A DNA stretch of 64,000 bases, taken from assembly GCF_019748365.1 (NCBI RefSeq), contig NZ_JAIEPN010000051.1, forward strand, positions 58,192-122,191, given 5' to 3'. Made by a program: the position numbers and the translations under genes. The DNA comes from Novosphingobium sp. GTDB lineage: Bacteria > Pseudomonadota > Alphaproteobacteria > Sphingomonadales > Sphingomonadaceae. The notes beneath the pieces are model-generated. The model did no database searches. It was not told where the DNA came from and was given only the letters and a program-made list of their open reading frames with translations. Shown one piece after another: positions 1 to 64,000 of the stretch. Every line of letters starts with the position of its first letter. The first letter of the stretch is position 1.

Positions 1-343
1 CCTTCGCGAAGCCGACTTTCTGGACCGAGCCGAGTTCGGTGACCACATCGCCGCCGCGCAGGGTCATGTTGCGCCCGCCCGCGCGGCCTTGCGTTTCGAG
101 GATCTGGACCTTGTAGCCCGCCCTGGTCAGTTCATAGGCCGCGAGCATCCCGGCAAGCCCGGCTCCGAGGACAAGCACCGAAGCGCCGGGCTTCGCACCC
201 GAAAGCCCCGGCGGCCCGGTGAACTGAGATTCCGCCGCGTGGCCCATCACCGTCATCGCCTGATAGAGCGCCGCCCCGCCGCCCACCTTGCCGATCAGGC
301 TGAGGAGATCGCGGCGGGTCGTCGGCAGAACGGGCTCGGTCAT
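1..343 (-). CDS. flavin monoamine oxidase-like FAD oxidoreductase (N-terminal part, runs off window)
   Basis: Only the first 114 codons are inside the window. The N-terminus carries a twin-arginine-like export signal (TTRRDLLSLIG, residues 8-18) followed by a small hydrophobic stretch, then a Rossmann FAD-binding motif (VLVLGAGLAGMLAAYEL, about residues 56-72) with the acidic ribose-binding end (ILETQGRAGGR) typical of the flavin amine oxidase family. Such enzymes oxidise amines to imines with FAD. It lies 37 bp downstream of a c-type cytochrome gene on the same strand and near a divergent secreted RidA-like gene, suggesting oxidation in the periplasm with the cytochrome as possible electron acceptor (inference). 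The substrate cannot be told from this fragment. Confidence 0.85.
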   Translation of the reverse strand, partial: MTEPVLPTTRRDLLSLIGKVGGGAALYQAMTVMGHAAESQFTGPPGLSGAKPGASVLVLGAGLAGMLAAYELTRAGYKVQILETQGRAGGRNMTLRGGDVVTELGSVQKVGFAK

Positions 344-380
344 GCGGGGCACCTTGCAGGCGTGAGGTTCTGGCGGGACA

Positions 381-824
381 TCAGTGGCCGCAGTTGCAAT
401 CGGGCACCGGCGGATTGGCGGTGGTGATGCGGTCGAGATCGGCCTCGGTCACCGCATCAGGATAGGCGTTGAAGTGGCCGCGCACGTAATTGATCACAGC
501 CGCGATCTGGGGCCGGGTGAGCATGCCGGAAAACCACGGCATGCCGCCGCGCCCCTTCAAGACGACAATGCTGGCATAATCGTGATCGGCAAGGCGCGGA
601 TTGCCGGCGAGCGCGGGGAACATCGCACCGGGAACGCCGCCGCCCCTGGCATCGGCCATGTGGCAGGACTGGCAGATCTGCTCGTAGATCTCGCGCCCCT
701 CGTCCGCCACGGCGATATCCGATGCGCCGCCACGGTCTTGCGCGCGGCCCGGCGCGGCGAAGGCAATCGCGGCCGCAAGCGCAAGCGCGCCAGCGAAAAG
801 GGAAGTCAGGCGATATCCCGGCAA
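381..824 (-). CDS. c-type cytochrome, exported
   Basis: A mono-haem class I cytochrome c: haem site CQSCH with a distal Met candidate in the GGMPWFSGM segment. It begins with a hydrophobic Sec signal ending near GRAQD. The frame stays open upstream to an ATG at 944, but that extension is Cys/Arg-rich and would bury the signal peptide, so I prefer a TTG start at 824 (AGGAG lies 13 nt upstream, a rather long spacing); the start is uncertain. The last residues, PDCNCGH, are an unusual Cys/His tail. Located just upstream of the flavin amine oxidase on the same strand, it probably accepts electrons from it or passes them to the respiratory chain (inference). Confidence 0.8.
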   Translation of the reverse strand: MPGYRLTSLFAGALALAAAIAFAAPGRAQDRGGASDIAVADEGREIYEQICQSCHMADARGGGVPGAMFPALAGNPRLADHDYASIVVLKGRGGMPWFSGMLTRPQIAAVINYVRGHFNAYPDAVTEADLDRITTANPPVPDCNCGH

Positions 825-1026
825 GGTCGTGGTCCCACTCCTGCTACCGTCGGTCTTGCACCAAGCTATGCTGCATTGCAGCGCCGTCAATGCAAAATGT
901 TGCCGAAGTGGTTCGCAGCGCCCTGACCATTCGGGCACAAGCACCGCTTTTGCACCCGCGAATTGTCGCGTATGGTCCGGGCCGGAACCGCCGCCTGCCG
1001 CGGCGCTGTATCAAGGGGAACCACCG

Positions 1027-1527
1027 ATGCGCTTCACGCTTCTTCCCGCGCTGGCTCTGGCCGCGCTTGCATTTGCCCAGCCCGCCGCAGCGCAAGTGAC
1101 CCGCGTGCAGAGCAATCCGCAGTCGCTGATTCTCGACGGGGCGGACGTGAAGGCGGGGACGGACCTGTTCTACCTCTCGGGCCAGCTCGCCTCACCGGTC
1201 GATCCGGCCAAGACCTTCGCGGACGTGAAATCGATCGAGGACCTTGGCGATACCAAGACCCAGACGATCAGCGCGCTCGCCAGGATCAAGGCGATCCTCG
1301 AGGCGCGCGGCTATGCGATGTCGGACGTGATCAAGCTGACCTTGTTCGTGGTGGCCGATCCCAAGCTTGGCAAGATGGATTTTGCTGGCGTGAACGAGGG
1401 GTTCAAGCAGTTCTTCAAGACGGCGGAAAACCCCAATACCGTCGCCCGTTCGACCTTCCAGGTCTCGGCCCTTGCCGGCCCCTATTTCCTGATCGAGATC
1501 GAGGCCATCGCTGCGAAGAAGCGCTGA
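1027..1527 (+). CDS. RidA-family protein with Sec signal peptide
   Basis: The protein of 166 aa starts with a clear signal peptide (MRFTLLPALALAALAFAQPAAAQ, here given in parts: MRFTLLPALALAALAF then AQPAAAQ) followed by a complete YjgF/RidA/UK114 fold. The conserved catalytic-type Arg lies in the ARSTFQVSAL motif near the C-terminus, as in active imine/enamine deaminases. Cytosolic RidA hydrolyses reactive imines made by PLP enzymes and amine oxidases; an exported version next to an exported amine oxidase fits hydrolysis of the imine product outside the cytoplasm (inference). The start is set by AGGGGA about 7 nt before ATG 1027; the longer upstream frame lacks such support and has a different composition. 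Confidence 0.88.
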   Translation: MRFTLLPALALAALAFAQPAAAQVTRVQSNPQSLILDGADVKAGTDLFYLSGQLASPVDPAKTFADVKSIEDLGDTKTQTISALARIKAILEARGYAMSDVIKLTLFVVADPKLGKMDFAGVNEGFKQFFKTAENPNTVARSTFQVSALAGPYFLIEIEAIAAKKR

Positions 1528-1555
1528 TCGATGCGCGGCACGGCGCCGCTGCGTG

Positions 1556-1567
1556 CGATTGCAATCG
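1556..1567. promoter_or_regulatory. 12-bp palindrome upstream of glycogen operon
   Basis: CGATTGCAATCG is a perfect 12-bp palindrome about 190 bp before glgP, in the 226-bp gap that must contain the operon promoter. It could be a regulator site, but no known consensus is matched with certainty. Confidence 0.25.
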
Positions 1568-1753
1568 TATTCCTTTGGACAGCCGTCCGGGTTCGGTCTC
1601 TTTGGCAGCAGATGGTGGCTTGCCGCCGGTAACTTCCGTCGCCTAGTCTGCGAAGTGAAGCTCCGGGAGAGGCCGGAACCATTCAGACGCCAGAGCGAGG
1701 GCCGCCGCAGAAGCCCGTGCCATGCCGCGTCTGCACAGGGGGAGTGACAATCC

Positions 1754-4200
<2,447 letters not shown>

Positions 4201-4204
<4 letters not shown>

Positions 4205-6387
4205 AGCCCTCCCCCGCCGCGCTCGAGGCCCTGCTCAATGGGACCCATGCCGATCCCTTCGCCTTGCTGGGGATCCACGAGGGACCGGGCGGCGCTTTTG
4301 CCCGCGCGGTGCTGCCGGGGGCGGAGACGGCGGAAGCGCATTCCCTTGGCGGCGAGGCGCTGGGCGAGCTCAAGCGCATCGATGATCGCGGTCTGTTCGA
4401 GGGCCATGTCACGGGCACCCGCCAGCCGGTGAAGTATCGCTGCGCCGCAGGCCCGCACGAATGGTGGCTGACGGATGCCTATTCGTTCGGGCCGGTGCTT
4501 GGGCCGCTCGATGATTTCCTCATCAACGAGGGCACGCACCTCCGGCTGTTCGACAAGCTGGGCGCGCATGTGATCGAGCATGAAGGCGCGCGGGGCGTGC
4601 ACTTCGCGGTCTGGGCGCCCAATGCCGAGCTTGTTTCGGTCGTCGGCGATTTCAACGATTGGGACGGCCGCCGCCACCCGATGCGTCGGCGCGCGGACAT
4701 CGGTGTGTGGGAGGTGTTCCTGCCCGATATCGAGGCCGGGCGCGCCTACAAGTACCGCGTGATGGGGCCGAACGGCACGGTCCAGCCGCTGAAGGCCGAT
4801 CCGTTTGCCTTCCGCTCCGAACTGCGGCCCGCAACGGCGAGCGTGATCGCCGCGCCCGATGCGCATGCGTGGGGCGATGCCGATCACCGCGCAAGCTGGG
4901 CCAAGACCGACCCGCGCCGGGTGCCGATCTCGATCTACGAAGTCCATCCCGGTTCATGGCAAAAGCCCAAGGCCGATCTGGGCGATGGCCGCGAGTTCTA
5001 TTCCTGGGACGAGCTGGCCGACCGGCTGATCCCCTATGTTGTCGAGATGGGCTTCACCCATATCGAGTTCCTGCCCGTCTCCGAACATCCCTTCGATCCC
5101 AGCTGGGGCTACCAGACCACTGGCCTGTTCGCGCCCTCTGCCCGCTTCGGAGAGCCAGAAGGCTTTGCGCGCTTCGTCGACGGGGCGCACCGGGCCGGAA
5201 TCGGCGTGCTGATCGATTGGGTCCCGGCGCATTTTCCAGTCGATGCCCACGGCCTTGCGCAATTCGACGGGACCTATCTCTACGAACATGCCGATCCGCG
5301 CCTCGGCTTCCATCCCGACTGGCAGACCGCGATCTACAATTTCGGGCGGCGCGAGGTGCTTTCCTTCCTCGTCAACAATGCGCTCTACTGGGCCGAGCGT
5401 TATCATGTCGACGGTCTGCGCGTGGATGCGGTCGCATCGATGCTCTACCGCGATTACAGCCGCAAGGACGGCGAGTGGATCCCCAATCAGGAGGGGGGCC
5501 GCGAGAACTGGGAAGCGGTGGCCTTCCTGCAGGCGATGAACCGCGCGGTCTATGCCAGCCATGCCGGATTCCTGACCGTCGCCGAGGAATCGACGAGCTG
5601 GCCGGGCGTGACGCTCCCCACCGATGCGGCAGGCCCGCCGCGCGGCGGCCTCGGGTTCGGGTTCAAGTGGAACATGGGCTTCATGCACGATACGCTCGCC
5701 TACATGGCGCGCGATGCGGTGCACCGGCGCTATCACCACGACGAGATCACCTTCGGGCTGATGTATGCCTTCAGCGAGAACTTCGTGCTGCCGCTGAGCC
5801 ATGACGAAGTGGTCCACGGCAAGGGCTCGCTGCTCGGCAAGATGAGCGGCGCGGATGCCTGGCAGAAGTTCGCCAACCTGCGCGCCTATTATGGCCTGAT
5901 GTGGGGCTATCCTGGCAAGAAGCTGCTGTTCATGGGGCAGGAGTTTGCGCAGGGGCGCGAATGGAGCGAAGCCCGCCAGCTCGATTGGGATCAACTGGAC
6001 ATCGCCGAGCACGCCGGCGTGCAGCGCTGGGTGAAAGACCTCAACCACGCCTATCGCACCCTCCCCGCGCTCCACGCGCGCGATTGCGAGGGCGAGGGCT
6101 TCGAATGGCTGGTGGTCGATGATGCCGCCGCCTCGGTCTTCGCCTGGGCGCGCAAAGCACCGGGCGCACCGACGGTCGTCGTCGTCAGCAACATGACGCC
6201 GACGCTCCACGGGCAATACCGCCTGCCGTTCCCGCAAGACGGCACGTGGCGCGAGGCGCTCAACAGCGATGCGGGGCTCTATGGCGGATCGGGCCAGGGC
6301 AATCTGGGCGGCGTGATAGCGGAGCATGGCGCGGCACTCGTCGTCCTGCCGCCCCTTTCAACGGTCATGTTCGTATTCGAAGGATAA
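4201..6387 (+). CDS. glgB: 1,4-alpha-glucan branching enzyme (GH13)
   Basis: Introduces alpha-1,6 branches into glycogen. The 728-aa protein has the full proteobacterial architecture: N-terminal N1 module, CBM48, GH13 barrel and C-terminal beta domain. Catalytic residues are visible: nucleophile Asp409 ([12 protein letters not shown]), acid/base Glu462 ([11 protein letters not shown]) and Asp535 ([13 protein letters not shown]). The ATG at 4201 overlaps the glgP stop (ATGA), indicating translational coupling; a longer open frame upstream is only glgP sequence in another frame. Confidence 0.97.
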
Positions 6388-6416
6388 GCCACAAGGCAAA
6401 CGGAGGGAGATGGGTC

Positions 6417-7676
6417 ATGCGTGATACTTATGGGCAGCCGCTGGCGCGCGACGCCATGGCCTATGTTCTGGCCGGCGGGCGCGGCAGCCGCCTTTATGAT
6501 CTCACCGACAACCGCGCCAAGCCTGCGGTCTATTTCGGCGGGGTCAGCCGGATCATCGATTTCGCGCTTTCGAACGCGATCAATTCGGGCATCCGCCGCA
6601 TCGGCGTCGCCACGCAATACAAGGCGCATTCGCTGATCCGCCACATGCAGCGCGCGTGGAACTTCATGCGGCCGGAGCGCAACGAGAGCTTCGACATCCT
6701 CCCCGCCTCGCAGCGCATTTCCGAACACGCGTGGTACGAAGGCACGGCCGACGCGGTCTACCAGAACCTCGACATCATCGCGAGCCACGCGCCCAAGTAC
6801 ATGGTCATCCTTGCGGGCGATCACATCTACAAGATGGACTACGAGCTGATGCTGCAGCAGCACGTCGCCACCGGCGCGGACGTGACGATCGGCTGCCTGG
6901 TGGTGAAGCGCGAGGAAGCCAAGGGCTTCGGCGTGATGGCGGTTGATGCGGCGAGCGTGATCACCGATTTCATCGAAAAGCCCTCCGATCCGCCTTCGAT
7001 CCCGGGTGATCCCGAACACTCGCTCGCCTCGATGGGCATCTATGTGTTCGACACGAAGTTCCTGTTTGACGCGCTGCGCCGCGATGCCGACGACCCCAAC
7101 TCCAGCCGCGATTTCGGCAAGGACATCATCCCCCAGATCGTGAAGAACGGGAAGGCCGTGGCCCACCGCTTCACCGACAGCTGCATCCGCGCCGCCGAGG
7201 AAATCGGCGAATACTGGCGCGATGTCGGCACGCTGGACGCCTATTTCGAGGCGAACCTCGATCTGACGGACGTCGTGCCCAAGCTCAACATGTATGACCG
7301 CGAATGGCCGATCTGGACCGATCAGGTCGTGGCGGCCCCGGCCAAGTTCGTCCACGATATCGAAGGGCGGCGCGGCATGGCAATTTCCTCGCTGATCTCG
7401 CAGGACTGCATCGTCTCGGGCGCGATCGCGCGGCGCTCGCTGCTGTTCACCGGCGTGAAGATGGGCTCTTTCTCCAGCGTCGATGAAGGCGTGATCCTGC
7501 CCTATTGCAACATCGGGCGCGGGGCGCGGCTGAAGCGCGTGATCCTCGATTCCGGCGTACGCATTCCCGAAGGGCTGGTCGTGGGCGAGGACCCGATCCT
7601 CGACGCCAAGCGCTTCCGCCGCACCGAAAACGGCGTGTGCCTGATCAACAAGGCGATGATCGAGCGGCTGAAGTGA
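6417..7676 (+). CDS. glgC: glucose-1-phosphate adenylyltransferase
   Basis: Makes ADP-glucose from ATP and glucose 1-phosphate, the committed and usually allosterically regulated step. The 419-aa protein has the nucleotidyltransferase motif [24 protein letters not shown] near residues 16-40 (quoted here only as AGGRGSRL and KPAVYFGG), the sugar-phosphate site FIEKP, and a C-terminal left-handed beta-helix region ([19 protein letters not shown]). GGAGGGAG lies about 8 nt before ATG 6417. It follows glgB by 29 bp. Confidence 0.97.
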
Positions 7677-7695
7677 TGGGGCTGCACATGCCGCT

Positions 7696-7788
7696 GCCCA
7701 CCCCCAACCCCTCCCGCAAGCGGGAGGGGCTAATGAATCGTGTACCTGTCAGTCCCCCTCCCGCTTGCGGGAGGGGTTAGGGGTGGGC
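7696..7788. repeat. nested inverted repeat between glgC and glgA
   Basis: Two arms of about 35 nt (near 7696-7729 and 7754-7788) are reverse complements with one substitution. Each arm is itself built around the palindrome CCCTCCCGCAAGCGGGAGGG. The spacer is 24 nt. This resembles REP/BIME-type units. Placed inside the operon, just before glgA, it could form a large stem in the mRNA that stabilises the 3' end of upstream message or lowers downstream expression (inference). Confidence 0.9.
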
Positions 7789-7793
7789 CAGCC

Positions 7794-12627
<4,834 letters not shown>

Positions 12628-12648
<21 letters not shown>

Positions 12649-13299
12649 CGCCGGATCGAATTCTTCACGTGCCGCAGGTTGCGCGCGCGGCGTATCCTGC
12701 ACCACCGGCAGCGGCTCGGGCAGCAGGGTGTGGAGCAGCAGCCTTCCAAACGCCCAATCGCCCAGATCGGACGCAGCATTGATGTGCCCCGCCTCCCCTG
12801 CATCGGCGAGGCGCGCACCCCAGCGGCGGGCAAGGCCGCGGGCCTGCGCCATCGTCAGGTAGGGATCGTTGCGGCTGGCGACGAGGACTGTAGGGAACGG
12901 CAGCGCGCTTTCAGGCACCGGCGCAAAGCAGGTGAGCCGCCGGTCAAGCGGGCGCTCCTCGACATCGGGCGGAGCCACCAGCAGCGCGCCGATCACCTTG
13001 CCGCCATCGACCGGGCCTCCGGGCCGCTCATACTCCGCCCACCACGCCACTGCGAGGCAGCCGAGGCTGTGCGCCGCGAGCACCACCGGCCCTTCGGCGC
13101 GCTGGATCGCAAGGTTGAGCTTGTTCACCCAGGTGTTGCGGTGCGGATTGTCCCACAGCCCCAGATCGACCCGGCGGCAGCGCGGCAGCTGCGCTTCCCA
13201 GATCGTCTGCCAGTGACCGGGGCCGGAGTTGCCAAGGCCCGGCACGGTGAGGATCACGGGTGGGGCAGGATCATTCAAAGTATTGATTTCATGGGCCAT
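12628..13299 (-). CDS. RBBP9/YdeN-family alpha/beta hydrolase
   Basis: A 223-aa serine hydrolase of the RBBP9/YdeN group. The nucleophile elbow is AAHSLGCLA; the acid lies in ASRNDPY and the His in GHINAASDLGDW, so the triad is complete. N-terminal VPGLGNSGPGHWQ is the family signature. Natural substrates of this family are poorly known. It is convergent with glgX and overlaps its last codons. ATG 13299 has AGGAG upstream (CTCCAGGAG region). Confidence 0.9.
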
Positions 13300-13611
13300 A
13301 TTACGTCTCCAGGAGAGGAAATGGCCGGTCGACTCGGTGTACGTCCCGACCAGCTCGATGTTAACTCAACCCTTTCGATAGACAATAGCCTCGCGACGAA
13401 GCGCGCGGGGATTTCGCCGGTCTGCGCACTGATGCCCGCCATCTTGCGAATTGCGGGTGCGATTGCCATGTCCACGCCGCAGTTGGCGTGCAGAAGCAAG
13501 GCAGGCGAACCAAACCAGTTCACGCGCAGGGGTCACACCCATGAAGACAAAGCATAGCGGGATGTGGCTGCGCCTTGCGGCAATGCAGCATGTGGTGATA
13601 CCGGCACGCGC
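13300..13611. other. intergenic region, no gene seen
   Basis: 312 bp between divergent genes. It must hold the promoters for the RBBP9-like gene and the polysaccharide operon. No convincing coding frame, RNA gene or repeat is visible; the open frames crossing it lack codon bias or family similarity. Confidence 0.6.
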
Positions 13612-14385
13612 ATGACCGCCCCCGCGCCTTCCTCCTCTGCTTCTGCGCGGCGGCTGCTCGTTTCGATCCACGATGTTTCGCCGCGGTTCGAACGTCAGGT
13701 CGATGCACTGGCCGAGCGGCTGGCGCGGCACGTCGGCGAGGCAAAGTTCGCCATGCTGGTGATCCCTGACCATTGGCGCGGCGCACCGATTGCCGGCAAC
13801 GCAGCCTTCGCGGCGCGGCTTCGCGGCTGGGCCGATCAGGGCATCGAGATGTTCCTCCACGGCTGGAGCCACAAGGACGAAACGCCGGCGACCGAAGGCC
13901 TAGCTGCGATCAAGGGCAAGCATATGACCGCGGGCGAAGGCGAATTCCTCAACCTGCCGCAGGCCGAAGCGCTGGCCCGCATGCGCGATGGCCGCGCGCT
14001 GGTGGAAGACACGATCGGCCGCCCGGTTGCTGGCTTCATCGCGCCTGCCTGGCTCTATGGCGAAGGCGCGCACGCGGCGATGCGCGAACTTGGCTTTGCG
14101 CTCGCCGAAGACCACATGAAAGTCTGGCGCCCGGCGAGCGGCGAAGTGCTGGCGAAAGGCCCGGTGATCACCTGGGCGAGCCGCAGCAAGGCGCGCATCG
14201 CCAGTTCGCTGTTTGCAGCATCGCTGGGCCGGGCCGCGCTGCCTTTCACCCGCACGATCCGCGTGGCAGTGCATCCGGGCGACACGACCGTGCCCACATT
14301 GCTGACGAGCATCGACCGCACCTTGGCGCGGTTTGTGCGCACGCATGCGCCTTCACGCTATGCATCGCTGAGTAGCGCGGCATGA
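13612..14385 (+). CDS. DUF2334 polysaccharide deacetylase-like protein
   Basis: 257 aa. It begins with LLVSIHDVSPRFE, the DUF2334 version of the NodB/CE4 metal-binding motif 1, and has the second motif in LHGWSHKDE (His-x3-His type), and a FIAPAWLYG motif 3. Members probably remove acetyl groups from polysaccharide or lipid-linked sugars. No signal peptide is seen, so it may act in the cytoplasm on precursors. First gene of a five-gene operon; its stop overlaps the next start (ATGA), linking it to glycosyltransferases. The start at ATG 13612 is chosen because upstream residues are not family-like. Confidence 0.85.
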   Translation: MTAPAPSSSASARRLLVSIHDVSPRFERQVDALAERLARHVGEAKFAMLVIPDHWRGAPIAGNAAFAARLRGWADQGIEMFLHGWSHKDETPATEGLAAIKGKHMTAGEGEFLNLPQAEALARMRDGRALVEDTIGRPVAGFIAPAWLYGEGAHAAMRELGFALAEDHMKVWRPASGEVLAKGPVITWASRSKARIASSLFAASLGRAALPFTRTIRVAVHPGDTTVPTLLTSIDRTLARFVRTHAPSRYASLSSAA

Positions 14386-15554
14386 ATGCGCTGTCGGCAG
14401 GCCTGAACCAGCTGACGCCTGCCGCCGCGCGGCCGCTGCGCGTCCTCACGTTCCTGCACAGCTTCGAGCCCGGCGGGGTGGAGCGGGTAGCGCTGCGGCT
14501 GCACGAGGCGTGGCGCGCGCAGGGGCTCGACGCGCGGCTCGTGCTGGGGCGCACGGCGGGGGCGATGAAGCGCGAGTGGCCGGACCTCGGGTACGAGATC
14601 CTCGGCCCCGAGGCGATCCCCAGCAGCGCGTGGGAAACGCTGTGGATGATCTTCCATCTGCCGCGCGCGATCCGGCGGATCCGGCCCGACGTGCTGTTCT
14701 GCGCGGGCAATTCCTACACCATCGTCGCCGTGGCGATGCGGCTGCTGCTGGGCAAGGCCTGCCCGCCGGTCGTCGCCAAAATCAGCAATGACCTGACGCG
14801 CCACGACCTCCCGGCCCCGGCCCGGCCGTTCTACCGCCTGTGGCTGCGCATCCAGGGGCGGATGCTGCAGCGCCTTGTCGGCATGGCGCCGCCGATGCGC
14901 GCGGAGATCGGCAGCCTGATGCGCGTGGAGGATGCGCGGATCGCGGTGATCGACGATCCCTCGCTTTCCGAAGCCGATATCCAGCGCCTCGCTGCCGCGC
15001 GCGCCGCGGCAAACGCGGCGCCGCGCGGGCCCGGACGGCGCTTCCTTGCCATCGGGCGGCTTGCTGCGCAGAAGAATTTCGGCCTGCTGATCGATGCCTT
15101 TGCGCGCATGGCCGGGCCGGATGACCGTTTGGCCATCATTGGCGAGGGCTCCGCGCGCCGCGCGCTGGAAGCGCAGATCGAACGGCTGGGGCTCGGCGCG
15201 AAAGTGCGTCTGCCGGGCCACATCAGCCCGCTCGATGCCGAACTGGCCGCGGCCGATGCACTGGTGCTTTCCTCGGACTATGAAGGTGTTCCGGCCGTTG
15301 TTGCAGAGGCGCTGGCGGCCGGACTCCCGGTGGTCTCGACCCGCTGCAGCGTGAGCATGGACGACATGCTGGGCGGCGGCCGCTTCGGCCTGCTGGTGCC
15401 GGTCGGCGATGCGGCGGCGCTGGCGCAGGCCATGGGCAACATTGCCAACTTGAAATTTGACGAAGCGGCTGCGCGAGACCAATCGCGTCGGTTCACCGTA
15501 GAGATAGCTTCGCATGGCTATCGCGCTCTGATGGAGGACCTCGCCCGTGCTTAA
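14382..15554 (+). CDS. glycosyltransferase family 4
   Basis: 390 aa GT-B enzyme. N-terminal FLHSFEPGGVERVALRLHEA is the glycine-rich acceptor loop of GT4 proteins (quoted as FEPGGVERVALRL); the nucleotide-sugar half has AIGRLAAQKNFGLLIDAF and the EX7E-type motif SDYEGVPAVVAEALAAGLPV. It transfers a sugar from a nucleotide donor to a lipid-linked glycan; donor and acceptor are unknown. Translation is coupled to the deacetylase upstream and the membrane protein downstream. Confidence 0.9.
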   Translation: MNALSAGLNQLTPAAARPLRVLTFLHSFEPGGVERVALRLHEAWRAQGLDARLVLGRTAGAMKREWPDLGYEILGPEAIPSSAWETLWMIFHLPRAIRRIRPDVLFCAGNSYTIVAVAMRLLLGKACPPVVAKISNDLTRHDLPAPARPFYRLWLRIQGRMLQRLVGMAPPMRAEIGSLMRVEDARIAVIDDPSLSEADIQRLAAARAAANAAPRGPGRRFLAIGRLAAQKNFGLLIDAFARMAGPDDRLAIIGEGSARRALEAQIERLGLGAKVRLPGHISPLDAELAAADALVLSSDYEGVPAVVAEALAAGLPVVSTRCSVSMDDMLGGGRFGLLVPVGDAAALAQAMGNIANLKFDEAAARDQSRRFTVEIASHGYRALMEDLARA

Positions 15555-16545
15555 CGTGGATGGCGAGGCAGGCTCCTCGAAGGATATCTCTCCCATGGCA
15601 CCACCCGAAGCGCTGATTGAGACCTTGCCACCGGTTCTGCCCACCGCGCTCCCGTCCGCCGCGCCGCTCGAGCGCAGCCTGCGCAAGTGGAGCGGCTGGG
15701 TGGGTCCGGCCATTTCGCTCGCCATTCTGGCTGCCGTGCTGTGGCAGCTGCGCAAGATCGACTGGAGTCAGGTCTGGTCGATCGTGCCGACAAGCCCGTG
15801 GATCTGGCTGGTGCTGGCGGCGAGCTACTTCGCGGGGCCGATGGCGGACTGGGTGATCTTCCGCAAGCTGTGGGGCATTCCGGTTTCGGGCATCCTGCCG
15901 CTGCTCAAGAAGCTGATCGGCAACGAACTGCTGCTGGGCTATGTCGGTGAAGTCTATTTCTACGATTGGGCGCGCCGCCACGTGAAGATGGAAGGCTCGC
16001 CCTTCGGCGCGGTGAAGGACGTCGCGATCCTTTCCGCGCTGGCCGGCAATATCATGACCGTGCTGCTGCTGATCGTCACCTGGCCGATCATCAGCCAGCT
16101 GGGGCTCGATGGCGCGGGCAGCAGCAACGGGCATGTGCTCAGTACCTCGATCGGCGTGGTGCTCATCACCAGCCTCGTCATCATGTTCTTCCGCAATGGC
16201 CTGCTCAGCCTGCCCAAGGCCGACCTTGCGTTCGTGTTCGTCGTCCACACCCTGCGTATCGTCGCCAACACCGGCCTCTCCGCGCTGGCCTGGCATCTGA
16301 TCCTGCCCGGCGTGGGGATCGGCTCGTGGCTTCTTTTCGCAACCGTCCGGCTCCTCCTGTCCCGTCTTCCGCTCATTCCCAATAAAGATGTCGCCTTCGC
16401 CGGTATCTCGACCCTGCTCGTTGGTAGTCAGGTTCAGACTAGCGACATGATTGCCATGATATCGCTCCTGATCGTGGCAACGCATGTGGTGTTGTTCATT
16501 GGCTTGATGCTGCTTGATCTGGTGCAGCAGGAGAAGAACGCTTGA
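15547..16545 (+). CDS. UPF0104 / lysylphosphatidylglycerol synthase-type membrane protein
   Basis: 332 aa with roughly eight membrane segments, beginning with a cytoplasmic Pro-rich stretch and the first helix near AISLAILAAVLWQL. The pattern matches the flippase-like UPF0104 (LPG synthase TM) family, whose members are found with glycosyltransferases and may move lipid-linked precursors. GTG 15547 is chosen for its GGAGG box 9 nt upstream; ATG 15595 is an alternative. Overlaps the preceding gene by 8 nt. Confidence 0.8.
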   Translation: MLNVDGEAGSSKDISPMAPPEALIETLPPVLPTALPSAAPLERSLRKWSGWVGPAISLAILAAVLWQLRKIDWSQVWSIVPTSPWIWLVLAASYFAGPMADWVIFRKLWGIPVSGILPLLKKLIGNELLLGYVGEVYFYDWARRHVKMEGSPFGAVKDVAILSALAGNIMTVLLLIVTWPIISQLGLDGAGSSNGHVLSTSIGVVLITSLVIMFFRNGLLSLPKADLAFVFVVHTLRIVANTGLSALAWHLILPGVGIGSWLLFATVRLLLSRLPLIPNKDVAFAGISTLLVGSQVQTSDMIAMISLLIVATHVVLFIGLMLLDLVQQEKNA

Positions 16546-17072
16546 AACGCATTGTTTTCCTTGGCGCGGCACTGCCTCTACTGGCGGGCGCGGCGCAGAT
16601 TCAGACATCGCCCGAGCTTGGCAAGGCGGAAGGCCAGTGCCGGCCCGGCGAAAGCGGACCGGCGTTTCTGGTCGATCTGGTCGGCGTCAAGGATCGCGCG
16701 GGCCGAGTGAAAATCGAGGTCTACCCGGCCACCGATGGCGATTTCCTCGCCGACGACAATATCCTGCTCATGGCGGGCAAGACCTTTCGCCGCGTGGAAG
16801 TGCCGGTGCCGGCCGAGCCCGTCCCGCGGCTGTGCATCCGCATACCCGGTCCCGGCACCTATGCAGTGACGGTGCTGCACGATCGCAACGCCGATCACAA
16901 GTTCAGCCTCTCCCAGGATGGTGTCGGATTCTCGGCCAATCCCAGGCTGGGCTGGTCGAAGCCGAAGGCCGCGGCTGTAGCGGTGAATGCGGGTGGCGGG
17001 CTAACGACATTGCGCGTCGTGATGAATTACCGTACCGGGCTGTTCTCGTTCGGGCCGCTCAAGAGATCGTAG
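16542..17072 (+). CDS. DUF2141 exported protein
   Basis: 176 aa. A short signal peptide (KRIVFLGAALPLLAGAAQ) is followed by a DUF2141 beta-sandwich: GRVKIEVYPA, LCIRIPGPGTYAVTVLHDRNADHKFS (quoted as GTYAVTVLHDRN) and the C-terminal GFSANPRLG. The start is a TTG at 16542 that shares bases with the preceding stop (TTGA). Function of the family is unknown; location among polysaccharide genes suggests a periplasmic accessory role. Confidence 0.85.
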   Translation: MKRIVFLGAALPLLAGAAQIQTSPELGKAEGQCRPGESGPAFLVDLVGVKDRAGRVKIEVYPATDGDFLADDNILLMAGKTFRRVEVPVPAEPVPRLCIRIPGPGTYAVTVLHDRNADHKFSLSQDGVGFSANPRLGWSKPKAAAVAVNAGGGLTTLRVVMNYRTGLFSFGPLKRS

Positions 17073-17080
17073 GTACTCGC

Positions 17081-18271
17081 ATGAAGCTCGTCGACGTCTG
17101 CGCCTTCTACGCGCCCAAAGGTGGCGGCGTACGCACGTATGTTGATCGCAAGCTGAAGGCCGGAGCGGCCTTGGGCCACGAAGTCGTCGTCATCGCGCCG
17201 GGCGAGGAAAACCGCATCGAGGAACGCGGGCCGAACGCGCGGATCGTGTGGCTCAAGAGCACGGTGTTCCCGCTCGATTTCAACTACCGCTACTTCAGCG
17301 ACGTGCCAGCCCTCTACGAAGCGCTGGACCGCGAAGCGCCGGACATGGTCGAGGCGTCTTCGCCCTGGCGCAGCGCGAGCCTTGTCGGCGAATGGCACGG
17401 CACAGCGCCGCGCGCGCTGATCATGCATGCCGATCCGCTTTCGGCCTATGCCTACCGCTGGTTCGATGGCGTTGCCCCGCGCCCGGTGATCGACAAGGCT
17501 TTCGATCGCTACTGGCGCCACTTGCGCAAGCTCGACACGCAGTTCGACATGATCGTGAGCACGAGCCAGGGCCTTTCGGACCGGCTGACCAGAGGCGGCC
17601 TTGGCAGCGTGGTGACGAACCCGATGGGCGTCGATCCGGGCGTATTCGCCCCCGCCCACCGCGACGAACGGCTGCGCAAGGGCCTGCTCGAGCTGTGCGA
17701 GCTGCCCGAGGAGGCGACGCTGCTGATAGGCGTGGGCCGCTTCGCCCCGGAGAAGCGCTGGCCGATGCTGGTCGATGCGGTGACCGCCGCCGGCACGCGC
17801 CGCCCCGTGGGCATGGTGCTGGCAGGCCAGGGCCGCGATCTCAAGGCCATCGAGAAGCGCATCGGCGGCAATCCGCATATCCGCATCCTCGAGCCGATCA
17901 CCAACCGGGCCGAACTGGCGCGCGTGATGGCGAGCGCCGATGCGCTGGTCCATGGCTGCGAGGCCGAAACCTTCTGCATGGTCGCTGCCGAGGCGCGCGC
18001 CAGCGGCCTGCCCCTCATCGCCCCCGACGAAGGCGGTGCGGCGGATCAGGCGCGGGCATCGGGCGGCTGGATCTACGAATCCGCCAATGCGTCGGCAGCA
18101 GCGGAAACCATTGTGGAATATTGCATCGCGCGCGAAAGCGGGATCGATGGTCCGCGTGCCAGCATCCCCTCACCCCGCGTGATGGATGATCACTTCGCCG
18201 AACTGTTCGCCAGCTACGAACGGCTCGTGTCCGATGCACGCCGCCAGCCGGACCCGCGCCGCGCGGCCTGA
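17081..18271 (+). CDS. glycosyltransferase family 4
   Basis: 396 aa GT-B enzyme: N-terminal FYAPKGGGVRTYVDRKL, then GVGRFAPEKRWPMLVDAV and HGCEAETFCMVAAEARASGLP (EX7E motif). It starts 8 bp after the DUF2141 stop, ending the operon that began with the deacetylase. GT4 enzymes of this shape add hexose or mannose in envelope glycans or glycolipids; the donor is not readable from sequence. Confidence 0.9.
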   Translation: MKLVDVCAFYAPKGGGVRTYVDRKLKAGAALGHEVVVIAPGEENRIEERGPNARIVWLKSTVFPLDFNYRYFSDVPALYEALDREAPDMVEASSPWRSASLVGEWHGTAPRALIMHADPLSAYAYRWFDGVAPRPVIDKAFDRYWRHLRKLDTQFDMIVSTSQGLSDRLTRGGLGSVVTNPMGVDPGVFAPAHRDERLRKGLLELCELPEEATLLIGVGRFAPEKRWPMLVDAVTAAGTRRPVGMVLAGQGRDLKAIEKRIGGNPHIRILEPITNRAELARVMASADALVHGCEAETFCMVAAEARASGLPLIAPDEGGAADQARASGGWIYESANASAAAETIVEYCIARESGIDGPRASIPSPRVMDDHFAELFASYERLVSDARRQPDPRRAA

Positions 18272-18281
18272 TCCGGCGCGC

Positions 18282-18671
18282 TCAGCCAGCCGGCTGGAGC
18301 ACTGCGGAATCGAACACCACATGTTCCTCCACCGCCATGCCATCGGCGATGCGCATGCGATCGATGCCGTTCCATGTCCGCGTTTCACCGCCGATCCGGG
18401 CGCTGGCCTGCCAGAAGATGTAAAGCAGATCGCCTGACCCCGCACAGTCGAGCGGGGTGACCGTGAAGGCTTCCATCGCGGCGAGAGTGCCGGCCATGAC
18501 ATCGATGTATTCGCGGCCCGAAAAGCTGCCGACCCCGCTGAAATGAATGACCGCGTGCGGTGCGATGAGCTCGGCGACACGGGGACCGCTGGGGGCGGCC
18601 CAGAACGACTGGAACCGGGCGTAGAAATCGGCGTGTTCGGGGGTCAGTTGGGGCATGGTTGCGGCTGTCAT
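18282..18671 (-). CDS. NTF2-like / SnoaL-type protein
   Basis: 129 aa small alpha+beta barrel: FYARFQSFWAAPSGPRVAELIAPHAVIHFSGVG (in part) and GIDRMRIADGMAVEEHVVFD follow the nuclear transport factor 2-like pattern seen in SnoaL-type cyclases and isomerases. No catalytic residue is certain. Divergent from a MarR gene across a region with two operator-like palindromes, so probably controlled by it. Confidence 0.8.
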   Translation of the reverse strand: MTAATMPQLTPEHADFYARFQSFWAAPSGPRVAELIAPHAVIHFSGVGSFSGREYIDVMAGTLAAMEAFTVTPLDCAGSGDLLYIFWQASARIGGETRTWNGIDRMRIADGMAVEEHVVFDSAVLQPAG

Positions 18672-18720
18672 GGCGATCTCCCGGGCGATTCCCGATCAGA
18701 CCGGGTCGCCATGGCAAATT

Positions 18721-18774
18721 TATGTGCGGAGCGCACTTATTGGTCAAGTTGATATTTGTGCCGAACGCACATAT
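18721..18774. promoter_or_regulatory. twin MarR-type operator palindromes
   Basis: Two similar imperfect palindromes, TATGTGCGGAGCGCACTTA at 18721 and TTTGTGCCGAACGCACATA at 18755, 34 bp apart (about three helical turns), share the halves TGTGC and GCACA/T. They fill the gap between the divergent NTF2-like and MarR genes, as expected for an autoregulating MarR repressor. Confidence 0.65.
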
Positions 18775-18783
18775 CACCCTGCG

Positions 18784-19299
18784 ATGACCGACCGGACCGC
18801 CAATCTCCTCGGCGCGCTGGGCCTTGCGGTGGCTGACCGCATTGGCGAAGCGGCGCGGCAGACCCTGAACCACGCGGGCGAAACCCCTGCGGCGCTGGTG
18901 GTCATCGGCTATGGCCTCGGGCCCTCGAACGACCAGCTGCGGCGCATCCTCGGGCTTTCGCATCCCGGCTGCGTGCGGCTGGTGGACCGCCTGGTGGCGG
19001 ACGGCCTTGTCGAGCGCCGTGAAGGACACGACCGCCGCGCCATCGCGCTGCACCTCACCCCGCAGGGAGATGCGCTGCGCGAAGCGTTGCTCAAGGAACG
19101 CCTCGCCATGATCCGTCCGGTGCTCGAGCCGCTGACGAGCGACGAGGAGCAGACGCTGGCGGCACTGCTGCACAAGCTGCTGGCCTCGCTACCCGCCACG
19201 GACCTCGAGCGCTGCACGCTGTGCCGCTTGTGCGACAATGGCGTCTGCACCGACTGTCCGATCCCGGCCGAGTTCCGCACAGCCGCACCCAAGCCTTGA
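18784..19299 (+). CDS. MarR-family regulator with Cys-rich tail
   Basis: 171 aa winged-helix regulator: helix region LRRILGLSHPGCVRLVDRLVADGLVERREGHDRRAIALHLT (wing DRRAI) is the classic MarR DNA-binding domain. The C-terminus is CTLCRLCDNGVCTDCPI, five Cys in 15 residues, which could bind a metal or sense redox state (inference). A DoxX-family gene follows 136 bp downstream. The start ATG 18784 follows the operator palindromes directly; the upstream in-frame ATG would read through them. Confidence 0.9.
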   Translation: MTDRTANLLGALGLAVADRIGEAARQTLNHAGETPAALVVIGYGLGPSNDQLRRILGLSHPGCVRLVDRLVADGLVERREGHDRRAIALHLTPQGDALREALLKERLAMIRPVLEPLTSDEEQTLAALLHKLLASLPATDLERCTLCRLCDNGVCTDCPIPAEFRTAAPKP

Positions 19300-19435
19300 G
19301 CGGCTGGCGCAGCTTTTTCACTTTATCGAACAAATGGGACGACATTATCCGGATTTTCCGGATCTACGCATGCGCCTATCCAGCTCTCAACAGACCGGAC
19401 GCCCCCGCCCGGCATGACAAGCAAAGGATCACGCC

Positions 19436-19861
19436 ATGACCACCACCACTGCCTCCGTCACCTCGGCCCCGAGTTCCGCTCCCGCCACCGGCCACGTTCT
19501 CGCCGCCGCCGGCCGCGTGCTGATCGCCGCGATCTTCATCCTCAGCGGCATCGGCAAGATCGCCAATCCGGAAGCCACCATCGGCTACATCGCCAGCGCC
19601 GGCCTGCCCTTCGCCCCGGCTGCGCTGATCGCGGCGGCGCTGATCGAGGTCGGCGGCGGTCTTGCCCTCATCGCCGGGTTTCGCACGCGCTTCGTGGCGC
19701 TGGCGCTTGCCGGCTTCAGCGTTGTCGCAGCGCTCGCCTTTCACGCCCAGTTCGCTGACCAGAACCAGTTCATCCACTTCCTGAAGAACCTCGCCATGGC
19801 CGGCGGCCTGCTGCAGGTCGCAGCTTTCGGCTCGGGCCGGATCGGCCTCGACAAGCGCTGA
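19436..19861 (+). CDS. DoxX-family membrane protein
   Basis: 141 aa with four predicted membrane helices: VLAAAGRVLIAAIFILSGIGKI (DoxX signature SGIGKI), ALIAAALIEVGGGLALIAG, RFVALALAGFSVVAALAFHA and NLAMAGGLLQVAAFG. DoxX proteins are small inner-membrane oxidoreductase-associated proteins. The MarR gene upstream may control it (inference). A bidirectional terminator follows. Confidence 0.9.
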   Translation: MTTTTASVTSAPSSAPATGHVLAAAGRVLIAAIFILSGIGKIANPEATIGYIASAGLPFAPAALIAAALIEVGGGLALIAGFRTRFVALALAGFSVVAALAFHAQFADQNQFIHFLKNLAMAGGLLQVAAFGSGRIGLDKR

Positions 19862-19885
19862 TCGCGCCTGCTGCCCGAACGAAAA

Positions 19886-19913
19886 ACGGCGGCCGGATCG
19901 CTCCGGCCGCCGT
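19886..19913. terminator. bidirectional terminator between DoxX gene and TonB receptor gene
   Basis: An 11-bp perfect stem (ACGGCGGCCGG / CCGGCCGCCGT) with a 6-nt loop, flanked by AAAAA on the left and TCATTT on the right, between converging genes. Confidence 0.85.
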
Positions 19914-19939
19914 CATTTCGTGTGCGGTGCGCGCTGCGA

Positions 19940-22531
19940 TCAGAACTTGATCGAAGCGTCGAAACCGAAGGTGCGCGGCATATTGAAGTTGCCGTAGTCG
20001 CCCAGCACGCTGCCGTTGTTGCCGATCACGACAACGTTCCGGCCCTGCGCATCGTTGGTCTGGACAGCGGGAAGGCTGTTCGACGGATCGCGGCGGTAGA
20101 CGAACTGGTAGTTGAACAGGTTGCGGCTCCACAGCCCGATGTTGAGCTTGTTGGAACCACCGCCGAGGTTGATGTCCATCACCGAGAGGCGGGCGTTGAC
20201 GATGAAGCTCGAGTCAGCCTTGGTTGCAAACTGGTCGAAGCTCTGCGTTGCCTGCGCGTAGTTGGCATCGACGTGGAACTTGGGGCGGGCCCCGCCAAGG
20301 ATTTCAGGCAGTTCGTAATCGATCGACGCGCTCGCAGCGTTGCGCGGCGTGTAGACGATGTAGAACTTCTGATTGACGGTGGTGCTGAACAGTGCGGTGC
20401 CCGCGCTGTTGAACTGCGTGTACGTTACCGGCACCAGCGGAATGTCGGTGTAGGTATAGGCATACGAGAGGTTCATGGTCAGGCGGCTGACCGGCTTCAC
20501 CGTGAGGTCCGCTTCGATGCCGCGGATCTTGGTGGTACCCGGGGCGTTGAACGTCACGAGGTTGTTGAAGTTGCCGGTCGCGGTCGGCTGGATCGTCGAA
20601 AGGTCGACCTGGCTGCCGGTGCGGTCCATGATGTAACCCGCGAGGTTGAGGCGGGCACGACGGCCGAACAGGTCAGCCTTCACACCGATTTCGTAGCTCT
20701 TGACGTCTTCCGGGTTGAACGCGCGGTAGTCCGAGGTGCGCGAGCTGGCACCGCCGGCACGATAGCCGGTCGCGTACTTGGCATAGGCATGGACATCGTT
20801 GTTGAAATCGTAGGCAACGGTGACCAGCGGGTTGAACCGGCGCCACTTCCGGTCGAGCGGCTGGTAGCCGTTCTGCGCGGCGATCGTCGGGTTGGCCCGA
20901 TAGTCGACGTTGCGCGACCAGGTCAGCTGGCCCTGCTTCTCATCCCAAGTGTAGCGTCCGCCCACCGTGATGTGGAGCTGCTCGTTCGCATTCCAGGTGG
21001 CCTGACCGAACACCGCATAGCTCTTGGAATTGACCTGCGAGGCGCGATCGATCGGGCAACCGTTCACAGCCTGACCGACAAACTCCGGCGTATCGGCGGT
21101 GCAGAACACGTTGGGCACGTAAGTGGCCTGCGTCGGCGTGTTGTAGATCACGCGCATCGAGTTCGGCGTGGCGGCCGTGTCGCTCACGTGTTCGTTGAAA
21201 TAGAACAGCCCGGCGACGTAATCGACGGAGCCGATCGTGCCGACAGCCTGGATTTCCTGGCTGAACTGGCGCTGACGCAAGTCGGCAAGGCTGTAGCGGC
21301 TGAACGTGCAGTTCGACGGGCCGTTCGCAGTGCACTCGGGACGGTAGTTGACGACCGGCACACGGTGCGCGCCGCCCGAGTTGTCCCACTGCTGCACGTC
21401 GACACCGCGCCATGCGGTGATCGAGCGGAGCTCGACTTCGGGCGAGATCTTCCACTTCAGGACGTTGGTGAAGCCATGCGTCTCGTCGAAGCTGCGGCGC
21501 TGCGGCACGCCAATGTCGGCCTCGCGCATCAGGGTGTCGCCGTTCACCACGACGCCGGGGAGCAGCGGACGAATGGTGCCCTGCGTGCCGACAAATGCGG
21601 TGCCGGGGGTGATGCAGGTGCTGCCGGCGGGGATCGCCAGCGGTGCGCTGTTCGAACCGCCACTGAGGCAGTTCTCAGGGTTGTAGTTGAGCAGCTGGCT
21701 GTAGAACGGCGTGTTCTCGTCGCGCGCGACGTCATAGGTGAAGTCGTTGGTCACGCCGTCAACCGGCTTCCAGCGCACAGCGGCACGGAAGCCCTTGCGA
21801 TCGAACAGGCCCCAGCCTTCCTCGCCGCGGAGCGGATTCTTGGTCACCGGATCCTGGTGCTGGTAGACACCGTCGAGCTTGATCGAGAAACCCTTGAACT
21901 CGGGCAGGTTGAGGTGGATCGCTCCGCTGCGCGAACCGATGTTGCCAACGCTGCCATCGATGCTGCCGCCGAATTCGCCGGTGGGTGCCTTCGAGACGAG
22001 CGAGAGCGCGCCGCCTTCGGTGTTGCGGCCAAACAGCGTGCCCTGCGGGCCCTTGAGCACTTCAACGCGCTCGATGTCGAACAGGCCGGTGTTGAGGCCG
22101 TGCTGGCGGCCGAGGTAGACGCCGTCGATGTAGATGCCGACGCCCTGTTCGCGGGCGGGCTGGTTGGCATCGAGCGGCACGATGCCGCGAATGCCAATGG
22201 TCAGCGCCGACTGGCGCGCTTCGAAGGTCGCGACGCGGAGGCTTGGTACGCCGCCGTCAGCGAGGTCGAGCAGGCTCTGCACGCGGCGCTCGCGGATGGT
22301 TTCGGCATTGACCACCGAGATGGAGATCGGGGTCTTCTGCAGGTTGGTCTCGCGCTTGGTCGCGGTGACGACGATTTCCTCGATCGGCACGCCGTCCGGC
22401 AAGCCTGCGGCGGGCGCAGGCGCGGCTTCGGCCTGCTCATCGACTGCGGCGGCGAAGGCGGGGGTCGCCGCGAACGCGACGAGGCACACGCCGGCCAGCA
22501 GGCCGGTGCGCAGCGAGTTTGCGAGTTTCAT
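19940..22531 (-). CDS. TonB-dependent outer-membrane receptor
   Basis: 863 aa. Sec signal (LLAGVCLVAFAATPAFAA), TonB box region EEIVVTATKRETNLQ, plug domain with IGIRGI, GVGIYIDGVYLG and VEVLKGPQGTLFGRN, a 22-stranded barrel, and a terminal aromatic residue (FGFDASIKF). It imports a scarce nutrient across the outer membrane with TonB/ExbBD energy. No substrate can be assigned from sequence; it belongs to the large sphingomonad group of CirA/FecA-like receptors. A Pho-box-like direct repeat 53-74 bp before the start suggests induction by phosphate limitation. Confidence 0.95.
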   Translation of the reverse strand: MKLANSLRTGLLAGVCLVAFAATPAFAAAVDEQAEAAPAPAAGLPDGVPIEEIVVTATKRETNLQKTPISISVVNAETIRERRVQSLLDLADGGVPSLRVATFEARQSALTIGIRGIVPLDANQPAREQGVGIYIDGVYLGRQHGLNTGLFDIERVEVLKGPQGTLFGRNTEGGALSLVSKAPTGEFGGSIDGSVGNIGSRSGAIHLNLPEFKGFSIKLDGVYQHQDPVTKNPLRGEEGWGLFDRKGFRAAVRWKPVDGVTNDFTYDVARDENTPFYSQLLNYNPENCLSGGSNSAPLAIPAGSTCITPGTAFVGTQGTIRPLLPGVVVNGDTLMREADIGVPQRRSFDETHGFTNVLKWKISPEVELRSITAWRGVDVQQWDNSGGAHRVPVVNYRPECTANGPSNCTFSRYSLADLRQRQFSQEIQAVGTIGSVDYVAGLFYFNEHVSDTAATPNSMRVIYNTPTQATYVPNVFCTADTPEFVGQAVNGCPIDRASQVNSKSYAVFGQATWNANEQLHITVGGRYTWDEKQGQLTWSRNVDYRANPTIAAQNGYQPLDRKWRRFNPLVTVAYDFNNDVHAYAKYATGYRAGGASSRTSDYRAFNPEDVKSYEIGVKADLFGRRARLNLAGYIMDRTGSQVDLSTIQPTATGNFNNLVTFNAPGTTKIRGIEADLTVKPVSRLTMNLSYAYTYTDIPLVPVTYTQFNSAGTALFSTTVNQKFYIVYTPRNAASASIDYELPEILGGARPKFHVDANYAQATQSFDQFATKADSSFIVNARLSVMDINLGGGSNKLNIGLWSRNLFNYQFVYRRDPSNSLPAVQTNDAQGRNVVVIGNNGSVLGDYGNFNMPRTFGFDASIKF

Positions 22532-22583
22532 AGATAACCTCAGTTAGGGAGAGTGCGTCTCTGCTGAGGGGGCTCTAGTCGGG

Positions 22584-22605
22584 TTTCGTGACAGTTTTCT
22601 GACAG
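22584..22605 (-). promoter_or_regulatory. Pho box (PhoB-binding direct repeat)
   Basis: On the minus strand CTGTCAGAAAA CTGTCACGAAA gives two 11-bp repeats matching the alphaproteobacterial PhoB box (CTGTCA-N5). It is correctly placed ahead of the TonB receptor gene; GAGG lies 8 nt before the start codon. Confidence 0.7.
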
Positions 22606-22953
22606 ACTGCCACATTTTGTCATTCAAGAATGGCGGATTTCCGTGGTTTGCAACGTACTGTTGCGTGAAATCCACCACATTATTAAATCACTGCAACATT
22701 TTCAGATCGCCGATCCAGTCAGGTTCGGTTCAGATTGGGCATCTAAAGTAGGTATTACCTCCTAGCGGACGTTAATTTTACCTCCACGCAGGTAGAAGCG
22801 CAGGGCGAGGCCGGTCGAGTCCGTATCTTAACGGTCAGTGGCACGTGAGCCACGCTTCGTCGCAACAGCAAGGCCATGGGGGTTGGATCATCAACCTTTG
22901 CGTGGCCTTAGTCATGCCCGGGATCGCCAACGCGTTCGGGGTTTGCTGGGACA
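22606..22953. other. intergenic region, AT-richer, divergent promoters
   Basis: About 350 bp between the Pho box and the L,D-transpeptidase gene. It is clearly more AT-rich than its surroundings (ATTATTAAATCACTGC, TTAATTTTACCTCC). No coding frame is convincing; an 82-codon frame at 22845 overlaps the transpeptidase start and shows no family. Confidence 0.5.
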
Positions 22954-23646
22954 ATGATTATCAACCGGCGCCATTTTCTTGGCGCCCTTGCCGGAACCGC
23001 TGCATCGCTTGCCTTACCGCGCGAGGGCTCGCAGGCGCAGGAAGCCGAACTGCCGGGTGGCACGTTCTGGGGCACCTTGCCTGTGCCCGATGAGATCGCA
23101 CCGGTCGTCCAGGGTGAACCCGTCACCATCGCGCGCTCGGGCATTCTGCCGCTCATCCCGCGCGCACTGGCCGCGCTGGACCAGCACGGCGCGGCGATCT
23201 CGGTGCGCGACCGGATCGGCATCGTCGATTTTTCGCAGCCTTCACGGCAGGCGCGCTTCCATATCGTCGACCTTGTCGGCGGCACGGTTTCCACGCCGCT
23301 GCTCGTCGCGCATGGCCGGGGGTCGGACCCGGCGAATCGCGGCATTGCCGAACACTTCTCGAATCTGATGGACTCCGAAGCCTCCTCGCGCGGCAGCTAT
23401 GTCACGGGCGAGCTTTACTATGGCAAGCATGGCCGCTCGCGGCGGCTGGTCGGGCTCGATCCGGATAACGACCGGGCGCTGCAGCGCGGCATCGTGATCC
23501 ATGCGGCAAGCTATGTGTCACCCGCCGTCGTCGCCGCGCAGGGCCGCGTCGGCCGCAGCCAGGGCTGCTTCGCGGTGAACCCGCGCGAGATCAACCAGGT
23601 GCTTGAATCGCTCGGCGCTGGCCGCCTGCTCTTTGCGGCGACCTAG
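22954..23646 (+). CDS. L,D-transpeptidase (YkuD_2-type) family protein
   Basis: 230 aa. Twin-arginine-like exported N-terminus (NRRHFLGALAGTAASLAL). The murein L,D-transpeptidase catalytic-domain family is recognised by VDLVGGTVSTPLLVAHGRGSD, HFSNLMDSEASSRGSYVTGE and the active-site segment VIHAASY (His183) to GRSQGCFAV (Cys205). It probably crosslinks or modifies peptidoglycan in the periplasm. Its TAG stop shares its last two bases with the left end of a 269-bp repeat element. Confidence 0.9.
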   Translation: MIINRRHFLGALAGTAASLALPREGSQAQEAELPGGTFWGTLPVPDEIAPVVQGEPVTIARSGILPLIPRALAALDQHGAAISVRDRIGIVDFSQPSRQARFHIVDLVGGTVSTPLLVAHGRGSDPANRGIAEHFSNLMDSEASSRGSYVTGELYYGKHGRSRRLVGLDPDNDRALQRGIVIHAASYVSPAVVAAQGRVGRSQGCFAVNPREINQVLESLGAGRLLFAAT

Positions 23647-23913
23647 AGCCTGTCCTGATGAGGTGGAGGCATCGTCATCGCGTCAGGAAGCTTCTCGGCA
23701 AGGAGCGCCGCGCAGTGCGGGCTGGTAGCCCGTGCCAGCGGCGCGACGCTGTCCGAGAGGCTTCCTGACGCGACCCCGAAGGGGCGGGCCGCTTTTGGCC
23801 CATCGCAGCGTTGATCGTCAGTCACTATAGGCCAGCATAGCTCCCTCCTCTCGCCTCGCGCTGGGCCAAAATCGGCTCCGTGCCGATGCCTCCACCTCAT
23901 CAGGACAGGCTCT
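23645..23913. repeat. 269-bp arm-variable palindromic element, copy 1
   Basis: Terminal inverted arms of 30 bp (23645-23674 and 23884-23913) are perfectly complementary. Inside are two further long stems: 23678-23698 with 23753-23773 (21 bp, one T/G wobble) and 23788-23802 with 23862-23876 (15 bp, one mismatch), so either strand could fold into a three-way junction. Copy 2 at 49965-50233 has the same length and a 200-bp core differing at 7 sites, in opposite orientation, but different arms. It lies between convergent genes: the left end overlaps the transpeptidase TAG stop, and the right arm supplies the last codons and TGA of the MaoC gene. No transposase is encoded. No clear target duplication is seen. 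Confidence 0.95.
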
Positions 23914-24364
23914 GAGCCGGCTTCTTCTGCAACAGCGCCATCCTGAGGCACCGGCAGACGACTTCGTCCCGCTGGTTGAGCGCCTCGTGCGCAAAGGTCA
24001 CGATCCCCGCATCGGGGCGCGACTTGCTCGCGCGCAGTTCCACCACTTCACTGGTCGCGCGCAGGGTATCGCCGAGGAATACGGGCGCGGGCATCACCAG
24101 CTTGTCATAGCCCAGATTGGCAACCAGCGTGCCGACGGTGGTATCGCCCACCGAAAGCCCCACCATCAGCGCAAACGTGAAAGTGCCGTTCACAAGGATC
24201 TGGCCAAACTCGCTCGCCCGCGCGGCTTCGGCATCGATATGCAGCGGCTGCGGGTTGTGCGTCATCACCGAGAACAGCAGGTTGTCCGTCTCGGTCACCG
24301 TCCGCCGGATCTCGTGCGCGATCCTGTCGCCCACCTGCCATTCATCGAAGTAGCGCCCTGCCAT
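23900..24364 (-). CDS. MaoC-family dehydratase
   Basis: About 154 aa hot-dog fold protein with the MaoC hydratase pattern: [11 protein letters not shown] at the start, [20 protein letters not shown] (catalytic Asp/His segment, typical N-P-x-H-x-D) and [14 protein letters not shown]. It probably hydrates an enoyl-CoA. Last gene of the liu operon, where a classical liuC hydratase is absent, so a role in leucine/isovalerate breakdown is possible (inference). I choose ATG 24364 (AAGGGA 9 nt upstream); TTG 24388 and ATG 24382 are alternatives. The final Ser-Leu-Ser and the stop are encoded by the 269-bp repeat's arm. Confidence 0.88.
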
Positions 24365-24389
24365 TCTATCCAATCCCTTCATCCCCAAA

Positions 24390-24453
24390 CCGTTCTTGTC
24401 GAGCGAAGTCGAGACACAGTGCGCGGTGTCTCGACTTCGCTCGACACGAACGG
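24390..24453. repeat. 28-bp inverted repeat with GTCGAGCGAAGTCGAGACAC arm
   Basis: Arms 24390-24417 and 24426-24453 match with one substitution, 20 bp of them perfectly, around an 8-nt loop. The sequence is a type of short interspersed repeat common in sphingomonad genomes (from memory, not searched). It sits in the gap between liuD and the MaoC gene and could act as a stem-loop in the operon mRNA. Confidence 0.9.
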
Positions 24454-24460
24454 ATGTGGC

Positions 24461-26395
24461 TTATTCCGCCTTCTCCACCCGCACCAGCAAGGCTTCCACC
24501 TGCACTTGCGAGCCCACCGCCACAGTCAGCTCCGCCACCGTCCCATCAAACGGCGCGGTGAGTGCGTGCTCCATCTTCATCGCTTCGAGGACGAGCAGCT
24601 TCTGGCCCTTGGTGACGGTATCGCCTGCCGAAACTTCCACCGCGATGACCTTGCCGGGCATGGGGGCGAGGATGGCGCCGTCGCCGGCGTGATGGGTGTT
24701 CGTACCCCGAGATTCGCGGACCGTGATGCGGACCGTTTCACCGATGGAGGAGGAGAAAACTGCGTCTCCGATGCGTTCGGCGGGAAAATGGCGCTCGTGG
24801 TCCTCGTTAAGTTCGTAGTCGAGGCGGCCAACCATGGGCTTCCCGTCGACACTGAGGAGCACCTCCCCCTCCGCCTCAGCATTGAGACGAAAACCCGTCA
24901 GTCCAATGGGGATGGCAGGCGAGGTCAATAGCTTTGCAGCGTGAACCAAGGCCGACCCGCTCGGGCCTTCATCCTCGGCAAAGCGGGAGGGGTGTTCCTC
25001 GATGAAGGCGGTCGATAATCGTTCCCTGTTGAAATCTGGTTCAACCAGCAGGCCGAACAGCATTGATGCGTTTGTCTTGACCGGCCAGCAGCCAACCTGA
25101 CCTACCGCCTGCGTCAGCGCAACCGCAGCTTCCAAGCGATCCGGCCCATGGGCGATCATCTTCGCGATCATCGGATCATAGAACGGGGTAACCTCGTCAC
25201 CCTCCTCGAACCCACTATCAACGCGAAGCCTCGAATCGTAGTGGTTCCAGTTCCAGGTTCCATCCACGGCCTTGTATTCATAGGGCTCGAGTTTTTCAGG
25301 CAGTCGGAAGTATTCCAGCTTCCCGATGCTGGGCAGCGAGCCCTTTGTTGGATCTTCCGCGTAAAGGCGCGCCTCGATGGCGTGGCCTTTGATCCGGATA
25401 TGATCCTGCCGCCTCGGCAGCGCCTCCCCGCTCGCCACCCGCAGCTGCCATTCCACCAGATCGACGCCGGTGATCATCTCCGTCACCGGATGCTCCACCT
25501 GCAGCCGGGTGTTCATTTCCATGAACCAGATGCGGTCGGCGCGCAGGCCCTCGCTGGCATCCGCGATAAACTCGATCGTGCCCGCGCCGACATAATCGAC
25601 CGCCTTCGCCGCCTTCACCGCCGCCGCGCAGAGCGCCTCGCGGGTCGCTTCGTCCATGCCCGGCGCGGGGGCTTCCTCAATCACTTTCTGGTGGCGGCGC
25701 TGAAGCGAGCAATCGCGCTCGAACAAGTGCACCACATTACCGTGCGTATCGCCGAAGACCTGCACCTCGATATGGCGCGGGCGCTGGATATACTTCTCGA
25801 TCAGCACATGCGCGTTGCCAAACGAAGCCGCCGCCTCGCGCTGGCACGAGGCGAGCGCGTCGGCAAAGTCCGCCGCCGCCTCCACCTTTCGCATCCCCTT
25901 CCCGCCCCCGCCCGCGACGGCCTTGATCAGCACCGGATAACCGATCTCGCCAGCGCGCTCCGCAAGGAAGGTCGGGTCCTGATTCCCGCCCATATAGCCC
26001 GGCGTAACGGGCACACCCGCCGCCGCCATCAGCGCCTTGGCCGCATCCTTCAGGCCCATCGCGGTGATCGAGGCGGGCTTCGGCCCCACCCAGATCAGCC
26101 CCGCATCGATCACCGCCTGCGCAAACTCGGCATTCTCGGAAAGAAACCCATACCCCGGATGAATCGCCTCCGCACCCGTCGCCTTGGCAGCAGCGATGAT
26201 CTTCTCCCCCACCAGATAGCTCTCGCGCGCGGGTGACGGCCCGATATGCACCGCCTCGTCCGCCTGCCGCACATGCAGCGCCTTGGCATCGGCATCGGAA
26301 TAGACGGCAATGGTGCGAATGCCCCGGCCCCGCGCCGTGCGGATGATGCGGCAGGCAATCTCGCCGCGATTGGCGATGAGCAGGGACTGGATCAT
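24461..26395 (-). CDS. liuD: acyl-CoA carboxylase biotin subunit, probably 3-methylcrotonyl-CoA carboxylase alpha
   Basis: 644 aa. Biotin carboxylase domain (LIANRGEIACRIIRTARGRGI start, ATP-grasp GGGGKGMR, HIEVQVFGD, MNTRLQVEHPVTE) followed by a BT linker and a C-terminal biotinyl domain with VLEAMKMEH, biotin on Lys607. With the carboxyltransferase liuB and isovaleryl-CoA dehydrogenase in the same operon the substrate is most likely 3-methylcrotonyl-CoA from leucine. ATG 26395 overlaps the stop of the small gene upstream (ATGA); the longer frame includes that gene's antisense-frame sequence and is rejected. Confidence 0.93.
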   Translation of the reverse strand: MIQSLLIANRGEIACRIIRTARGRGIRTIAVYSDADAKALHVRQADEAVHIGPSPARESYLVGEKIIAAAKATGAEAIHPGYGFLSENAEFAQAVIDAGLIWVGPKPASITAMGLKDAAKALMAAAGVPVTPGYMGGNQDPTFLAERAGEIGYPVLIKAVAGGGGKGMRKVEAAADFADALASCQREAAASFGNAHVLIEKYIQRPRHIEVQVFGDTHGNVVHLFERDCSLQRRHQKVIEEAPAPGMDEATREALCAAAVKAAKAVDYVGAGTIEFIADASEGLRADRIWFMEMNTRLQVEHPVTEMITGVDLVEWQLRVASGEALPRRQDHIRIKGHAIEARLYAEDPTKGSLPSIGKLEYFRLPEKLEPYEYKAVDGTWNWNHYDSRLRVDSGFEEGDEVTPFYDPMIAKMIAHGPDRLEAAVALTQAVGQVGCWPVKTNASMLFGLLVEPDFNRERLSTAFIEEHPSRFAEDEGPSGSALVHAAKLLTSPAIPIGLTGFRLNAEAEGEVLLSVDGKPMVGRLDYELNEDHERHFPAERIGDAVFSSSIGETVRITVRESRGTNTHHAGDGAILAPMPGKVIAVEVSAGDTVTKGQKLLVLEAMKMEHALTAPFDGTVAELTVAVGSQVQVEALLVRVEKAE

Positions 26396-26862
26396 GCGCC
26401 GCACCCTTCCGTGCGTGAGGAAAACGTCAGGTTCATCACTTTCCACTGGCCGTTTTCGCGCACCAGATCGAAGTGATCGAAACCGCAACTGACGAGCTTG
26501 CCCTCGATCGAGACGGTGAACGGCGCCCAGACCATCGCGACATCGCCGTCACGCTCGATCACCATGTCGCCGATCTCCTCATGGAAGCCCGCGCCCAGCT
26601 TCATCGCGCCGGCGTACTCGGCAAAGCTCTGGCTGCGCAGCCCGGTGTACCCGCTGCGCAGCGTACCGCGCGCGGTGACGCGGCCCTGCGGATAGACCAG
26701 CTCAAGGAGCGCCGGACCATCGCCGGCTTCAAGCTTGGCAAACAGCGCATAGACGACAGCCATTACCTCCTTGTCGCCAAAATCGGGCGGCGGGAGGCGG
26801 TCGGCCTGAGGGAGTGGCTGCGCAGCGAGCGCAAGGGCGGAGAGGAGCGTGATCATGGGCAT
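26392..26862 (-). CDS. NTF2-like exported small protein
   Basis: 156 aa. Short hydrophobic signal (MITLLSALALAAQPLPQ) followed by an NTF2/SnoaL-like domain (VYALFAKLEAGDGPALLELVYPQG, MVWAPFTVSIEGKLVSCGFDHFDLVRENGQWKVMNLTF, quoted in parts). Its start ATG overlaps the liuB stop (TGATG), and its stop overlaps the liuD start, so it is translated with the carboxylase subunits. Its role between two carboxylase genes is unknown; it may be an accessory protein of the operon or an unrelated passenger. Confidence 0.8.
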   Translation of the reverse strand: MPMITLLSALALAAQPLPQADRLPPPDFGDKEVMAVVYALFAKLEAGDGPALLELVYPQGRVTARGTLRSGYTGLRSQSFAEYAGAMKLGAGFHEEIGDMVIERDGDVAMVWAPFTVSIEGKLVSCGFDHFDLVRENGQWKVMNLTFSSRTEGCGA

Positions 26863-28520
26863 CACATCCGAAACACCCCAAACCGGGGCGCCTCCGCTAT
26901 CGGCGTTTCCAGACACACCCCCAGCGCCAGCCCGAGTACATCGCGGGTCTGCACCGGATCGATCACCCCGTCGTCCCACAGCCGCGCCGTCGCGTAATAA
27001 GGATTGCCCTCATCCTCATACTTCTGCCGGATCGGCGCCTTGAACGCCTCGGCCTCCTCCGGCGTCCATTTGTCCGCATCGCGGTGGACGGTCGCCAGCA
27101 CCGAAGCCGCCTGCTCCCCGCCCATCACGCTGATGCGGGCATTGGGCCAGGTGAAGAGGAAGCGCGGATCATAGGCCCGCCCGCACATGCCATAATTGCC
27201 CGCGCCGAAGCTGCCGCCGATCAGCACGGTCAGCTTGGGCACTTGCGCAGTGGCGACAGCTGTCACCAGCTTGGCGCCATGCTTTGCAATGCCTTCGGCC
27301 TCATACTTGCCGCCGACCATGAAGCCTGAAATGTTCTGCAGGAACAGCAGCGGAATGCGGCGCTGGCAGGCGAGTTCGATGAAATGCGCGCCCTTGACCG
27401 CGCTCTCGCTGAACAACACCCCGTTGTTGGCAAGGATCGCCACCGGCATGCCCCAGATATGCGCAAAGCCGCAGACCAAAGTGGTGCCGTAAAGCGCCTT
27501 GAACTCGTGGAACTCGCTGCCATCCACGATCCGCGCAATCACCTCATGCACATCATAAGGCGCGCGGACGTCTTCGGGGATGATGGAGTATAGGTCCTCC
27601 GCGTCATACTTGGGCGGGCGAGGTACAAAAATAGGGACAGTCCCCATTTTCGCATCACCCCCTCCGCTTCCCCCACCAGCTTGCCCGAAAATGGGGACTG
27701 TCCCTATTTTTGTGCCGAGGTGCGACACGATATCGCGCACGATGGTCAGCGCATGCTCGTCATTGTCAGCCAGATGATCGACCACGCCCGATTTGCGTGC
27801 ATGCAGATCGCCGCCGCCCAGTGCTTCGGCGCTGATTTCCTCACCCGTCGCGGCCTTCACCAAGGGCGGCCCCGCAAGGAAGATCGTGCCTTGTTCGCGC
27901 ACGATCACGCTTTCATCGCTCATCGCGGGGACATAGGCGCCGCCGGCGGTGCAGCTGCCCATCACGCTGGCGATCTGCGGAATGCCCGCCGCGCTCATCT
28001 GCGCCTGATTGTAGAAGAACCGCCCGAAATGGTCGCGGTCCGGAAAGACCTCGGCCTGGTTGGGCAGGTTCGCCCCGCCGCTGTCGACGAGGTAGATGCA
28101 CGGCAGACGGTTTTCCCGAGCAATTTCCTGCGCGCGTATGTGCTTCTTCACCGTCATCGGGAAGTAGGTGCCACCCTTCACCGTCGCATCATTGGCGAAG
28201 ATCATGCACTGGCGACCCGATACGCGCCCAATCCCGGTAATGATGCCAGCGCCGGGCACTTCGTCACCATACATCCCGTTCGCGGCGAGTTGGCCGAGTT
28301 CAAGGAACGGCGAGCCGGGATCGAGCAGGCGCTCGACGCGGTCACGGGGCAAGAGCTTGCCCCGCGACACATGCCGGGCGCGGGACTTTTCATCGCCGCC
28401 GAGTGCGGCCTTGGCGACGCGCGCGCGCAGCTCTGCCGCCAGCGCCCGGTTGTGCGCGGCCCGCGCCTGCGCTTCGGGGCTGGAAAGGTCGAGATTGGAG
28501 GATAGGACAGGGGCGCTCAT
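26862..28520 (-). CDS. liuB: acyl-CoA carboxylase carboxyltransferase subunit, probably 3-methylcrotonyl-CoA carboxylase beta
   Basis: 552 aa. Carboxyltransferase pattern: N-terminal [52 protein letters not shown] (MCC-type, quoted in part), [15 protein letters not shown], and C-terminal [22 protein letters not shown]. The SGGANLPNQ form is typical of MCC rather than PCC. About residues 270-299 contain an extra low-complexity segment between VSHLGTK and [10 protein letters not shown] encoded by two inverted 27-bp palindromes. ATG 28520 has GGAG 9 nt upstream and is preferred to TTG 28526. Confidence 0.93.
27626..27712. repeat. pair of inverted 27-bp GGGACAGTCCCC palindromes inside liuB
   Basis: 27626-27652 and 27686-27712 are exact reverse complements of each other over 27 bp, separated by 33 bp; each is itself nearly palindromic (AATAGGGACAGTCCCCATT). 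The whole 87-bp block is a multiple of three and is read through in frame, encoding KIGTVPIF, a Gly/Ser linker, and KMGTVPIF. A related core sits in glgA at 8664-8688. Confidence 0.92.
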
Positions 28521-28535
28521 GCGCAAGGCTCCAGA

Positions 28536-28829
28536 TCAGTCACGCGGCAACTCGCGGATTTCGACAGTGCCACCCGCTTCATAGACGGGATTGCCGGTGA
28601 GGAAGGTTTCGGCTTCGGCAAGGCTCTCGGCGCGGATGCGGAGGAAGCCCACCAGCGGGAGCGCAGCCAGCCAGCCAGCCCCGCCCTTGCGGTAGCGCCC
28701 GCCAGACCCGATAGAGCTCCCGCCATCAAATTGGCCTGAGGCATGGAGGCGTGCGAAATAGGCATCCCACAGCGTGTCGTCTTCAGGCGAGATCGCATCA
28801 TCGTGCAGGAAGAAGATGAAATCCTTCAC
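28536..28829 (-). CDS. YciI-family protein
   Basis: 97 aa. VKDFIFFLHDDAISPEDDTLWDAYFARLHASG (in part) then GFLRIRAESLAEAETFLTGNPVYEAGGTVEIRELP match the YCII/DGPF-like ferredoxin fold. GTG 28829 follows AGGGGG by 7 nt; the GTG at 28835 is too close to it. It sits between an NTF2-like gene and liuB; role unknown. Confidence 0.8.
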   Translation of the reverse strand: MKDFIFFLHDDAISPEDDTLWDAYFARLHASGQFDGGSSIGSGGRYRKGGAGWLAALPLVGFLRIRAESLAEAETFLTGNPVYEAGGTVEIRELPRD

Positions 28830-28831
28830 CC

Positions 28832-29233
28832 TCACGCCCCCTGCATCGAAAGCGATTGCGCCGATTGGACCATTTCCCAGGTGTTCCATTCCTCGACGAT
28901 CTGCCCGCCCCGGATCACCGCGAGGTTGATGCCGACCATCGTCATCGGCTCGCCGCTCTCGCGGCTGCGGACATGCGCGGTCATGCGAGTCGCTACCTTC
29001 TCGCCATCCACGAATTGGTCCTCGACGATGAAGGCATCGGGCGCATAGTCGAAGATCGCGTGGAAATTGAGGATACTCTGGCGAAACTCCGCCCAGTTGC
29101 GGTCCCCGGCCGAGGTGTGGCCGATATAGTCGGGGGCGATGAGCGGCTCCATCGCGTCCACATCGGCGCGTGCGTAGCAATCGATCAGCCGCCGGAACAC
29201 GGCTTTCCTGTCTTCGGCAGTCTCGGCAGCCAT
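28832..29233 (-). CDS. SnoaL-like / NTF2-family protein
   Basis: 133 aa. AVFRRLIDCYARADVDAMEPLIAPDYIGHTSAG and NLAVIRGGQIVEEWNTWE follow the SnoaL-like ester cyclase pattern. It starts 11 bp after liuA and its stop is 3 bp before the YciI start codon, so it belongs to the liu operon. The presence of two NTF2-like genes in this operon is unusual; no substrate can be assigned. Confidence 0.85.
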   Translation of the reverse strand: MAAETAEDRKAVFRRLIDCYARADVDAMEPLIAPDYIGHTSAGDRNWAEFRQSILNFHAIFDYAPDAFIVEDQFVDGEKVATRMTAHVRSRESGEPMTMVGINLAVIRGGQIVEEWNTWEMVQSAQSLSMQGA

Positions 29234-29244
29234 CGCGCGTCCCC

Positions 29245-30411
29245 TTACCCCTGCGCCCCGATCAGTTCGCGCCCGATCAGCATGCGCCGGATCTCGTTCG
29301 TCCCCGCGCCGATATCGAGCAGCTTGGCATCGCGCAGATAGCGCTCGACCGGCCAGTCCTTGGTATAGCCCGCCCCGCCCAGCGCCTGCACCGCCTCGCC
29401 CGCCACACGGAAGGCGTTCTCGCTCGACATCAGGATCACGCCCGCCGCATCGAAGCGCGTCGTCTGCCCCGCATCCGCCGCACGCGCCACCGCATAAGTA
29501 TAGGCCCGCGCCGATTGCAGCGCGACATACATGTCCGCCACTTTGCCCTGCATCAGCTGGAACGCGCCGATGGGTTTGCCGAACTGCTTGCGCTCCCGCA
29601 CGTAGGGGATGACCGTGTCGAGGCAGGCCTGCATGATGCCGAGCGAAATGCCCGCCAGAACCACGCGTTCGTAATCAAGGCCGCTCATCAGCACGCCCAC
29701 GCCGCCATGCAGCGGCCCCATCACATTCTCTTCCGGCACGAAGCAATCGTTGAACACCAGCTCCGCCGTGGGTGAGCCACGCATGCCCATCTTGTCGATC
29801 TTCTGGCCGATCGAGAAACCGGCCATGTCCTTCTCGATCAGGAACGCGGTGATGCCCCGGCTGGCGGCCTCCGGTGCGGTCTTGGCATAGACCACCAGCG
29901 TATCGGCATAGGCCGAGTTGGTGATCCAGAACTTGGTGCCGTTGAGCAGGAAGCCGCCCTGCACGCTATCCGCACGCAGTTTCATCGAGACGACGTCCGA
30001 TCCCGCGCCCGCTTCCGACATGGCAAGGCTGCCGATGTGCTCGCCTGAAATCAGCTTCGGCAGATACTTCGCCTTCTGCTCGTCATTGCCCCAGCGGCGG
30101 ATCTGGTTGACGCAAAGGTTCGAATGCGCGCCATAGCTGAGGCCGACCGAAGCCGAGGCGCGGCTGACTTCCTCGACCGCCATGATGTGATCGAGATAGC
30201 CGAGCCCAAGCCCACCCCATTCCTCTTCCACGGTGATGCCATGCAGGCCCAGCTCGCCCATCGCGGGCCACAGATCGCGCGGAAACCAATCTTCTGCATC
30301 GACCTTGGCGGCCAGCGGCGCAATCTTCTCGTCGGCAAAGCGGCCCGCCGCCTCGCGGATCATCAGGGCGCTTTCGGGCAGGGCGAAATCAAGCTCGGGC
30401 GTCGCGCGCAT
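29245..30411 (-). CDS. liuA: isovaleryl-CoA dehydrogenase
   Basis: 388 aa acyl-CoA dehydrogenase. FAD-binding MSEAGAGSDVVSM and FWITNSAYAD, and the catalytic base Glu248 in GLDYERVVLAG, the helix-G position used by isovaleryl-CoA and long-chain dehydrogenases rather than the usual late Glu. GHINEIRR-like C-term is GAGTNEIRRMLIGREL. Oxidises isovaleryl-CoA to 3-methylcrotonyl-CoA, passing electrons to ETF. First gene of the operon that leads to liuB/liuD; divergent from a LysR gene. Confidence 0.94.
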   Translation of the reverse strand: MRATPELDFALPESALMIREAAGRFADEKIAPLAAKVDAEDWFPRDLWPAMGELGLHGITVEEEWGGLGLGYLDHIMAVEEVSRASASVGLSYGAHSNLCVNQIRRWGNDEQKAKYLPKLISGEHIGSLAMSEAGAGSDVVSMKLRADSVQGGFLLNGTKFWITNSAYADTLVVYAKTAPEAASRGITAFLIEKDMAGFSIGQKIDKMGMRGSPTAELVFNDCFVPEENVMGPLHGGVGVLMSGLDYERVVLAGISLGIMQACLDTVIPYVRERKQFGKPIGAFQLMQGKVADMYVALQSARAYTYAVARAADAGQTTRFDAAGVILMSSENAFRVAGEAVQALGGAGYTKDWPVERYLRDAKLLDIGAGTNEIRRMLIGRELIGAQG

Positions 30412-30464
30412 GTCAGGTCAGGCTCCTCTTTATGCGGGCAATCTATGGCAAATCCGAGCTTCGG

Positions 30465-30506
30465 AAAAATTGAATTTTTGGCGAGAGCTCTATAGGAAAA
30501 ACCTAT
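30465..30506. promoter_or_regulatory. LysR-type operator candidates at liuA/LysR divergence
   Basis: Two palindromes: AAAAATTGAATTTTT at 30465-30479 and ATAGGAAAAACCTAT at 30492-30506. The second covers the first two bases of the LysR start codon, which would allow steric autorepression. The LysR T-N11-A rule is met by the first. Confidence 0.5.
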
Positions 30507-31377
30507 GCTGAACCGCCGCCACCTCCGCCAGTTCCTTGCACTTGTCGATACCGGCTCGTTCACCGCGGCGGCGAACCAGCTGCATGTGGCGCAGCCCACG
30601 CTCTCGGCCGGGATTGCCGAACTGGAACGCACGCTCGGCGCGGCGGTCATCGTGCGCGAGCGGCGCGCGCTGCGGCTGACCGAGGCGGGCAACCGGCTGC
30701 TGATCCACGCGCGCGCGATCGAGCGCGAGTTCGGGCTGGCCGAGCGCGGGGTGCTCGCCGCGCCCGCCCCGGCCCCGATCCTGCGGCTGGGGGTGATCGC
30801 CTCGCTTTCCACGCGCATGGTCTCCGCGATTGCCGCACGCTTTGCCGCCGCAAGCGATGGACGCGCGCGGCTGATGCTCACCGAAGGCACCGATGCGGAG
30901 CTGCGGCGGCGGCTGGCGGAGCACCGGCTGGACGGCGTGCTCACCACGCTGCGTGGCGGCGAGACGGGGGCGGACGTGCTGCTTGAGGAAGGCTACGCAA
31001 TGATCTTGCCCACCGCCCACCGCCTTGCCGCGCAGGGCAGCCTGCAGCCCGAGGAACTGGCAGGCGAAACGATGATCGCGCGGCGCAGTTGCGAGATTCT
31101 GGCCGAGACCAGCCGCTTCTTCACCGCACGCGGGGTGCGGCCGCACTTTGCCTTTCGCGGCGCCAACGACGATCGCTGCCTTGCGCTGGTGGCAGCCGGT
31201 GCCGGCGTGACGACCGCGCCGGTCTCGCTCGCCGGGCCGGGCACGGTGGCGGTGACCTTGCAAGGCTATGACTTTCGCCGCCGGATCGGGCTGATCGTGG
31301 CGGAGGGGCAGGATGATCTGCTGGCGGCCAGCGGACTGCGCCCTGTGCTCGACGAGGTGCTGGCGGAGCAGGACTGA
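30505..31377 (+). CDS. LysR-family transcriptional regulator
   Basis: 290 aa. N-terminal HTH (LRQFLALVDTGSFTAAANQLHVAQPTLSAGIAELERTLG, in part) and a C-terminal periplasmic-binding-like effector domain starting near ILRLGVIASLS. The helix QPTLSAGIAELE is close to the CynR/CbbR type. Divergent from liuA, so most likely controls the liu operon with an acyl-CoA intermediate as effector (inference). Confidence 0.9.
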   Translation: MLNRRHLRQFLALVDTGSFTAAANQLHVAQPTLSAGIAELERTLGAAVIVRERRALRLTEAGNRLLIHARAIEREFGLAERGVLAAPAPAPILRLGVIASLSTRMVSAIAARFAAASDGRARLMLTEGTDAELRRRLAEHRLDGVLTTLRGGETGADVLLEEGYAMILPTAHRLAAQGSLQPEELAGETMIARRSCEILAETSRFFTARGVRPHFAFRGANDDRCLALVAAGAGVTTAPVSLAGPGTVAVTLQGYDFRRRIGLIVAEGQDDLLAASGLRPVLDEVLAEQD

Positions 31378-31440
31378 TCCGCTCGATTCCGGGTCTATCC
31401 CGGCTTGCGATGGGGGACGTTGGCGTGACACCGACCGGGC

Positions 31441-32709
31441 ATGAGCACCGCCGCGCCCCCTTCCGATGCCCCCGCCCCGCCGCGCCGGATCGCGCTGCTC
31501 AATGTGAAGTACAGCCCCAATCTGGGTGACGGGCTGCTGTCCGAATGCCTTGAGGCGGAACTGGCGCGCACGTTCCAGACGATCGCGCCGGGCACGGAGG
31601 TGTTCTCGATCGATCTGGCCGGGCGGCGCGCCTATCCCGCCATCGCCCCCAGCCGCCGCGCCGCGCTGATCAGAGTGCTGGAGGCGCTGCCCGCCAGGCT
31701 CCGGCAGCTGGCGACCCGGATCGCGCTCGCCGCGCTGGTCCGGCTGCGGCTGCGCCAGCATGTGCGGGCGCGGCTGGCGGGCTGCGATGCGGTGGTGCTG
31801 GGCGGGGGCAATCTCCTCACCGATGCCGATCTCAACTTTCCGATGAAGATCGCGGGCGCGCTTTCGCAGGCAGCGCGGCTGCGGCTGCCGATCGCCGTCT
31901 ATGGCGTGGGGGCAAACCGGCAGTGGTCGAAGGCCGGGCGCCGCCTGTTCGGCCGGGCGCTCGGCGGCGCGAAACTGGCGCATGCGGCGGTGCGCGATGC
32001 CCGCAGCCAATCCGCCTGGCGCGATCTGCTGGTGCCGCAGGGCGTGCGCCCCGCGGCGCTGAGCGGCGATCCGGGGCTGCTTGCCAGCTGCCATTTTCCG
32101 CGCCCGCCGCTGCCGTTCGATGCGCCGCTCGCCGGTCTGTGCATAACCGCGCCGATGGCGCTGCGCTACCACGCGACCGGGCCTGGTCCGACTGATGGCA
32201 CCACGCTCGATGCCTGGTATGCGGCGGCCGCGCGCGCGCTGGTCGAGGCGGGCTTTCGCGTCGCCCTCTTCACCAATGGCAGCCCGGAAGACCGCGACTA
32301 TCTCGCAAGGATGGGGCCATCCTGGATCCTTGCCGCCAAGGGGCCGGTAACGCTGACCAACCCGTTCGCCGATCCGGCTGAAATGATCCGCTTCATCGCC
32401 GGCTGCCAGCTGATCGTGGCGCACCGCATGCATGCCTGCATTGCCGCGCATTCCTTCGCCATACCCACCATCGGCCTGCGCTGGGACGTGAAGCTCGACA
32501 GTTTCTTCGCGCTGGCCGGGCGCGGAAACTATATCGCCGATACGGCCTCGCTGAACGGCCCGGCGCTGACCGCGCTGGCGCGGCAGGCCGTCGCCGAAGG
32601 CGTGGACCGGGCCGCACTGGAAGACCTCATTGCCGGCACCAGGAGCGATATCGCGCGCATGGCGGCTGCGCTCGCCCGCGCCATGCAGCCGGCAAAGGAA
32701 GCGGCATGA
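31441..32709 (+). CDS. polysaccharide pyruvyl transferase family protein
   Basis: 422 aa. LNVKYSPNLGDGLLSECLE near residue 20 is the PS_pyruv_trans N-terminal motif (N-x-GD); GGGNLLTD and C-terminal QLIVAHRMHACIAAHSFAIPTIGLRWD (H-R-x-H motif) complete the family. Such enzymes add ketal-linked pyruvate from phosphoenolpyruvate to exopolysaccharide sugars, giving acidic groups. Overlaps the next GT4 start (ATGA). Confidence 0.88.
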   Translation: MSTAAPPSDAPAPPRRIALLNVKYSPNLGDGLLSECLEAELARTFQTIAPGTEVFSIDLAGRRAYPAIAPSRRAALIRVLEALPARLRQLATRIALAALVRLRLRQHVRARLAGCDAVVLGGGNLLTDADLNFPMKIAGALSQAARLRLPIAVYGVGANRQWSKAGRRLFGRALGGAKLAHAAVRDARSQSAWRDLLVPQGVRPAALSGDPGLLASCHFPRPPLPFDAPLAGLCITAPMALRYHATGPGPTDGTTLDAWYAAAARALVEAGFRVALFTNGSPEDRDYLARMGPSWILAAKGPVTLTNPFADPAEMIRFIAGCQLIVAHRMHACIAAHSFAIPTIGLRWDVKLDSFFALAGRGNYIADTASLNGPALTALARQAVAEGVDRAALEDLIAGTRSDIARMAAALARAMQPAKEAA

Positions 32710-33983
32710 ACGCCGGGATCGACCGCATCGTGGTGATCAACGATCTTTCGCACGCCATGGGCGGGGCGAGTGCGCTGGCCGTGGGCTCCGCGCGCCGCTT
32801 TGCCGAGCGCGGCTACCGCGTCACCTTGCTGGCTGGCGATGTCCCCGATCCCTCGCTCGGCGCGGCGGGCATTGCGGTGACGGGCCTCGGGCAGGCGCGG
32901 CTGATGGGGCGGGCGGGTGCGCTGCTCGATGGTCTGTGGAACCGCTCGGCGGCGCAGATGCTGCGGCGCTGGATCGCGGAAAACGATACGCCGCGCACCG
33001 TCTATCACCTCCATGGCTGGTCGCAGATCCTTTCGCCCTCGGTGTTTGCCGCGCTGGCGCCGGTGCGCGACCGGCTGGTGATTTCGGCGCACGATTTCTT
33101 CCTCGCCTGCCCCAACGGCGCCTTCACCAACTTCGCGACCGGCGCGCCCTGCCCGCACACCGCGCTTTCGCGCGCCTGCCTTGCCGAAGCGTGCGACCGG
33201 CGGGGCCAGGCGCACAAGGCTTGGCGGGTGGCGCGCCATGCGGTGCAGCGCCTTGCCTTCCGACCGCACAGTTCGCCGCCGGTGCTGGCGATCCATGCCG
33301 CGATGCGCCCGATGCTGGCACGCGCGGGGATTCCGCCCGAGGTGATCCACCCGCTGCCCAATCCGGTCGTCCCTTTCAGCACGAAGCGGATCGCCGCCGA
33401 GCGCAACGACGCAGTGATCTTCGTCGGCCGGATCGAGGCAACCAAGGGCGCCGATCTCGCCCTCGCCGCCGCCCGCCGCGCCTCGCTGCCGATCATCCTC
33501 GTGGGTGACGGCGCGGACCGCGCCCGCCTCGCCTCCGAATACCCCGAAGCGCACTTCGCCGGCCGCCTCGTCCCCGCCGATATCGCCCCCCTCGCCGCCA
33601 CCGCGCGCATGCTGGTGATGCCCAGCCGCTATCCCGAACCCTATGGCCTCGTCGCGATGGAAGCCGCACTGGCGGGCCTGCCGGTCATCCTGCCGCCAAC
33701 CGCGCTGCTCGCGGCCGATCTTGTCGCAGCAGGAGCAGCGGTCATGGTCGATCCGCAGGATATTGCCGCGCACGCCGCTGTCCTCGCCGCGCTGGCGCAA
33801 GATGATGCGAGAGTGGAGGCGATGAGCCACGCGGGCTTTACCGCCACAGGCCACCTCGCGCTCTCACCCGAGGACTGGATCGACCGCCTGCTCGCGCACT
33901 ATGCCGCACGGCTGGAAGCGCTTCAGGCGCCGGCGGGCGCCCTATCCGCGTCCGGATCGAAGCTGATCGCGGCAGGCGTGTAA
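32706..33983 (+). CDS. glycosyltransferase family 4
   Basis: 425 aa GT-B enzyme: VINDLSHAMGGASALAVGSARRFAERGYRVTLLAG (glycine-rich loop), FVGRIEATKGADLALAAAR, and SRYPEPYGLVAMEAALAGLPVI (EX7E motif). Its 3' end overlaps the convergent membrane-protein gene by 61 nt. Probably builds the exopolysaccharide repeat unit; specificity unknown. Confidence 0.88.
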   Translation: MNAGIDRIVVINDLSHAMGGASALAVGSARRFAERGYRVTLLAGDVPDPSLGAAGIAVTGLGQARLMGRAGALLDGLWNRSAAQMLRRWIAENDTPRTVYHLHGWSQILSPSVFAALAPVRDRLVISAHDFFLACPNGAFTNFATGAPCPHTALSRACLAEACDRRGQAHKAWRVARHAVQRLAFRPHSSPPVLAIHAAMRPMLARAGIPPEVIHPLPNPVVPFSTKRIAAERNDAVIFVGRIEATKGADLALAAARRASLPIILVGDGADRARLASEYPEAHFAGRLVPADIAPLAATARMLVMPSRYPEPYGLVAMEAALAGLPVILPPTALLAADLVAAGAAVMVDPQDIAAHAAVLAALAQDDARVEAMSHAGFTATGHLALSPEDWIDRLLAHYAARLEALQAPAGALSASGSKLIAAGV

Positions 33984-34414
33984 GGCGCCGTTTTTTCCGG
34001 CACGACAGTCCAGACGCGGCGATCCAGTTCGCCCAGCGGCCGGTAGGGATTGCTGCGGGCCAGTTGGCGCAAGTGCTGCACTTTGATCGGCACGATCACT
34101 AGGCTGAGCGTCGCCAGCACAATCGCCCAGCGCCAGAGGTCGAAATGTCCGCTTTGGATGGCAGCCATGAACTCGGCATAGGTCAGCCAGATCGCCAGCG
34201 CACCGAGCAATTCGGAACTGCGCTGGTTGGGGAAGGCAAGCAGCGTCAGCACAGCGAGGAAGAGCGAGCCGACCCCCGCCATCTCGAGCGTGAGGCGGTC
34301 GGTCACGTAGCCCGCCATCAGCGCAAGGGCGATCAGCAGCGCGCCGATGCGGGCGAACCGGGCGACATGGCCGGGCGTGATGCGGGCAAGCAAGGCGTCC
34401 ATGAGGAGGACCAT
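33923..34414 (-). CDS. small inner-membrane protein, unknown function
   Basis: 163 aa with four hydrophobic helices in the first 110 residues (GALLIALALMAGYV, MAGVGSLFLAVLTLLAF, LLGALAIWLTYAEFMA, WAIVLATLSLVIVPIKV) and a polar C-terminus. No family is recognised. ATG 34414 has AGGA 6-7 nt upstream. It overlaps the convergent GT4 gene and is divergent from the outer-membrane barrel gene. Confidence 0.7.
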   Translation of the reverse strand: MVLLMDALLARITPGHVARFARIGALLIALALMAGYVTDRLTLEMAGVGSLFLAVLTLLAFPNQRSSELLGALAIWLTYAEFMAAIQSGHFDLWRWAIVLATLSLVIVPIKVQHLRQLARSNPYRPLGELDRRVWTVVPEKTAPYTPAAISFDPDADRAPAGA

Positions 34415-34645
34415 GCCCGATCCTGCTCAAGGAACGCTTTCCCCCATTGGTTAACCGCGCGCCAGCGAAAGGCTCCGCATTGGGCCCGGCTGAAAAAGCC
34501 CGATATTCAGGGCGTGAGCCCCACTCCGGGGCCGAACCCTAAGGGAGATTGCTCAGATACGGGGCTAATTGCGCGAAGGGGCGGCGGGAAAGAATGGTAC
34601 CCCCGGGCCATGGGACCCGTTCGGTGCAGGATCAGGGATTGGGCG

Positions 34646-35932
34646 ATGGCCTTCAGACAGCCGCGGCAATCGCGGGCGCTTTCGGTGTGCCTGCTCGGCC
34701 TTGTTGCGCCGCTGGCCGATGCCCGCGCGCAGACCACGGTGGATCCGCGGATGGAGCGCGATACCGTGGGCGCGCGCTCGCGCCCTGAGGTGGAAACGTC
34801 GGGCGCAAGGGTGGGGGCGCTGCTCATTTCGCCCAGCTTCGGGATCGAGGCGGACGCGACCGACAACCTTTTCGCGCGCGGCGATGTGAAGCGCGGCGAT
34901 GTCGCGCTCGCGATCCTCCCCGCGCTCGCGGTGCGTTCGCAGTGGTCGCACCACGCCCTCGGTATCTCGGCGGAAGGATCGGTCAAGCGCTATGCCAGGC
35001 GCAAGACCGAGAATATCGAGACGTACGCGGCCAAGCTGGATGGCCGGCTCGATATCTCGGGTAACACCCGCCTCTCGGGCGAACTCGGCGCGGCGCGGCG
35101 GATAGAGGCGCGCGGCACCACGGGCGATACGCTGTTCGGCGCGGCACCGATCGCCTTTACCGTGGTCACCGGCGGCGGCGAGATCGAACAGACGTTCAAT
35201 CGCGCGCGTATCACGCTCGGCGGGCGGTATGAGCGCTATCGCTATCAGAACCGCGTGCTGGACGGCACGGTGATCGATCTTTCCCCGCGCGATTACGAGG
35301 CGCTTTCGGGCTCGCTGCGCGCGGCAATCGGAATCGGGCCGGGCGTCGCCGGCTTTGTGAGCCTTGCCTACAATCGCAACCGCTACCCCGCCCCGCCCGT
35401 CGGGCCGAGCCGCAACTCGCACGGGTTCACCGCGCTGACCGGCGTTGCCTTCGGGCTCAACCGCCTCTTGCAGGGCGAAATCGGCGTGGGCTGGGTGCGG
35501 CAGGATTTCAGCGCACCGATCTTCCCGCGCATCAGCGGCCTTGCCTACAATGTGCAGCTGAAGTGGAGCCCGACGCGGCTCACCACGCTGCGGCTTTCCG
35601 GCGGGCGCACGTTCCAGCGATCGCCGATCATCGGCATTGCCGGTATCCAGCAGCACGAAGTCATGCTGTCGGCCGAGCATGAATTGCTGCGAACGCTGAT
35701 CCTGCGGCCCGCGCTGCGCTATGTCGTGGCCGATTTCCAGGTGCCGCAGGGCGCGGCAAAGCGGCAGGAGCGCTTTTTCACCGGCGCCTTCGGGGTCAGC
35801 TGGCGGCTGACCCAGCATTTCGAGATCGCGGGCGACTATACCCACAGCCTTGGCCGCAATTCCGGCGCGGTCGATCCCGGCCGCGCCTATGACCGTAACC
35901 GCGTGGCCCTGTCGCTGCGCTGGCGGCTCTAG
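34646..35932 (+). CDS. outer-membrane beta-barrel protein (exopolysaccharide-associated)
   Basis: 428 aa. Signal peptide (ALSVCLLGLVAPLADARAQ) followed by many alternating strands and a C-terminal Leu after VALSLRWRL. The pattern resembles the BBP2_2 barrel family found with sphingan and xanthan-like clusters. It is followed 6 bp later by a cell-wall hydrolase gene. I choose ATG 34646; an ATG at 34610 in the same frame is possible. Likely part of polysaccharide secretion across the outer membrane. Confidence 0.85.
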   Translation: MAFRQPRQSRALSVCLLGLVAPLADARAQTTVDPRMERDTVGARSRPEVETSGARVGALLISPSFGIEADATDNLFARGDVKRGDVALAILPALAVRSQWSHHALGISAEGSVKRYARRKTENIETYAAKLDGRLDISGNTRLSGELGAARRIEARGTTGDTLFGAAPIAFTVVTGGGEIEQTFNRARITLGGRYERYRYQNRVLDGTVIDLSPRDYEALSGSLRAAIGIGPGVAGFVSLAYNRNRYPAPPVGPSRNSHGFTALTGVAFGLNRLLQGEIGVGWVRQDFSAPIFPRISGLAYNVQLKWSPTRLTTLRLSGGRTFQRSPIIGIAGIQQHEVMLSAEHELLRTLILRPALRYVVADFQVPQGAAKRQERFFTGAFGVSWRLTQHFEIAGDYTHSLGRNSGAVDPGRAYDRNRVALSLRWRL

Positions 35933-35937
35933 CCGCA

Positions 35938-37149
35938 ATGGCCAGCCTGCCACGCCCAGCAACGCGGGATTGGGACCTGCCGCCGCCCCTCCCCCGTTGG
36001 GCCGCCCGGCCGCGCCATCTGGCGGTGCGGATGGTGTTCGCGGCGCTGTTTGTCGCCGCGCTCGGCGCGGCGCTCACGCTGCTGGCGCCGCCGCCGGCGG
36101 GGCCGCTGGTGCGCTTTGCCTTCCCGCCGCCCCTGCCAGACCCGGCGGCGCTGCTCCCCTACCTGCCCGAGACGGCGCGCGCGGCCAATGCGGCCATGCC
36201 GATCGAGCCGCCCCGCGCTGCGGCGCCCGCTTTCAGGCTCGGCTCGGCAGACGCGCTCGGCGCGGCACGCGCGCTCGATTGCCTCGCCGCTGCGGCCTGG
36301 TACGAGGCGGGCGACGATCCCTCGGGGATGCGCGCCGTCGCCCAGGTCGTGGTCAACCGCGCGCGCCATCCGGCTTTCCCCGCCAGCGTCTGCGGCGTGG
36401 TGTTTCAGGGGTCGGAGCGGCGCACCGGCTGCCAGTTCAGCTTCACCTGCGATGGCTCGATGGCATCGCGCCACCCCGGCCCCGCTGCCTGGGCGCGCGC
36501 GCGGGCGGTGGCGGCAGCAGCGCTGGCGGGCGCGGTCGATCCGCGCGTCGGGCTCGCGACGCATTACCACGCCGACTATGTCGTGCCGGTCTGGCGCAGC
36601 GGCCTCGTCAAGCTCGCGCAAGTGGGCCTGCACTTGTTCTATCGCTGGCCGGGAAGCTGGGGCTCGCCCGCCGTCCTGCGTGGCAGCGCGAGCGGGGAGG
36701 AGCCGGGGATTGCCGCGATGGCTGCACTGTCTCCCGCGCATGGCGGCGCGGACGCGCGACAGGCAGAGGCGGCTCCGAATGTGGGTGCACCGCAGGCGTA
36801 CCTCCCACTTGAGGAAGCGGATGGCCCCTCCCGCTCCGCCATCCGCAGCGCCCTGCCCCCTGCATCCCCGGCGGGCGGGCGCATCGTGCTCGCGCTCGAT
36901 CCGGCAGCGTTTCCCGGCACTTATGCCACGCGCGCGCTTGCCGCCTGTGCCGAGCGTGAACGCTGCGCTGTAGTGGGCGAGCTTATCGGCGCCGCGCCCG
37001 GGCAAGGCCCCGCCTTCGTCTATCTGCGAGATCGGCGGAGCGGCGCGGAAGGCGCTTGGTGGGATTGCACCGCGCTGCCCCGCGCCAATCCCGCGCGCTG
37101 CCTGCCGGGGGGCGCTGCGCTGGCGCGCCTGCTGGCGGACTGGGGCTGA
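35938..37149 (+). CDS. SleB-type cell wall hydrolase, membrane anchored
   Basis: 403 aa. One N-terminal membrane helix (MVFAALFVAALGAALTLL), a Pro/Ala linker, then a Hydrolase_2/SleB domain: CLAAAAWYEAGDDPSGMRAVAQVVVNRARHPAFPASVCGVVFQG (catalytic Glu in WYEAG, quoted in part) and CQFSFTCDG, ATHYHADYV. It probably cleaves peptidoglycan glycan strands, perhaps to let the export complex through the wall (inference from its place beside the barrel gene). The C-terminal 150 residues with several Cys are not family-typical. Confidence 0.88.
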   Translation: MASLPRPATRDWDLPPPLPRWAARPRHLAVRMVFAALFVAALGAALTLLAPPPAGPLVRFAFPPPLPDPAALLPYLPETARAANAAMPIEPPRAAAPAFRLGSADALGAARALDCLAAAAWYEAGDDPSGMRAVAQVVVNRARHPAFPASVCGVVFQGSERRTGCQFSFTCDGSMASRHPGPAAWARARAVAAAALAGAVDPRVGLATHYHADYVVPVWRSGLVKLAQVGLHLFYRWPGSWGSPAVLRGSASGEEPGIAAMAALSPAHGGADARQAEAAPNVGAPQAYLPLEEADGPSRSAIRSALPPASPAGGRIVLALDPAAFPGTYATRALAACAERERCAVVGELIGAAPGQGPAFVYLRDRRSGAEGAWWDCTALPRANPARCLPGGAALARLLADWG

Positions 37150-37190
37150 GGAACGATCCCGTCAGCGCTCCCGGCAGAACGCAACTTGAG

Positions 37191-38096
37191 TCAAGATAGC
37201 CCCAGCTCTCCCAGCACCGGGCGAAAGCCCGTCCCTTCCCGCAGCACCCGCGCCACATGGCTACCACCGAAATGCGCCGGCACCAGCAGCGCCTCGCGGC
37301 TGGCGGCAAGGTCCAGCACCATGCGCCGCGTCTCGCGCGCCTGATCAGGCGCCTCGCAGAACACGCTGTTCCATTCCGGCCGGTAGATCTGCGCCGGATG
37401 GTGGACGACATCGCCCACAAACAACGCATTATCCTCCTTGCCCGCCACTTCGAGCATCATGCTGCCGGGAGTGTGGCCCGGGCAGGCATGCAGCGTCAGC
37501 CCTTCGGCCACCTCGAAGCCCGGCTCGGCCCATTCCGCGCGGCCGGCAGCCACGATCGGCGCCACGCTGTCCTCGTACATCCCCGCATTGACCGCCGCGC
37601 CCACGCCCTCAGGCACCGCGGCGCCGTCGTCCGGGTCCCAATAGGCGCGGTCGGCCAGCGGAAGCACATAGCGGGCATTGCGAAACGTCGGCTCCCAGCG
37701 CCCCTCCACCAGCCGCGTGTTCCAGCCGACATGATCGATGTGGATATGCGAGCAGACCACCACGTCGATATCCTCCGGCTGAAACCCCGCGCGGGCAAGA
37801 TTGCCGAGGAAGTCGGTCTGCAAGTTGCTGAAAATGGGAATGTTCGGCCGGTCCTTGTCATTCCCCGCGCCGGTATCGAACAGGATGCGCTCCTTGCCGG
37901 TATCGAGCACCCAGCTCTGCAGGAAGGCATAGAGGTGGCCGGTCTGCGGATCGAAGTATTCGGGCGCGAATTCCTCCGCATGCGGATCCCAGCCTTCGGG
38001 GGTATAGCCCTGGAACAGGTAGGACGGCGGTGCGAACGTGCCCTGCCATTCCTCGATGCGGTGGACGGTGACGTGGCCGATCCGAAAACGGTCCAT
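37191..38096 (-). CDS. metallo-beta-lactamase-fold hydrolase
   Basis: 301 aa. Binuclear metal motif CSHIHIDHVGWN (HxHxDH), later CPGHTPGSMM and VVHHPAQ, plus FGGSHVARVL. The type resembles AHL-lactonase-like and other broad MBL hydrolases; the substrate cannot be named. ATG 38096 is chosen because residues upstream are not part of the domain. Confidence 0.88.
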   Translation of the reverse strand: MDRFRIGHVTVHRIEEWQGTFAPPSYLFQGYTPEGWDPHAEEFAPEYFDPQTGHLYAFLQSWVLDTGKERILFDTGAGNDKDRPNIPIFSNLQTDFLGNLARAGFQPEDIDVVVCSHIHIDHVGWNTRLVEGRWEPTFRNARYVLPLADRAYWDPDDGAAVPEGVGAAVNAGMYEDSVAPIVAAGRAEWAEPGFEVAEGLTLHACPGHTPGSMMLEVAGKEDNALFVGDVVHHPAQIYRPEWNSVFCEAPDQARETRRMVLDLAASREALLVPAHFGGSHVARVLREGTGFRPVLGELGLS

Positions 38097-38645
38097 TCTG
38101 GCGCTCTCCCCGCCGGGCGGTTCCCCGACGACAGGCAGAGTGCAACAGCGCGGCGCCTTGCGCAATCGGCGGGCGCCTGATGCCTCCACAACGGCCCCTG
38201 CATCCCCACGCCTCCCCGGCACGGGGAGGGGGCTATCCGCAGGGATGGTGGTGGGGCAATCCCTCTCCGAGCTCGCCTCCGGCAGGCAACAGCCCGAAGG
38301 ACTGACGAAGAGGCCTTATCCGAATTTCGGCACCCTAAGGACAAATTCCTGGCATGCGCGATCGCGAGGGGCCTGCCCCGTACCCCCTCCTGTCGCTGCT
38401 TCCGCTTCATTGCCTCGTGCTGCGCGAAATGCTTTTTTCTGTCCTACACCGCCGGTTCCGGTCAACAAACAGGGCATGACCAATCAATCTGCCACGCACT
38501 GCACCGAGTCGGCTCGCCGGGGCCGTCTGATCTACATCATCGATCAAAGACGCCCTATTGATCGATTGCAATTATTCCTCAGGACAGTGTCAACCGTGTC
38601 AACCCCTCCCTTTCCGGGACAAGTGGGCGCGGCGGGACCGGCGGC
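38097..38645. other. intergenic region with short palindromes and an operator-like inverted repeat
   Basis: 549 bp. It contains an 8-bp-stem palindrome CCTCCCCGGCACGGGGAGG (38211-38229), reminiscent of the glgC/glgA repeat, and ATCGATCAA/TTGATCGAT, a 9-bp inverted repeat with a 10-nt spacer at 38539-38566. A 57-codon frame at 38476-38649 ends in ATGA overlap with the HPP start but has no recognisable product, and I do not call it. Confidence 0.5.
38539..38566. promoter_or_regulatory. ATCGATCAA inverted repeat upstream of HPP gene
   Basis: Two perfect 9-bp half sites, ten bases apart (centre-to-centre about 19 bp, near two helical turns), about 80 bp before the HPP-family start. Looks like a dimeric regulator site; no regulator is assigned. 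Confidence 0.4.
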
Positions 38646-39110
38646 ATGACGCCGCGCGCAGGTACGGTGCTGGGGATCTTTGCGCTGACGCTGCTGATCC
38701 TGCAGGCGCTGGTGCTCGCCTCATGGATTGCGGGCTTTGCGTTGATGCTGCCCTCTTGGGCCTCCAGCACCGCGCTGATCGTGGGGTGCCGCGATGTGCC
38801 CGCCGCCCGGCCCCGCGCGGCGAGCCTTGGCCATCTGGTCTGCGGGGCGACCGGTGTGGCGGTGTTTGTCCTCGCCGGTCCCGCCGCGCACCCTTGGGCG
38901 CCGTGGCTGGCAGCGCCGGCCGTGGCCGTCGGCGTCACGCTCATGTGGCTCGTGCACTGCTATCACCCGCCGGCCGCTGCCAATGCGGCGATTCCGCTGT
39001 TCACGGCGGCAACGATGCCGGTCTATGCGGGCGCAGTGGCACTTGGGGCGGCGCTGCTGCTGATCGCCGCCCATGCGCTCGACCGTGCCGATGGAAGGGC
39101 TGCAGCCTAG
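38646..39110 (+). CDS. HPP-family membrane protein
   Basis: 154 aa with four membrane segments. ARPRAASLGHLVCGATG and HCYHPPAAANAAIPLF correspond to the HPP signature (P-R-x-x-x-G-H and HPPA-x-AN). HPP proteins are membrane proteins linked to nitrite transport in plants and cyanobacteria; bacterial roles vary. Its last four nt overlap the stop of the convergent Wza-like gene. Confidence 0.82.
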   Translation: MTPRAGTVLGIFALTLLILQALVLASWIAGFALMLPSWASSTALIVGCRDVPAARPRAASLGHLVCGATGVAVFVLAGPAAHPWAPWLAAPAVAVGVTLMWLVHCYHPPAAANAAIPLFTAATMPVYAGAVALGAALLLIAAHALDRADGRAAA

Positions 39111-39709
39111 AAGTAGCGTTCACCAATGCGGATCGTATCGCCTGGCAAAACAGCCACTTGCGCACTGCGAAGCGAGACCGCACTCTCGGCCTTGCCGGTC
39201 TGCCGGCGCAGGAACACCGTCTTCTCGTTCGCGCGGTAGGTGAAGCCGCCGGCGCGGGCGATCGCCTGCTCCACCGTCATCCCCGAGGCATAGGAGTATT
39301 CACCGGGACGGTTAACTTCGCCAAGGATGTAGAACGGCCGGTAGTTCAGCACCTCGACACTGACTCGCGGATCGTTGACATAGCCTTCGGCGAGCTTTGC
39401 CGTAAGCTCCTGCTGCACCGCATCGATCGTGCGCCCACCAGCGGCCACGACGCCGATCAGCGGGAAGGCCAGCGCGCCGCCGGGGGTGATGTTGTATTCG
39501 CCGGTCAGCGTCGGCTCGTTGAAAACCGTCACGCGAACGCGGTCTCCCGCGCCGAGATGGTAGCTTTCAAGCCCCGCCGCGACGTCCGCCGTCGAGATCG
39601 GGGGCGCCGACGCGCCGACGCAGCCGCCCAGCAGGAGGGCCACCGCGCCAGTCACGGCGAGCGCCAGGTGGTGCCGCGCGCGTTGACCGCCATCGTGCTT
39701 GCTATCCAT
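39107..39709 (-). CDS. polysaccharide export lipoprotein (Wza/OPX type)
   Basis: 200 aa. Lipobox ALLLGGC at the end of the signal peptide, then the Poly_export domain (YHLGAGDRVRVTVFNEPTLTGEYNITPGGALAFPLIG, in part) and an SLBB domain (FYILGEVNRPGEYSYASGMTVEQAIARAGGFT, in part). Short OPX form without the C-terminal helix, so export through the outer membrane may need the separate beta-barrel protein at 34646-35932. ATG 39709 is chosen because the frame upstream lacks signal-peptide character. Confidence 0.92.
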   Translation of the reverse strand: MDSKHDGGQRARHHLALAVTGAVALLLGGCVGASAPPISTADVAAGLESYHLGAGDRVRVTVFNEPTLTGEYNITPGGALAFPLIGVVAAGGRTIDAVQQELTAKLAEGYVNDPRVSVEVLNYRPFYILGEVNRPGEYSYASGMTVEQAIARAGGFTYRANEKTVFLRRQTGKAESAVSLRSAQVAVLPGDTIRIGERYF

Positions 39710-40211
39710 GCGAAAACTCCAATGCTTCTGCCTGCTTCTGATCACTGCCCACAAGTCTATGCGGCGCGTCCGAAAGCGCAATCACCCCGCCCTTGGCCGA
39801 ATCCTCCAACTTGGAGACGTTCCTGCGCGTGCTTGCAGAAGGTTCGGACCGCAGCCGCCAAACCTGCTCGCGCCGGTATCGGGGCAGTCACGCACGCCGC
39901 ATATGGTGCACAAATCCTTAAGCACTCACCCGGATTTGCCCCCGGTCCGGCGATGCGGGATGCAGGACCGCACGAAGCTTCGGACTGCGCCCGCGAAGGC
40001 GCGCAGCGATCCTGCGGCCATGATCGGAGCGCGTACTGCCTCCGGTTTGCCTCCGCAGCGGATACGCTTCGCCTTCCCCGTCGCGGCCCCTTGCCTAGTC
40101 TTGCACCATGCCGTGAGGGGAGCATTTCTCCCGGATCGGCCATTTTTACCATATGGGTTCCTCTGCTGCGCGGGCGGCTGAAGGCTAACCTGTCGACCGA
40201 GGAGAACAGGG
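39710..40211. other. intergenic region between divergent OPX and Wzc genes
   Basis: 502 bp. It should hold divergent promoters for the export lipoprotein and the BY-kinase operon. No convincing coding frame, RNA or long repeat is seen. GAGGAG precedes the wzc-like start. Confidence 0.55.
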
Positions 40212-42380
40212 GTGAACACGGCAGTCGGCCTCTATCGCAACGCCGGGGGTGTGCCAGGGATGGCGCCAACCCTCGCCTTCGAACCCAGAGTTCCGCCCCC
40301 GGCGGCGGACCGGGTGGACCTGCGGCTGCTCTTTGCGGTGTTCCGGCGTCGGCTTGGCGTGTTCCTTGCCGTCCTGCTCGCGGTGCTGGGCACCGGCCTG
40401 CTGCTCACCGCGCTGCAACCGCGCACCTATACCGCGCGCGCCGAAGTCACGCTCAACAGCCGGCCCCAGCCGATCGCGCCGACAAGCACGAGCGACGGGC
40501 CCCAGCAGGCCGCGATCCCCAGCGAAGGCTATGTCGATACGCAGGTCGCCGTGGTGACATCGGAGGCCAATCTCGGCGCCGTGGCAGACAGCCTGGGGCT
40601 GGCGAAGGAGGACCGCTTTGCCAAGAGCGGAGCAGGCGCGAAGGCGGCGGCGCTGGCGTGGCTGCGCAAGGGCGTGGTCGCCACGCGCATCGGCACCACC
40701 TATGGCATCGCGATCACGTTTGAGGATACCGACCCTGCGCTCGCGGCGCGCGTGGCCAACACGTTCGCGCAGCAGTACACGGCCGGCGCGCTCGAGGCGA
40801 AGCGGCGGAATGCGCGGGCAACGACGACCGCGATCGCCGAGCGGCTGGAGCAGCTGCGCCAGCAGGCGCTTGGCGATACGGCAGCGGTGCAGCGCTATCG
40901 CATTGCCAACAACCTCCTCTCGACGACGATGGGCTCGCTGACCGAGCAGGAAATCTCGAGCTACAATCAGGCAGTGACCACCGCGCGGGCCGCGGCGAGC
41001 GAGGACGGCGCCCGGCTCGATGCAGCGCGGCGGCAGCTTGCATTAGGTGTCAGCGCGGGCGGCGTGGGCGAAGTGGCCTCCTCGCCTGCGGTCGGATCGC
41101 TGCGCGCACAGCAGGCCAGCGCGGCGACCGAGCTTGCTTCGCTGACCGCCCGCTATGGCCCGCGCCATCCCGATGTGCTGCGCGCAAAGGCGGCACTCGG
41201 CGCGATCGATGCGCGGATTGCGGACGAGACGCAGCGGGTGATTTCCAGCCTCGAAGCGCGGGCGCGGGTCTCGCAGCAACGGCTGGCCTCGCTCACCGGA
41301 TCGCTCCAGCAATCGCGCGGCACGCTGGCGCAGAACAACGCGGCGATGGTCGGCCTGCAGGATCTGGAGAAGCGCGCCGAGACCTCGAACGCGCTCTATG
41401 AGAGTTATCTCAACCGGTTCAAGGAGCTCACCGCGCGCGAAGGGACCGAGCAGGCGGATGCCGACTTGCTCCATCCGGCTGCGGTGCCGCTGAAGCCGAC
41501 CAGCCCCAATGTGGCGCTGAATCTCGTGCTTTCAGTGGCGCTCGGGCTCGGGCTTGGCGTGGCGGCGGCCTTTGCGGCGGAGATGACCTTCAGCGGGCTC
41601 ACCACCGGCGACGACATCGAGCAGCGGCTGGGGGTGCGCTATCTAGGCTCGATCCCCACGCTCGGTTCGGTCTGGCGGGGCGAGGAGTCAGTGCCGATGG
41701 CGGCGCTGCTGGAGGATCCGCGCTCGGCCTTTGCCGAAAGCTTCCGCTCGCTGCGGGCCTCGATCGCGATGAACACCACGCAGGCCCGGATCATCGCGCT
41801 GACCTCGGCACTGCCGGACGAAGGCAAGACGACGACCTCGATCTGCCTGGCCCGTTCGATGGCGCTTGCGGGGGACCGCGTGCTGCTGATCGACGGCGAC
41901 CTGCGCCGGCAGGGGGTGAGCCGGTTCCTGCGCGGCGATGCGGGGCGGCCGGGGCTGATGGACGTGCTGGGCGGCAGCGCGCCGCTCGAAGCCGCGCTGG
42001 TGGTGGACCCGGCAACGGGCCTCAACATCCTGCCGCTGGCCGAAGGCAGCGACAAGGCGCCCGAGCTCCTGACCGGGGACGAGATGGACCGCATGCTGGA
42101 TGCCGCGCGCGCGATGTTCGATGCGATCATCATCGATACCGCGCCGGTGCTGCCGATCGCCGACGCGCGGCTGATGCTGCGCAAGGCCGATGCCTCGGTC
42201 TTCGTGGTGCGCTGGCGCAAGACACCCGAGGCGGCATTGCGGTCTGCACTGCGGCTGCTGCCCGATGACCGGGTGCAGCTCGCAGGCGTTGCGCTGACCC
42301 GCGTCGATATGCGCAAGCAGGCCCGCTTCGGCTATGGCGATGATGCGTTCTACCATTCGTACAAGCGCTACTATGCCTGA
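40212..42380 (+). CDS. Wzc-like polysaccharide co-polymerase / bacterial tyrosine kinase
   Basis: 722 aa, fused Wzz-type chain-length protein and BY-kinase. First membrane helix near residues 48-72 (FLAVLLAVLGTGLLL), long periplasmic coiled coil, GNVR-like region, second helix (LNLVLSVALGLGLGVAAAF), then kinase domain: Walker A SALPDEGKTTTS (Lys539), Walker A' VLLIDGDLRRQ, Walker B AIIIDTAPVLP, and a C-terminal Tyr cluster YGYGDDAFYHSYKRYYA. Controls polymerisation and export through phosphorylation cycles. GTG 40212 has GAGGAG 7 nt upstream. Its stop overlaps the next gene's start. Confidence 0.93.
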   Translation: MNTAVGLYRNAGGVPGMAPTLAFEPRVPPPAADRVDLRLLFAVFRRRLGVFLAVLLAVLGTGLLLTALQPRTYTARAEVTLNSRPQPIAPTSTSDGPQQAAIPSEGYVDTQVAVVTSEANLGAVADSLGLAKEDRFAKSGAGAKAAALAWLRKGVVATRIGTTYGIAITFEDTDPALAARVANTFAQQYTAGALEAKRRNARATTTAIAERLEQLRQQALGDTAAVQRYRIANNLLSTTMGSLTEQEISSYNQAVTTARAAASEDGARLDAARRQLALGVSAGGVGEVASSPAVGSLRAQQASAATELASLTARYGPRHPDVLRAKAALGAIDARIADETQRVISSLEARARVSQQRLASLTGSLQQSRGTLAQNNAAMVGLQDLEKRAETSNALYESYLNRFKELTAREGTEQADADLLHPAAVPLKPTSPNVALNLVLSVALGLGLGVAAAFAAEMTFSGLTTGDDIEQRLGVRYLGSIPTLGSVWRGEESVPMAALLEDPRSAFAESFRSLRASIAMNTTQARIIALTSALPDEGKTTTSICLARSMALAGDRVLLIDGDLRRQGVSRFLRGDAGRPGLMDVLGGSAPLEAALVVDPATGLNILPLAEGSDKAPELLTGDEMDRMLDAARAMFDAIIIDTAPVLPIADARLMLRKADASVFVVRWRKTPEAALRSALRLLPDDRVQLAGVALTRVDMRKQARFGYGDDAFYHSYKRYYA

Positions 42381-43827
42381 GGCGGCCACCCCTTCCCCCC
42401 GGCCTTCGCCGCGCCAGCCCGTGCTCGCAGCGGGGGGTGACCACGGCGGGGACATCCCCTTCCTGCTGCAAGGCGGCGGGGATGGCCGCGAGGCACATGG
42501 GATGACCGGGGGGACCGGCGCGACATCGCCAGCGATGGCGGCGGACGGCGCGGCGAGCGATGATATCGGTTTGTCACGGCGGACCGGTACGGCGCGGGAG
42601 AGCCTCCATCCTGCAGCGCATGCCGGACGTCTGGCCGGGCTCGATCTTGCGAGCTTGGGACTGGCAACACCGCTGCCGGTTCCTGAAGGGCCGCGCCGCC
42701 CGTTTGTGATCCAACCCAGCGCTGTCCTGCCGGCTGATCCGCGCCGGCGGTACCGGCGGGTGGCGATCATCCACTACTGGCTGGTGACGATGCGCGGCGG
42801 GGAACGGGTGCTGGAGCGATTGCTGCAGCTGTTTCCCGATGCCGATATCTTCACCCACGTCTATGATCCGGCGGCGATGTCGGCCGCGATCCGCGCGCGC
42901 ACGGTGCACACCAGTTTCATCCAGAAGCTGCCGGGCGCGCGCAAGCACTATCAGGCCTATCTGCCGCTGATGCCGATGGCGCTCGAACAGCTCGATCTGC
43001 GCGGCTATGATCTGGTGATTTCCAGCGAAAGCGGGCCGGCCAAAGGCGTCATACCAGCGCCCGATGCGCTGCATCTGTGCTATGTCCACTCGCCGATGCG
43101 GTACTTGTGGGATCACTACCACGACTACCGGGCCGAGGCGGGCTGGCTGCGGCGCGCGCTCATGCCCATGCTCTGCCACGGCCTGCGCCAGTGGGACACG
43201 AGTTCGGCGGCGCGGGTCGACCGTTTGCTTGCCAATTCCAACTTCATCCGCGAGCGCGTGGCCAAGGCGTGGCGGCGCGACGCCGAGGTGGTGCACCCGC
43301 CGGTCGATCCCGCGCTGTTTGCGCCGTCGGACGAAGTGGAGCCGGGCTATCTCTGGGTGGGCCAACTGGTGCCCTACAAGCGGGCGGACCTTGCGATCGA
43401 CGCGTTCAACGCGCTGGGCCTGCCGCTAACGGTGGTGGGCGATGGCCCGCAGGCAGCGATGCTGAAAAAGCGCGCGGGGCCGTCGATCCGGATGATCCCG
43501 CGGCTCGATTTTGGCGAGTTGCGCCGCGCCTATGCCCGCTGCCGCGCGCTGGTGTTCACGGCGGAGGAGGACTTCGGGATCGTGCCGGTCGAGGTCATGG
43601 CCTCGGGCCGGCCGGTGGTGGCTTATGGCCGCGGCGGGGCGCTCGACAGCGTGGTGGAGGGGCGCACCGGTCTGTTCTTTGGCGAACAGACGACCGAAGC
43701 GCTGGTCGCGGCCGTGCAGCGGCTGGAGCGGTGGTTGCCGCATTTCGATCCTGCCGAGGCCATCGCGCGGGCGCACGACTTTGCGCCCGAACGCTTTGAC
43801 GCGGGCGTGCTGGGGGCGCTGGCATGA
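42373..43827 (+). CDS. glycosyltransferase family 4 with low-complexity N-terminal extension
   Basis: 484 aa from ATG 42373, which overlaps the wzc-like stop. The first 110 residues are Pro/Gly/Ala-rich with no family; the enzyme proper begins at RRVAIIHYWLVTMRGGERVLERLLQLFPDADIFTHV (in part). Donor half: LWVGQLVPYKRADLAIDAFN and FTAEEDFGIVPVEVMASGRPVVAY (EX7E motif). Close to mannosyltransferase WbaZ-type GT4 proteins. A later in-frame ATG at 42502 would drop part of the extension. Confidence 0.88.
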   Translation: MPEAATPSPRPSPRQPVLAAGGDHGGDIPFLLQGGGDGREAHGMTGGTGATSPAMAADGAASDDIGLSRRTGTARESLHPAAHAGRLAGLDLASLGLATPLPVPEGPRRPFVIQPSAVLPADPRRRYRRVAIIHYWLVTMRGGERVLERLLQLFPDADIFTHVYDPAAMSAAIRARTVHTSFIQKLPGARKHYQAYLPLMPMALEQLDLRGYDLVISSESGPAKGVIPAPDALHLCYVHSPMRYLWDHYHDYRAEAGWLRRALMPMLCHGLRQWDTSSAARVDRLLANSNFIRERVAKAWRRDAEVVHPPVDPALFAPSDEVEPGYLWVGQLVPYKRADLAIDAFNALGLPLTVVGDGPQAAMLKKRAGPSIRMIPRLDFGELRRAYARCRALVFTAEEDFGIVPVEVMASGRPVVAYGRGGALDSVVEGRTGLFFGEQTTEALVAAVQRLERWLPHFDPAEAIARAHDFAPERFDAGVLGALA

Positions 43828-44378
43828 AGCTGCAACCGCTCAACCGACTGCGCACCTTGCTCACGGTGCTGCGCCTGCGCCTGCGCGGGGACGCACCGGG
43901 CAAACGCTTCTTCGTGCACAGCGGGCTCCCGCGCATCGAGGGGCGCGGTCGCCTGACCATCGGCGAGCGCGTCAACTGGAGCTGCCATGGCGCACCGGTG
44001 GCGGTTGAGGTGGGGCCGGGAGCGCTGCTCGAGATCGGGGCTCGCGCCTTCCTCAATGCGGGGGTGGAGATTGTCTGCCACCAGTGGGTGCGGATCGGCG
44101 AGAATTGCCGCATCGGCCCGCGCTGTGTGCTGGCCGATACCAACCACCATCCGGTGCATGAAGGACAGGGCGTGCGGGTCGCGCCGGTGAAACTTGGGCG
44201 CAACGTCTGGCTGGGGCGCGGCGTGACGGTGCTGCCCGGTGTGACGATCGGTGATCACGCGGTGATCGCGGCCGGTTCGGTGGTGTTCAGCGACGTGCCG
44301 CCGCGGGAAGTGTGGCGAGGCAATCCGGCCGGATTCGTGAAGGCGGTGCGCGCCGGGGACGGGTACGCGCGGCCATGA
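43824..44378 (+). CDS. hexapeptide-repeat acyltransferase (WcaF-like)
   Basis: 184 aa left-handed beta-helix. The repeat region runs from GRLTIGERV to ITIGDHAVIAAGSVVFSDVPPREVWRGNPAGFVK with the catalytic-type His in DTNHHPV. Probably acetylates a sugar of the exopolysaccharide. Overlaps the GT4 gene by ATGA. Confidence 0.9.
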   Translation: MKLQPLNRLRTLLTVLRLRLRGDAPGKRFFVHSGLPRIEGRGRLTIGERVNWSCHGAPVAVEVGPGALLEIGARAFLNAGVEIVCHQWVRIGENCRIGPRCVLADTNHHPVHEGQGVRVAPVKLGRNVWLGRGVTVLPGVTIGDHAVIAAGSVVFSDVPPREVWRGNPAGFVKAVRAGDGYARP

Positions 44379-44418
44379 GCGTGGTGGGCAGGCAGGCAAT
44401 GGCAGGAAGGGCGCGGCC

Positions 44419-45975
44419 ATGGAATTGACCTTCATCGGCGCGGTGCAGGTGCTGGTCGGCCTTGCGCTGTTCGTGGCGGGATCGGTCGAGGCGATGTTCG
44501 CCTTCGCGCTCGTTTCAGCGCTGTTTGGCGGATCGGCGGCGATCCTGCTGCCGGTGCTCGGCAATTCCTCGATCCCGCCGGTGCAGTTTGCCTTGCTGTT
44601 TGTCGCCATGCGTCTGCTGGTGCCGGGCGCGGGGCAGATGGCAGCGGTGGGCCGCGCGCTGCGCGCCAACGGCTGGCTGGTGTGCTTCGTGGTCTACGGC
44701 GTGGCCATCGCCTTCATTGCGCCGCGCCTGTTCGCAGGGCAGATCGAAGTGACTCCGCTGCGGGGTCGCGTGGAGGCGCGCTATGTCTCGACGCTGGCCT
44801 ATGTCTACGCGGTGCGGCCGCTGGTGTTCACCCCGCAGAACCTGACGACGGCTGTCTATCTGATCGGCACGCTGCTGGCGGGGATCGCAGCCTTCATAGC
44901 TTGCCAGCGCGAACGCGGGCGCGAAGTACTGGTGCGCACGCTGGCGATCCTGGGCATGGCGCATGCGCTGACAGGCTTCATGTCGGTGGCGGTGCGGGGC
45001 ACGCCGGCCGAAGTGGTGCTTTCGGTGTTCCGCAACGCGGCCTATGCGCAGCTCGACCAGTCGTACCTCGGCTTCGTGCGGATGACGGGTCTGTTTCCCG
45101 AGGCATCGACTTTTGCCAATTATGGCCTGCTCCTGTTCGTCTTTTCGTTCGAGTGCTGGCTGCGGCGGATTGATCCGCGCTGGACGGGGCCCGCCGCGGC
45201 ACTGCTGGCCACCGCGCTGGCGCTCAGCACGTCAAGCACGGCCTATGCCGGTCTGCCGACTTATGCCGTGCTGGTGGCGGTGCGTGCGCTGCTGTTCCCC
45301 GGCGCGCTGCCAGCCGACCGCGCCTTGTGGATCGGCGCGGCCATGCTGGTGCTCACCGCCGTGGGCTGCGCGGTGATGATCTGGCAGCCGCGCTTCGCCG
45401 ATGGCTTTGCCGACATGATCCGCCACATGACCGTCGAGAAAAGCGAAACGCTTTCCGCGATGCAGCGGCGGTTCTGGGCCTGGCAGGGCATCCATGCCTT
45501 TATCGAGAGCGGCGGAATCGGGATCGGGCCCGGCAGCTTCCGCTCGTCGAGCCTCGCGACAGCGGTGCTGGGCTGCACGGGAATCATCGGGGCCGTGACG
45601 CTCGCTCTACATTTCGTCACCGCGCTCAGCCCGCTGCGGCAATCGACGTGGACGCCGGTGGAGGACAAGGCGCTGTCGACCGCAGCGGCCTGCGGATGGG
45701 CGATGATGATGGGTGTGATGATGGCGTCGATCTCGTCCCCCACCTGCGATCCCGGCACGGACATCGCGATGCTGGGCGGCGCGGCGCTTTCGCTGCGGCG
45801 GCGCCCGGCCGCGTTGCCGAGGCCGGTGAAGCAAAGCCCGCTGACGGCGCCCACACCGGCCAGCACCATCCCCGCCCTGCCGGATCGGCCGTTCCTGCTG
45901 AGTGGTGCCGGGGCGCCGCGCGGCTTTGTAATGCAGGAGCCGCTCGTACTCGACAAAGCGCTGGAAATTGCCTGA
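44419..45975 (+). CDS. Wzy/O-antigen-ligase-like polysaccharide polymerase
   Basis: 518 aa with about ten membrane helices and a large loop (GTPAEVVLSVFRNAAYAQLDQSYLGFVRMTGLFPEASTFA, quoted as VRMTGLFPEASTFA). The FPEAS-type loop and IGIGPGSFRSSS resemble Wzy/WaaL-like polymerases of sphingan clusters. The C-terminal 80 residues are soluble and Pro-rich. Probably polymerises repeat units on the periplasmic face. Confidence 0.8.
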   Translation: MELTFIGAVQVLVGLALFVAGSVEAMFAFALVSALFGGSAAILLPVLGNSSIPPVQFALLFVAMRLLVPGAGQMAAVGRALRANGWLVCFVVYGVAIAFIAPRLFAGQIEVTPLRGRVEARYVSTLAYVYAVRPLVFTPQNLTTAVYLIGTLLAGIAAFIACQRERGREVLVRTLAILGMAHALTGFMSVAVRGTPAEVVLSVFRNAAYAQLDQSYLGFVRMTGLFPEASTFANYGLLLFVFSFECWLRRIDPRWTGPAAALLATALALSTSSTAYAGLPTYAVLVAVRALLFPGALPADRALWIGAAMLVLTAVGCAVMIWQPRFADGFADMIRHMTVEKSETLSAMQRRFWAWQGIHAFIESGGIGIGPGSFRSSSLATAVLGCTGIIGAVTLALHFVTALSPLRQSTWTPVEDKALSTAAACGWAMMMGVMMASISSPTCDPGTDIAMLGGAALSLRRRPAALPRPVKQSPLTAPTPASTIPALPDRPFLLSGAGAPRGFVMQEPLVLDKALEIA

Positions 45976-45984
45976 GCGGAACGT

Positions 45985-47235
45985 TCAGGTGCGCTTTCCA
46001 GCCTCTGCGGCAAAGCGGTAGCCTCCGCCGAGCAGGAAGGCGCGGATCGCAGGGTCTGCGCTGAGGCCGGCCGCCGTGGCCGCGGCAGCAGCGGCGCCTT
46101 CCGCATCGCCGGCCAGCCACGATACGCGGGCAAGCGCGGCCCACCATGGCTGGTAGGTCTCCGTGCCGGTCATCATCCGCAATTGTTCGAGCGCGGGGCT
46201 GCTGGCGCCATCTTCGGCATAGGCCACGGCGCGGGCGACCATCACGCCGGTGGTTGGCGCGATGCTGGCGAGCACATCATAGAGCCGGGCGAGCGGGGCA
46301 GTGAAGCGCTCCCCGGTCATGCGCTGGTGCGCGTGGAGCGACTGGATCGCGGCCTCGGTCTGGAAGCGGCCGGGTGCGCCGAACCTGGCGGCGCGGCGCA
46401 AGGCGGCTTCGGCCTCCATGACCATCGGGCGCGACCACAGCTGCGGGTCCTGCGCGTGGAGGGGGATGAAAGTGCCATCCGGCGCGCGGCGGGCGGACTG
46501 GCGCGCCTCGCAGTGCAGGATCAGCGCAAGGAGGCCAAGCGCTTCGGGCTGATCGGGCATCAGTTCAGCAATCAGCCGGGCGAGGAACAGCGCCTCGCCG
46601 CGCAGGCCCGCCAGCCGCGAATCCGCGCCGAGCGTATCGTCCCACGCGGTGCCGTAGGCCGCATAGATCGCCGAAAGCACACCGCCGAGGCGCTGGGGGG
46701 CATCGGCCGGATCGGGTACCGCAAAGGCAATGCCGGCATCGCGGATCTTGCGCTTGGCGCGCACGAGGCGCTGGCCCATCGTCGCGCCGCTGACAAGGAA
46801 CGCGGCGGCGATGCGCGCGGCATCGAGGCCGAGCACGGTCTGCAGCATGAGCGGCGCCTGCGCATCGGGATCGATCGCCGGGTGCGCGCAGACGAACAGC
46901 AGCGCGAGGCGCTGGTCGAGGAACGGGCTGCCGACCGCGTCCTCCTGCTCTTCGGCCAAGAGCGCAAGGACATCACCGGCGCGGGAGGCGGTGGCGGCGC
47001 GGGCCTGCTGATGGCCAGCGGCGCGGCGGGCGGCGGTGAGCAGCCAGGCTTCGGGATTGGCGGGCACGCCCTGCTCTCCCCACTGGGCCAGTGCGGCGGC
47101 GAAGGCCTCAGCAAGCGCATCCTCGGCGGCGGCAATATCGCGTGTGCGGGCCGAGACCAGCGCGAGGAGACGGCCATAGGACGCGCGCGCCGCCTGCTCT
47201 GCAGCGGCGGAAGAACGGCGGCGCGCGGCATCCAT
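45985..47235 (-). CDS. ECF-type RNA polymerase sigma factor with DUF6596 (SigJ/YlaC-like group)
   Basis: 416 aa. Sigma region 2-like N-terminus (YGRLLALVSARTRDIAAAEDALAEAFAAALAQWGEQGVPANPEAWLLTAARR, in part), sigma4 region near GLDAARIAAAFLVSGATMGQRLVRAKRKIRDAGI, then a long TPR-like DUF6596 C-terminus. It starts 6 bp after the YciI-family gene; this pair is a widespread ECF module. It interrupts the exopolysaccharide genes. Confidence 0.92.
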   Translation of the reverse strand: MDAARRRSSAAAEQAARASYGRLLALVSARTRDIAAAEDALAEAFAAALAQWGEQGVPANPEAWLLTAARRAAGHQQARAATASRAGDVLALLAEEQEDAVGSPFLDQRLALLFVCAHPAIDPDAQAPLMLQTVLGLDAARIAAAFLVSGATMGQRLVRAKRKIRDAGIAFAVPDPADAPQRLGGVLSAIYAAYGTAWDDTLGADSRLAGLRGEALFLARLIAELMPDQPEALGLLALILHCEARQSARRAPDGTFIPLHAQDPQLWSRPMVMEAEAALRRAARFGAPGRFQTEAAIQSLHAHQRMTGERFTAPLARLYDVLASIAPTTGVMVARAVAYAEDGASSPALEQLRMMTGTETYQPWWAALARVSWLAGDAEGAAAAAATAAGLSADPAIRAFLLGGGYRFAAEAGKRT

Positions 47236-47240
47236 CGCGG

Positions 47241-47600
47241 TCAATCCGCAGCAGGCCCCATCACCGGGCGGACTTCGACCGAGCCCGCAGCCGCACAGGG
47301 CGCGCGCGCGGCCCATTCCAGCGCCGCATCGAGATCGGCGACCTCAAGCACGACATAGCCGCCAAGCGCTTCCTTGGTATCGGCAAACGGGCCATCGACG
47401 ACATGGCGCGTGCCATTGGCGATACGCAGCGTGGTGCCGGTTTCAGGCGGTTGCAGGCCATTGCCGCTCTTCATCACCCCGGCCTGCGCCATCGCGCCCA
47501 TATAGGCGTTCCACGCGCCCCAATAGGGCTCGGCCGCAACGGGATCAGTGCGCTTGGCGCGCTCTTCGGCATTTTCGAGGAAGAGGAGAACGTACTGCAT
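47241..47600 (-). CDS. YciI/DGPF-domain protein
   Basis: 119 aa. MQYVLLFLENAEERAK start and VVDGPFADTKEALGGYVVLEVADLDAALEWAARAPCA (DGPF motif) are typical of the YCII-related proteins coupled with DUF6596 ECF sigma factors. It probably acts as the cognate sensor partner, though mechanism is unknown. Confidence 0.92.
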   Translation of the reverse strand: MQYVLLFLENAEERAKRTDPVAAEPYWGAWNAYMGAMAQAGVMKSGNGLQPPETGTTLRIANGTRHVVDGPFADTKEALGGYVVLEVADLDAALEWAARAPCAAAGSVEVRPVMGPAAD

Positions 47601-47763
47601 CGATCGGTTCCTTCATCGGTCTGAGCCGGGTCCTCCGGCAAGCAGCAGGAGCTGCCTGCAAAGGTGTGCGGCGAGAGGGCGCGGTTTCGACAAGGTGAGC
47701 GAAGAAATGTGCAAGGTGCGGCGCATCAGGGACCAAACATGCGCGAAGAAAAGGCGCAGAGGA

Positions 47764-47780
47764 AGGGGCTTCGCGCCCCT
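47764..47780 (-). terminator. possible terminator after SRPBCC gene
   Basis: AGGGGC-TTCGC-GCCCCT hairpin directly after the stop codon on the minus strand; the T-run beyond it (CCTTTTCTTC) is weak and 20 nt away. Confidence 0.4.
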
Positions 47781-48784
47781 CAGCGCTCCCCTCGATGCCG
47801 CGCTTCGGCGCGTTGCTTGATGATGGCGAGCACGTTGTTCTGGATATCGCCGAGCAGGATCTCGCCCCAGAACCGGGCGTAAGGATTGACGTGGGTCTTG
47901 GCGATGTAGTTCGTGCGCAGGGACAGGCGCGTCTTGCCGGGGCCTAGCGGGGTCAGCGTGTAATCGCCGGTATCGATCTTGAGGAACTCTCCATCGGGCG
48001 AGATGTGCTTGTCGGTGTAATCCTGCAGCGACGTGTTGGTGAAGGCGAAGGACCAGCCGAGGCGGCGTCCGGGGTTCCAGGCGGTGATGCGTTCCTCGAA
48101 ATTGATCTTGTCGCCCCAGTAGGCGGTGCGGACGGCACCCTCCCCCGCGCCGCTGACCGTGGTCGCGCGCGGGCGGGGCAGGCCGAGGATGTTCTGCGTG
48201 AAGGTCCAGCGGCCTTCGCTTTCGGCGATATGGGGATTGGTGACAGCGTAGGGCCAGATTTCTTCGGGTGATGCCGCGATGATCACATCGCGGGTGAGTG
48301 TGATGCGGTCATGCGCAATGGGCACCTGGGCCTCGAGCGCACCGGCGAGCAGCGGCATCAGCACAAGCGAGGAGCGGAAGGTGTTGGGATCGACACTCGT
48401 CTGGCGATGGCGCCGCATGAGGTAGGCACCAAGCCAGCCGAAGAAGAGCCACAGCGGCGCAAGCATGATGAGGCAGATCACGCCTTCGCGCAGGATGGCG
48501 ACCGAACCCACGATGACGATGACGGCGAACAGCGGCGGCACGCTGGTGTAGAACGAGAGCGGACGCGTGCCATCGCGGTCTCCTACGTAGCAGATCAGGG
48601 CACAGAGGTAGGCTGGGAGGAAGGTGAGGAACCACAGGCTGCCGAATGCGACTTTGGTGGCGCTGCTGGCACTTATCAGGAAGAAGGCGCTGAGTGCGAT
48701 CACGAGGGCAAGGCTGAAGCCGGCCATGATGCGCCCACGCGCACGCAGATTCACCGAGAGGGGGTTGTTCGCGGCGTCCTTCAT
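47780..48784 (-). CDS. membrane protein with SRPBCC domain
   Basis: 334 aa. Four hydrophobic helices in the first 150 residues (AGFSLALVIALSAFFLISAS, WFLTFLPAYLCALICYVG, LFAVIVIVGSVAIL, GVICLIMLAPLWLFFGWLG), then a SRPBCC/polyketide-cyclase-like domain beginning near HDRITLTRDVIIAASPEEIWPYAV (in part). A strong AGGAGGTGAT precedes ATG 48784. An operator-like palindrome lies 26-45 bp upstream, close to that of the GbsR/MarR-type regulator gene next door. Confidence 0.85.
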   Translation of the reverse strand: MKDAANNPLSVNLRARGRIMAGFSLALVIALSAFFLISASSATKVAFGSLWFLTFLPAYLCALICYVGDRDGTRPLSFYTSVPPLFAVIVIVGSVAILREGVICLIMLAPLWLFFGWLGAYLMRRHRQTSVDPNTFRSSLVLMPLLAGALEAQVPIAHDRITLTRDVIIAASPEEIWPYAVTNPHIAESEGRWTFTQNILGLPRPRATTVSGAGEGAVRTAYWGDKINFEERITAWNPGRRLGWSFAFTNTSLQDYTDKHISPDGEFLKIDTGDYTLTPLGPGKTRLSLRTNYIAKTHVNPYARFWGEILLGDIQNNVLAIIKQRAEARHRGER

Positions 48785-48809
48785 ATCACCTCCTGCATGA
48801 CGTTCCGAT

Positions 48810-48829
48810 ATTTCTGTAAATTGAGAAAT
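48810..48829. promoter_or_regulatory. operator related to the GbsR-type palindrome, before SRPBCC gene
   Basis: ATTTCTGTAAATTGAGAAAT matches the 20-bp perfect palindrome at 49418 in its outer bases (ATTTCTGT...GAAAT). It lies between the promoter area and the ribosome-binding site of the SRPBCC gene. Confidence 0.6.
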
Positions 48830-48846
48830 CAAGCGGCAAAAAAATA

Positions 48847-49428
48847 TCAGCCGTCTCCGCCCGGCTTCGCGCTCCGGCGGGTGACGAACTTGAGCAGGCC
48901 GACCACACGCGATCCCATGCGGATCAAGGTCATGATCTGGGAGGGCGGCACATCGAGCATCTGCTGGTACCAACGGTCCACCGTGGTCACGAAATCGTGC
49001 ATCGCCACGAGGCGGCTGCGGACCTTGGTGCTGATGTGCGGATCATCGATGGTTTCCATCGCGGCGGTGATCGCGCGTACCATCGGATCGATTTCACGCT
49101 CCTTGCGGCCCTGCGCGACTTTGGTGGCCATCTGCCAGAGATCGGTTTCCGCCTCGAAGTGATCGCGCCGATCGCCAAGGACGGGGACGCGGTGGATGAG
49201 CTTCCAGGTGAGCAGTTCCTTGAGGCTGTTCGAGACGTTGGAACGCGCCATGCCGAGCTTTTCGGCAATGTCTTCCGCGGTCAGCGGGCGATCGGACAGG
49301 AACAGCAGGGCCTGAATCTGGGCAACCGAGCGGTTCACGCCCCATTGCGAGCCCATATCGCCCCAGCGCAGCACGAACTGCTCGACCGCTTCGGGCAGGT
49401 TTCTCGACTCGCTGTTTATTTCTGTCAT
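48847..49428 (-). CDS. GbsR/MarR-type winged-helix regulator
   Basis: 193 aa. NLPEAVEQFVLRWGDMGSQWGVNRSVAQIQALLFLSDRPLTAEDIAEKLGMARSNVSNSLKELLTWKLIHRVPVLGDRRDHFEAETDLWQMATKV (in part: MGSQWGVNRSVAQIQALL and ARSNVSNSLKEL) is the GbsR family pattern. Start ATG 49428 sits inside a 20-bp perfect palindrome, pointing to autoregulation; a longer frame upstream reads through non-family sequence. It likely also controls the SRPBCC gene downstream. Confidence 0.9.
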   Translation of the reverse strand: MTEINSESRNLPEAVEQFVLRWGDMGSQWGVNRSVAQIQALLFLSDRPLTAEDIAEKLGMARSNVSNSLKELLTWKLIHRVPVLGDRRDHFEAETDLWQMATKVAQGRKEREIDPMVRAITAAMETIDDPHISTKVRSRLVAMHDFVTTVDRWYQQMLDVPPSQIMTLIRMGSRVVGLLKFVTRRSAKPGGDG

Positions 49429-49437
49429 GACAGAAAT
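49418..49437. promoter_or_regulatory. 20-bp perfect palindrome over the GbsR-type start codon
   Basis: ATTTCTGTCATGACAGAAAT, exact palindrome covering the ATG (minus strand, 49428-49426). Strong candidate autoregulatory operator. Confidence 0.75.
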
Positions 49438-49564
49438 ATCTGATGATCGGATTGCGAAGTCAAGCGTGAGTTGCCGGGGCGCCGCCTTGATGTCTGCAAC
49501 AGCTTGCTTGACCGGACTGGTGGCTGGTGCTGCAGTGGGCGCGTTGAACCCGGAGGGAGCGCAG

Positions 49565-49966
49565 ATGATCACGGTTACACGCATCGATCCGGCAGGCACC
49601 GCGCATCGCATTGCCGTGCGCGGGCACGAATTCGTGACGGACATGACACCGGCTGCCGGGGCGGACAACGAGGGGCCCGATCCGCACGAGATCTATGACG
49701 CGGCACTGGGGGCCTGCAAGGCGCTGACGGTGCTGTGGCTGGCGCAGCGCAAGGGCATGGCGCTGGAGGACATCGAAGTGGTGGTGACGCGCGATGATTC
49801 GGCAGAGCGCAGCGGGGTCTACCGCCTGCGCACCGCGCTGATGCTGACCGGCGATCTCAGCCAGGAGGAGCGCGAGGCGCTGCTGGCGGCGGCGAAGAAA
49901 TGCCCGGTGCACAAGCTGATGAGCGAAGTGACCACCGAGATCGAGACGGTGCTGGTCGAGCTTTAG
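49565..49966 (+). CDS. OsmC/Ohr-family protein
   Basis: 133 aa. ALGACKALTVLWLAQRKGMALEDIEVVV and KKCPVHKLMSEVTTEIETVL carry the two Cys of the OsmC fold that reduce organic hydroperoxides. ATG 49565 has GGAGGGA 7 nt upstream. The TAG stop shares its last two bases with the left end of the second 269-bp element. Confidence 0.9.
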   Translation: MITVTRIDPAGTAHRIAVRGHEFVTDMTPAAGADNEGPDPHEIYDAALGACKALTVLWLAQRKGMALEDIEVVVTRDDSAERSGVYRLRTALMLTGDLSQEEREALLAAAKKCPVHKLMSEVTTEIETVLVEL

Positions 49967-50233
49967 AGCACTTTCCGACCAATCTGGCTGACCGTGACGG
50001 AGCCGATTTTGGCCCAGCGCGAGGCGAGAGGAGGGAGCTATGCTGGCCCATAGTGACCGACGATCAACGCTGCGATGGGCCAAAAGCGGCCCGCCCCTTC
50101 GGGGTTGCGTTAGGAAGCCCCTCGGACTGCGTCGCGCCGCTGGCACGGGCTACCAGCCCGCACTGCGCGGCGCTCTTTGCCGAGAAGCTTCCTGACGCAA
50201 TCACGGTGAGCCAGATTGGTCGGAAAGTGCTCT
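49965..50233. repeat. 269-bp arm-variable palindromic element, copy 2
   Basis: Arms of 33 bp (49965-49997 and 50201-50233), 32 of 33 complementary, starting AGAGCACTTTCCGACC. The 200-bp core is the reverse orientation of copy 1 with 7 substitutions. As in copy 1, internal complementary stretches allow two long stems inside the terminal stem. Both flanking convergent genes (OsmC and the FtrA-like regulator) end in TAG codons formed at the very ends of the element (T-AGAGC). Nothing coding is seen inside. Confidence 0.95.
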
Positions 50234-51185
50234 AAGCCGCCTGCCCCCGAGCCAGCCGGCGCATCGCCTGCGGGGGCTGGCCGAACGCGCGCAGGAAGGC
50301 GCGGCGCATGCGTTCGGGATCATGAAAGCCGAGCGCAGCGGCGATCTGCTCGATGGGCGCGGGGCTGCCTTCCACGCGTTCGCGCGCGACTTCGAGGCGC
50401 AGACGCTCGACCGCGCGAGCCGGGCTGACGCCGAGTTCGCGGGTGAAGGCGCGGGAGAAGTTGCGCGGGCTCATCGCGGCCCTCTCGGCCAGCACTTCGA
50501 CGGTGAGGCGCTGATCGAGATGGCCGCGGATCCATTCGAGCAGCGCGGCAAAAGGCGTTTCCTGCCCGCCGAGATCGGCCAGCGCCGAGAATTGCGACTG
50601 CCCGCCCGGGCGCCGGTAGTAGACCACCATTTCCTGCGCGACGCGGCGGGCGGTGTCTTCGCCAAGGTCTTCGGCGATGAGCGCGAGCGCGAGATCGATG
50701 CCCGCAGTGATGCCGGCGGAGGTCCAGACATCGCCATCGCGGATGTGGATGCGATCGGGCTCCACCGCGACCTTGGGGAAGAGGCGCGCGAGCTGGGCAG
50801 CGCGGCGCCAGTGCGTGGTCGCGCGGCGGCCATCGAGCAGGCCGCCGGCGGCAAGCAGGAAGGCGCCCGAGCAGACGCTGCAGAGGCGGCGCGTGGTGGC
50901 GGCGGCCTCACCCAGCCAGGCCAGGGTGGCGGCGTGGCGCATCGCGGTGCGGCTGCCATCGCCGCCGGAGACGATCAGCGTATCGAGCGGCGGGCCTGCA
51001 CTGGCGGGCAGGGTTTCGAGCAGGACACCGGCGGAACTGCGCACCGCGCCGCCTTCAGTCGAGATAAGAATGAGGCGGTAGGCGCCGGGGGCGAAGCGCT
51101 CGGCCACTTCGAAGCTGGTTAGCGGGCCGACGACGTCGAGGATCTGGAAGTCGGCGAAGAGGAAGAGGCCGATGGTTCTGGGCAT
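50232..51185 (-). CDS. FtrA-like regulator: DJ-1/GATase1 domain plus AraC HTH
   Basis: 317 aa. N-terminal DJ-1/PfpI-like domain (VVGPLTSFEVAERF, nucleophile elbow SVCSGAFLLAAGGLLDGRRATTHW in part) and a C-terminal AraC double HTH (RNFSRAFTRELGVSPARAVERLRLEVARE, ALGFHDPERMRRAFLRAFGQPP). Divergent from a DJ-1/isonitrile-hydratase-like gene, which is its probable target. Ends within the repeat element's edge. Confidence 0.92.
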   Translation of the reverse strand: MPRTIGLFLFADFQILDVVGPLTSFEVAERFAPGAYRLILISTEGGAVRSSAGVLLETLPASAGPPLDTLIVSGGDGSRTAMRHAATLAWLGEAAATTRRLCSVCSGAFLLAAGGLLDGRRATTHWRRAAQLARLFPKVAVEPDRIHIRDGDVWTSAGITAGIDLALALIAEDLGEDTARRVAQEMVVYYRRPGGQSQFSALADLGGQETPFAALLEWIRGHLDQRLTVEVLAERAAMSPRNFSRAFTRELGVSPARAVERLRLEVARERVEGSPAPIEQIAAALGFHDPERMRRAFLRAFGQPPQAMRRLARGQAA

Positions 51186-51264
51186 GGCCTAAAATGAGGG
51201 ATCATTGACATTTCGTCAACCGGAGATCGGCGCGATAACGGGGCGACAGGCAGAGGAGATTGGC

Positions 51265-51954
51265 ATGACCGACCAGCCGTTTCGCATTGTGTTCGCGGTG
51301 TTTCCGGGGATGACCCAGCTCGATTTCACCGGCCCGCACCAGTTCCTTTCGCGCGTTCCGGGGAGCGAGACGATTGTCGCCAGCCGCAATGGCGGCGAGG
51401 TGCCGGCGGAAGGGCTGGTCTTTGCCGGCACGCGGGTACTGGCCGAAATCAAGGCTTGCGACCTGATCTGCGTGCCGGGCGGAGTCAATGCGAGCGAGGC
51501 GGCGCTCGATGCCGCGTTCGTGGGCGAAGTACGGCGTCTGGCGCTGGGCGCGCGCTATGTGACGTCGGTCTGCACCGGCTCGCTGATCCTCGGCGCGGCG
51601 GGGCTGCTGACGGGCAAGCGCGCTGCGTGCCACTGGGCGTGGCGGCATTTGCTGCCGCTGTTCGGCGCTGTGCCCGATGCGGGGCGCGTGGTGCGCGATG
51701 GCAATGTGATCACCGGCGGCGGCGTGACGGCGGGGATCGACTTTGCACTGACGGTGCTCGCGGAGATCGGCGGCGATGCGCTGGCGCAGACGCTGCAGCT
51801 GGGCCTCGAATACGCCCCTGCCCCGCCCTTTGATGCCGGTCGGCCGGAGACGGCGCCTGCCGCCATCCTTGCCGGCTATCGCGCGCGGATGGACCCGATC
51901 ATGCCGCAGCGCGAGGCCGAAGCGCGGGAGGCGGCGGCGCGGCTGGCGCTGTGA
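51265..51954 (+). CDS. DJ-1/PfpI-family protein, isonitrile hydratase-like
   Basis: 229 aa. FPGMTQLDFTGPHQFLSRVPG at the N-terminus and the Cys elbow SVCTGSLILGAAGLLTGKRAACHWAWRHLL (in part) match InhA-type isonitrile hydratases. ATG 51265 follows AGGAG by 7 nt. Divergent from the FtrA-like regulator. Confidence 0.9.
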   Translation: MTDQPFRIVFAVFPGMTQLDFTGPHQFLSRVPGSETIVASRNGGEVPAEGLVFAGTRVLAEIKACDLICVPGGVNASEAALDAAFVGEVRRLALGARYVTSVCTGSLILGAAGLLTGKRAACHWAWRHLLPLFGAVPDAGRVVRDGNVITGGGVTAGIDFALTVLAEIGGDALAQTLQLGLEYAPAPPFDAGRPETAPAAILAGYRARMDPIMPQREAEAREAAARLAL

Positions 51955-52524
51955 TCACTTCGCTTTGGTGAGCGCATCCCACTCGGCCCAGGGGATATCG
52001 CGGCCGGGCCAGGCGACTTTCCTGAACGGCCACTTGGCAGCGATCCACTTGTGCGCCCATGCCTCGAGCCGTTTGTCGAAGCCGGCATCGTATTCGGCCT
52101 TGGTGACCCAGATGCGCACGACCGCGTCATAGCCCGCGACGGGGCTGGGGGCGACATAGATGCAGCCGCGCTCCCTCTTGCCGTCGGGCGTGAGGACCGA
52201 ATAGGCGAAGCTTTCGCGGCGCTGGAAGCGGCCCTCTTCGGTCTGCATGTCGAGCAGGGCATCGGCATCGCTGATCCCGGCGTGGGGCCAATCGGTGCTG
52301 CGCGTGAAGGTCTGCTGGAGATGCTCGACCGAGGACATGTAGGCATCGAAATCGATCTTCACGAGATCGGGCCCGAGCGGCTGGAGGCGGAAACCGGGGC
52401 CTTTGGCGCTGGTGGGGACGGCGAAGCCGGGCGCGACCAAGGTGGTGGCCGGGGGTTCGGCAGCCGTGGCGACGGCGGGGATGGCGGAAAGCAGCAGGGC
52501 TGCGGCGAATGTGATGCGCTTCAT
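51955..52524 (-). CDS. exported GNAT-like protein
   Basis: 189 aa. Signal peptide (ITFAAALLLSAIPAVATAAE) followed by a domain resembling N-acetyltransferase-like proteins (DFDAYMSSVEHLQQTFTRSTDWPHAGISDADALLDMQ in part, FAYSVLTPDGKRERGCIYVAP, VRIWVTKAEYDAGFDKRLEAW). An exported acetyltransferase would lack cytosolic acetyl-CoA, so it may bind rather than acetylate (inference). The stop codon directly abuts the DJ-1 gene's stop. Confidence 0.7.
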   Translation of the reverse strand: MKRITFAAALLLSAIPAVATAAEPPATTLVAPGFAVPTSAKGPGFRLQPLGPDLVKIDFDAYMSSVEHLQQTFTRSTDWPHAGISDADALLDMQTEEGRFQRRESFAYSVLTPDGKRERGCIYVAPSPVAGYDAVVRIWVTKAEYDAGFDKRLEAWAHKWIAAKWPFRKVAWPGRDIPWAEWDALTKAK

Positions 52525-52594
52525 CGGTGGCGGTCCCCTTTTTGCAGCTGCGAAGGTTCCACGACAGCGCGCCGGGGGCAAGCGGGATTTGGGG

Positions 52595-54058
52595 TCAGGC
52601 CGGGCTTGGTGCCGACGACAGAAGCCCGGCGGCGCGGCGCAGCGCGGGGATGACCGGCCACGCGGCCAGCATCCAGCCGGCAGCGGCGCAGGCAAGCGGC
52701 AGGGCGAGCGCGACAAGCGGGGCGGAGCTGCCGAAGGCGCGGTCTGCGGCGAGGCCCGCAGCGAACGCTCCGAAGAGGGGGAAAAGGACGAGGCGAGCAG
52801 CCTCAGCAAGGGCGGGGCGATCGTGGCGCTGGAGGGCCGCGAGCGCCATGGCGGCGGCGGCGACTACGGCCACGCCAGTCGCGACGAGCGCGGCGCCGAT
52901 CGCGCCATAGGGAGCGGCGAGTATGGTGAGGGCGGCGGTAGCGAGGGCAGCGGCGGTCTGCACAGCAAGCACCCTGCCTTGCCGGTCTGTGACGATGAGT
53001 TCCGCCGTGGCGACGGCGGTGACCAGCGCGGCCATGCGCGCCACGCAGAACACCGCGACGACCGGGGCGGCGGCAGCCCAGGCGGGACCAAGCGCAAGCG
53101 GGACCACGCGGCGCGCAAAGAGCGCCAGCAGCGCGAGCGCGGGCCAGCCGAGGGCTGCGAACAGGGCTGCGAGGCGAGGCCATGCGCCGGGGCGGCCCTC
53201 GCCCTCGCCCCGCGCGCGATCAGCGGCAAGGGTGGTGAGCGCGAGCATGCCGGCGGGCTGGACGAACATGTCTGCCAGCGCGGTGACCATGCGATTGGCG
53301 GCGCGGTAGAGCCCGGAGGCGGCGGGGGACAGGACCACGCCGAGAATGAGATCGCCGCTGTAATTGGCGAGGAACGTGACGAAGACCGAACCGAACCGGC
53401 TGGCCGACCAGCGCAGCACGTCTGCCACCAGCGCGCGCGGCGGGGCGGCCAGCGCCAGCGGCGGCCCCAGTGCGCCGAGCGCGAGGGCCATGAGCAGGGT
53501 GCGCGCGTAGATCTGGAGGACGAGTGCCCAGAGGCCCCAGCCGGCGGCGAGCAAGGCGATTGCGGCGAGACCCGCGCCGACTTCGGCCAGCACGGTGATC
53601 GCGTAGTAGCGCCGGACGGCCCCGCCGCGCAGCATCAGCGATTCCGCAAAGGCCGCGAGCGCGCCGAGGAGGACCGAAGGCGCGAGCGCGAGAATCACCG
53701 GCGCAACCCCGCCGCCCTTGAACACGAAGGGCGCGGCGAGGCCGAGGAGGACGAGCAGCGCGATCCAGCCCAGCGCGACCAGCACCGTCGCGGCGAGGCA
53801 GGCGCCTGCGCCCTGCGGCTGATCGGCATCGTGCGGAAGCTTGAGCAGATACTCGAACGGGCCGGTGTAGAGCATGGTCCGCGCCAGCATGGCCAGCGCC
53901 CCTGCAATGGCGAAGACGCCGAAATCGGCGGGCGCGAGGTGGCGCGTGGCGACCAGCGTGACTGCGACCATCGCAAATTGCCCGCTGACGCGCGCGGCCA
54001 TGGCGATCATGGCGGTGCCGCCCCCGGCGCGGGCAAAGCGGGCAAGGCGCGCCTTCAT
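52595..54058 (-). CDS. oligosaccharide flippase / Wzx-like polysaccharide transporter
   Basis: 487 aa with about 12-14 membrane helices; N-terminal GGGTAMIAMAARVSGQFAMVAVTLVATRHLAPADFGVFAIAG (in part) and ANYSGDLILGVVLSPAASGLYRAANRM are typical of the MATE-related Wzx family. Probably flips undecaprenyl-linked repeat units. Start overlaps the GT4 stop behind it (ATGA). Confidence 0.9.
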   Translation of the reverse strand: MKARLARFARAGGGTAMIAMAARVSGQFAMVAVTLVATRHLAPADFGVFAIAGALAMLARTMLYTGPFEYLLKLPHDADQPQGAGACLAATVLVALGWIALLVLLGLAAPFVFKGGGVAPVILALAPSVLLGALAAFAESLMLRGGAVRRYYAITVLAEVGAGLAAIALLAAGWGLWALVLQIYARTLLMALALGALGPPLALAAPPRALVADVLRWSASRFGSVFVTFLANYSGDLILGVVLSPAASGLYRAANRMVTALADMFVQPAGMLALTTLAADRARGEGEGRPGAWPRLAALFAALGWPALALLALFARRVVPLALGPAWAAAAPVVAVFCVARMAALVTAVATAELIVTDRQGRVLAVQTAAALATAALTILAAPYGAIGAALVATGVAVVAAAAMALAALQRHDRPALAEAARLVLFPLFGAFAAGLAADRAFGSSAPLVALALPLACAAAGWMLAAWPVIPALRRAAGLLSSAPSPA

Positions 54059-55128
54059 GCTTTCTGCGCCAGTTCGCGCAGCGCGGTGAGCAGATCGCGC
54101 CCGGCGCGGGCCCAGGTGTAGCGCGCGGCGCGGGCATGACCGGCGGCAATGAATGCACTGCGCGGCAGATCGGAGAGCGCCGCGCGCCAGGCAGCGGGGT
54201 CATCGGGATCGGCGTAGAGCGCGGCATCGCCGCAAATTTCCGGCACAGCGCCGCAAGGGGCCGCGATGACCGGGCAGCCGCAGAGCATGGCTTCCACCGG
54301 CGGCAGGCCGAAGCCTTCGGTGCGCGAGGGGAACAGCAGCGCCTCCGCCCCTTCATAGAGCGCGCGCAGCACGGCATCGTCGCAAGGCCCGGCGAACAGG
54401 GCATCGGGCGGCGGGGTGAGCCCGGCGGCTTCCAGCGCAGCGCGCGGCGGGCCGACGACGACGAGACGCAAGGGGGCCAGTGCGCCGCCGGCAAAGGCGC
54501 TGAAGACGACGGCATTGTTCTTGTAGGCCTTGGGACTGCCGAACATCAGCGCATAGCTGCGCGGCGCAAGGCCGAGGCGGGCAAGTGCGGCGGGATCCGC
54601 CCGCGCCTCGAGAATATGGTCGGCGCCGTTGTGGAGCACTTTAGCCTCCACCCGGCCGGTGACGCCGCCGCGCGCGAGCTCGCCTGCCGAGAAGGCCGAG
54701 ACCGTGAGCACCCGCGCGCTGGAGCGGGCCATGAGCGGGGTGAGCAGGCGATACCCCATGCGCTGGCGCCAGGGATAGGAACTGTCCGCCCGGAGGAACT
54801 GCGCATCGTGCAGCATGGTGAGCTTGGGGCGATGCGCGACGGGGGCGAGATTGGCGAGATTGACCAGCAGACCGCCCGCCGCAAGCTTGGGCAGGCGCAG
54901 TTGCTCCCACGGCTGCGAAGCGGGGCGATCATCCTCGATCAGCTGGATGGCGGCGAGCGGCGGCCCATCGGCGCAGCCCTTGGGCACGATCAACGCACAA
55001 GGGGGATCATCGGGCGCGGGCGCGCTCGCGAGGAGATCATCGACTTCGCAAATCAGCCGCGCGGCGACACGGTGGACTCCGTTGAGCCCGCCGGCGCGGA
55101 ATTTTCCGTTGAAGACGACGCGGCGCAT
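54055..55128 (-). CDS. glycosyltransferase family 4
   Basis: 357 aa. VVFNGKFRAGGLNGVHRVAARLI (acceptor loop), LMFGSPKAYKNNAVVFSAFAGG, and FPSRTEGFGLPPVEAMLCGCPVIA (EX7E motif). Starts just past the GT2 gene's stop; ATG 55128 chosen because the longer frame reads through the GT2 3' end in another frame. Confidence 0.9.
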   Translation of the reverse strand: MRRVVFNGKFRAGGLNGVHRVAARLICEVDDLLASAPAPDDPPCALIVPKGCADGPPLAAIQLIEDDRPASQPWEQLRLPKLAAGGLLVNLANLAPVAHRPKLTMLHDAQFLRADSSYPWRQRMGYRLLTPLMARSSARVLTVSAFSAGELARGGVTGRVEAKVLHNGADHILEARADPAALARLGLAPRSYALMFGSPKAYKNNAVVFSAFAGGALAPLRLVVVGPPRAALEAAGLTPPPDALFAGPCDDAVLRALYEGAEALLFPSRTEGFGLPPVEAMLCGCPVIAAPCGAVPEICGDAALYADPDDPAAWRAALSDLPRSAFIAAGHARAARYTWARAGRDLLTALRELAQKA

Positions 55129-55135
55129 GCGGGGG

Positions 55136-56005
55136 CTACATCCGCTCGATCTTGCGCGGATCGATCCGCCCGAGCGCAAGATCGGCCAGCGCGCGCAAGT
55201 TTCCAGCGAGGCGACCGGCGCGATCGATATGCGGTTCGGGGAAGGGCGTGCGCAGCAGATTGGCGGCGAAGTTCTGCCAGAACAGACGCTTGGCGAGCCA
55301 GCGCGGGATCGTGCCCTTGCGCAGCAGGTAGACGAGATTGGCGACCTGCGAATAGCCAAGTCGCCGCCCCGACGTGCGACCGCCGCGCACGCCGAGATGA
55401 ACGCCGGTGACCCGGCCGCTGGAGATCAGCCGCCCGCGCCGGGCAAGCTGCATGGTGAGATCGATATCCTCCTGCCAGCCATAGAGGGGCAGCGCCTCAT
55501 CAAAGCGCAGGCCGCGCATCAGCGACATGCGCAGCGCCATGTTGCACCCATAGAGCGCTTCGCGCGGGATAATGGCAGGATCGAGCGCCGAGGCATCGAG
55601 CGCGATCAGATCGAGCGCCTGCTGCGCGGTGAAGCCGCCGTGGCGCACCCCATCCGCGACAAGATTGCCGGTGATCCCGGCTATCCCCGGATCGGAGGCA
55701 AACAGCGCCTCGATCGCGGCGCAGTAATCCGGGGCCATGACGAAATCATCATCGAGAAAGAGGACCACATCCGCCCGCCCTTCGAGCAGATCGAGCGCGC
55801 GGTTACGCTGGCGACACAGGCCCTTTGGCGAGAGCGCGAGCTCCGGCCGGACGGCGCTTTCGCCCGCAGTGCCGAAATCCTCCTGCGAGGGCGCGACGAT
55901 CAGCACGCCATCGGGCTGCCGCGTCTGCCGCGCGATCAAGTCGACCGTTTCACGCAGGAGCGCGGGCCGGCCGACCGTGGCAATGACGATATGGATACGC
56001 AGCAT
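55136..56005 (-). CDS. glycosyltransferase family 2
   Basis: 289 aa GT-A enzyme. IVIATVGRPALLRETVDLIARQTRQP (in part), metal-binding DDD in VVLFLDDDFVMAPDYC, and YGWQEDIDLTMQLARRG (catalytic ED motif). Adds a sugar to the lipid-linked repeat unit. GGAGGGC precedes ATG 56005. Confidence 0.9.
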   Translation of the reverse strand: MLRIHIVIATVGRPALLRETVDLIARQTRQPDGVLIVAPSQEDFGTAGESAVRPELALSPKGLCRQRNRALDLLEGRADVVLFLDDDFVMAPDYCAAIEALFASDPGIAGITGNLVADGVRHGGFTAQQALDLIALDASALDPAIIPREALYGCNMALRMSLMRGLRFDEALPLYGWQEDIDLTMQLARRGRLISSGRVTGVHLGVRGGRTSGRRLGYSQVANLVYLLRKGTIPRWLAKRLFWQNFAANLLRTPFPEPHIDRAGRLAGNLRALADLALGRIDPRKIERM

Positions 56006-56183
56006 GTGCCGCCTGCCCTCCGAGCCTTGCACCACTCCCCTGCAAGTGGCCGGACCGGTCTAGCTGGCGCGCCGCCCCTCGCCCACGAAGGTTGTCTCCG
56101 AACCCGACCCGTTAGCGGGCGCGGATGCGGCGGGTGAGGTGGTAGAACGGCGCCATTCCATCAGCAGAGCACCGGGCGCGCGC

Positions 56184-57506
56184 ATGAACCAGCCGACCAC
56201 CAGCCTTCCCGAAATCGTCATCAACGGCCGCTTCCTGATGCAGCCGGTGACCGGCGTGCAGCGCGTGGCGCGCGAGCTTACCCGCGCGCTCGACCGGCTG
56301 GTGGCAGAGGAAGGCCTCGCCGTCAGGCTGCGGCTGGTGTGCGAACCGGCGGCAGAGCTCGACGATCTGGCGCTGCGCGTGACCGCGGTGGAGCGCGCGG
56401 CGAGCCGGTGGGCCGGGCGGCTGGGCTGGCGTCTGGGCGGGCATGCCTGGGAGCAGCTGGTGCTGCCGCGCCACGTGCGCGGGGCACACCTGCTGTGCCT
56501 TGGCAATACCGCGCCGTTTGCAGCGCTGCATGCCCGGCAGGGGGTGACGGTGATGATCCACGACCTGTCCTATCGGCAGTTCCCCGGCGCCTACCGGCTG
56601 CATTACCGGCTGGGGCACCGCTTCATGCTGCCTTCGCTGCTGCGCCGGGCCGGGACGATCCTCACCGTTTCGGAGCGGGAGAAGGCCATGCTGGCAGCGC
56701 TGCGGCCCGACGCGCGCGGGCGCATCCGCGTGGCGCAGAACGGCGGCTGGGGCGGTGCAGCCCCAGCGGCGCAGCGCCTGCTGACGAGCGGCGAGGCGGT
56801 GGAGCCGGGCTACATGTTGTTCGTCGGCTCGCTTTCGCGGCGGAAGAACATCCATGGCGTGCTGGAAGTGGCCGTGCGGCTGGCGCGCGAGTCTGGACTG
56901 CGCACCCTGATTGTGGGCGGAGGCAGCGAAATCCTCTCGCCGATCACGGGGGACGTTCCGGCAGACGTGGCCCATCTGGTGCGCTTCACCGGGCCGGTGA
57001 CCGAACTTGATGCGCTCGGCCAGCTCTATCGCGGCGCCGGATGCCTGCTGTTCCCCTCGTTCTATGAAGCGAGCCCGCTGCCGCCGATCGAGGCGATGCA
57101 TTTCGGCTGCCCGGTGGTCGTCTCCGCGATCCCGGCGATGACCGAACGCTGCGGCACGGCGGCGGTCTACTGCGATCCGTGCGATGTGGACGATATGGTG
57201 GCGGCGGTGCGGCGCGTGCTGGCCGATCCGGCGCCGTTTGCCGCTAAGGGCCGCATCCACGCCGCGCACTGGACCTGGCGCGATCAGGCCATCCGCGTGC
57301 TGGAAGCGGTGCTCGGCAATGCGGCCACGCAGCTGCAACAAAACGCCCGCCGGAACGCTGCTGGCGATTCGGCGGGCGAGGTTGCGGGAAACGAAGGCTT
57401 CATACTGGCGGAGGCAGCTCAGCAGGCTCCCTGGCCGCGCAGCACCGAAGGCACTGTGAGCACGAGGATGGCAAGGTTGAGCGCCAGCGAGCGCGAGCGG
57501 GCGTAA
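56184..57506 (+). CDS. glycosyltransferase family 4 with extended tail
   Basis: 440 aa. VINGRFLMQPVTGVQRVARELTRAL, LFVGSLSRRKNIHGVLEVAVRLARE and FPSFYEASPLPPIEAMHFGCPVVV (EX7E). The normal GT4 end is near AIRVLEAVLGNA; the remaining 60 residues are encoded across the terminator and 3' end of the convergent sugar-transferase gene and look unrelated to the family. Divergent from the GT2 gene across about 180 bp. Confidence 0.88.
   Translation: MNQPTTSLPEIVINGRFLMQPVTGVQRVARELTRALDRLVAEEGLAVRLRLVCEPAAELDDLALRVTAVERAASRWAGRLGWRLGGHAWEQLVLPRHVRGAHLLCLGNTAPFAALHARQGVTVMIHDLSYRQFPGAYRLHYRLGHRFMLPSLLRRAGTILTVSEREKAMLAALRPDARGRIRVAQNGGWGGAAPAAQRLLTSGEAVEPGYMLFVGSLSRRKNIHGVLEVAVRLARESGLRTLIVGGGSEILSPITGDVPADVAHLVRFTGPVTELDALGQLYRGAGCLLFPSFYEASPLPPIEAMHFGCPVVVSAIPAMTERCGTAAVYCDPCDVDDMVAAVRRVLADPAPFAAKGRIHAAHWTWRDQAIRVLEAVLGNAATQLQQNARRNAAGDSAGEVAGNEGFILAEAAQQAPWPRSTEGTVSTRMARLSASERERA
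57339..57378 (-). terminator. terminator of sugar transferase gene
   Basis: 9-bp stem CGCCCGCCG/CGGCGGGCG with a 17-nt loop; on the minus strand followed by TTTTGTT. Lies 40 bp past the sugar-transferase stop, inside the GT4 coding tail on the other strand. Confidence 0.75.
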
Positions 57507-58192
57507 GCCAGATCGAAGGCAACACGGCGCCGATAGCTCGTCTGGTCCTGCCGCTTGACCTGCCATAGCCCGGTAATGCCGGGTTTGAGGCTGCAATAGA
57601 CCGGGAAGTGGCGGCCATAGCGCACCGCCTCTGCCGCCGTGATCGGGCGGGGTCCGACAAGGCTCATTTCCCCGCGCAGGACATTGATGAGCTGCGGCAG
57701 CTCATCAAGGCAGCTGCGGCGCAGGAAGCGGCCGACAGGCGTGATGCGCGGATCGATGCGCAGCTTTTGCGTTTGGGCCCATTCGGCTCGTGCTTGCGGA
57801 TCGGTTTCCAGCAGGCGGGCGAGGCGCGCATCGGCATCGATCGTCATCGAGCGGAACTTGAGGCAATGGAACGGGCGGCCGCCCCGCCCCAGCCGCTTGT
57901 GCGCGAACAGCAGCGGGCCGGGATCGAGCAGCTTGATCGCCAGCGCCACGGCCAGCAGCACCGGCACCAGCAAAGTGAGCGCGGTGCCCGCCACGACAAC
58001 ATCGAACAGGCGGATCATGGCGGCATGGCGCCCGGAGGGGACCCCAGTGCGCGGAGGCAGCCGCGGCTGCGCCGGTAGCGGCACTGCGGTGAGCACGCGA
58101 GGGGGTGGAACGGGGCGTGACGCAGGTGCGAACGCGATTGCGGCAGGTTCGGATGCCCAGCGTTCGGCCTGGGCAGGCAAGAGGCTGTTCAC
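57419..58192 (-). CDS. undecaprenyl-phosphate sugar-1-phosphate transferase (WbaP/ExoY type)
   Basis: 257 aa. One membrane helix (LFDVVVAGTALTLLVPVLLAVALAIKLL in part), then the catalytic domain: KRLGRGGRPFHCLKFRSM, SCLDELPQLINVLRGEMSLVGPRP and KPGITGLWQVKRQ. Starts assembly of the exopolysaccharide repeat unit by loading the first sugar phosphate onto undecaprenyl phosphate. The start is GTG 58192; the first 55 residues are cytoplasmic and Pro-rich. Confidence 0.93.
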   Translation of the reverse strand: MNSLLPAQAERWASEPAAIAFAPASRPVPPPRVLTAVPLPAQPRLPPRTGVPSGRHAAMIRLFDVVVAGTALTLLVPVLLAVALAIKLLDPGPLLFAHKRLGRGGRPFHCLKFRSMTIDADARLARLLETDPQARAEWAQTQKLRIDPRITPVGRFLRRSCLDELPQLINVLRGEMSLVGPRPITAAEAVRYGRHFPVYCSLKPGITGLWQVKRQDQTSYRRRVAFDLAYARSRSLALNLAILVLTVPSVLRGQGAC

Positions 58193-58333
58193 TGCTCAGG
58201 TCTCCATCGAGGCCCGCACGCCGAAAAGGGGCGGCAGTGACGTCATGATGCAGTGCAGCGGGGAGCCGGTCAGGCGAGGATGCCCCCGGGACGGTTGGAA
58301 TACGATGCTGCGAAGTGGTTGACGCGCAGGCTC

Positions 58334-58639
58334 TCAGACGAGGAGGCTGGCGCCCCACAGTATCGCCACCCAGAGCATGAACGAGCTCGCAAGAGGGAAG
58401 GCGAGGCGGAACCAGCCGGGATAGAGTTGCTCCGCGTCGGCCTCTGGCGTGAGGGTCAACTGCGCCAGTTCGGCCTGCAGCTGATGCACCGGCGAAGGCG
58501 CCGGAATCGCCAGTTCATCGGCAAGTCGGGCCACCGACGCCGATGCTGCGGCACTCTGGAGCGCCCGCGGCGCAGCTGCGGACGGCGCAACCGGAGGGGC
58601 AGAAACAGGGCTATCGGGGCGCAGCTTGGCAGCGGGCAT
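58334..58639 (-). CDS. small single-pass membrane protein, unknown
   Basis: 101 aa. N-terminal Ala/Pro/Ser-rich half, then an acidic segment (LAQLTLTPEADAEQLYPGWFRL) and a C-terminal membrane helix (FPLASSFMLWVAILWGASLLV). No family recognised. Positioned behind the sugar transferase promoter region, possibly an accessory protein of the export machine. Confidence 0.6.
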   Translation of the reverse strand: MPAAKLRPDSPVSAPPVAPSAAAPRALQSAAASASVARLADELAIPAPSPVHQLQAELAQLTLTPEADAEQLYPGWFRLAFPLASSFMLWVAILWGASLLV

Positions 58640-58773
58640 GAAGTTCCTCCACCCCCCGGTCTAGCGCCGCGGGGTGAAGTGAAGCTTACACGAATCTATG
58701 TATTTTTGCTTAAGTATATGCAGCGCAACGAAAAATCCATTGCACTGCACAATCACCTCCATCTCGGAGCAGT

Positions 58774-59580
58774 CTATGCGCGGTCGGCCTGGGCGAGCGG
58801 TTCGCCATCGACCGGGTAGCCGGCATCCGAGGGAATCACGAGCCAGCGTGTCCCATCGCGCAGTTCGATCCGCGGAGTGACCGTGACGATAGGCGTGGCC
58901 TGCGCATGCTCCCGAGCAGCCGCGAAATGGCTGAACTGCGCCAGCCGTTCGAGATTGCGGCGGGTGGGGAAGATGATCTTGATCGCCTTCTCATCGGCCA
59001 GACGCAGCGCCTCCGCCGCGCTGGCCCAGAAGAGGTGGCGATTCTCGGTGGTATCGGCGGTGACTTCGACCGCGCCGGTGCCGAGGTCCGCAAGATAGAA
59101 ACGCGTATCGAACACGCGCATGTTGCGGTGCCGTGGCCACCAGCGTGCGAAGGGCACCAGCGCGTCGAAATCGAGCTCCCACGCGAAGGCTTCGAGCACA
59201 TCGGCAAGGCGGCCGGTATCGAGCAGCAGGCGGCGGGCGGCAGCGGCCCGATCGGCATCGATGGCGCCGATGAGGCCGACCACGAGGCCGGTTTCCTCGA
59301 GCGTTTCGCGCACCGCAGTGATGCGTCCAGCCGCGTCCGCGGGATCGAGCGCAAGGCCGGTGCGGGCCATGAAGGCTTCAGCAAGTTCATGATCGGCCGG
59401 ATCGACCTTGCCGCCGGGGAACACGGTCGCCCCGCCGGCAAAGGCAAGGCTGCCCGAGCGTTCGACCATCAGGATATGGGCCGGACCGCCGGCGGGATCA
59501 TGGCGGAACACCACAAGGGTCGCAGCAGGGGTAGCGGGGGCAGCGTCCGCGTGTTCGCCCATATCATCGAGTTCGTCCAT
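58774..59580 (-). CDS. NUDIX hydrolase (NUDT19-like)
   Basis: 268 aa. N-terminal strand ATLVVFRHDPAGGPAHILMVERSGSLAFAGGATVFPGGKVDP (in part) and the Nudix box in VRETLEETGLVVG, separated by an insertion from GGK as in the NUDT19/peroxisomal CoA-diphosphatase group. May hydrolyse CoA-type diphosphates (inference). ATG 59580. Confidence 0.9.
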   Translation of the reverse strand: MDELDDMGEHADAAPATPAATLVVFRHDPAGGPAHILMVERSGSLAFAGGATVFPGGKVDPADHELAEAFMARTGLALDPADAAGRITAVRETLEETGLVVGLIGAIDADRAAAARRLLLDTGRLADVLEAFAWELDFDALVPFARWWPRHRNMRVFDTRFYLADLGTGAVEVTADTTENRHLFWASAAEALRLADEKAIKIIFPTRRNLERLAQFSHFAAAREHAQATPIVTVTPRIELRDGTRWLVIPSDAGYPVDGEPLAQADRA

Positions 59581-59745
59581 GCAGCGACAATGCTACAGGG
59601 TGCCGGGCCTTGCCAAGCTCTGCGGCGCCGGTTTGCCGCGTTCTCCCCCAAAGTGAGAGGGCCTGTCGGCAGACTTTACAGATTGGCTGCCGCGCAAAGG
59701 CTCGTCCGCAGCGGATCACTTGGCTTTTTGGGGTGTTTGTGAATT

Positions 59746-59761
59746 TGGCACGCCCCATGCA
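59746..59761 (+). promoter_or_regulatory. sigma-54 (-24/-12) promoter candidate
   Basis: TGGCACGCCCCATGCA fits the RpoN consensus TGGCAC-N5-TTGCA with one mismatch and keeps the GG-N10-GC spacing. No protein gene follows on this strand; two strong hairpins and a terminator do. Confidence 0.5.
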
Positions 59762-59771
59762 TAGTCTTCCG

Positions 59772-59977
59772 TGTCCTGAGAGTGTCTTCCCAGAGGCGGA
59801 ACCGTTCCCCCCGGTCTCCCGGTTCCGCCTCTCCAGGCCCCACCGCCTGACAAGCCCCGCGCGCGGATCCACCCCCCACCCGCGCGCGGGGCCGGACGGC
59901 CCTCCCCCCGCCCCACACACGGTTCCTGAAACGCAAAACGCGGCCCCGCTTGTGGCGGAGCCGCGCTCTGTTTTGCG
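59772..59977 (+). ncRNA. possible structured small RNA
   Basis: Downstream of the sigma-54 site: hairpin 1 with 13 perfect bp (59792-59804 with 59820-59832, loop 15 nt), hairpin 2 with 13 perfect bp (59854-59866 with 59880-59892, loop 13 nt, both loops C-rich), then a strong terminator. No coding frame is convincing. Existence as a transcript is inference. Confidence 0.45.
59931..59977. terminator. bidirectional terminator of grxD and the putative RNA
   Basis: CGCAAAACGCGGC...GCCGCG...GTTTTGCG forms a long GC stem closed by complementary A- and T-rich ends, placed directly after the grxD stop. Confidence 0.75.
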
Positions 59978-59992
59978 ATAAATGTGGAAGGA

Positions 59993-60316
59993 TCAGGCCT
60001 GCACGACGTTGGCATCGACCATGAGCTGGTGGAGTTCACCGGCCTGATACATTTCCATCATGATGTCCGAACCGCCGACGAATTCGCCCTTCACATAGAG
60101 CTGCGGGATCGTCGGCCAATCGGAGAAGGACTTGATTCCCTGACGGATTTCCATGTCCTGCAGCACATCGACCGAGGCATATTCGACGCCGAGGTGATCA
60201 AGGATGGCAACCGCCTTGCTCGAGAAGCCGCACTGCGGGAACAGCGGCGTACCCTTCATGAACAGGACGACGTCGTTGGAGCCGACGATTTCTGCGATGC
60301 GTTGGTTGGTGGACAT
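59993..60316 (-). CDS. grxD: Grx4-family monothiol glutaredoxin
   Basis: 107 aa. CGFS active site (Cys29) in [18 protein letters not shown], plus [20 protein letters not shown] glutathione site. Carries or delivers [2Fe-2S] clusters and pairs with BolA, encoded directly upstream in the same operon. Confidence 0.97.
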
Positions 60317-60352
60317 GGGGCTTTTCCGGGCTTTCGTGGCTTTGCGTGAAGT

Positions 60353-60586
60353 TCAGGTGGGGACGGCGGTGGTCACTTGCAAGGCATGGAGCACCCCGCC
60401 CATGCGCTCACCCAGCGCGCCATAAACCGCCTTGTGCCGCGCAACGCGGCTGAGGCCGGCAAACGACGGCGCAACGACATGGGCGGCGTAGTGATCGCCA
60501 TCGCCGGCGAGATCGGTGATCGTCACTTCTGCATCGGGAATCGCGGCGCGGATCAGCGCCTCGATCTCGGCGGCCGGCATCGGCAT
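60353..60586 (-). CDS. bolA: BolA-family protein
   Basis: 77 aa class II KH-like fold: IEALIRAAIPDAEVTITDLAGDGDHYAAHVVAPSFAGLSRVARHKAVYGALGE (in part), with the conserved His in RHKAVY that ligates the shared Fe-S cluster with Grx4. Overlaps the DUF1476 stop by one base. Confidence 0.95.
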   Translation of the reverse strand: MPMPAAEIEALIRAAIPDAEVTITDLAGDGDHYAAHVVAPSFAGLSRVARHKAVYGALGERMGGVLHALQVTTAVPT

Positions 60587-60909
60587 CAGGCGTCGCCCAC
60601 GATCTGGCGGCGCGCTTCGATGGCCTGTTCGGCGAGCGCGGCGCGGATTTCGGATTCGTCGATGTCGACCTTGGCCATGGTGAGATCTCCGAGCAGCTTG
60701 CGCACGACGTCCTCGTCACCGGCTTCCTCGAATTCGGCCTGCACGACGGCGCGGGCATAGGCTTCGGTTTCGGCCGCATCGAGACCCATGCGCTGCGCCG
60801 CCCAGTGGCCAAGCAGCTTGTTGCGGCGGGCCTGGATGCGGAACAGGGTGTCTTCATCGTGCGCGAACTTGGCTTCCTCGGCGCGTTCACGGTCCTGGAA
60901 CGAGGTCAT
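60586..60909 (-). CDS. DUF1476 protein (F1-ATPase zeta-subunit family)
   Basis: 107 aa, helical. FQDRERAEEAKFAHDEDTLFRIQARRNKLLGHWAA is the N-terminal inhibitory segment of the alphaproteobacterial zeta subunit that blocks reverse rotation of F1. First gene of the DUF1476-bolA-grxD group conserved in alphaproteobacteria. Confidence 0.93.
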   Translation of the reverse strand: MTSFQDRERAEEAKFAHDEDTLFRIQARRNKLLGHWAAQRMGLDAAETEAYARAVVQAEFEEAGDEDVVRKLLGDLTMAKVDIDESEIRAALAEQAIEARRQIVGDA

Positions 60910-61001
60910 GTCTGGTCTTTCCTGTGGCTTACGCCTGCCTTGGCAGCAGGCCGCTTCACTCCCGAGCGATAGTGGCGCGCGCGCATGGCTGCAAGAGCGC
61001 T

Positions 61002-63284
61002 CTATTCAAGAGCCAGCCCCGTCCACTTCGCGAGGAACGCAAGCACATCGGCACCGCTGGCAATAACCTTGTCGACCGGCTTGCCGGGCCCGTGCCCCGC
61101 CTGCGCCTCGACCCGCAGCAGATGCGGGCGGCTGCCGAGATCGGCGGCCTGCAGCGCGGCAACATATTTGAAGCTGTGCGCGGGCACGACGCGGTCGTCG
61201 GTATCGGCGGTGGTGACGAGGATGGCGGGGTAGTCCCCGCGCGGCCGGATGTTGTGATAGGGCGAATAGGCGCGCAACACGCGCCAATCGGCCTCACGCG
61301 CGGGGCTGCCGTAATCATCGACCCAGAACCGGCCCGAGGTGAAGCGGTCGAACCGCAGCATGTCCATCACGCCGACATCGGGATTGGCGGCGGCGAAGAG
61401 ATCGGGGCGCTGGTTGATCACCGCCGCGACCAGCATGCCGCCGTTGGAACCGCCCTGAATGGCCAGCCCGCCCTTCGCGGCGATGCCTTCCTTGAGGAGG
61501 TATTCGCCCGCAGCAATGAAATCGTCGAAGCTGTTCTGCTTGTTGGCGAGGCGGCCGGCATCGTACCAGGCGCGGCCGAACTCGCCGCCGCCACGGATAT
61601 TGGCGAGCGCGAAGACGCCGCCCGCCTCGAGCCAGGCCATCCGCACCGCCGAATAGCCCGGCGTGAGCGCGACATCGAAGCCGCCGTAGCCATAAAGCAA
61701 CGTGGGCGCGGCGCGGTTCGCCACGGCAAGACTGCGCTTGCGCACCACATACATTGGCACCTTGGTCCCGTCCTTCGAAGGGAAGCTGCGCTGCTCGACG
61801 ATGTAGTCGTCCGGGTTGAACGGGAGGTGCGGAACGGCAAACGGCGTGGCCGCGCCGGTGCGCATATCCAGCCGGAAGATCGAGGGCGGCTGGTTGAAGC
61901 TGGCGAACTGGTAGAACGTCTCCGGATCGCCGGGCCGCCCGCCAAAGCCGCTGGCCGAACCGACCGCACCGACGGTGATCGACCGCTTGGTGTTGCCCTT
62001 GAGATCGGTGACGACGGCGTAGCTCGCGCCCTGCTGGAGATAGGACAGGATCAGCCGGTTGCCCACGATGCGCCCGGCATCGAGCGTATCGGTCTTCTCG
62101 CCGATCACCTCGTTGATCGAGAAGCGGCCCTTGTCGGCGCGATCGAGATCGATGCGGACGAGCCGATAATGCGGCGCACCGGCATTGGTGATGAACCACA
62201 AGTGATCGCCGACGCCTTCGACGAACTTCCAGTCGTCGGTCATCGCCGGCGCAATGGGGATCGCGCTCCAGTCCTGCGCCTTGCCGCGCCCGAGCGGGAT
62301 GACGTGCAGGGTGCGGCGCGGGAGCGTGCTCGCGGAAGACAGGATCACGGCCCAGCGGCCATCCGAGGAGACGGTAATGCGATGGTTCCAATCGCGGTGA
62401 TCCGGCGTGGCGAAAACGCGGATATCAGCGTTTTGCGGGGTGCCGACGCGGTGGAACCAGATTGCCTTGTCAAACACTTGCGCGCGGTAGGCCTGACCCG
62501 CAGGCGGCTCGGGATAGCGGGCATAGAGGAAGCCGGCATCGCCAACCCAGCCGATCGCGGTATCGTTGGCCCATTCGAGCCGGTCTTCCAGCATCTTGCC
62601 GGTGGCGACATCGACAACGCGCACGGTGCGCCAATCGCTGCCATCGCGCTGCTGGGTGAGCGCCAGAAGATTGCCGCCCGGCGAGGGCACCCAGGCATCG
62701 AGCGTGCGCAGGCCTTCCCCGACTTCCTTCTCCCAGCCATTGGGATCGACAAGGGTGCGGCCCTCGCCTTGCAGCCCTTCTCGCACTTCCAGCACCGCCT
62801 GATTCTGGAGGCCGCTGTTGCGCGTGTAGAAGTAGCGACTGCCCGCCTTGCGCGGCAGGCTGAAGCGTTCGTAGGCAAACAGGCTGCGGATCTTGCCCAG
62901 CAGCGCGTCACGTCCGGGGAGCTGGGCGAGATAGACCGAACTGGCCGCATTCTGCTGCGCCACCCATGACGCGACTTCGGGGCTGGACCGCACGTCCGCC
63001 TCGAGCCAGCGATAGGGATCGGCCAGATCCTCGCCGAACTGGCGCTCGATCAGGGAATCGCGGCGTGTGGGCGGGTAGCGCGGGGCGGAGAACGTGGTGA
63101 TGCCGGCCCGGTCCGGGCTCCGATCCGCGCCCGAGGGCTGCACCGCCTCTGTGCCGGTATAGGTGGACGGGCCGTGAACCGGCGCGACCAGCGCCTCGGC
63201 CTCTTCACGAGCCATAGCCCCCGGCGCCGGCAGCAGAAGTGCCGAAACCAGGACCGCCCTTCCGATCCTTCCCACGATTTTCAT
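61002..63284 (-). CDS. S9-family prolyl oligopeptidase-like serine peptidase, exported
   Basis: 760 aa. Signal peptide (GRIGRAVLVSALLLPAPGAMA), N-terminal beta-propeller, C-terminal hydrolase with GGSNGGML (nucleophile Ser613), Asp in DTDDRVVPAHS and His731 in QAGHGPGK. Likely digests proline-containing or other short peptides in the periplasm. Start ATG 63284; the upstream in-frame sequence passes through a genomic repeat and is rejected. Confidence 0.93.
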   Translation of the reverse strand: MKIVGRIGRAVLVSALLLPAPGAMAREEAEALVAPVHGPSTYTGTEAVQPSGADRSPDRAGITTFSAPRYPPTRRDSLIERQFGEDLADPYRWLEADVRSSPEVASWVAQQNAASSVYLAQLPGRDALLGKIRSLFAYERFSLPRKAGSRYFYTRNSGLQNQAVLEVREGLQGEGRTLVDPNGWEKEVGEGLRTLDAWVPSPGGNLLALTQQRDGSDWRTVRVVDVATGKMLEDRLEWANDTAIGWVGDAGFLYARYPEPPAGQAYRAQVFDKAIWFHRVGTPQNADIRVFATPDHRDWNHRITVSSDGRWAVILSSASTLPRRTLHVIPLGRGKAQDWSAIPIAPAMTDDWKFVEGVGDHLWFITNAGAPHYRLVRIDLDRADKGRFSINEVIGEKTDTLDAGRIVGNRLILSYLQQGASYAVVTDLKGNTKRSITVGAVGSASGFGGRPGDPETFYQFASFNQPPSIFRLDMRTGAATPFAVPHLPFNPDDYIVEQRSFPSKDGTKVPMYVVRKRSLAVANRAAPTLLYGYGGFDVALTPGYSAVRMAWLEAGGVFALANIRGGGEFGRAWYDAGRLANKQNSFDDFIAAGEYLLKEGIAAKGGLAIQGGSNGGMLVAAVINQRPDLFAAANPDVGVMDMLRFDRFTSGRFWVDDYGSPAREADWRVLRAYSPYHNIRPRGDYPAILVTTADTDDRVVPAHSFKYVAALQAADLGSRPHLLRVEAQAGHGPGKPVDKVIASGADVLAFLAKWTGLALE

Positions 63285-63419
63285 GCTTTTATGGGAGGGG
63301 TTTAGCACCACCGGAGGGTGTTGGGCGAGAGCGAAATTGCGCTTATCGCATGGCAAGGGATTTTCAGGGTTTCGGCGCGGTTTGGGGCCAACGGCAGGCG
63401 TTGTGCAGTGCGGCTCTGG

Positions 63420-63439
63420 ATCCCCGCCTGCGCGGGGAT
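63420..63439. repeat. short palindromic repeat ATCCCCGC/GCGGGGAT
   Basis: Part of the widely scattered repeat that reads RHPRAGGDPE in one frame. Stem of 8 bp with a 4-nt loop, between rplQ and the S9 peptidase. Confidence 0.7.
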
Positions 63440-63519
63440 GACGAGGATCCGGGGGGGGGATCGTGCCCGCGCCACATTCGTCACTGCGGGCGGAAGGAGG
63501 GGGAATGCGCAAATGAAAA

Positions 63520-63543
63520 GGGCGGCGCCTTGCGGCACCGCCC
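63520..63543 (-). terminator. terminator of rplQ operon
   Basis: GGGCGGTGCCG/CGCCGCCC hairpin followed on the minus strand by TTTTCATTT, 29 bp after the rplQ stop. Confidence 0.85.
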
Positions 63544-63571
63544 AGTCAGTCCCTTTCGGGATCCGGCAGCC

Positions 63572-63997
63572 TCAGGCTGCTTCGTATTCGTCTTCGTCCG
63601 CGGTCAGCACCGGGCCGGAGTCGAGGCCCTTGGCGCTGGTGTCGCGGTCGACCAGCTCGATCACGGCCATCGGAGCAGCGTCCGAGGCGCGGTAACCGGC
63701 CTTGATGATGCGGGTGTAGCCACCGGCGCGGCCGGCGTAGCGCTCGGCCAGCACGTCGAACAGCTTCACCAGCTGCGCGTCGTCGAGCAGGCGGGCGTGC
63801 GCGAGGCGGCGGTTGGAAAGGCCGCCATGCTTGCCCAGCGTGATCAGCTTTTCGATATAGGGGCGCAGTTCACGCGCCTTGGGCAGCGTGGTGGTGATCT
63901 GCTCGTGCTTGATGAGCGCAGCGGCCATGTTGCGCATCAGCGCGCGGCGGTGCGAGGATGTACGACCCAGCTTGCGCTGGCCCAGCTTGTGACGCAT
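63572..63997 (-). CDS. rplQ: 50S ribosomal protein L17
   Basis: 141 aa. [28 protein letters not shown] is the invariant L17 start (quoted in parts), with [21 protein letters not shown]. Usually last gene of the alpha ribosomal operon, so rpoA is expected just beyond the window's right edge. Confidence 0.98.
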
Positions 63998-64000
63998 CGG

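Follow-up and report, generated by a model that had tools for sequence, protein, structure and literature searches.

The window analyzed here, a 64,000-nucleotide stretch of a Novosphingobium sp. contig (NZ_JAIEPN010000051.1), contains two elements that have nearly the same core and different ends, which raises the question of how the two arms of a repeat can change in sequence and still remain complementary to each other. Based on the evidence below, we somewhat favor the explanation that this is a mobile foldback DNA element of the MITE-like kind that inserts at YTAR, with arms whose complementarity is likely maintained by template-switch repair in folded DNA and not by a guide function.

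Two elements in the window share a core and differ in their arms

The initial annotation had described two 269-bp elements with near-identical cores and self-complementary arms, and our analysis confirmed this description. The element plan consists of two 33-bp arms that flank a core of approximately 203 bp, or approximately 122 bp in a short form, and the cores of the two copies show 7 differences over 201 aligned bp (96.5% identity). The arms of copy 1 pair at 32 of 33 positions (Table 1), and those of copy 2 pair equally well over 33 nt (32/33), or at 34/35 once two flanking bases per side are counted. The claim that the arms of the two copies are unrelated beyond AGAGC was slightly too strong, as these arms, referred to here as classes A and B, match at 47-53% over 30 positions when one-base shifts are allowed, and the left arms of both classes retain CGT(C/G)A at their inner end. 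The sole open reading frame of at least 90 aa that lies mostly over copy 1 (23643-23951, minus strand, 102 aa) is taken as a chance frame.

Table 1. Positions of the elements, their parts and the adjoining features within the window.
Feature	Position	Strand	Remarks
Element copy 1, arm class A	23645-23913	+	269 bp, AGAGC to GCTCT
Element copy 2, arm class B	49965-50233	-	269 bp, AGAGC to GCTCT
Copy 1 left arm, helix P1	23645-23677	+	33 nt
Copy 1 right arm, helix P1	23881-23913	+	complementary to left arm at 32/33
Copy 2 right arm, in element orientation	49965-49997	-	
Copy 2 left arm, in element orientation	50201-50233	-	
Core hairpin P2	23678-23773	+	stem 23678-23698/23753-23773; apical stems 23702-23709/23740-23747 and 23715-23722/23728-23735
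Core hairpin P3	23774-23784	+	CCCC GAA GGGG
Core hairpin P4, conserved loop motif	23785-23880	+	with P3, the part modeled as R1
TA at copy 1 left end, target duplication	23644-23645	+	with G23646, TAG stop of YkuD_2 ORF 22954-23646
Copy 1 right-end counterpart of the TA	23913-23914	+	now TG
ORF with TAG stop made by copy 2 end	49427-49966	+	presumably OsmC-like
Convergent ORF with TAG stop made by other copy 2 end	50232-51185	-	presumably AraC-like

The window also contains two other foldbacks. A separate hairpin at 7696-7729/7755-7788 is a 34-nt inverted repeat, 97% paired and rich in C and G runs (GCCCACCCCCAACCCCTCCCGC...). A different palindrome at 27622-27716, with 31-nt arms of the GGTACAAAAATAGGGACAGTCCCC type, lies in frame within a Carboxyl_trans (PF01039) ORF (26862-28526, minus strand), to which it adds approximately 30 residues, with GTVPIF occurring twice; its central 12 bases had no match in the other element loci examined.

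Eleven copies in the genome carry only two classes of arm

A DNA search of the host genome with the core gave 16 matches, which correspond to 11 separate places; the five surplus matches arise because the inner inverted repeat also aligns to its own opposite strand. The initial annotation had viewed the arms as copy-specific, which did not hold: the 11 copies split into only two classes, with five copies carrying A arms (L001-L005) and six carrying B arms (L006-L011), and arms resembling them are also found in other species. This sharing of arms counts against the earlier view, and the complementarity seen in nearly all copies counts for it. Over 30 positions, A arms are identical to one another and B arms match at 83-100%, as compared with 47-53% between the classes, and the cores of A and B copies are 91-98% identical. 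The proposals that conservation does not lie in the ends of the element and that the two arms change together were supported.

When the draft genome (99.67% completeness) was searched for the arm patterns with up to 3 mismatches, arm A was located at 12 places and arm B at 13, all of which are elements or core-less hairpins. The latter include L027 and L028 with A arms and L031 with B arms, and the junctions of L031 and L209 occur at the same GATTG microhomology; from their sequences, the core-less hairpins are likely deletion derivatives of the element. Generic TAGAGC..GCTCTA palindromes occur at three places in the genome, two of which are core-less hairpins of the family. The idea that the arms are guide-like or target-specific was rejected, because arm matches in the host genome are confined to elements and core-less hairpins, the arms are common to many copies, and the examined insertion sites share only YTA-type bases.

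The element family extends beyond the Sphingomonadaceae

BLAST with the core found matches in 44 of the 298 genomes of the bacterial family, and a covariance model, R1, built on the core's 3' half (P3 and P4) found them in 62 of the 298, with at most 12 candidates scored per genome. With this model, the 11 copies of the host genome were the highest count listed per genome. In a scan of the whole class, which scored at most 10 candidates per genome, R1 matched 21 of 385 genomes, of which 19 belong to other families. An exact motif search of named genomes yielded at least 109 stretches. Among the 80 stretches listed, 70 bear names that we take as Sphingomonadales (Novosphingobium, Sphingomonas, Sphingopyxis, Erythrobacter, Porphyrobacter, Altererythrobacter, Qipengyuania, Hephaestia and others), and the other 10 comprise one from Aureimonas phyllosphaerae, four from a strain labeled Bacillus sp. 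2B10 and five from MAGs whose names go no further than class or phylum. Searches for the core pattern in viral contigs and for core DNA in plasmids and phages returned no match.

The architecture of the element recurs in these distant genomes. Of 40 stretches from genomes outside the family, 30 have long paired arms that enclose an element of 263-304 bp, eight are cut by a contig edge and two show the inner stem only. The arms of the 30 elements differ in sequence, and were called as 33-35 nt in 18 of them, as running on into the core in 10, and as 28 and 38 nt in the remaining two. Two core lengths recur, near 203 and near 122. Within-copy arm identity has a median of 0.93 and a lowest value of 0.73 among 116 elements (98 full and 18 short), which were picked by arm score and core length, such that these identities are tilted toward paired arms. 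In one genome (G688), family members L346-L351 have tips of AGGTTGAGG or AGCTTGAGG in place of AGAGC; the tip itself is therefore also variable between lineages.

The element has moved and inserts at the TA of YTAR

That the element is mobile, as initially proposed, is supported by empty sites. The flanks of each of four copies (L001, L003, L006 and L009) were joined and queried against 61 genomes including the host genome, and uninterrupted junctions were found for three of them; L006 had no spanning match among the 61. The empty sites for L009 (in G315), L003 and L001 (both in G317) read CTAA, CTAG and CTAA, respectively, with a single TA each, and the occupied sites have a TA at each end of the element, the right-end TA of L001 now being TG. 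A second G317 stretch (C590) aligns to the L003 flanks with indels, and its junction is without TA. These three sites show that the element inserts at the TA of YTAR and duplicates the TA. Among 207 element ends, the second position before AG is C or T in 189 and the first position is T in 171.

The intergenic site of L009, empty in G315, is occupied in G317 (C162) by a decayed core-less B-like hairpin (L275), and in G108 a divergent member in reverse orientation (L058, approximately position 1653) is nested within the P4 loop of another element.

The core folds as a branched hairpin that is conserved by paired changes

The predicted fold of copy 1 is very stable on both strands, with -189.1 kcal/mol for the plus strand as compared to -115.1 (sd 5.0) in 200 shuffles (z -14.9), and -187.6 kcal/mol for the opposite strand (z -13.9). 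Inside the arm helix, the core forms hairpins P2, P3 and P4. The loop motifs of P4 are nearly invariant, reading GTCAC.ATG......CAT.GCTCCCTCCTC in relatives and GTCACTATA in copy 1, and in the short form of the element P2 has shrunk to a mini-hairpin.

An alignment of 35 full elements, obtained from 40 by removal of L053, L058, L062, L063 and L068 (in which P2 is absent or reduced, or which are nested or lie at the edge of a contig), was used to follow the 96 pairs of this structure. Standard pairs occupy 96.1% of cells, a number that is favored because this alignment also served to derive the structure, and both sides have changed at 79 of the 96 pairs. The covariation score is 0.560, as compared to 0.165 for shuffled alignments and at most 0.090 for slid ones. 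Changes on both sides occur in 31 of 32 pairs of the arm helix and in none of the four pairs at the base of P4 (helix 7). For the P3-P4 part, compensated changes occur in 17 of 28 pairs across 72 rows, which were retained from 111 candidates after 39 were removed by hand, some misframed by inserts and others to limit the size of the set. We conclude that the core folds as a branched hairpin that is kept with paired changes in nearly every stem.

Arm pairing was also scored at the 109 motif places of named genomes, of which 10 near a locus edge were set aside. Pairing of at least 20 nt at 75% or higher was present at 93 of the 99 testable places and missing at six, and when arms from different elements were paired with each other as a control, 29 of 293 combinations reached the same mark.

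Arms change on both sides, including by transversion

Changes within the arms were counted between 44 disjoint pairs of close elements, using 106 of the 116 elements, namely those with at least 26/33 arm matches, a sample that is tilted toward paired arms. In these pairs, 138 arm columns have changed on both sides, 67 of them by transversion. Transversions are not produced through a G·U intermediate. The same 44 pairs contain 114 mispaired arm columns, which indicates that mispairs last and that correction of the arms is slow. Template switching predicts changes that lie in tracts, and the clustering we observed is only weak, with 27 adjacent paired changes as compared to 20.3 expected (p 0.045), an expectation that treats arm columns as equally variable even though some vary more than others.

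Arms and cores also occur in mosaic combinations. For arm A, the ten best arm matches in other species have arms at 80-90% and cores at 71-95% identity to copy 1, and for arm B the ten best have arms at 77-97% and cores at 72-82% identity to copy 2. Gene conversion of cores is the simplest route to such mosaics and, judging from these comparisons, the likely one.

Template switching during replication is a described route by which stems are fixed (PMC8794818). In the explanation we favor, a DDE-type transposase acting in trans would move the element, reading little beyond TA-GAGC and the foldback geometry. Replication would stall at the hairpin and one arm would serve as the template for the other, such that mutations spread to both and the arm pair drifts. 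Where two elements reside in one genome, their cores may be gene-converted, with the non-homologous arms ending the tract, which would leave near-identical cores between different arms. The initial annotation had offered two routes to paired divergence: copying of one arm onto the other remains the likeliest route, and a swap of both arms as a unit is better read as conversion of the core, with the arms probably staying put. Selection for the pairing of single-stranded DNA, or of RNA from both strands, would yield much the same data.

A possible although doubtful alternative is that the fold itself is selected, in that a transposase or host protein recognizes the folded single strand or cruciform through arm length and junction, which would leave arm sequence free and place compensatory changes under selection. 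Such recognition would fit the 263-304-bp length of the 30 elements outside the family, 18 of which have 33-35-nt arms despite their different sequences, as well as the nearly invariant loop motifs of P4, which require selection, and the mini P2 hairpin that the short form retains. It fits less well with the paired changes that are transversions, which are close to half of the total (67/138) and have no stable intermediate, and no enzyme is known for it, Y1_Tnp being found in only 12 of 62 carrier genomes.

No transposase or partner insertion sequence was found to track the element

Candidate movers were sought among transposase domains. DDE_3, the domain of IS630-type transposases, had no match in the host genome, and in the family it occurs in 77 of 298 genomes without association with the element (14/62 carriers versus 63/236 non-carriers, p 0.63). 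Y1_Tnp has one match in the host genome and occurs in 40 of 298 family genomes (12/62 carriers versus 28/236 non-carriers, p 0.14).

An autonomous partner with the same arms was found neither at the inspected loci nor by arm pattern, which was searched for A and B in the host genome and for B in the family. The draft host genome contained no insertion sequence sharing arm A or arm B. Across the 298 family genomes, arm B occurs at 43 places in 12 genomes, and these places, 15 of which were inspected as loci and the rest judged by spacing, consist of elements, contig-end fragments, core-less hairpins and lone arms, with no transposase-sized pair of B arms or insertion sequence among them. For the single B-like arms at L188, L204 and L206, the sequence examined contained no convincing counterpart.

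The element may in principle be an ordinary MITE of the IS630/Tc1 type, with a partner insertion sequence that is extinct or resides elsewhere and arm classes that represent the terminal inverted repeats (TIRs) of different partner transposases, and we consider this unlikely. IS630 prefers CTAG, and the element resembles IS630/Tc1-mariner MITEs in its TA duplication within YTAR, its short conserved tip, its terminal inverted repeats and its freedom from any notable ORF; recurrence of the arm classes across species is likewise in keeping with such an origin. Unlike those MITEs, the element has no matching insertion sequence ends in the host draft genome, or for arm B in the 298 family genomes, and DDE_3 is absent from its own genome and is not associated with the element in the family. 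The reading would also need many unseen partners and would leave the fixed arm length unexplained.

REP/REPIN repeats, which consist of palindromic DNA mobilized in trans by RAYT, offer another comparison. The present element is similarly palindromic mobile DNA, presumably moved in trans; it differs in duplicating TA, which is not expected of a Y1 transposase, and in that Y1_Tnp (RAYT) genes do not clearly track it, as the carrier counts above indicate. With regard to MITEs in general, the element is short and non-coding and has inverted terminal repeats (269 bp, 33-bp arms), and target duplication with an empty site was found at three of four loci queried. The definition of type I and type II MITEs uses TIRs shared with an autonomous insertion sequence (PMC10969869), and such sharing was absent from the host draft genome and, for arm B, from the 298 genomes.

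Stop codons follow mainly from the target sites, and mispairs disfavor a one-strand RNA

The ends of the element frequently provide the stop codons of long ORFs: stops are formed by both ends in 19 of 106 elements, by one end in 49 and by neither in 38. Copy 2 forms stops at both ends and copy 1 at its left end, and on the right of copy 1 a MaoC-like ORF (23900-24388, minus strand) runs past the TG into the arm. YTAR sites in the window that lack an element gave a broadly similar pattern (both 4, one 18 and none 22 of 44), which weakens stop-codon targeting as a special trick of the element; placement at stop codons follows mostly from where YTAR sites fall in GC-rich DNA.

Whether pairing is maintained in RNA can be assessed from mispairs, as an RNA that works from one strand tolerates G·U and is not expected to contain A·C. 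In 75 non-redundant elements, drawn from the 98 full ones, mispairs at the positions where the two strand folds agree numbered 108 for G·T and 109 for A·C. As a yardstick, the acceptor stems of 17 tRNAs encoded in the sequence examined contain 7 G·T and 0 A·C. Pairing therefore seems to be kept at the level of DNA or on both strands and not in a one-strand RNA, given that the mispairs have no overall strand bias. An earlier count based on the plus-strand fold had pointed the other way (159 G·T versus 57 A·C), and it is biased by that fold. By stem, the bias goes in opposite directions, with 31 G·T and 14 A·C in P2 and 8 G·T and 24 A·C in upper P4. In the P3-P4 alignment, mispairs of P4 mostly have C on the 5' side and A on the 3' side, a strand bias opposite to that of P2.

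Against this background, it is improbable that the element serves convergent genes as a bidirectional terminator of transcription or as a structure at the 3' ends of their RNAs, a function that would operate in the RNA of both strands and hence leave no net G·U bias. The stop codons formed at its ends and the high stability of the hairpin on both strands accord with that function; the broadly similar pattern at sites lacking the element does not, the orthologous sites that are empty in relatives at three loci indicate that it is not needed there, and a conserved 200-bp core would be superfluous. A mobile or regulatory structured RNA made from one strand (ncRNA, retroelement-like) is very improbable, as its complex branched fold, strong covariation and excess of G·T over A·C in the plus-strand fold are set against the strand-neutral count and the lack of a match to any Rfam family. 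The window had no gathering-level match to any Rfam covariance model, and 20 related loci returned one tRNA adjoining an element and three hits far below gathering scores.

Relation to known repeats and significance

Palindrome-rich intergenic repeats of the same class include the Rhizobium intergenic mosaic elements (RIME). The ERIC/IRU/RU-1, RUP and Correia/NEMIS repeats measure approximately 100-200 bp and have TIRs of 7-24 contiguous pairs, and for most bacterial MITE-like repeats matching insertion sequence ends were not found or not looked for (PMC2229807). Like these repeats, the element is small and mostly intergenic, with TA ends, target duplication and a highly paired stem-loop. Unlike them, it is 269 bp in length, its 33-bp arms are not conserved in sequence, its core is branched and its distribution is class-wide. 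The CIR repeats of Caulobacter and Brucella, which that source gives as approximately 110 bp with GANTC conserved and without pairing of the 5' and 3' ends, are also long intergenic alphaproteobacterial repeats with paired structure and TA ends (PMC2229807). Identity with CIR was rejected on the grounds of the 269-bp length, the paired ends and the scarcity of GANTC, which is present in no more than 21 of 116 elements.

Nothing recognizable as this element appeared among the titles and abstract openings listed for open-license papers on palindromic repeats, MITEs and related subjects in sphingomonads and alphaproteobacteria. We file it as a large element family, undescribed in that literature as far as searched, which is MITE-like in kind and for which the arm searches described above found no TIRs shared with an autonomous insertion sequence.

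The ends of a transposon are normally its invariable part. Here, they rank with the most variable parts, and it is length, pairing and the inner core that are kept across the class. Ends that vary and stay paired suggest either that DNA shape is recognized or that one arm is continuously repaired from the other. As a conjecture to which we would assign a low probability, the element may represent a superfamily of fold-addressed transposons, in which a putative alphaproteobacterial transposase reads DNA shape, namely a 33-bp foldback arm that closes a branched junction, together with a short TA tip, and in which the ends drift while paired and self-templated repair of the arms maintains the element. 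As no mover was found, common environmental bacteria may harbor a new transposition activity of which the element is a marker. Furthermore, paired arm variants that number in the dozens and sit on a related core constitute a natural data set for template-switch hairpin repair in bacteria.
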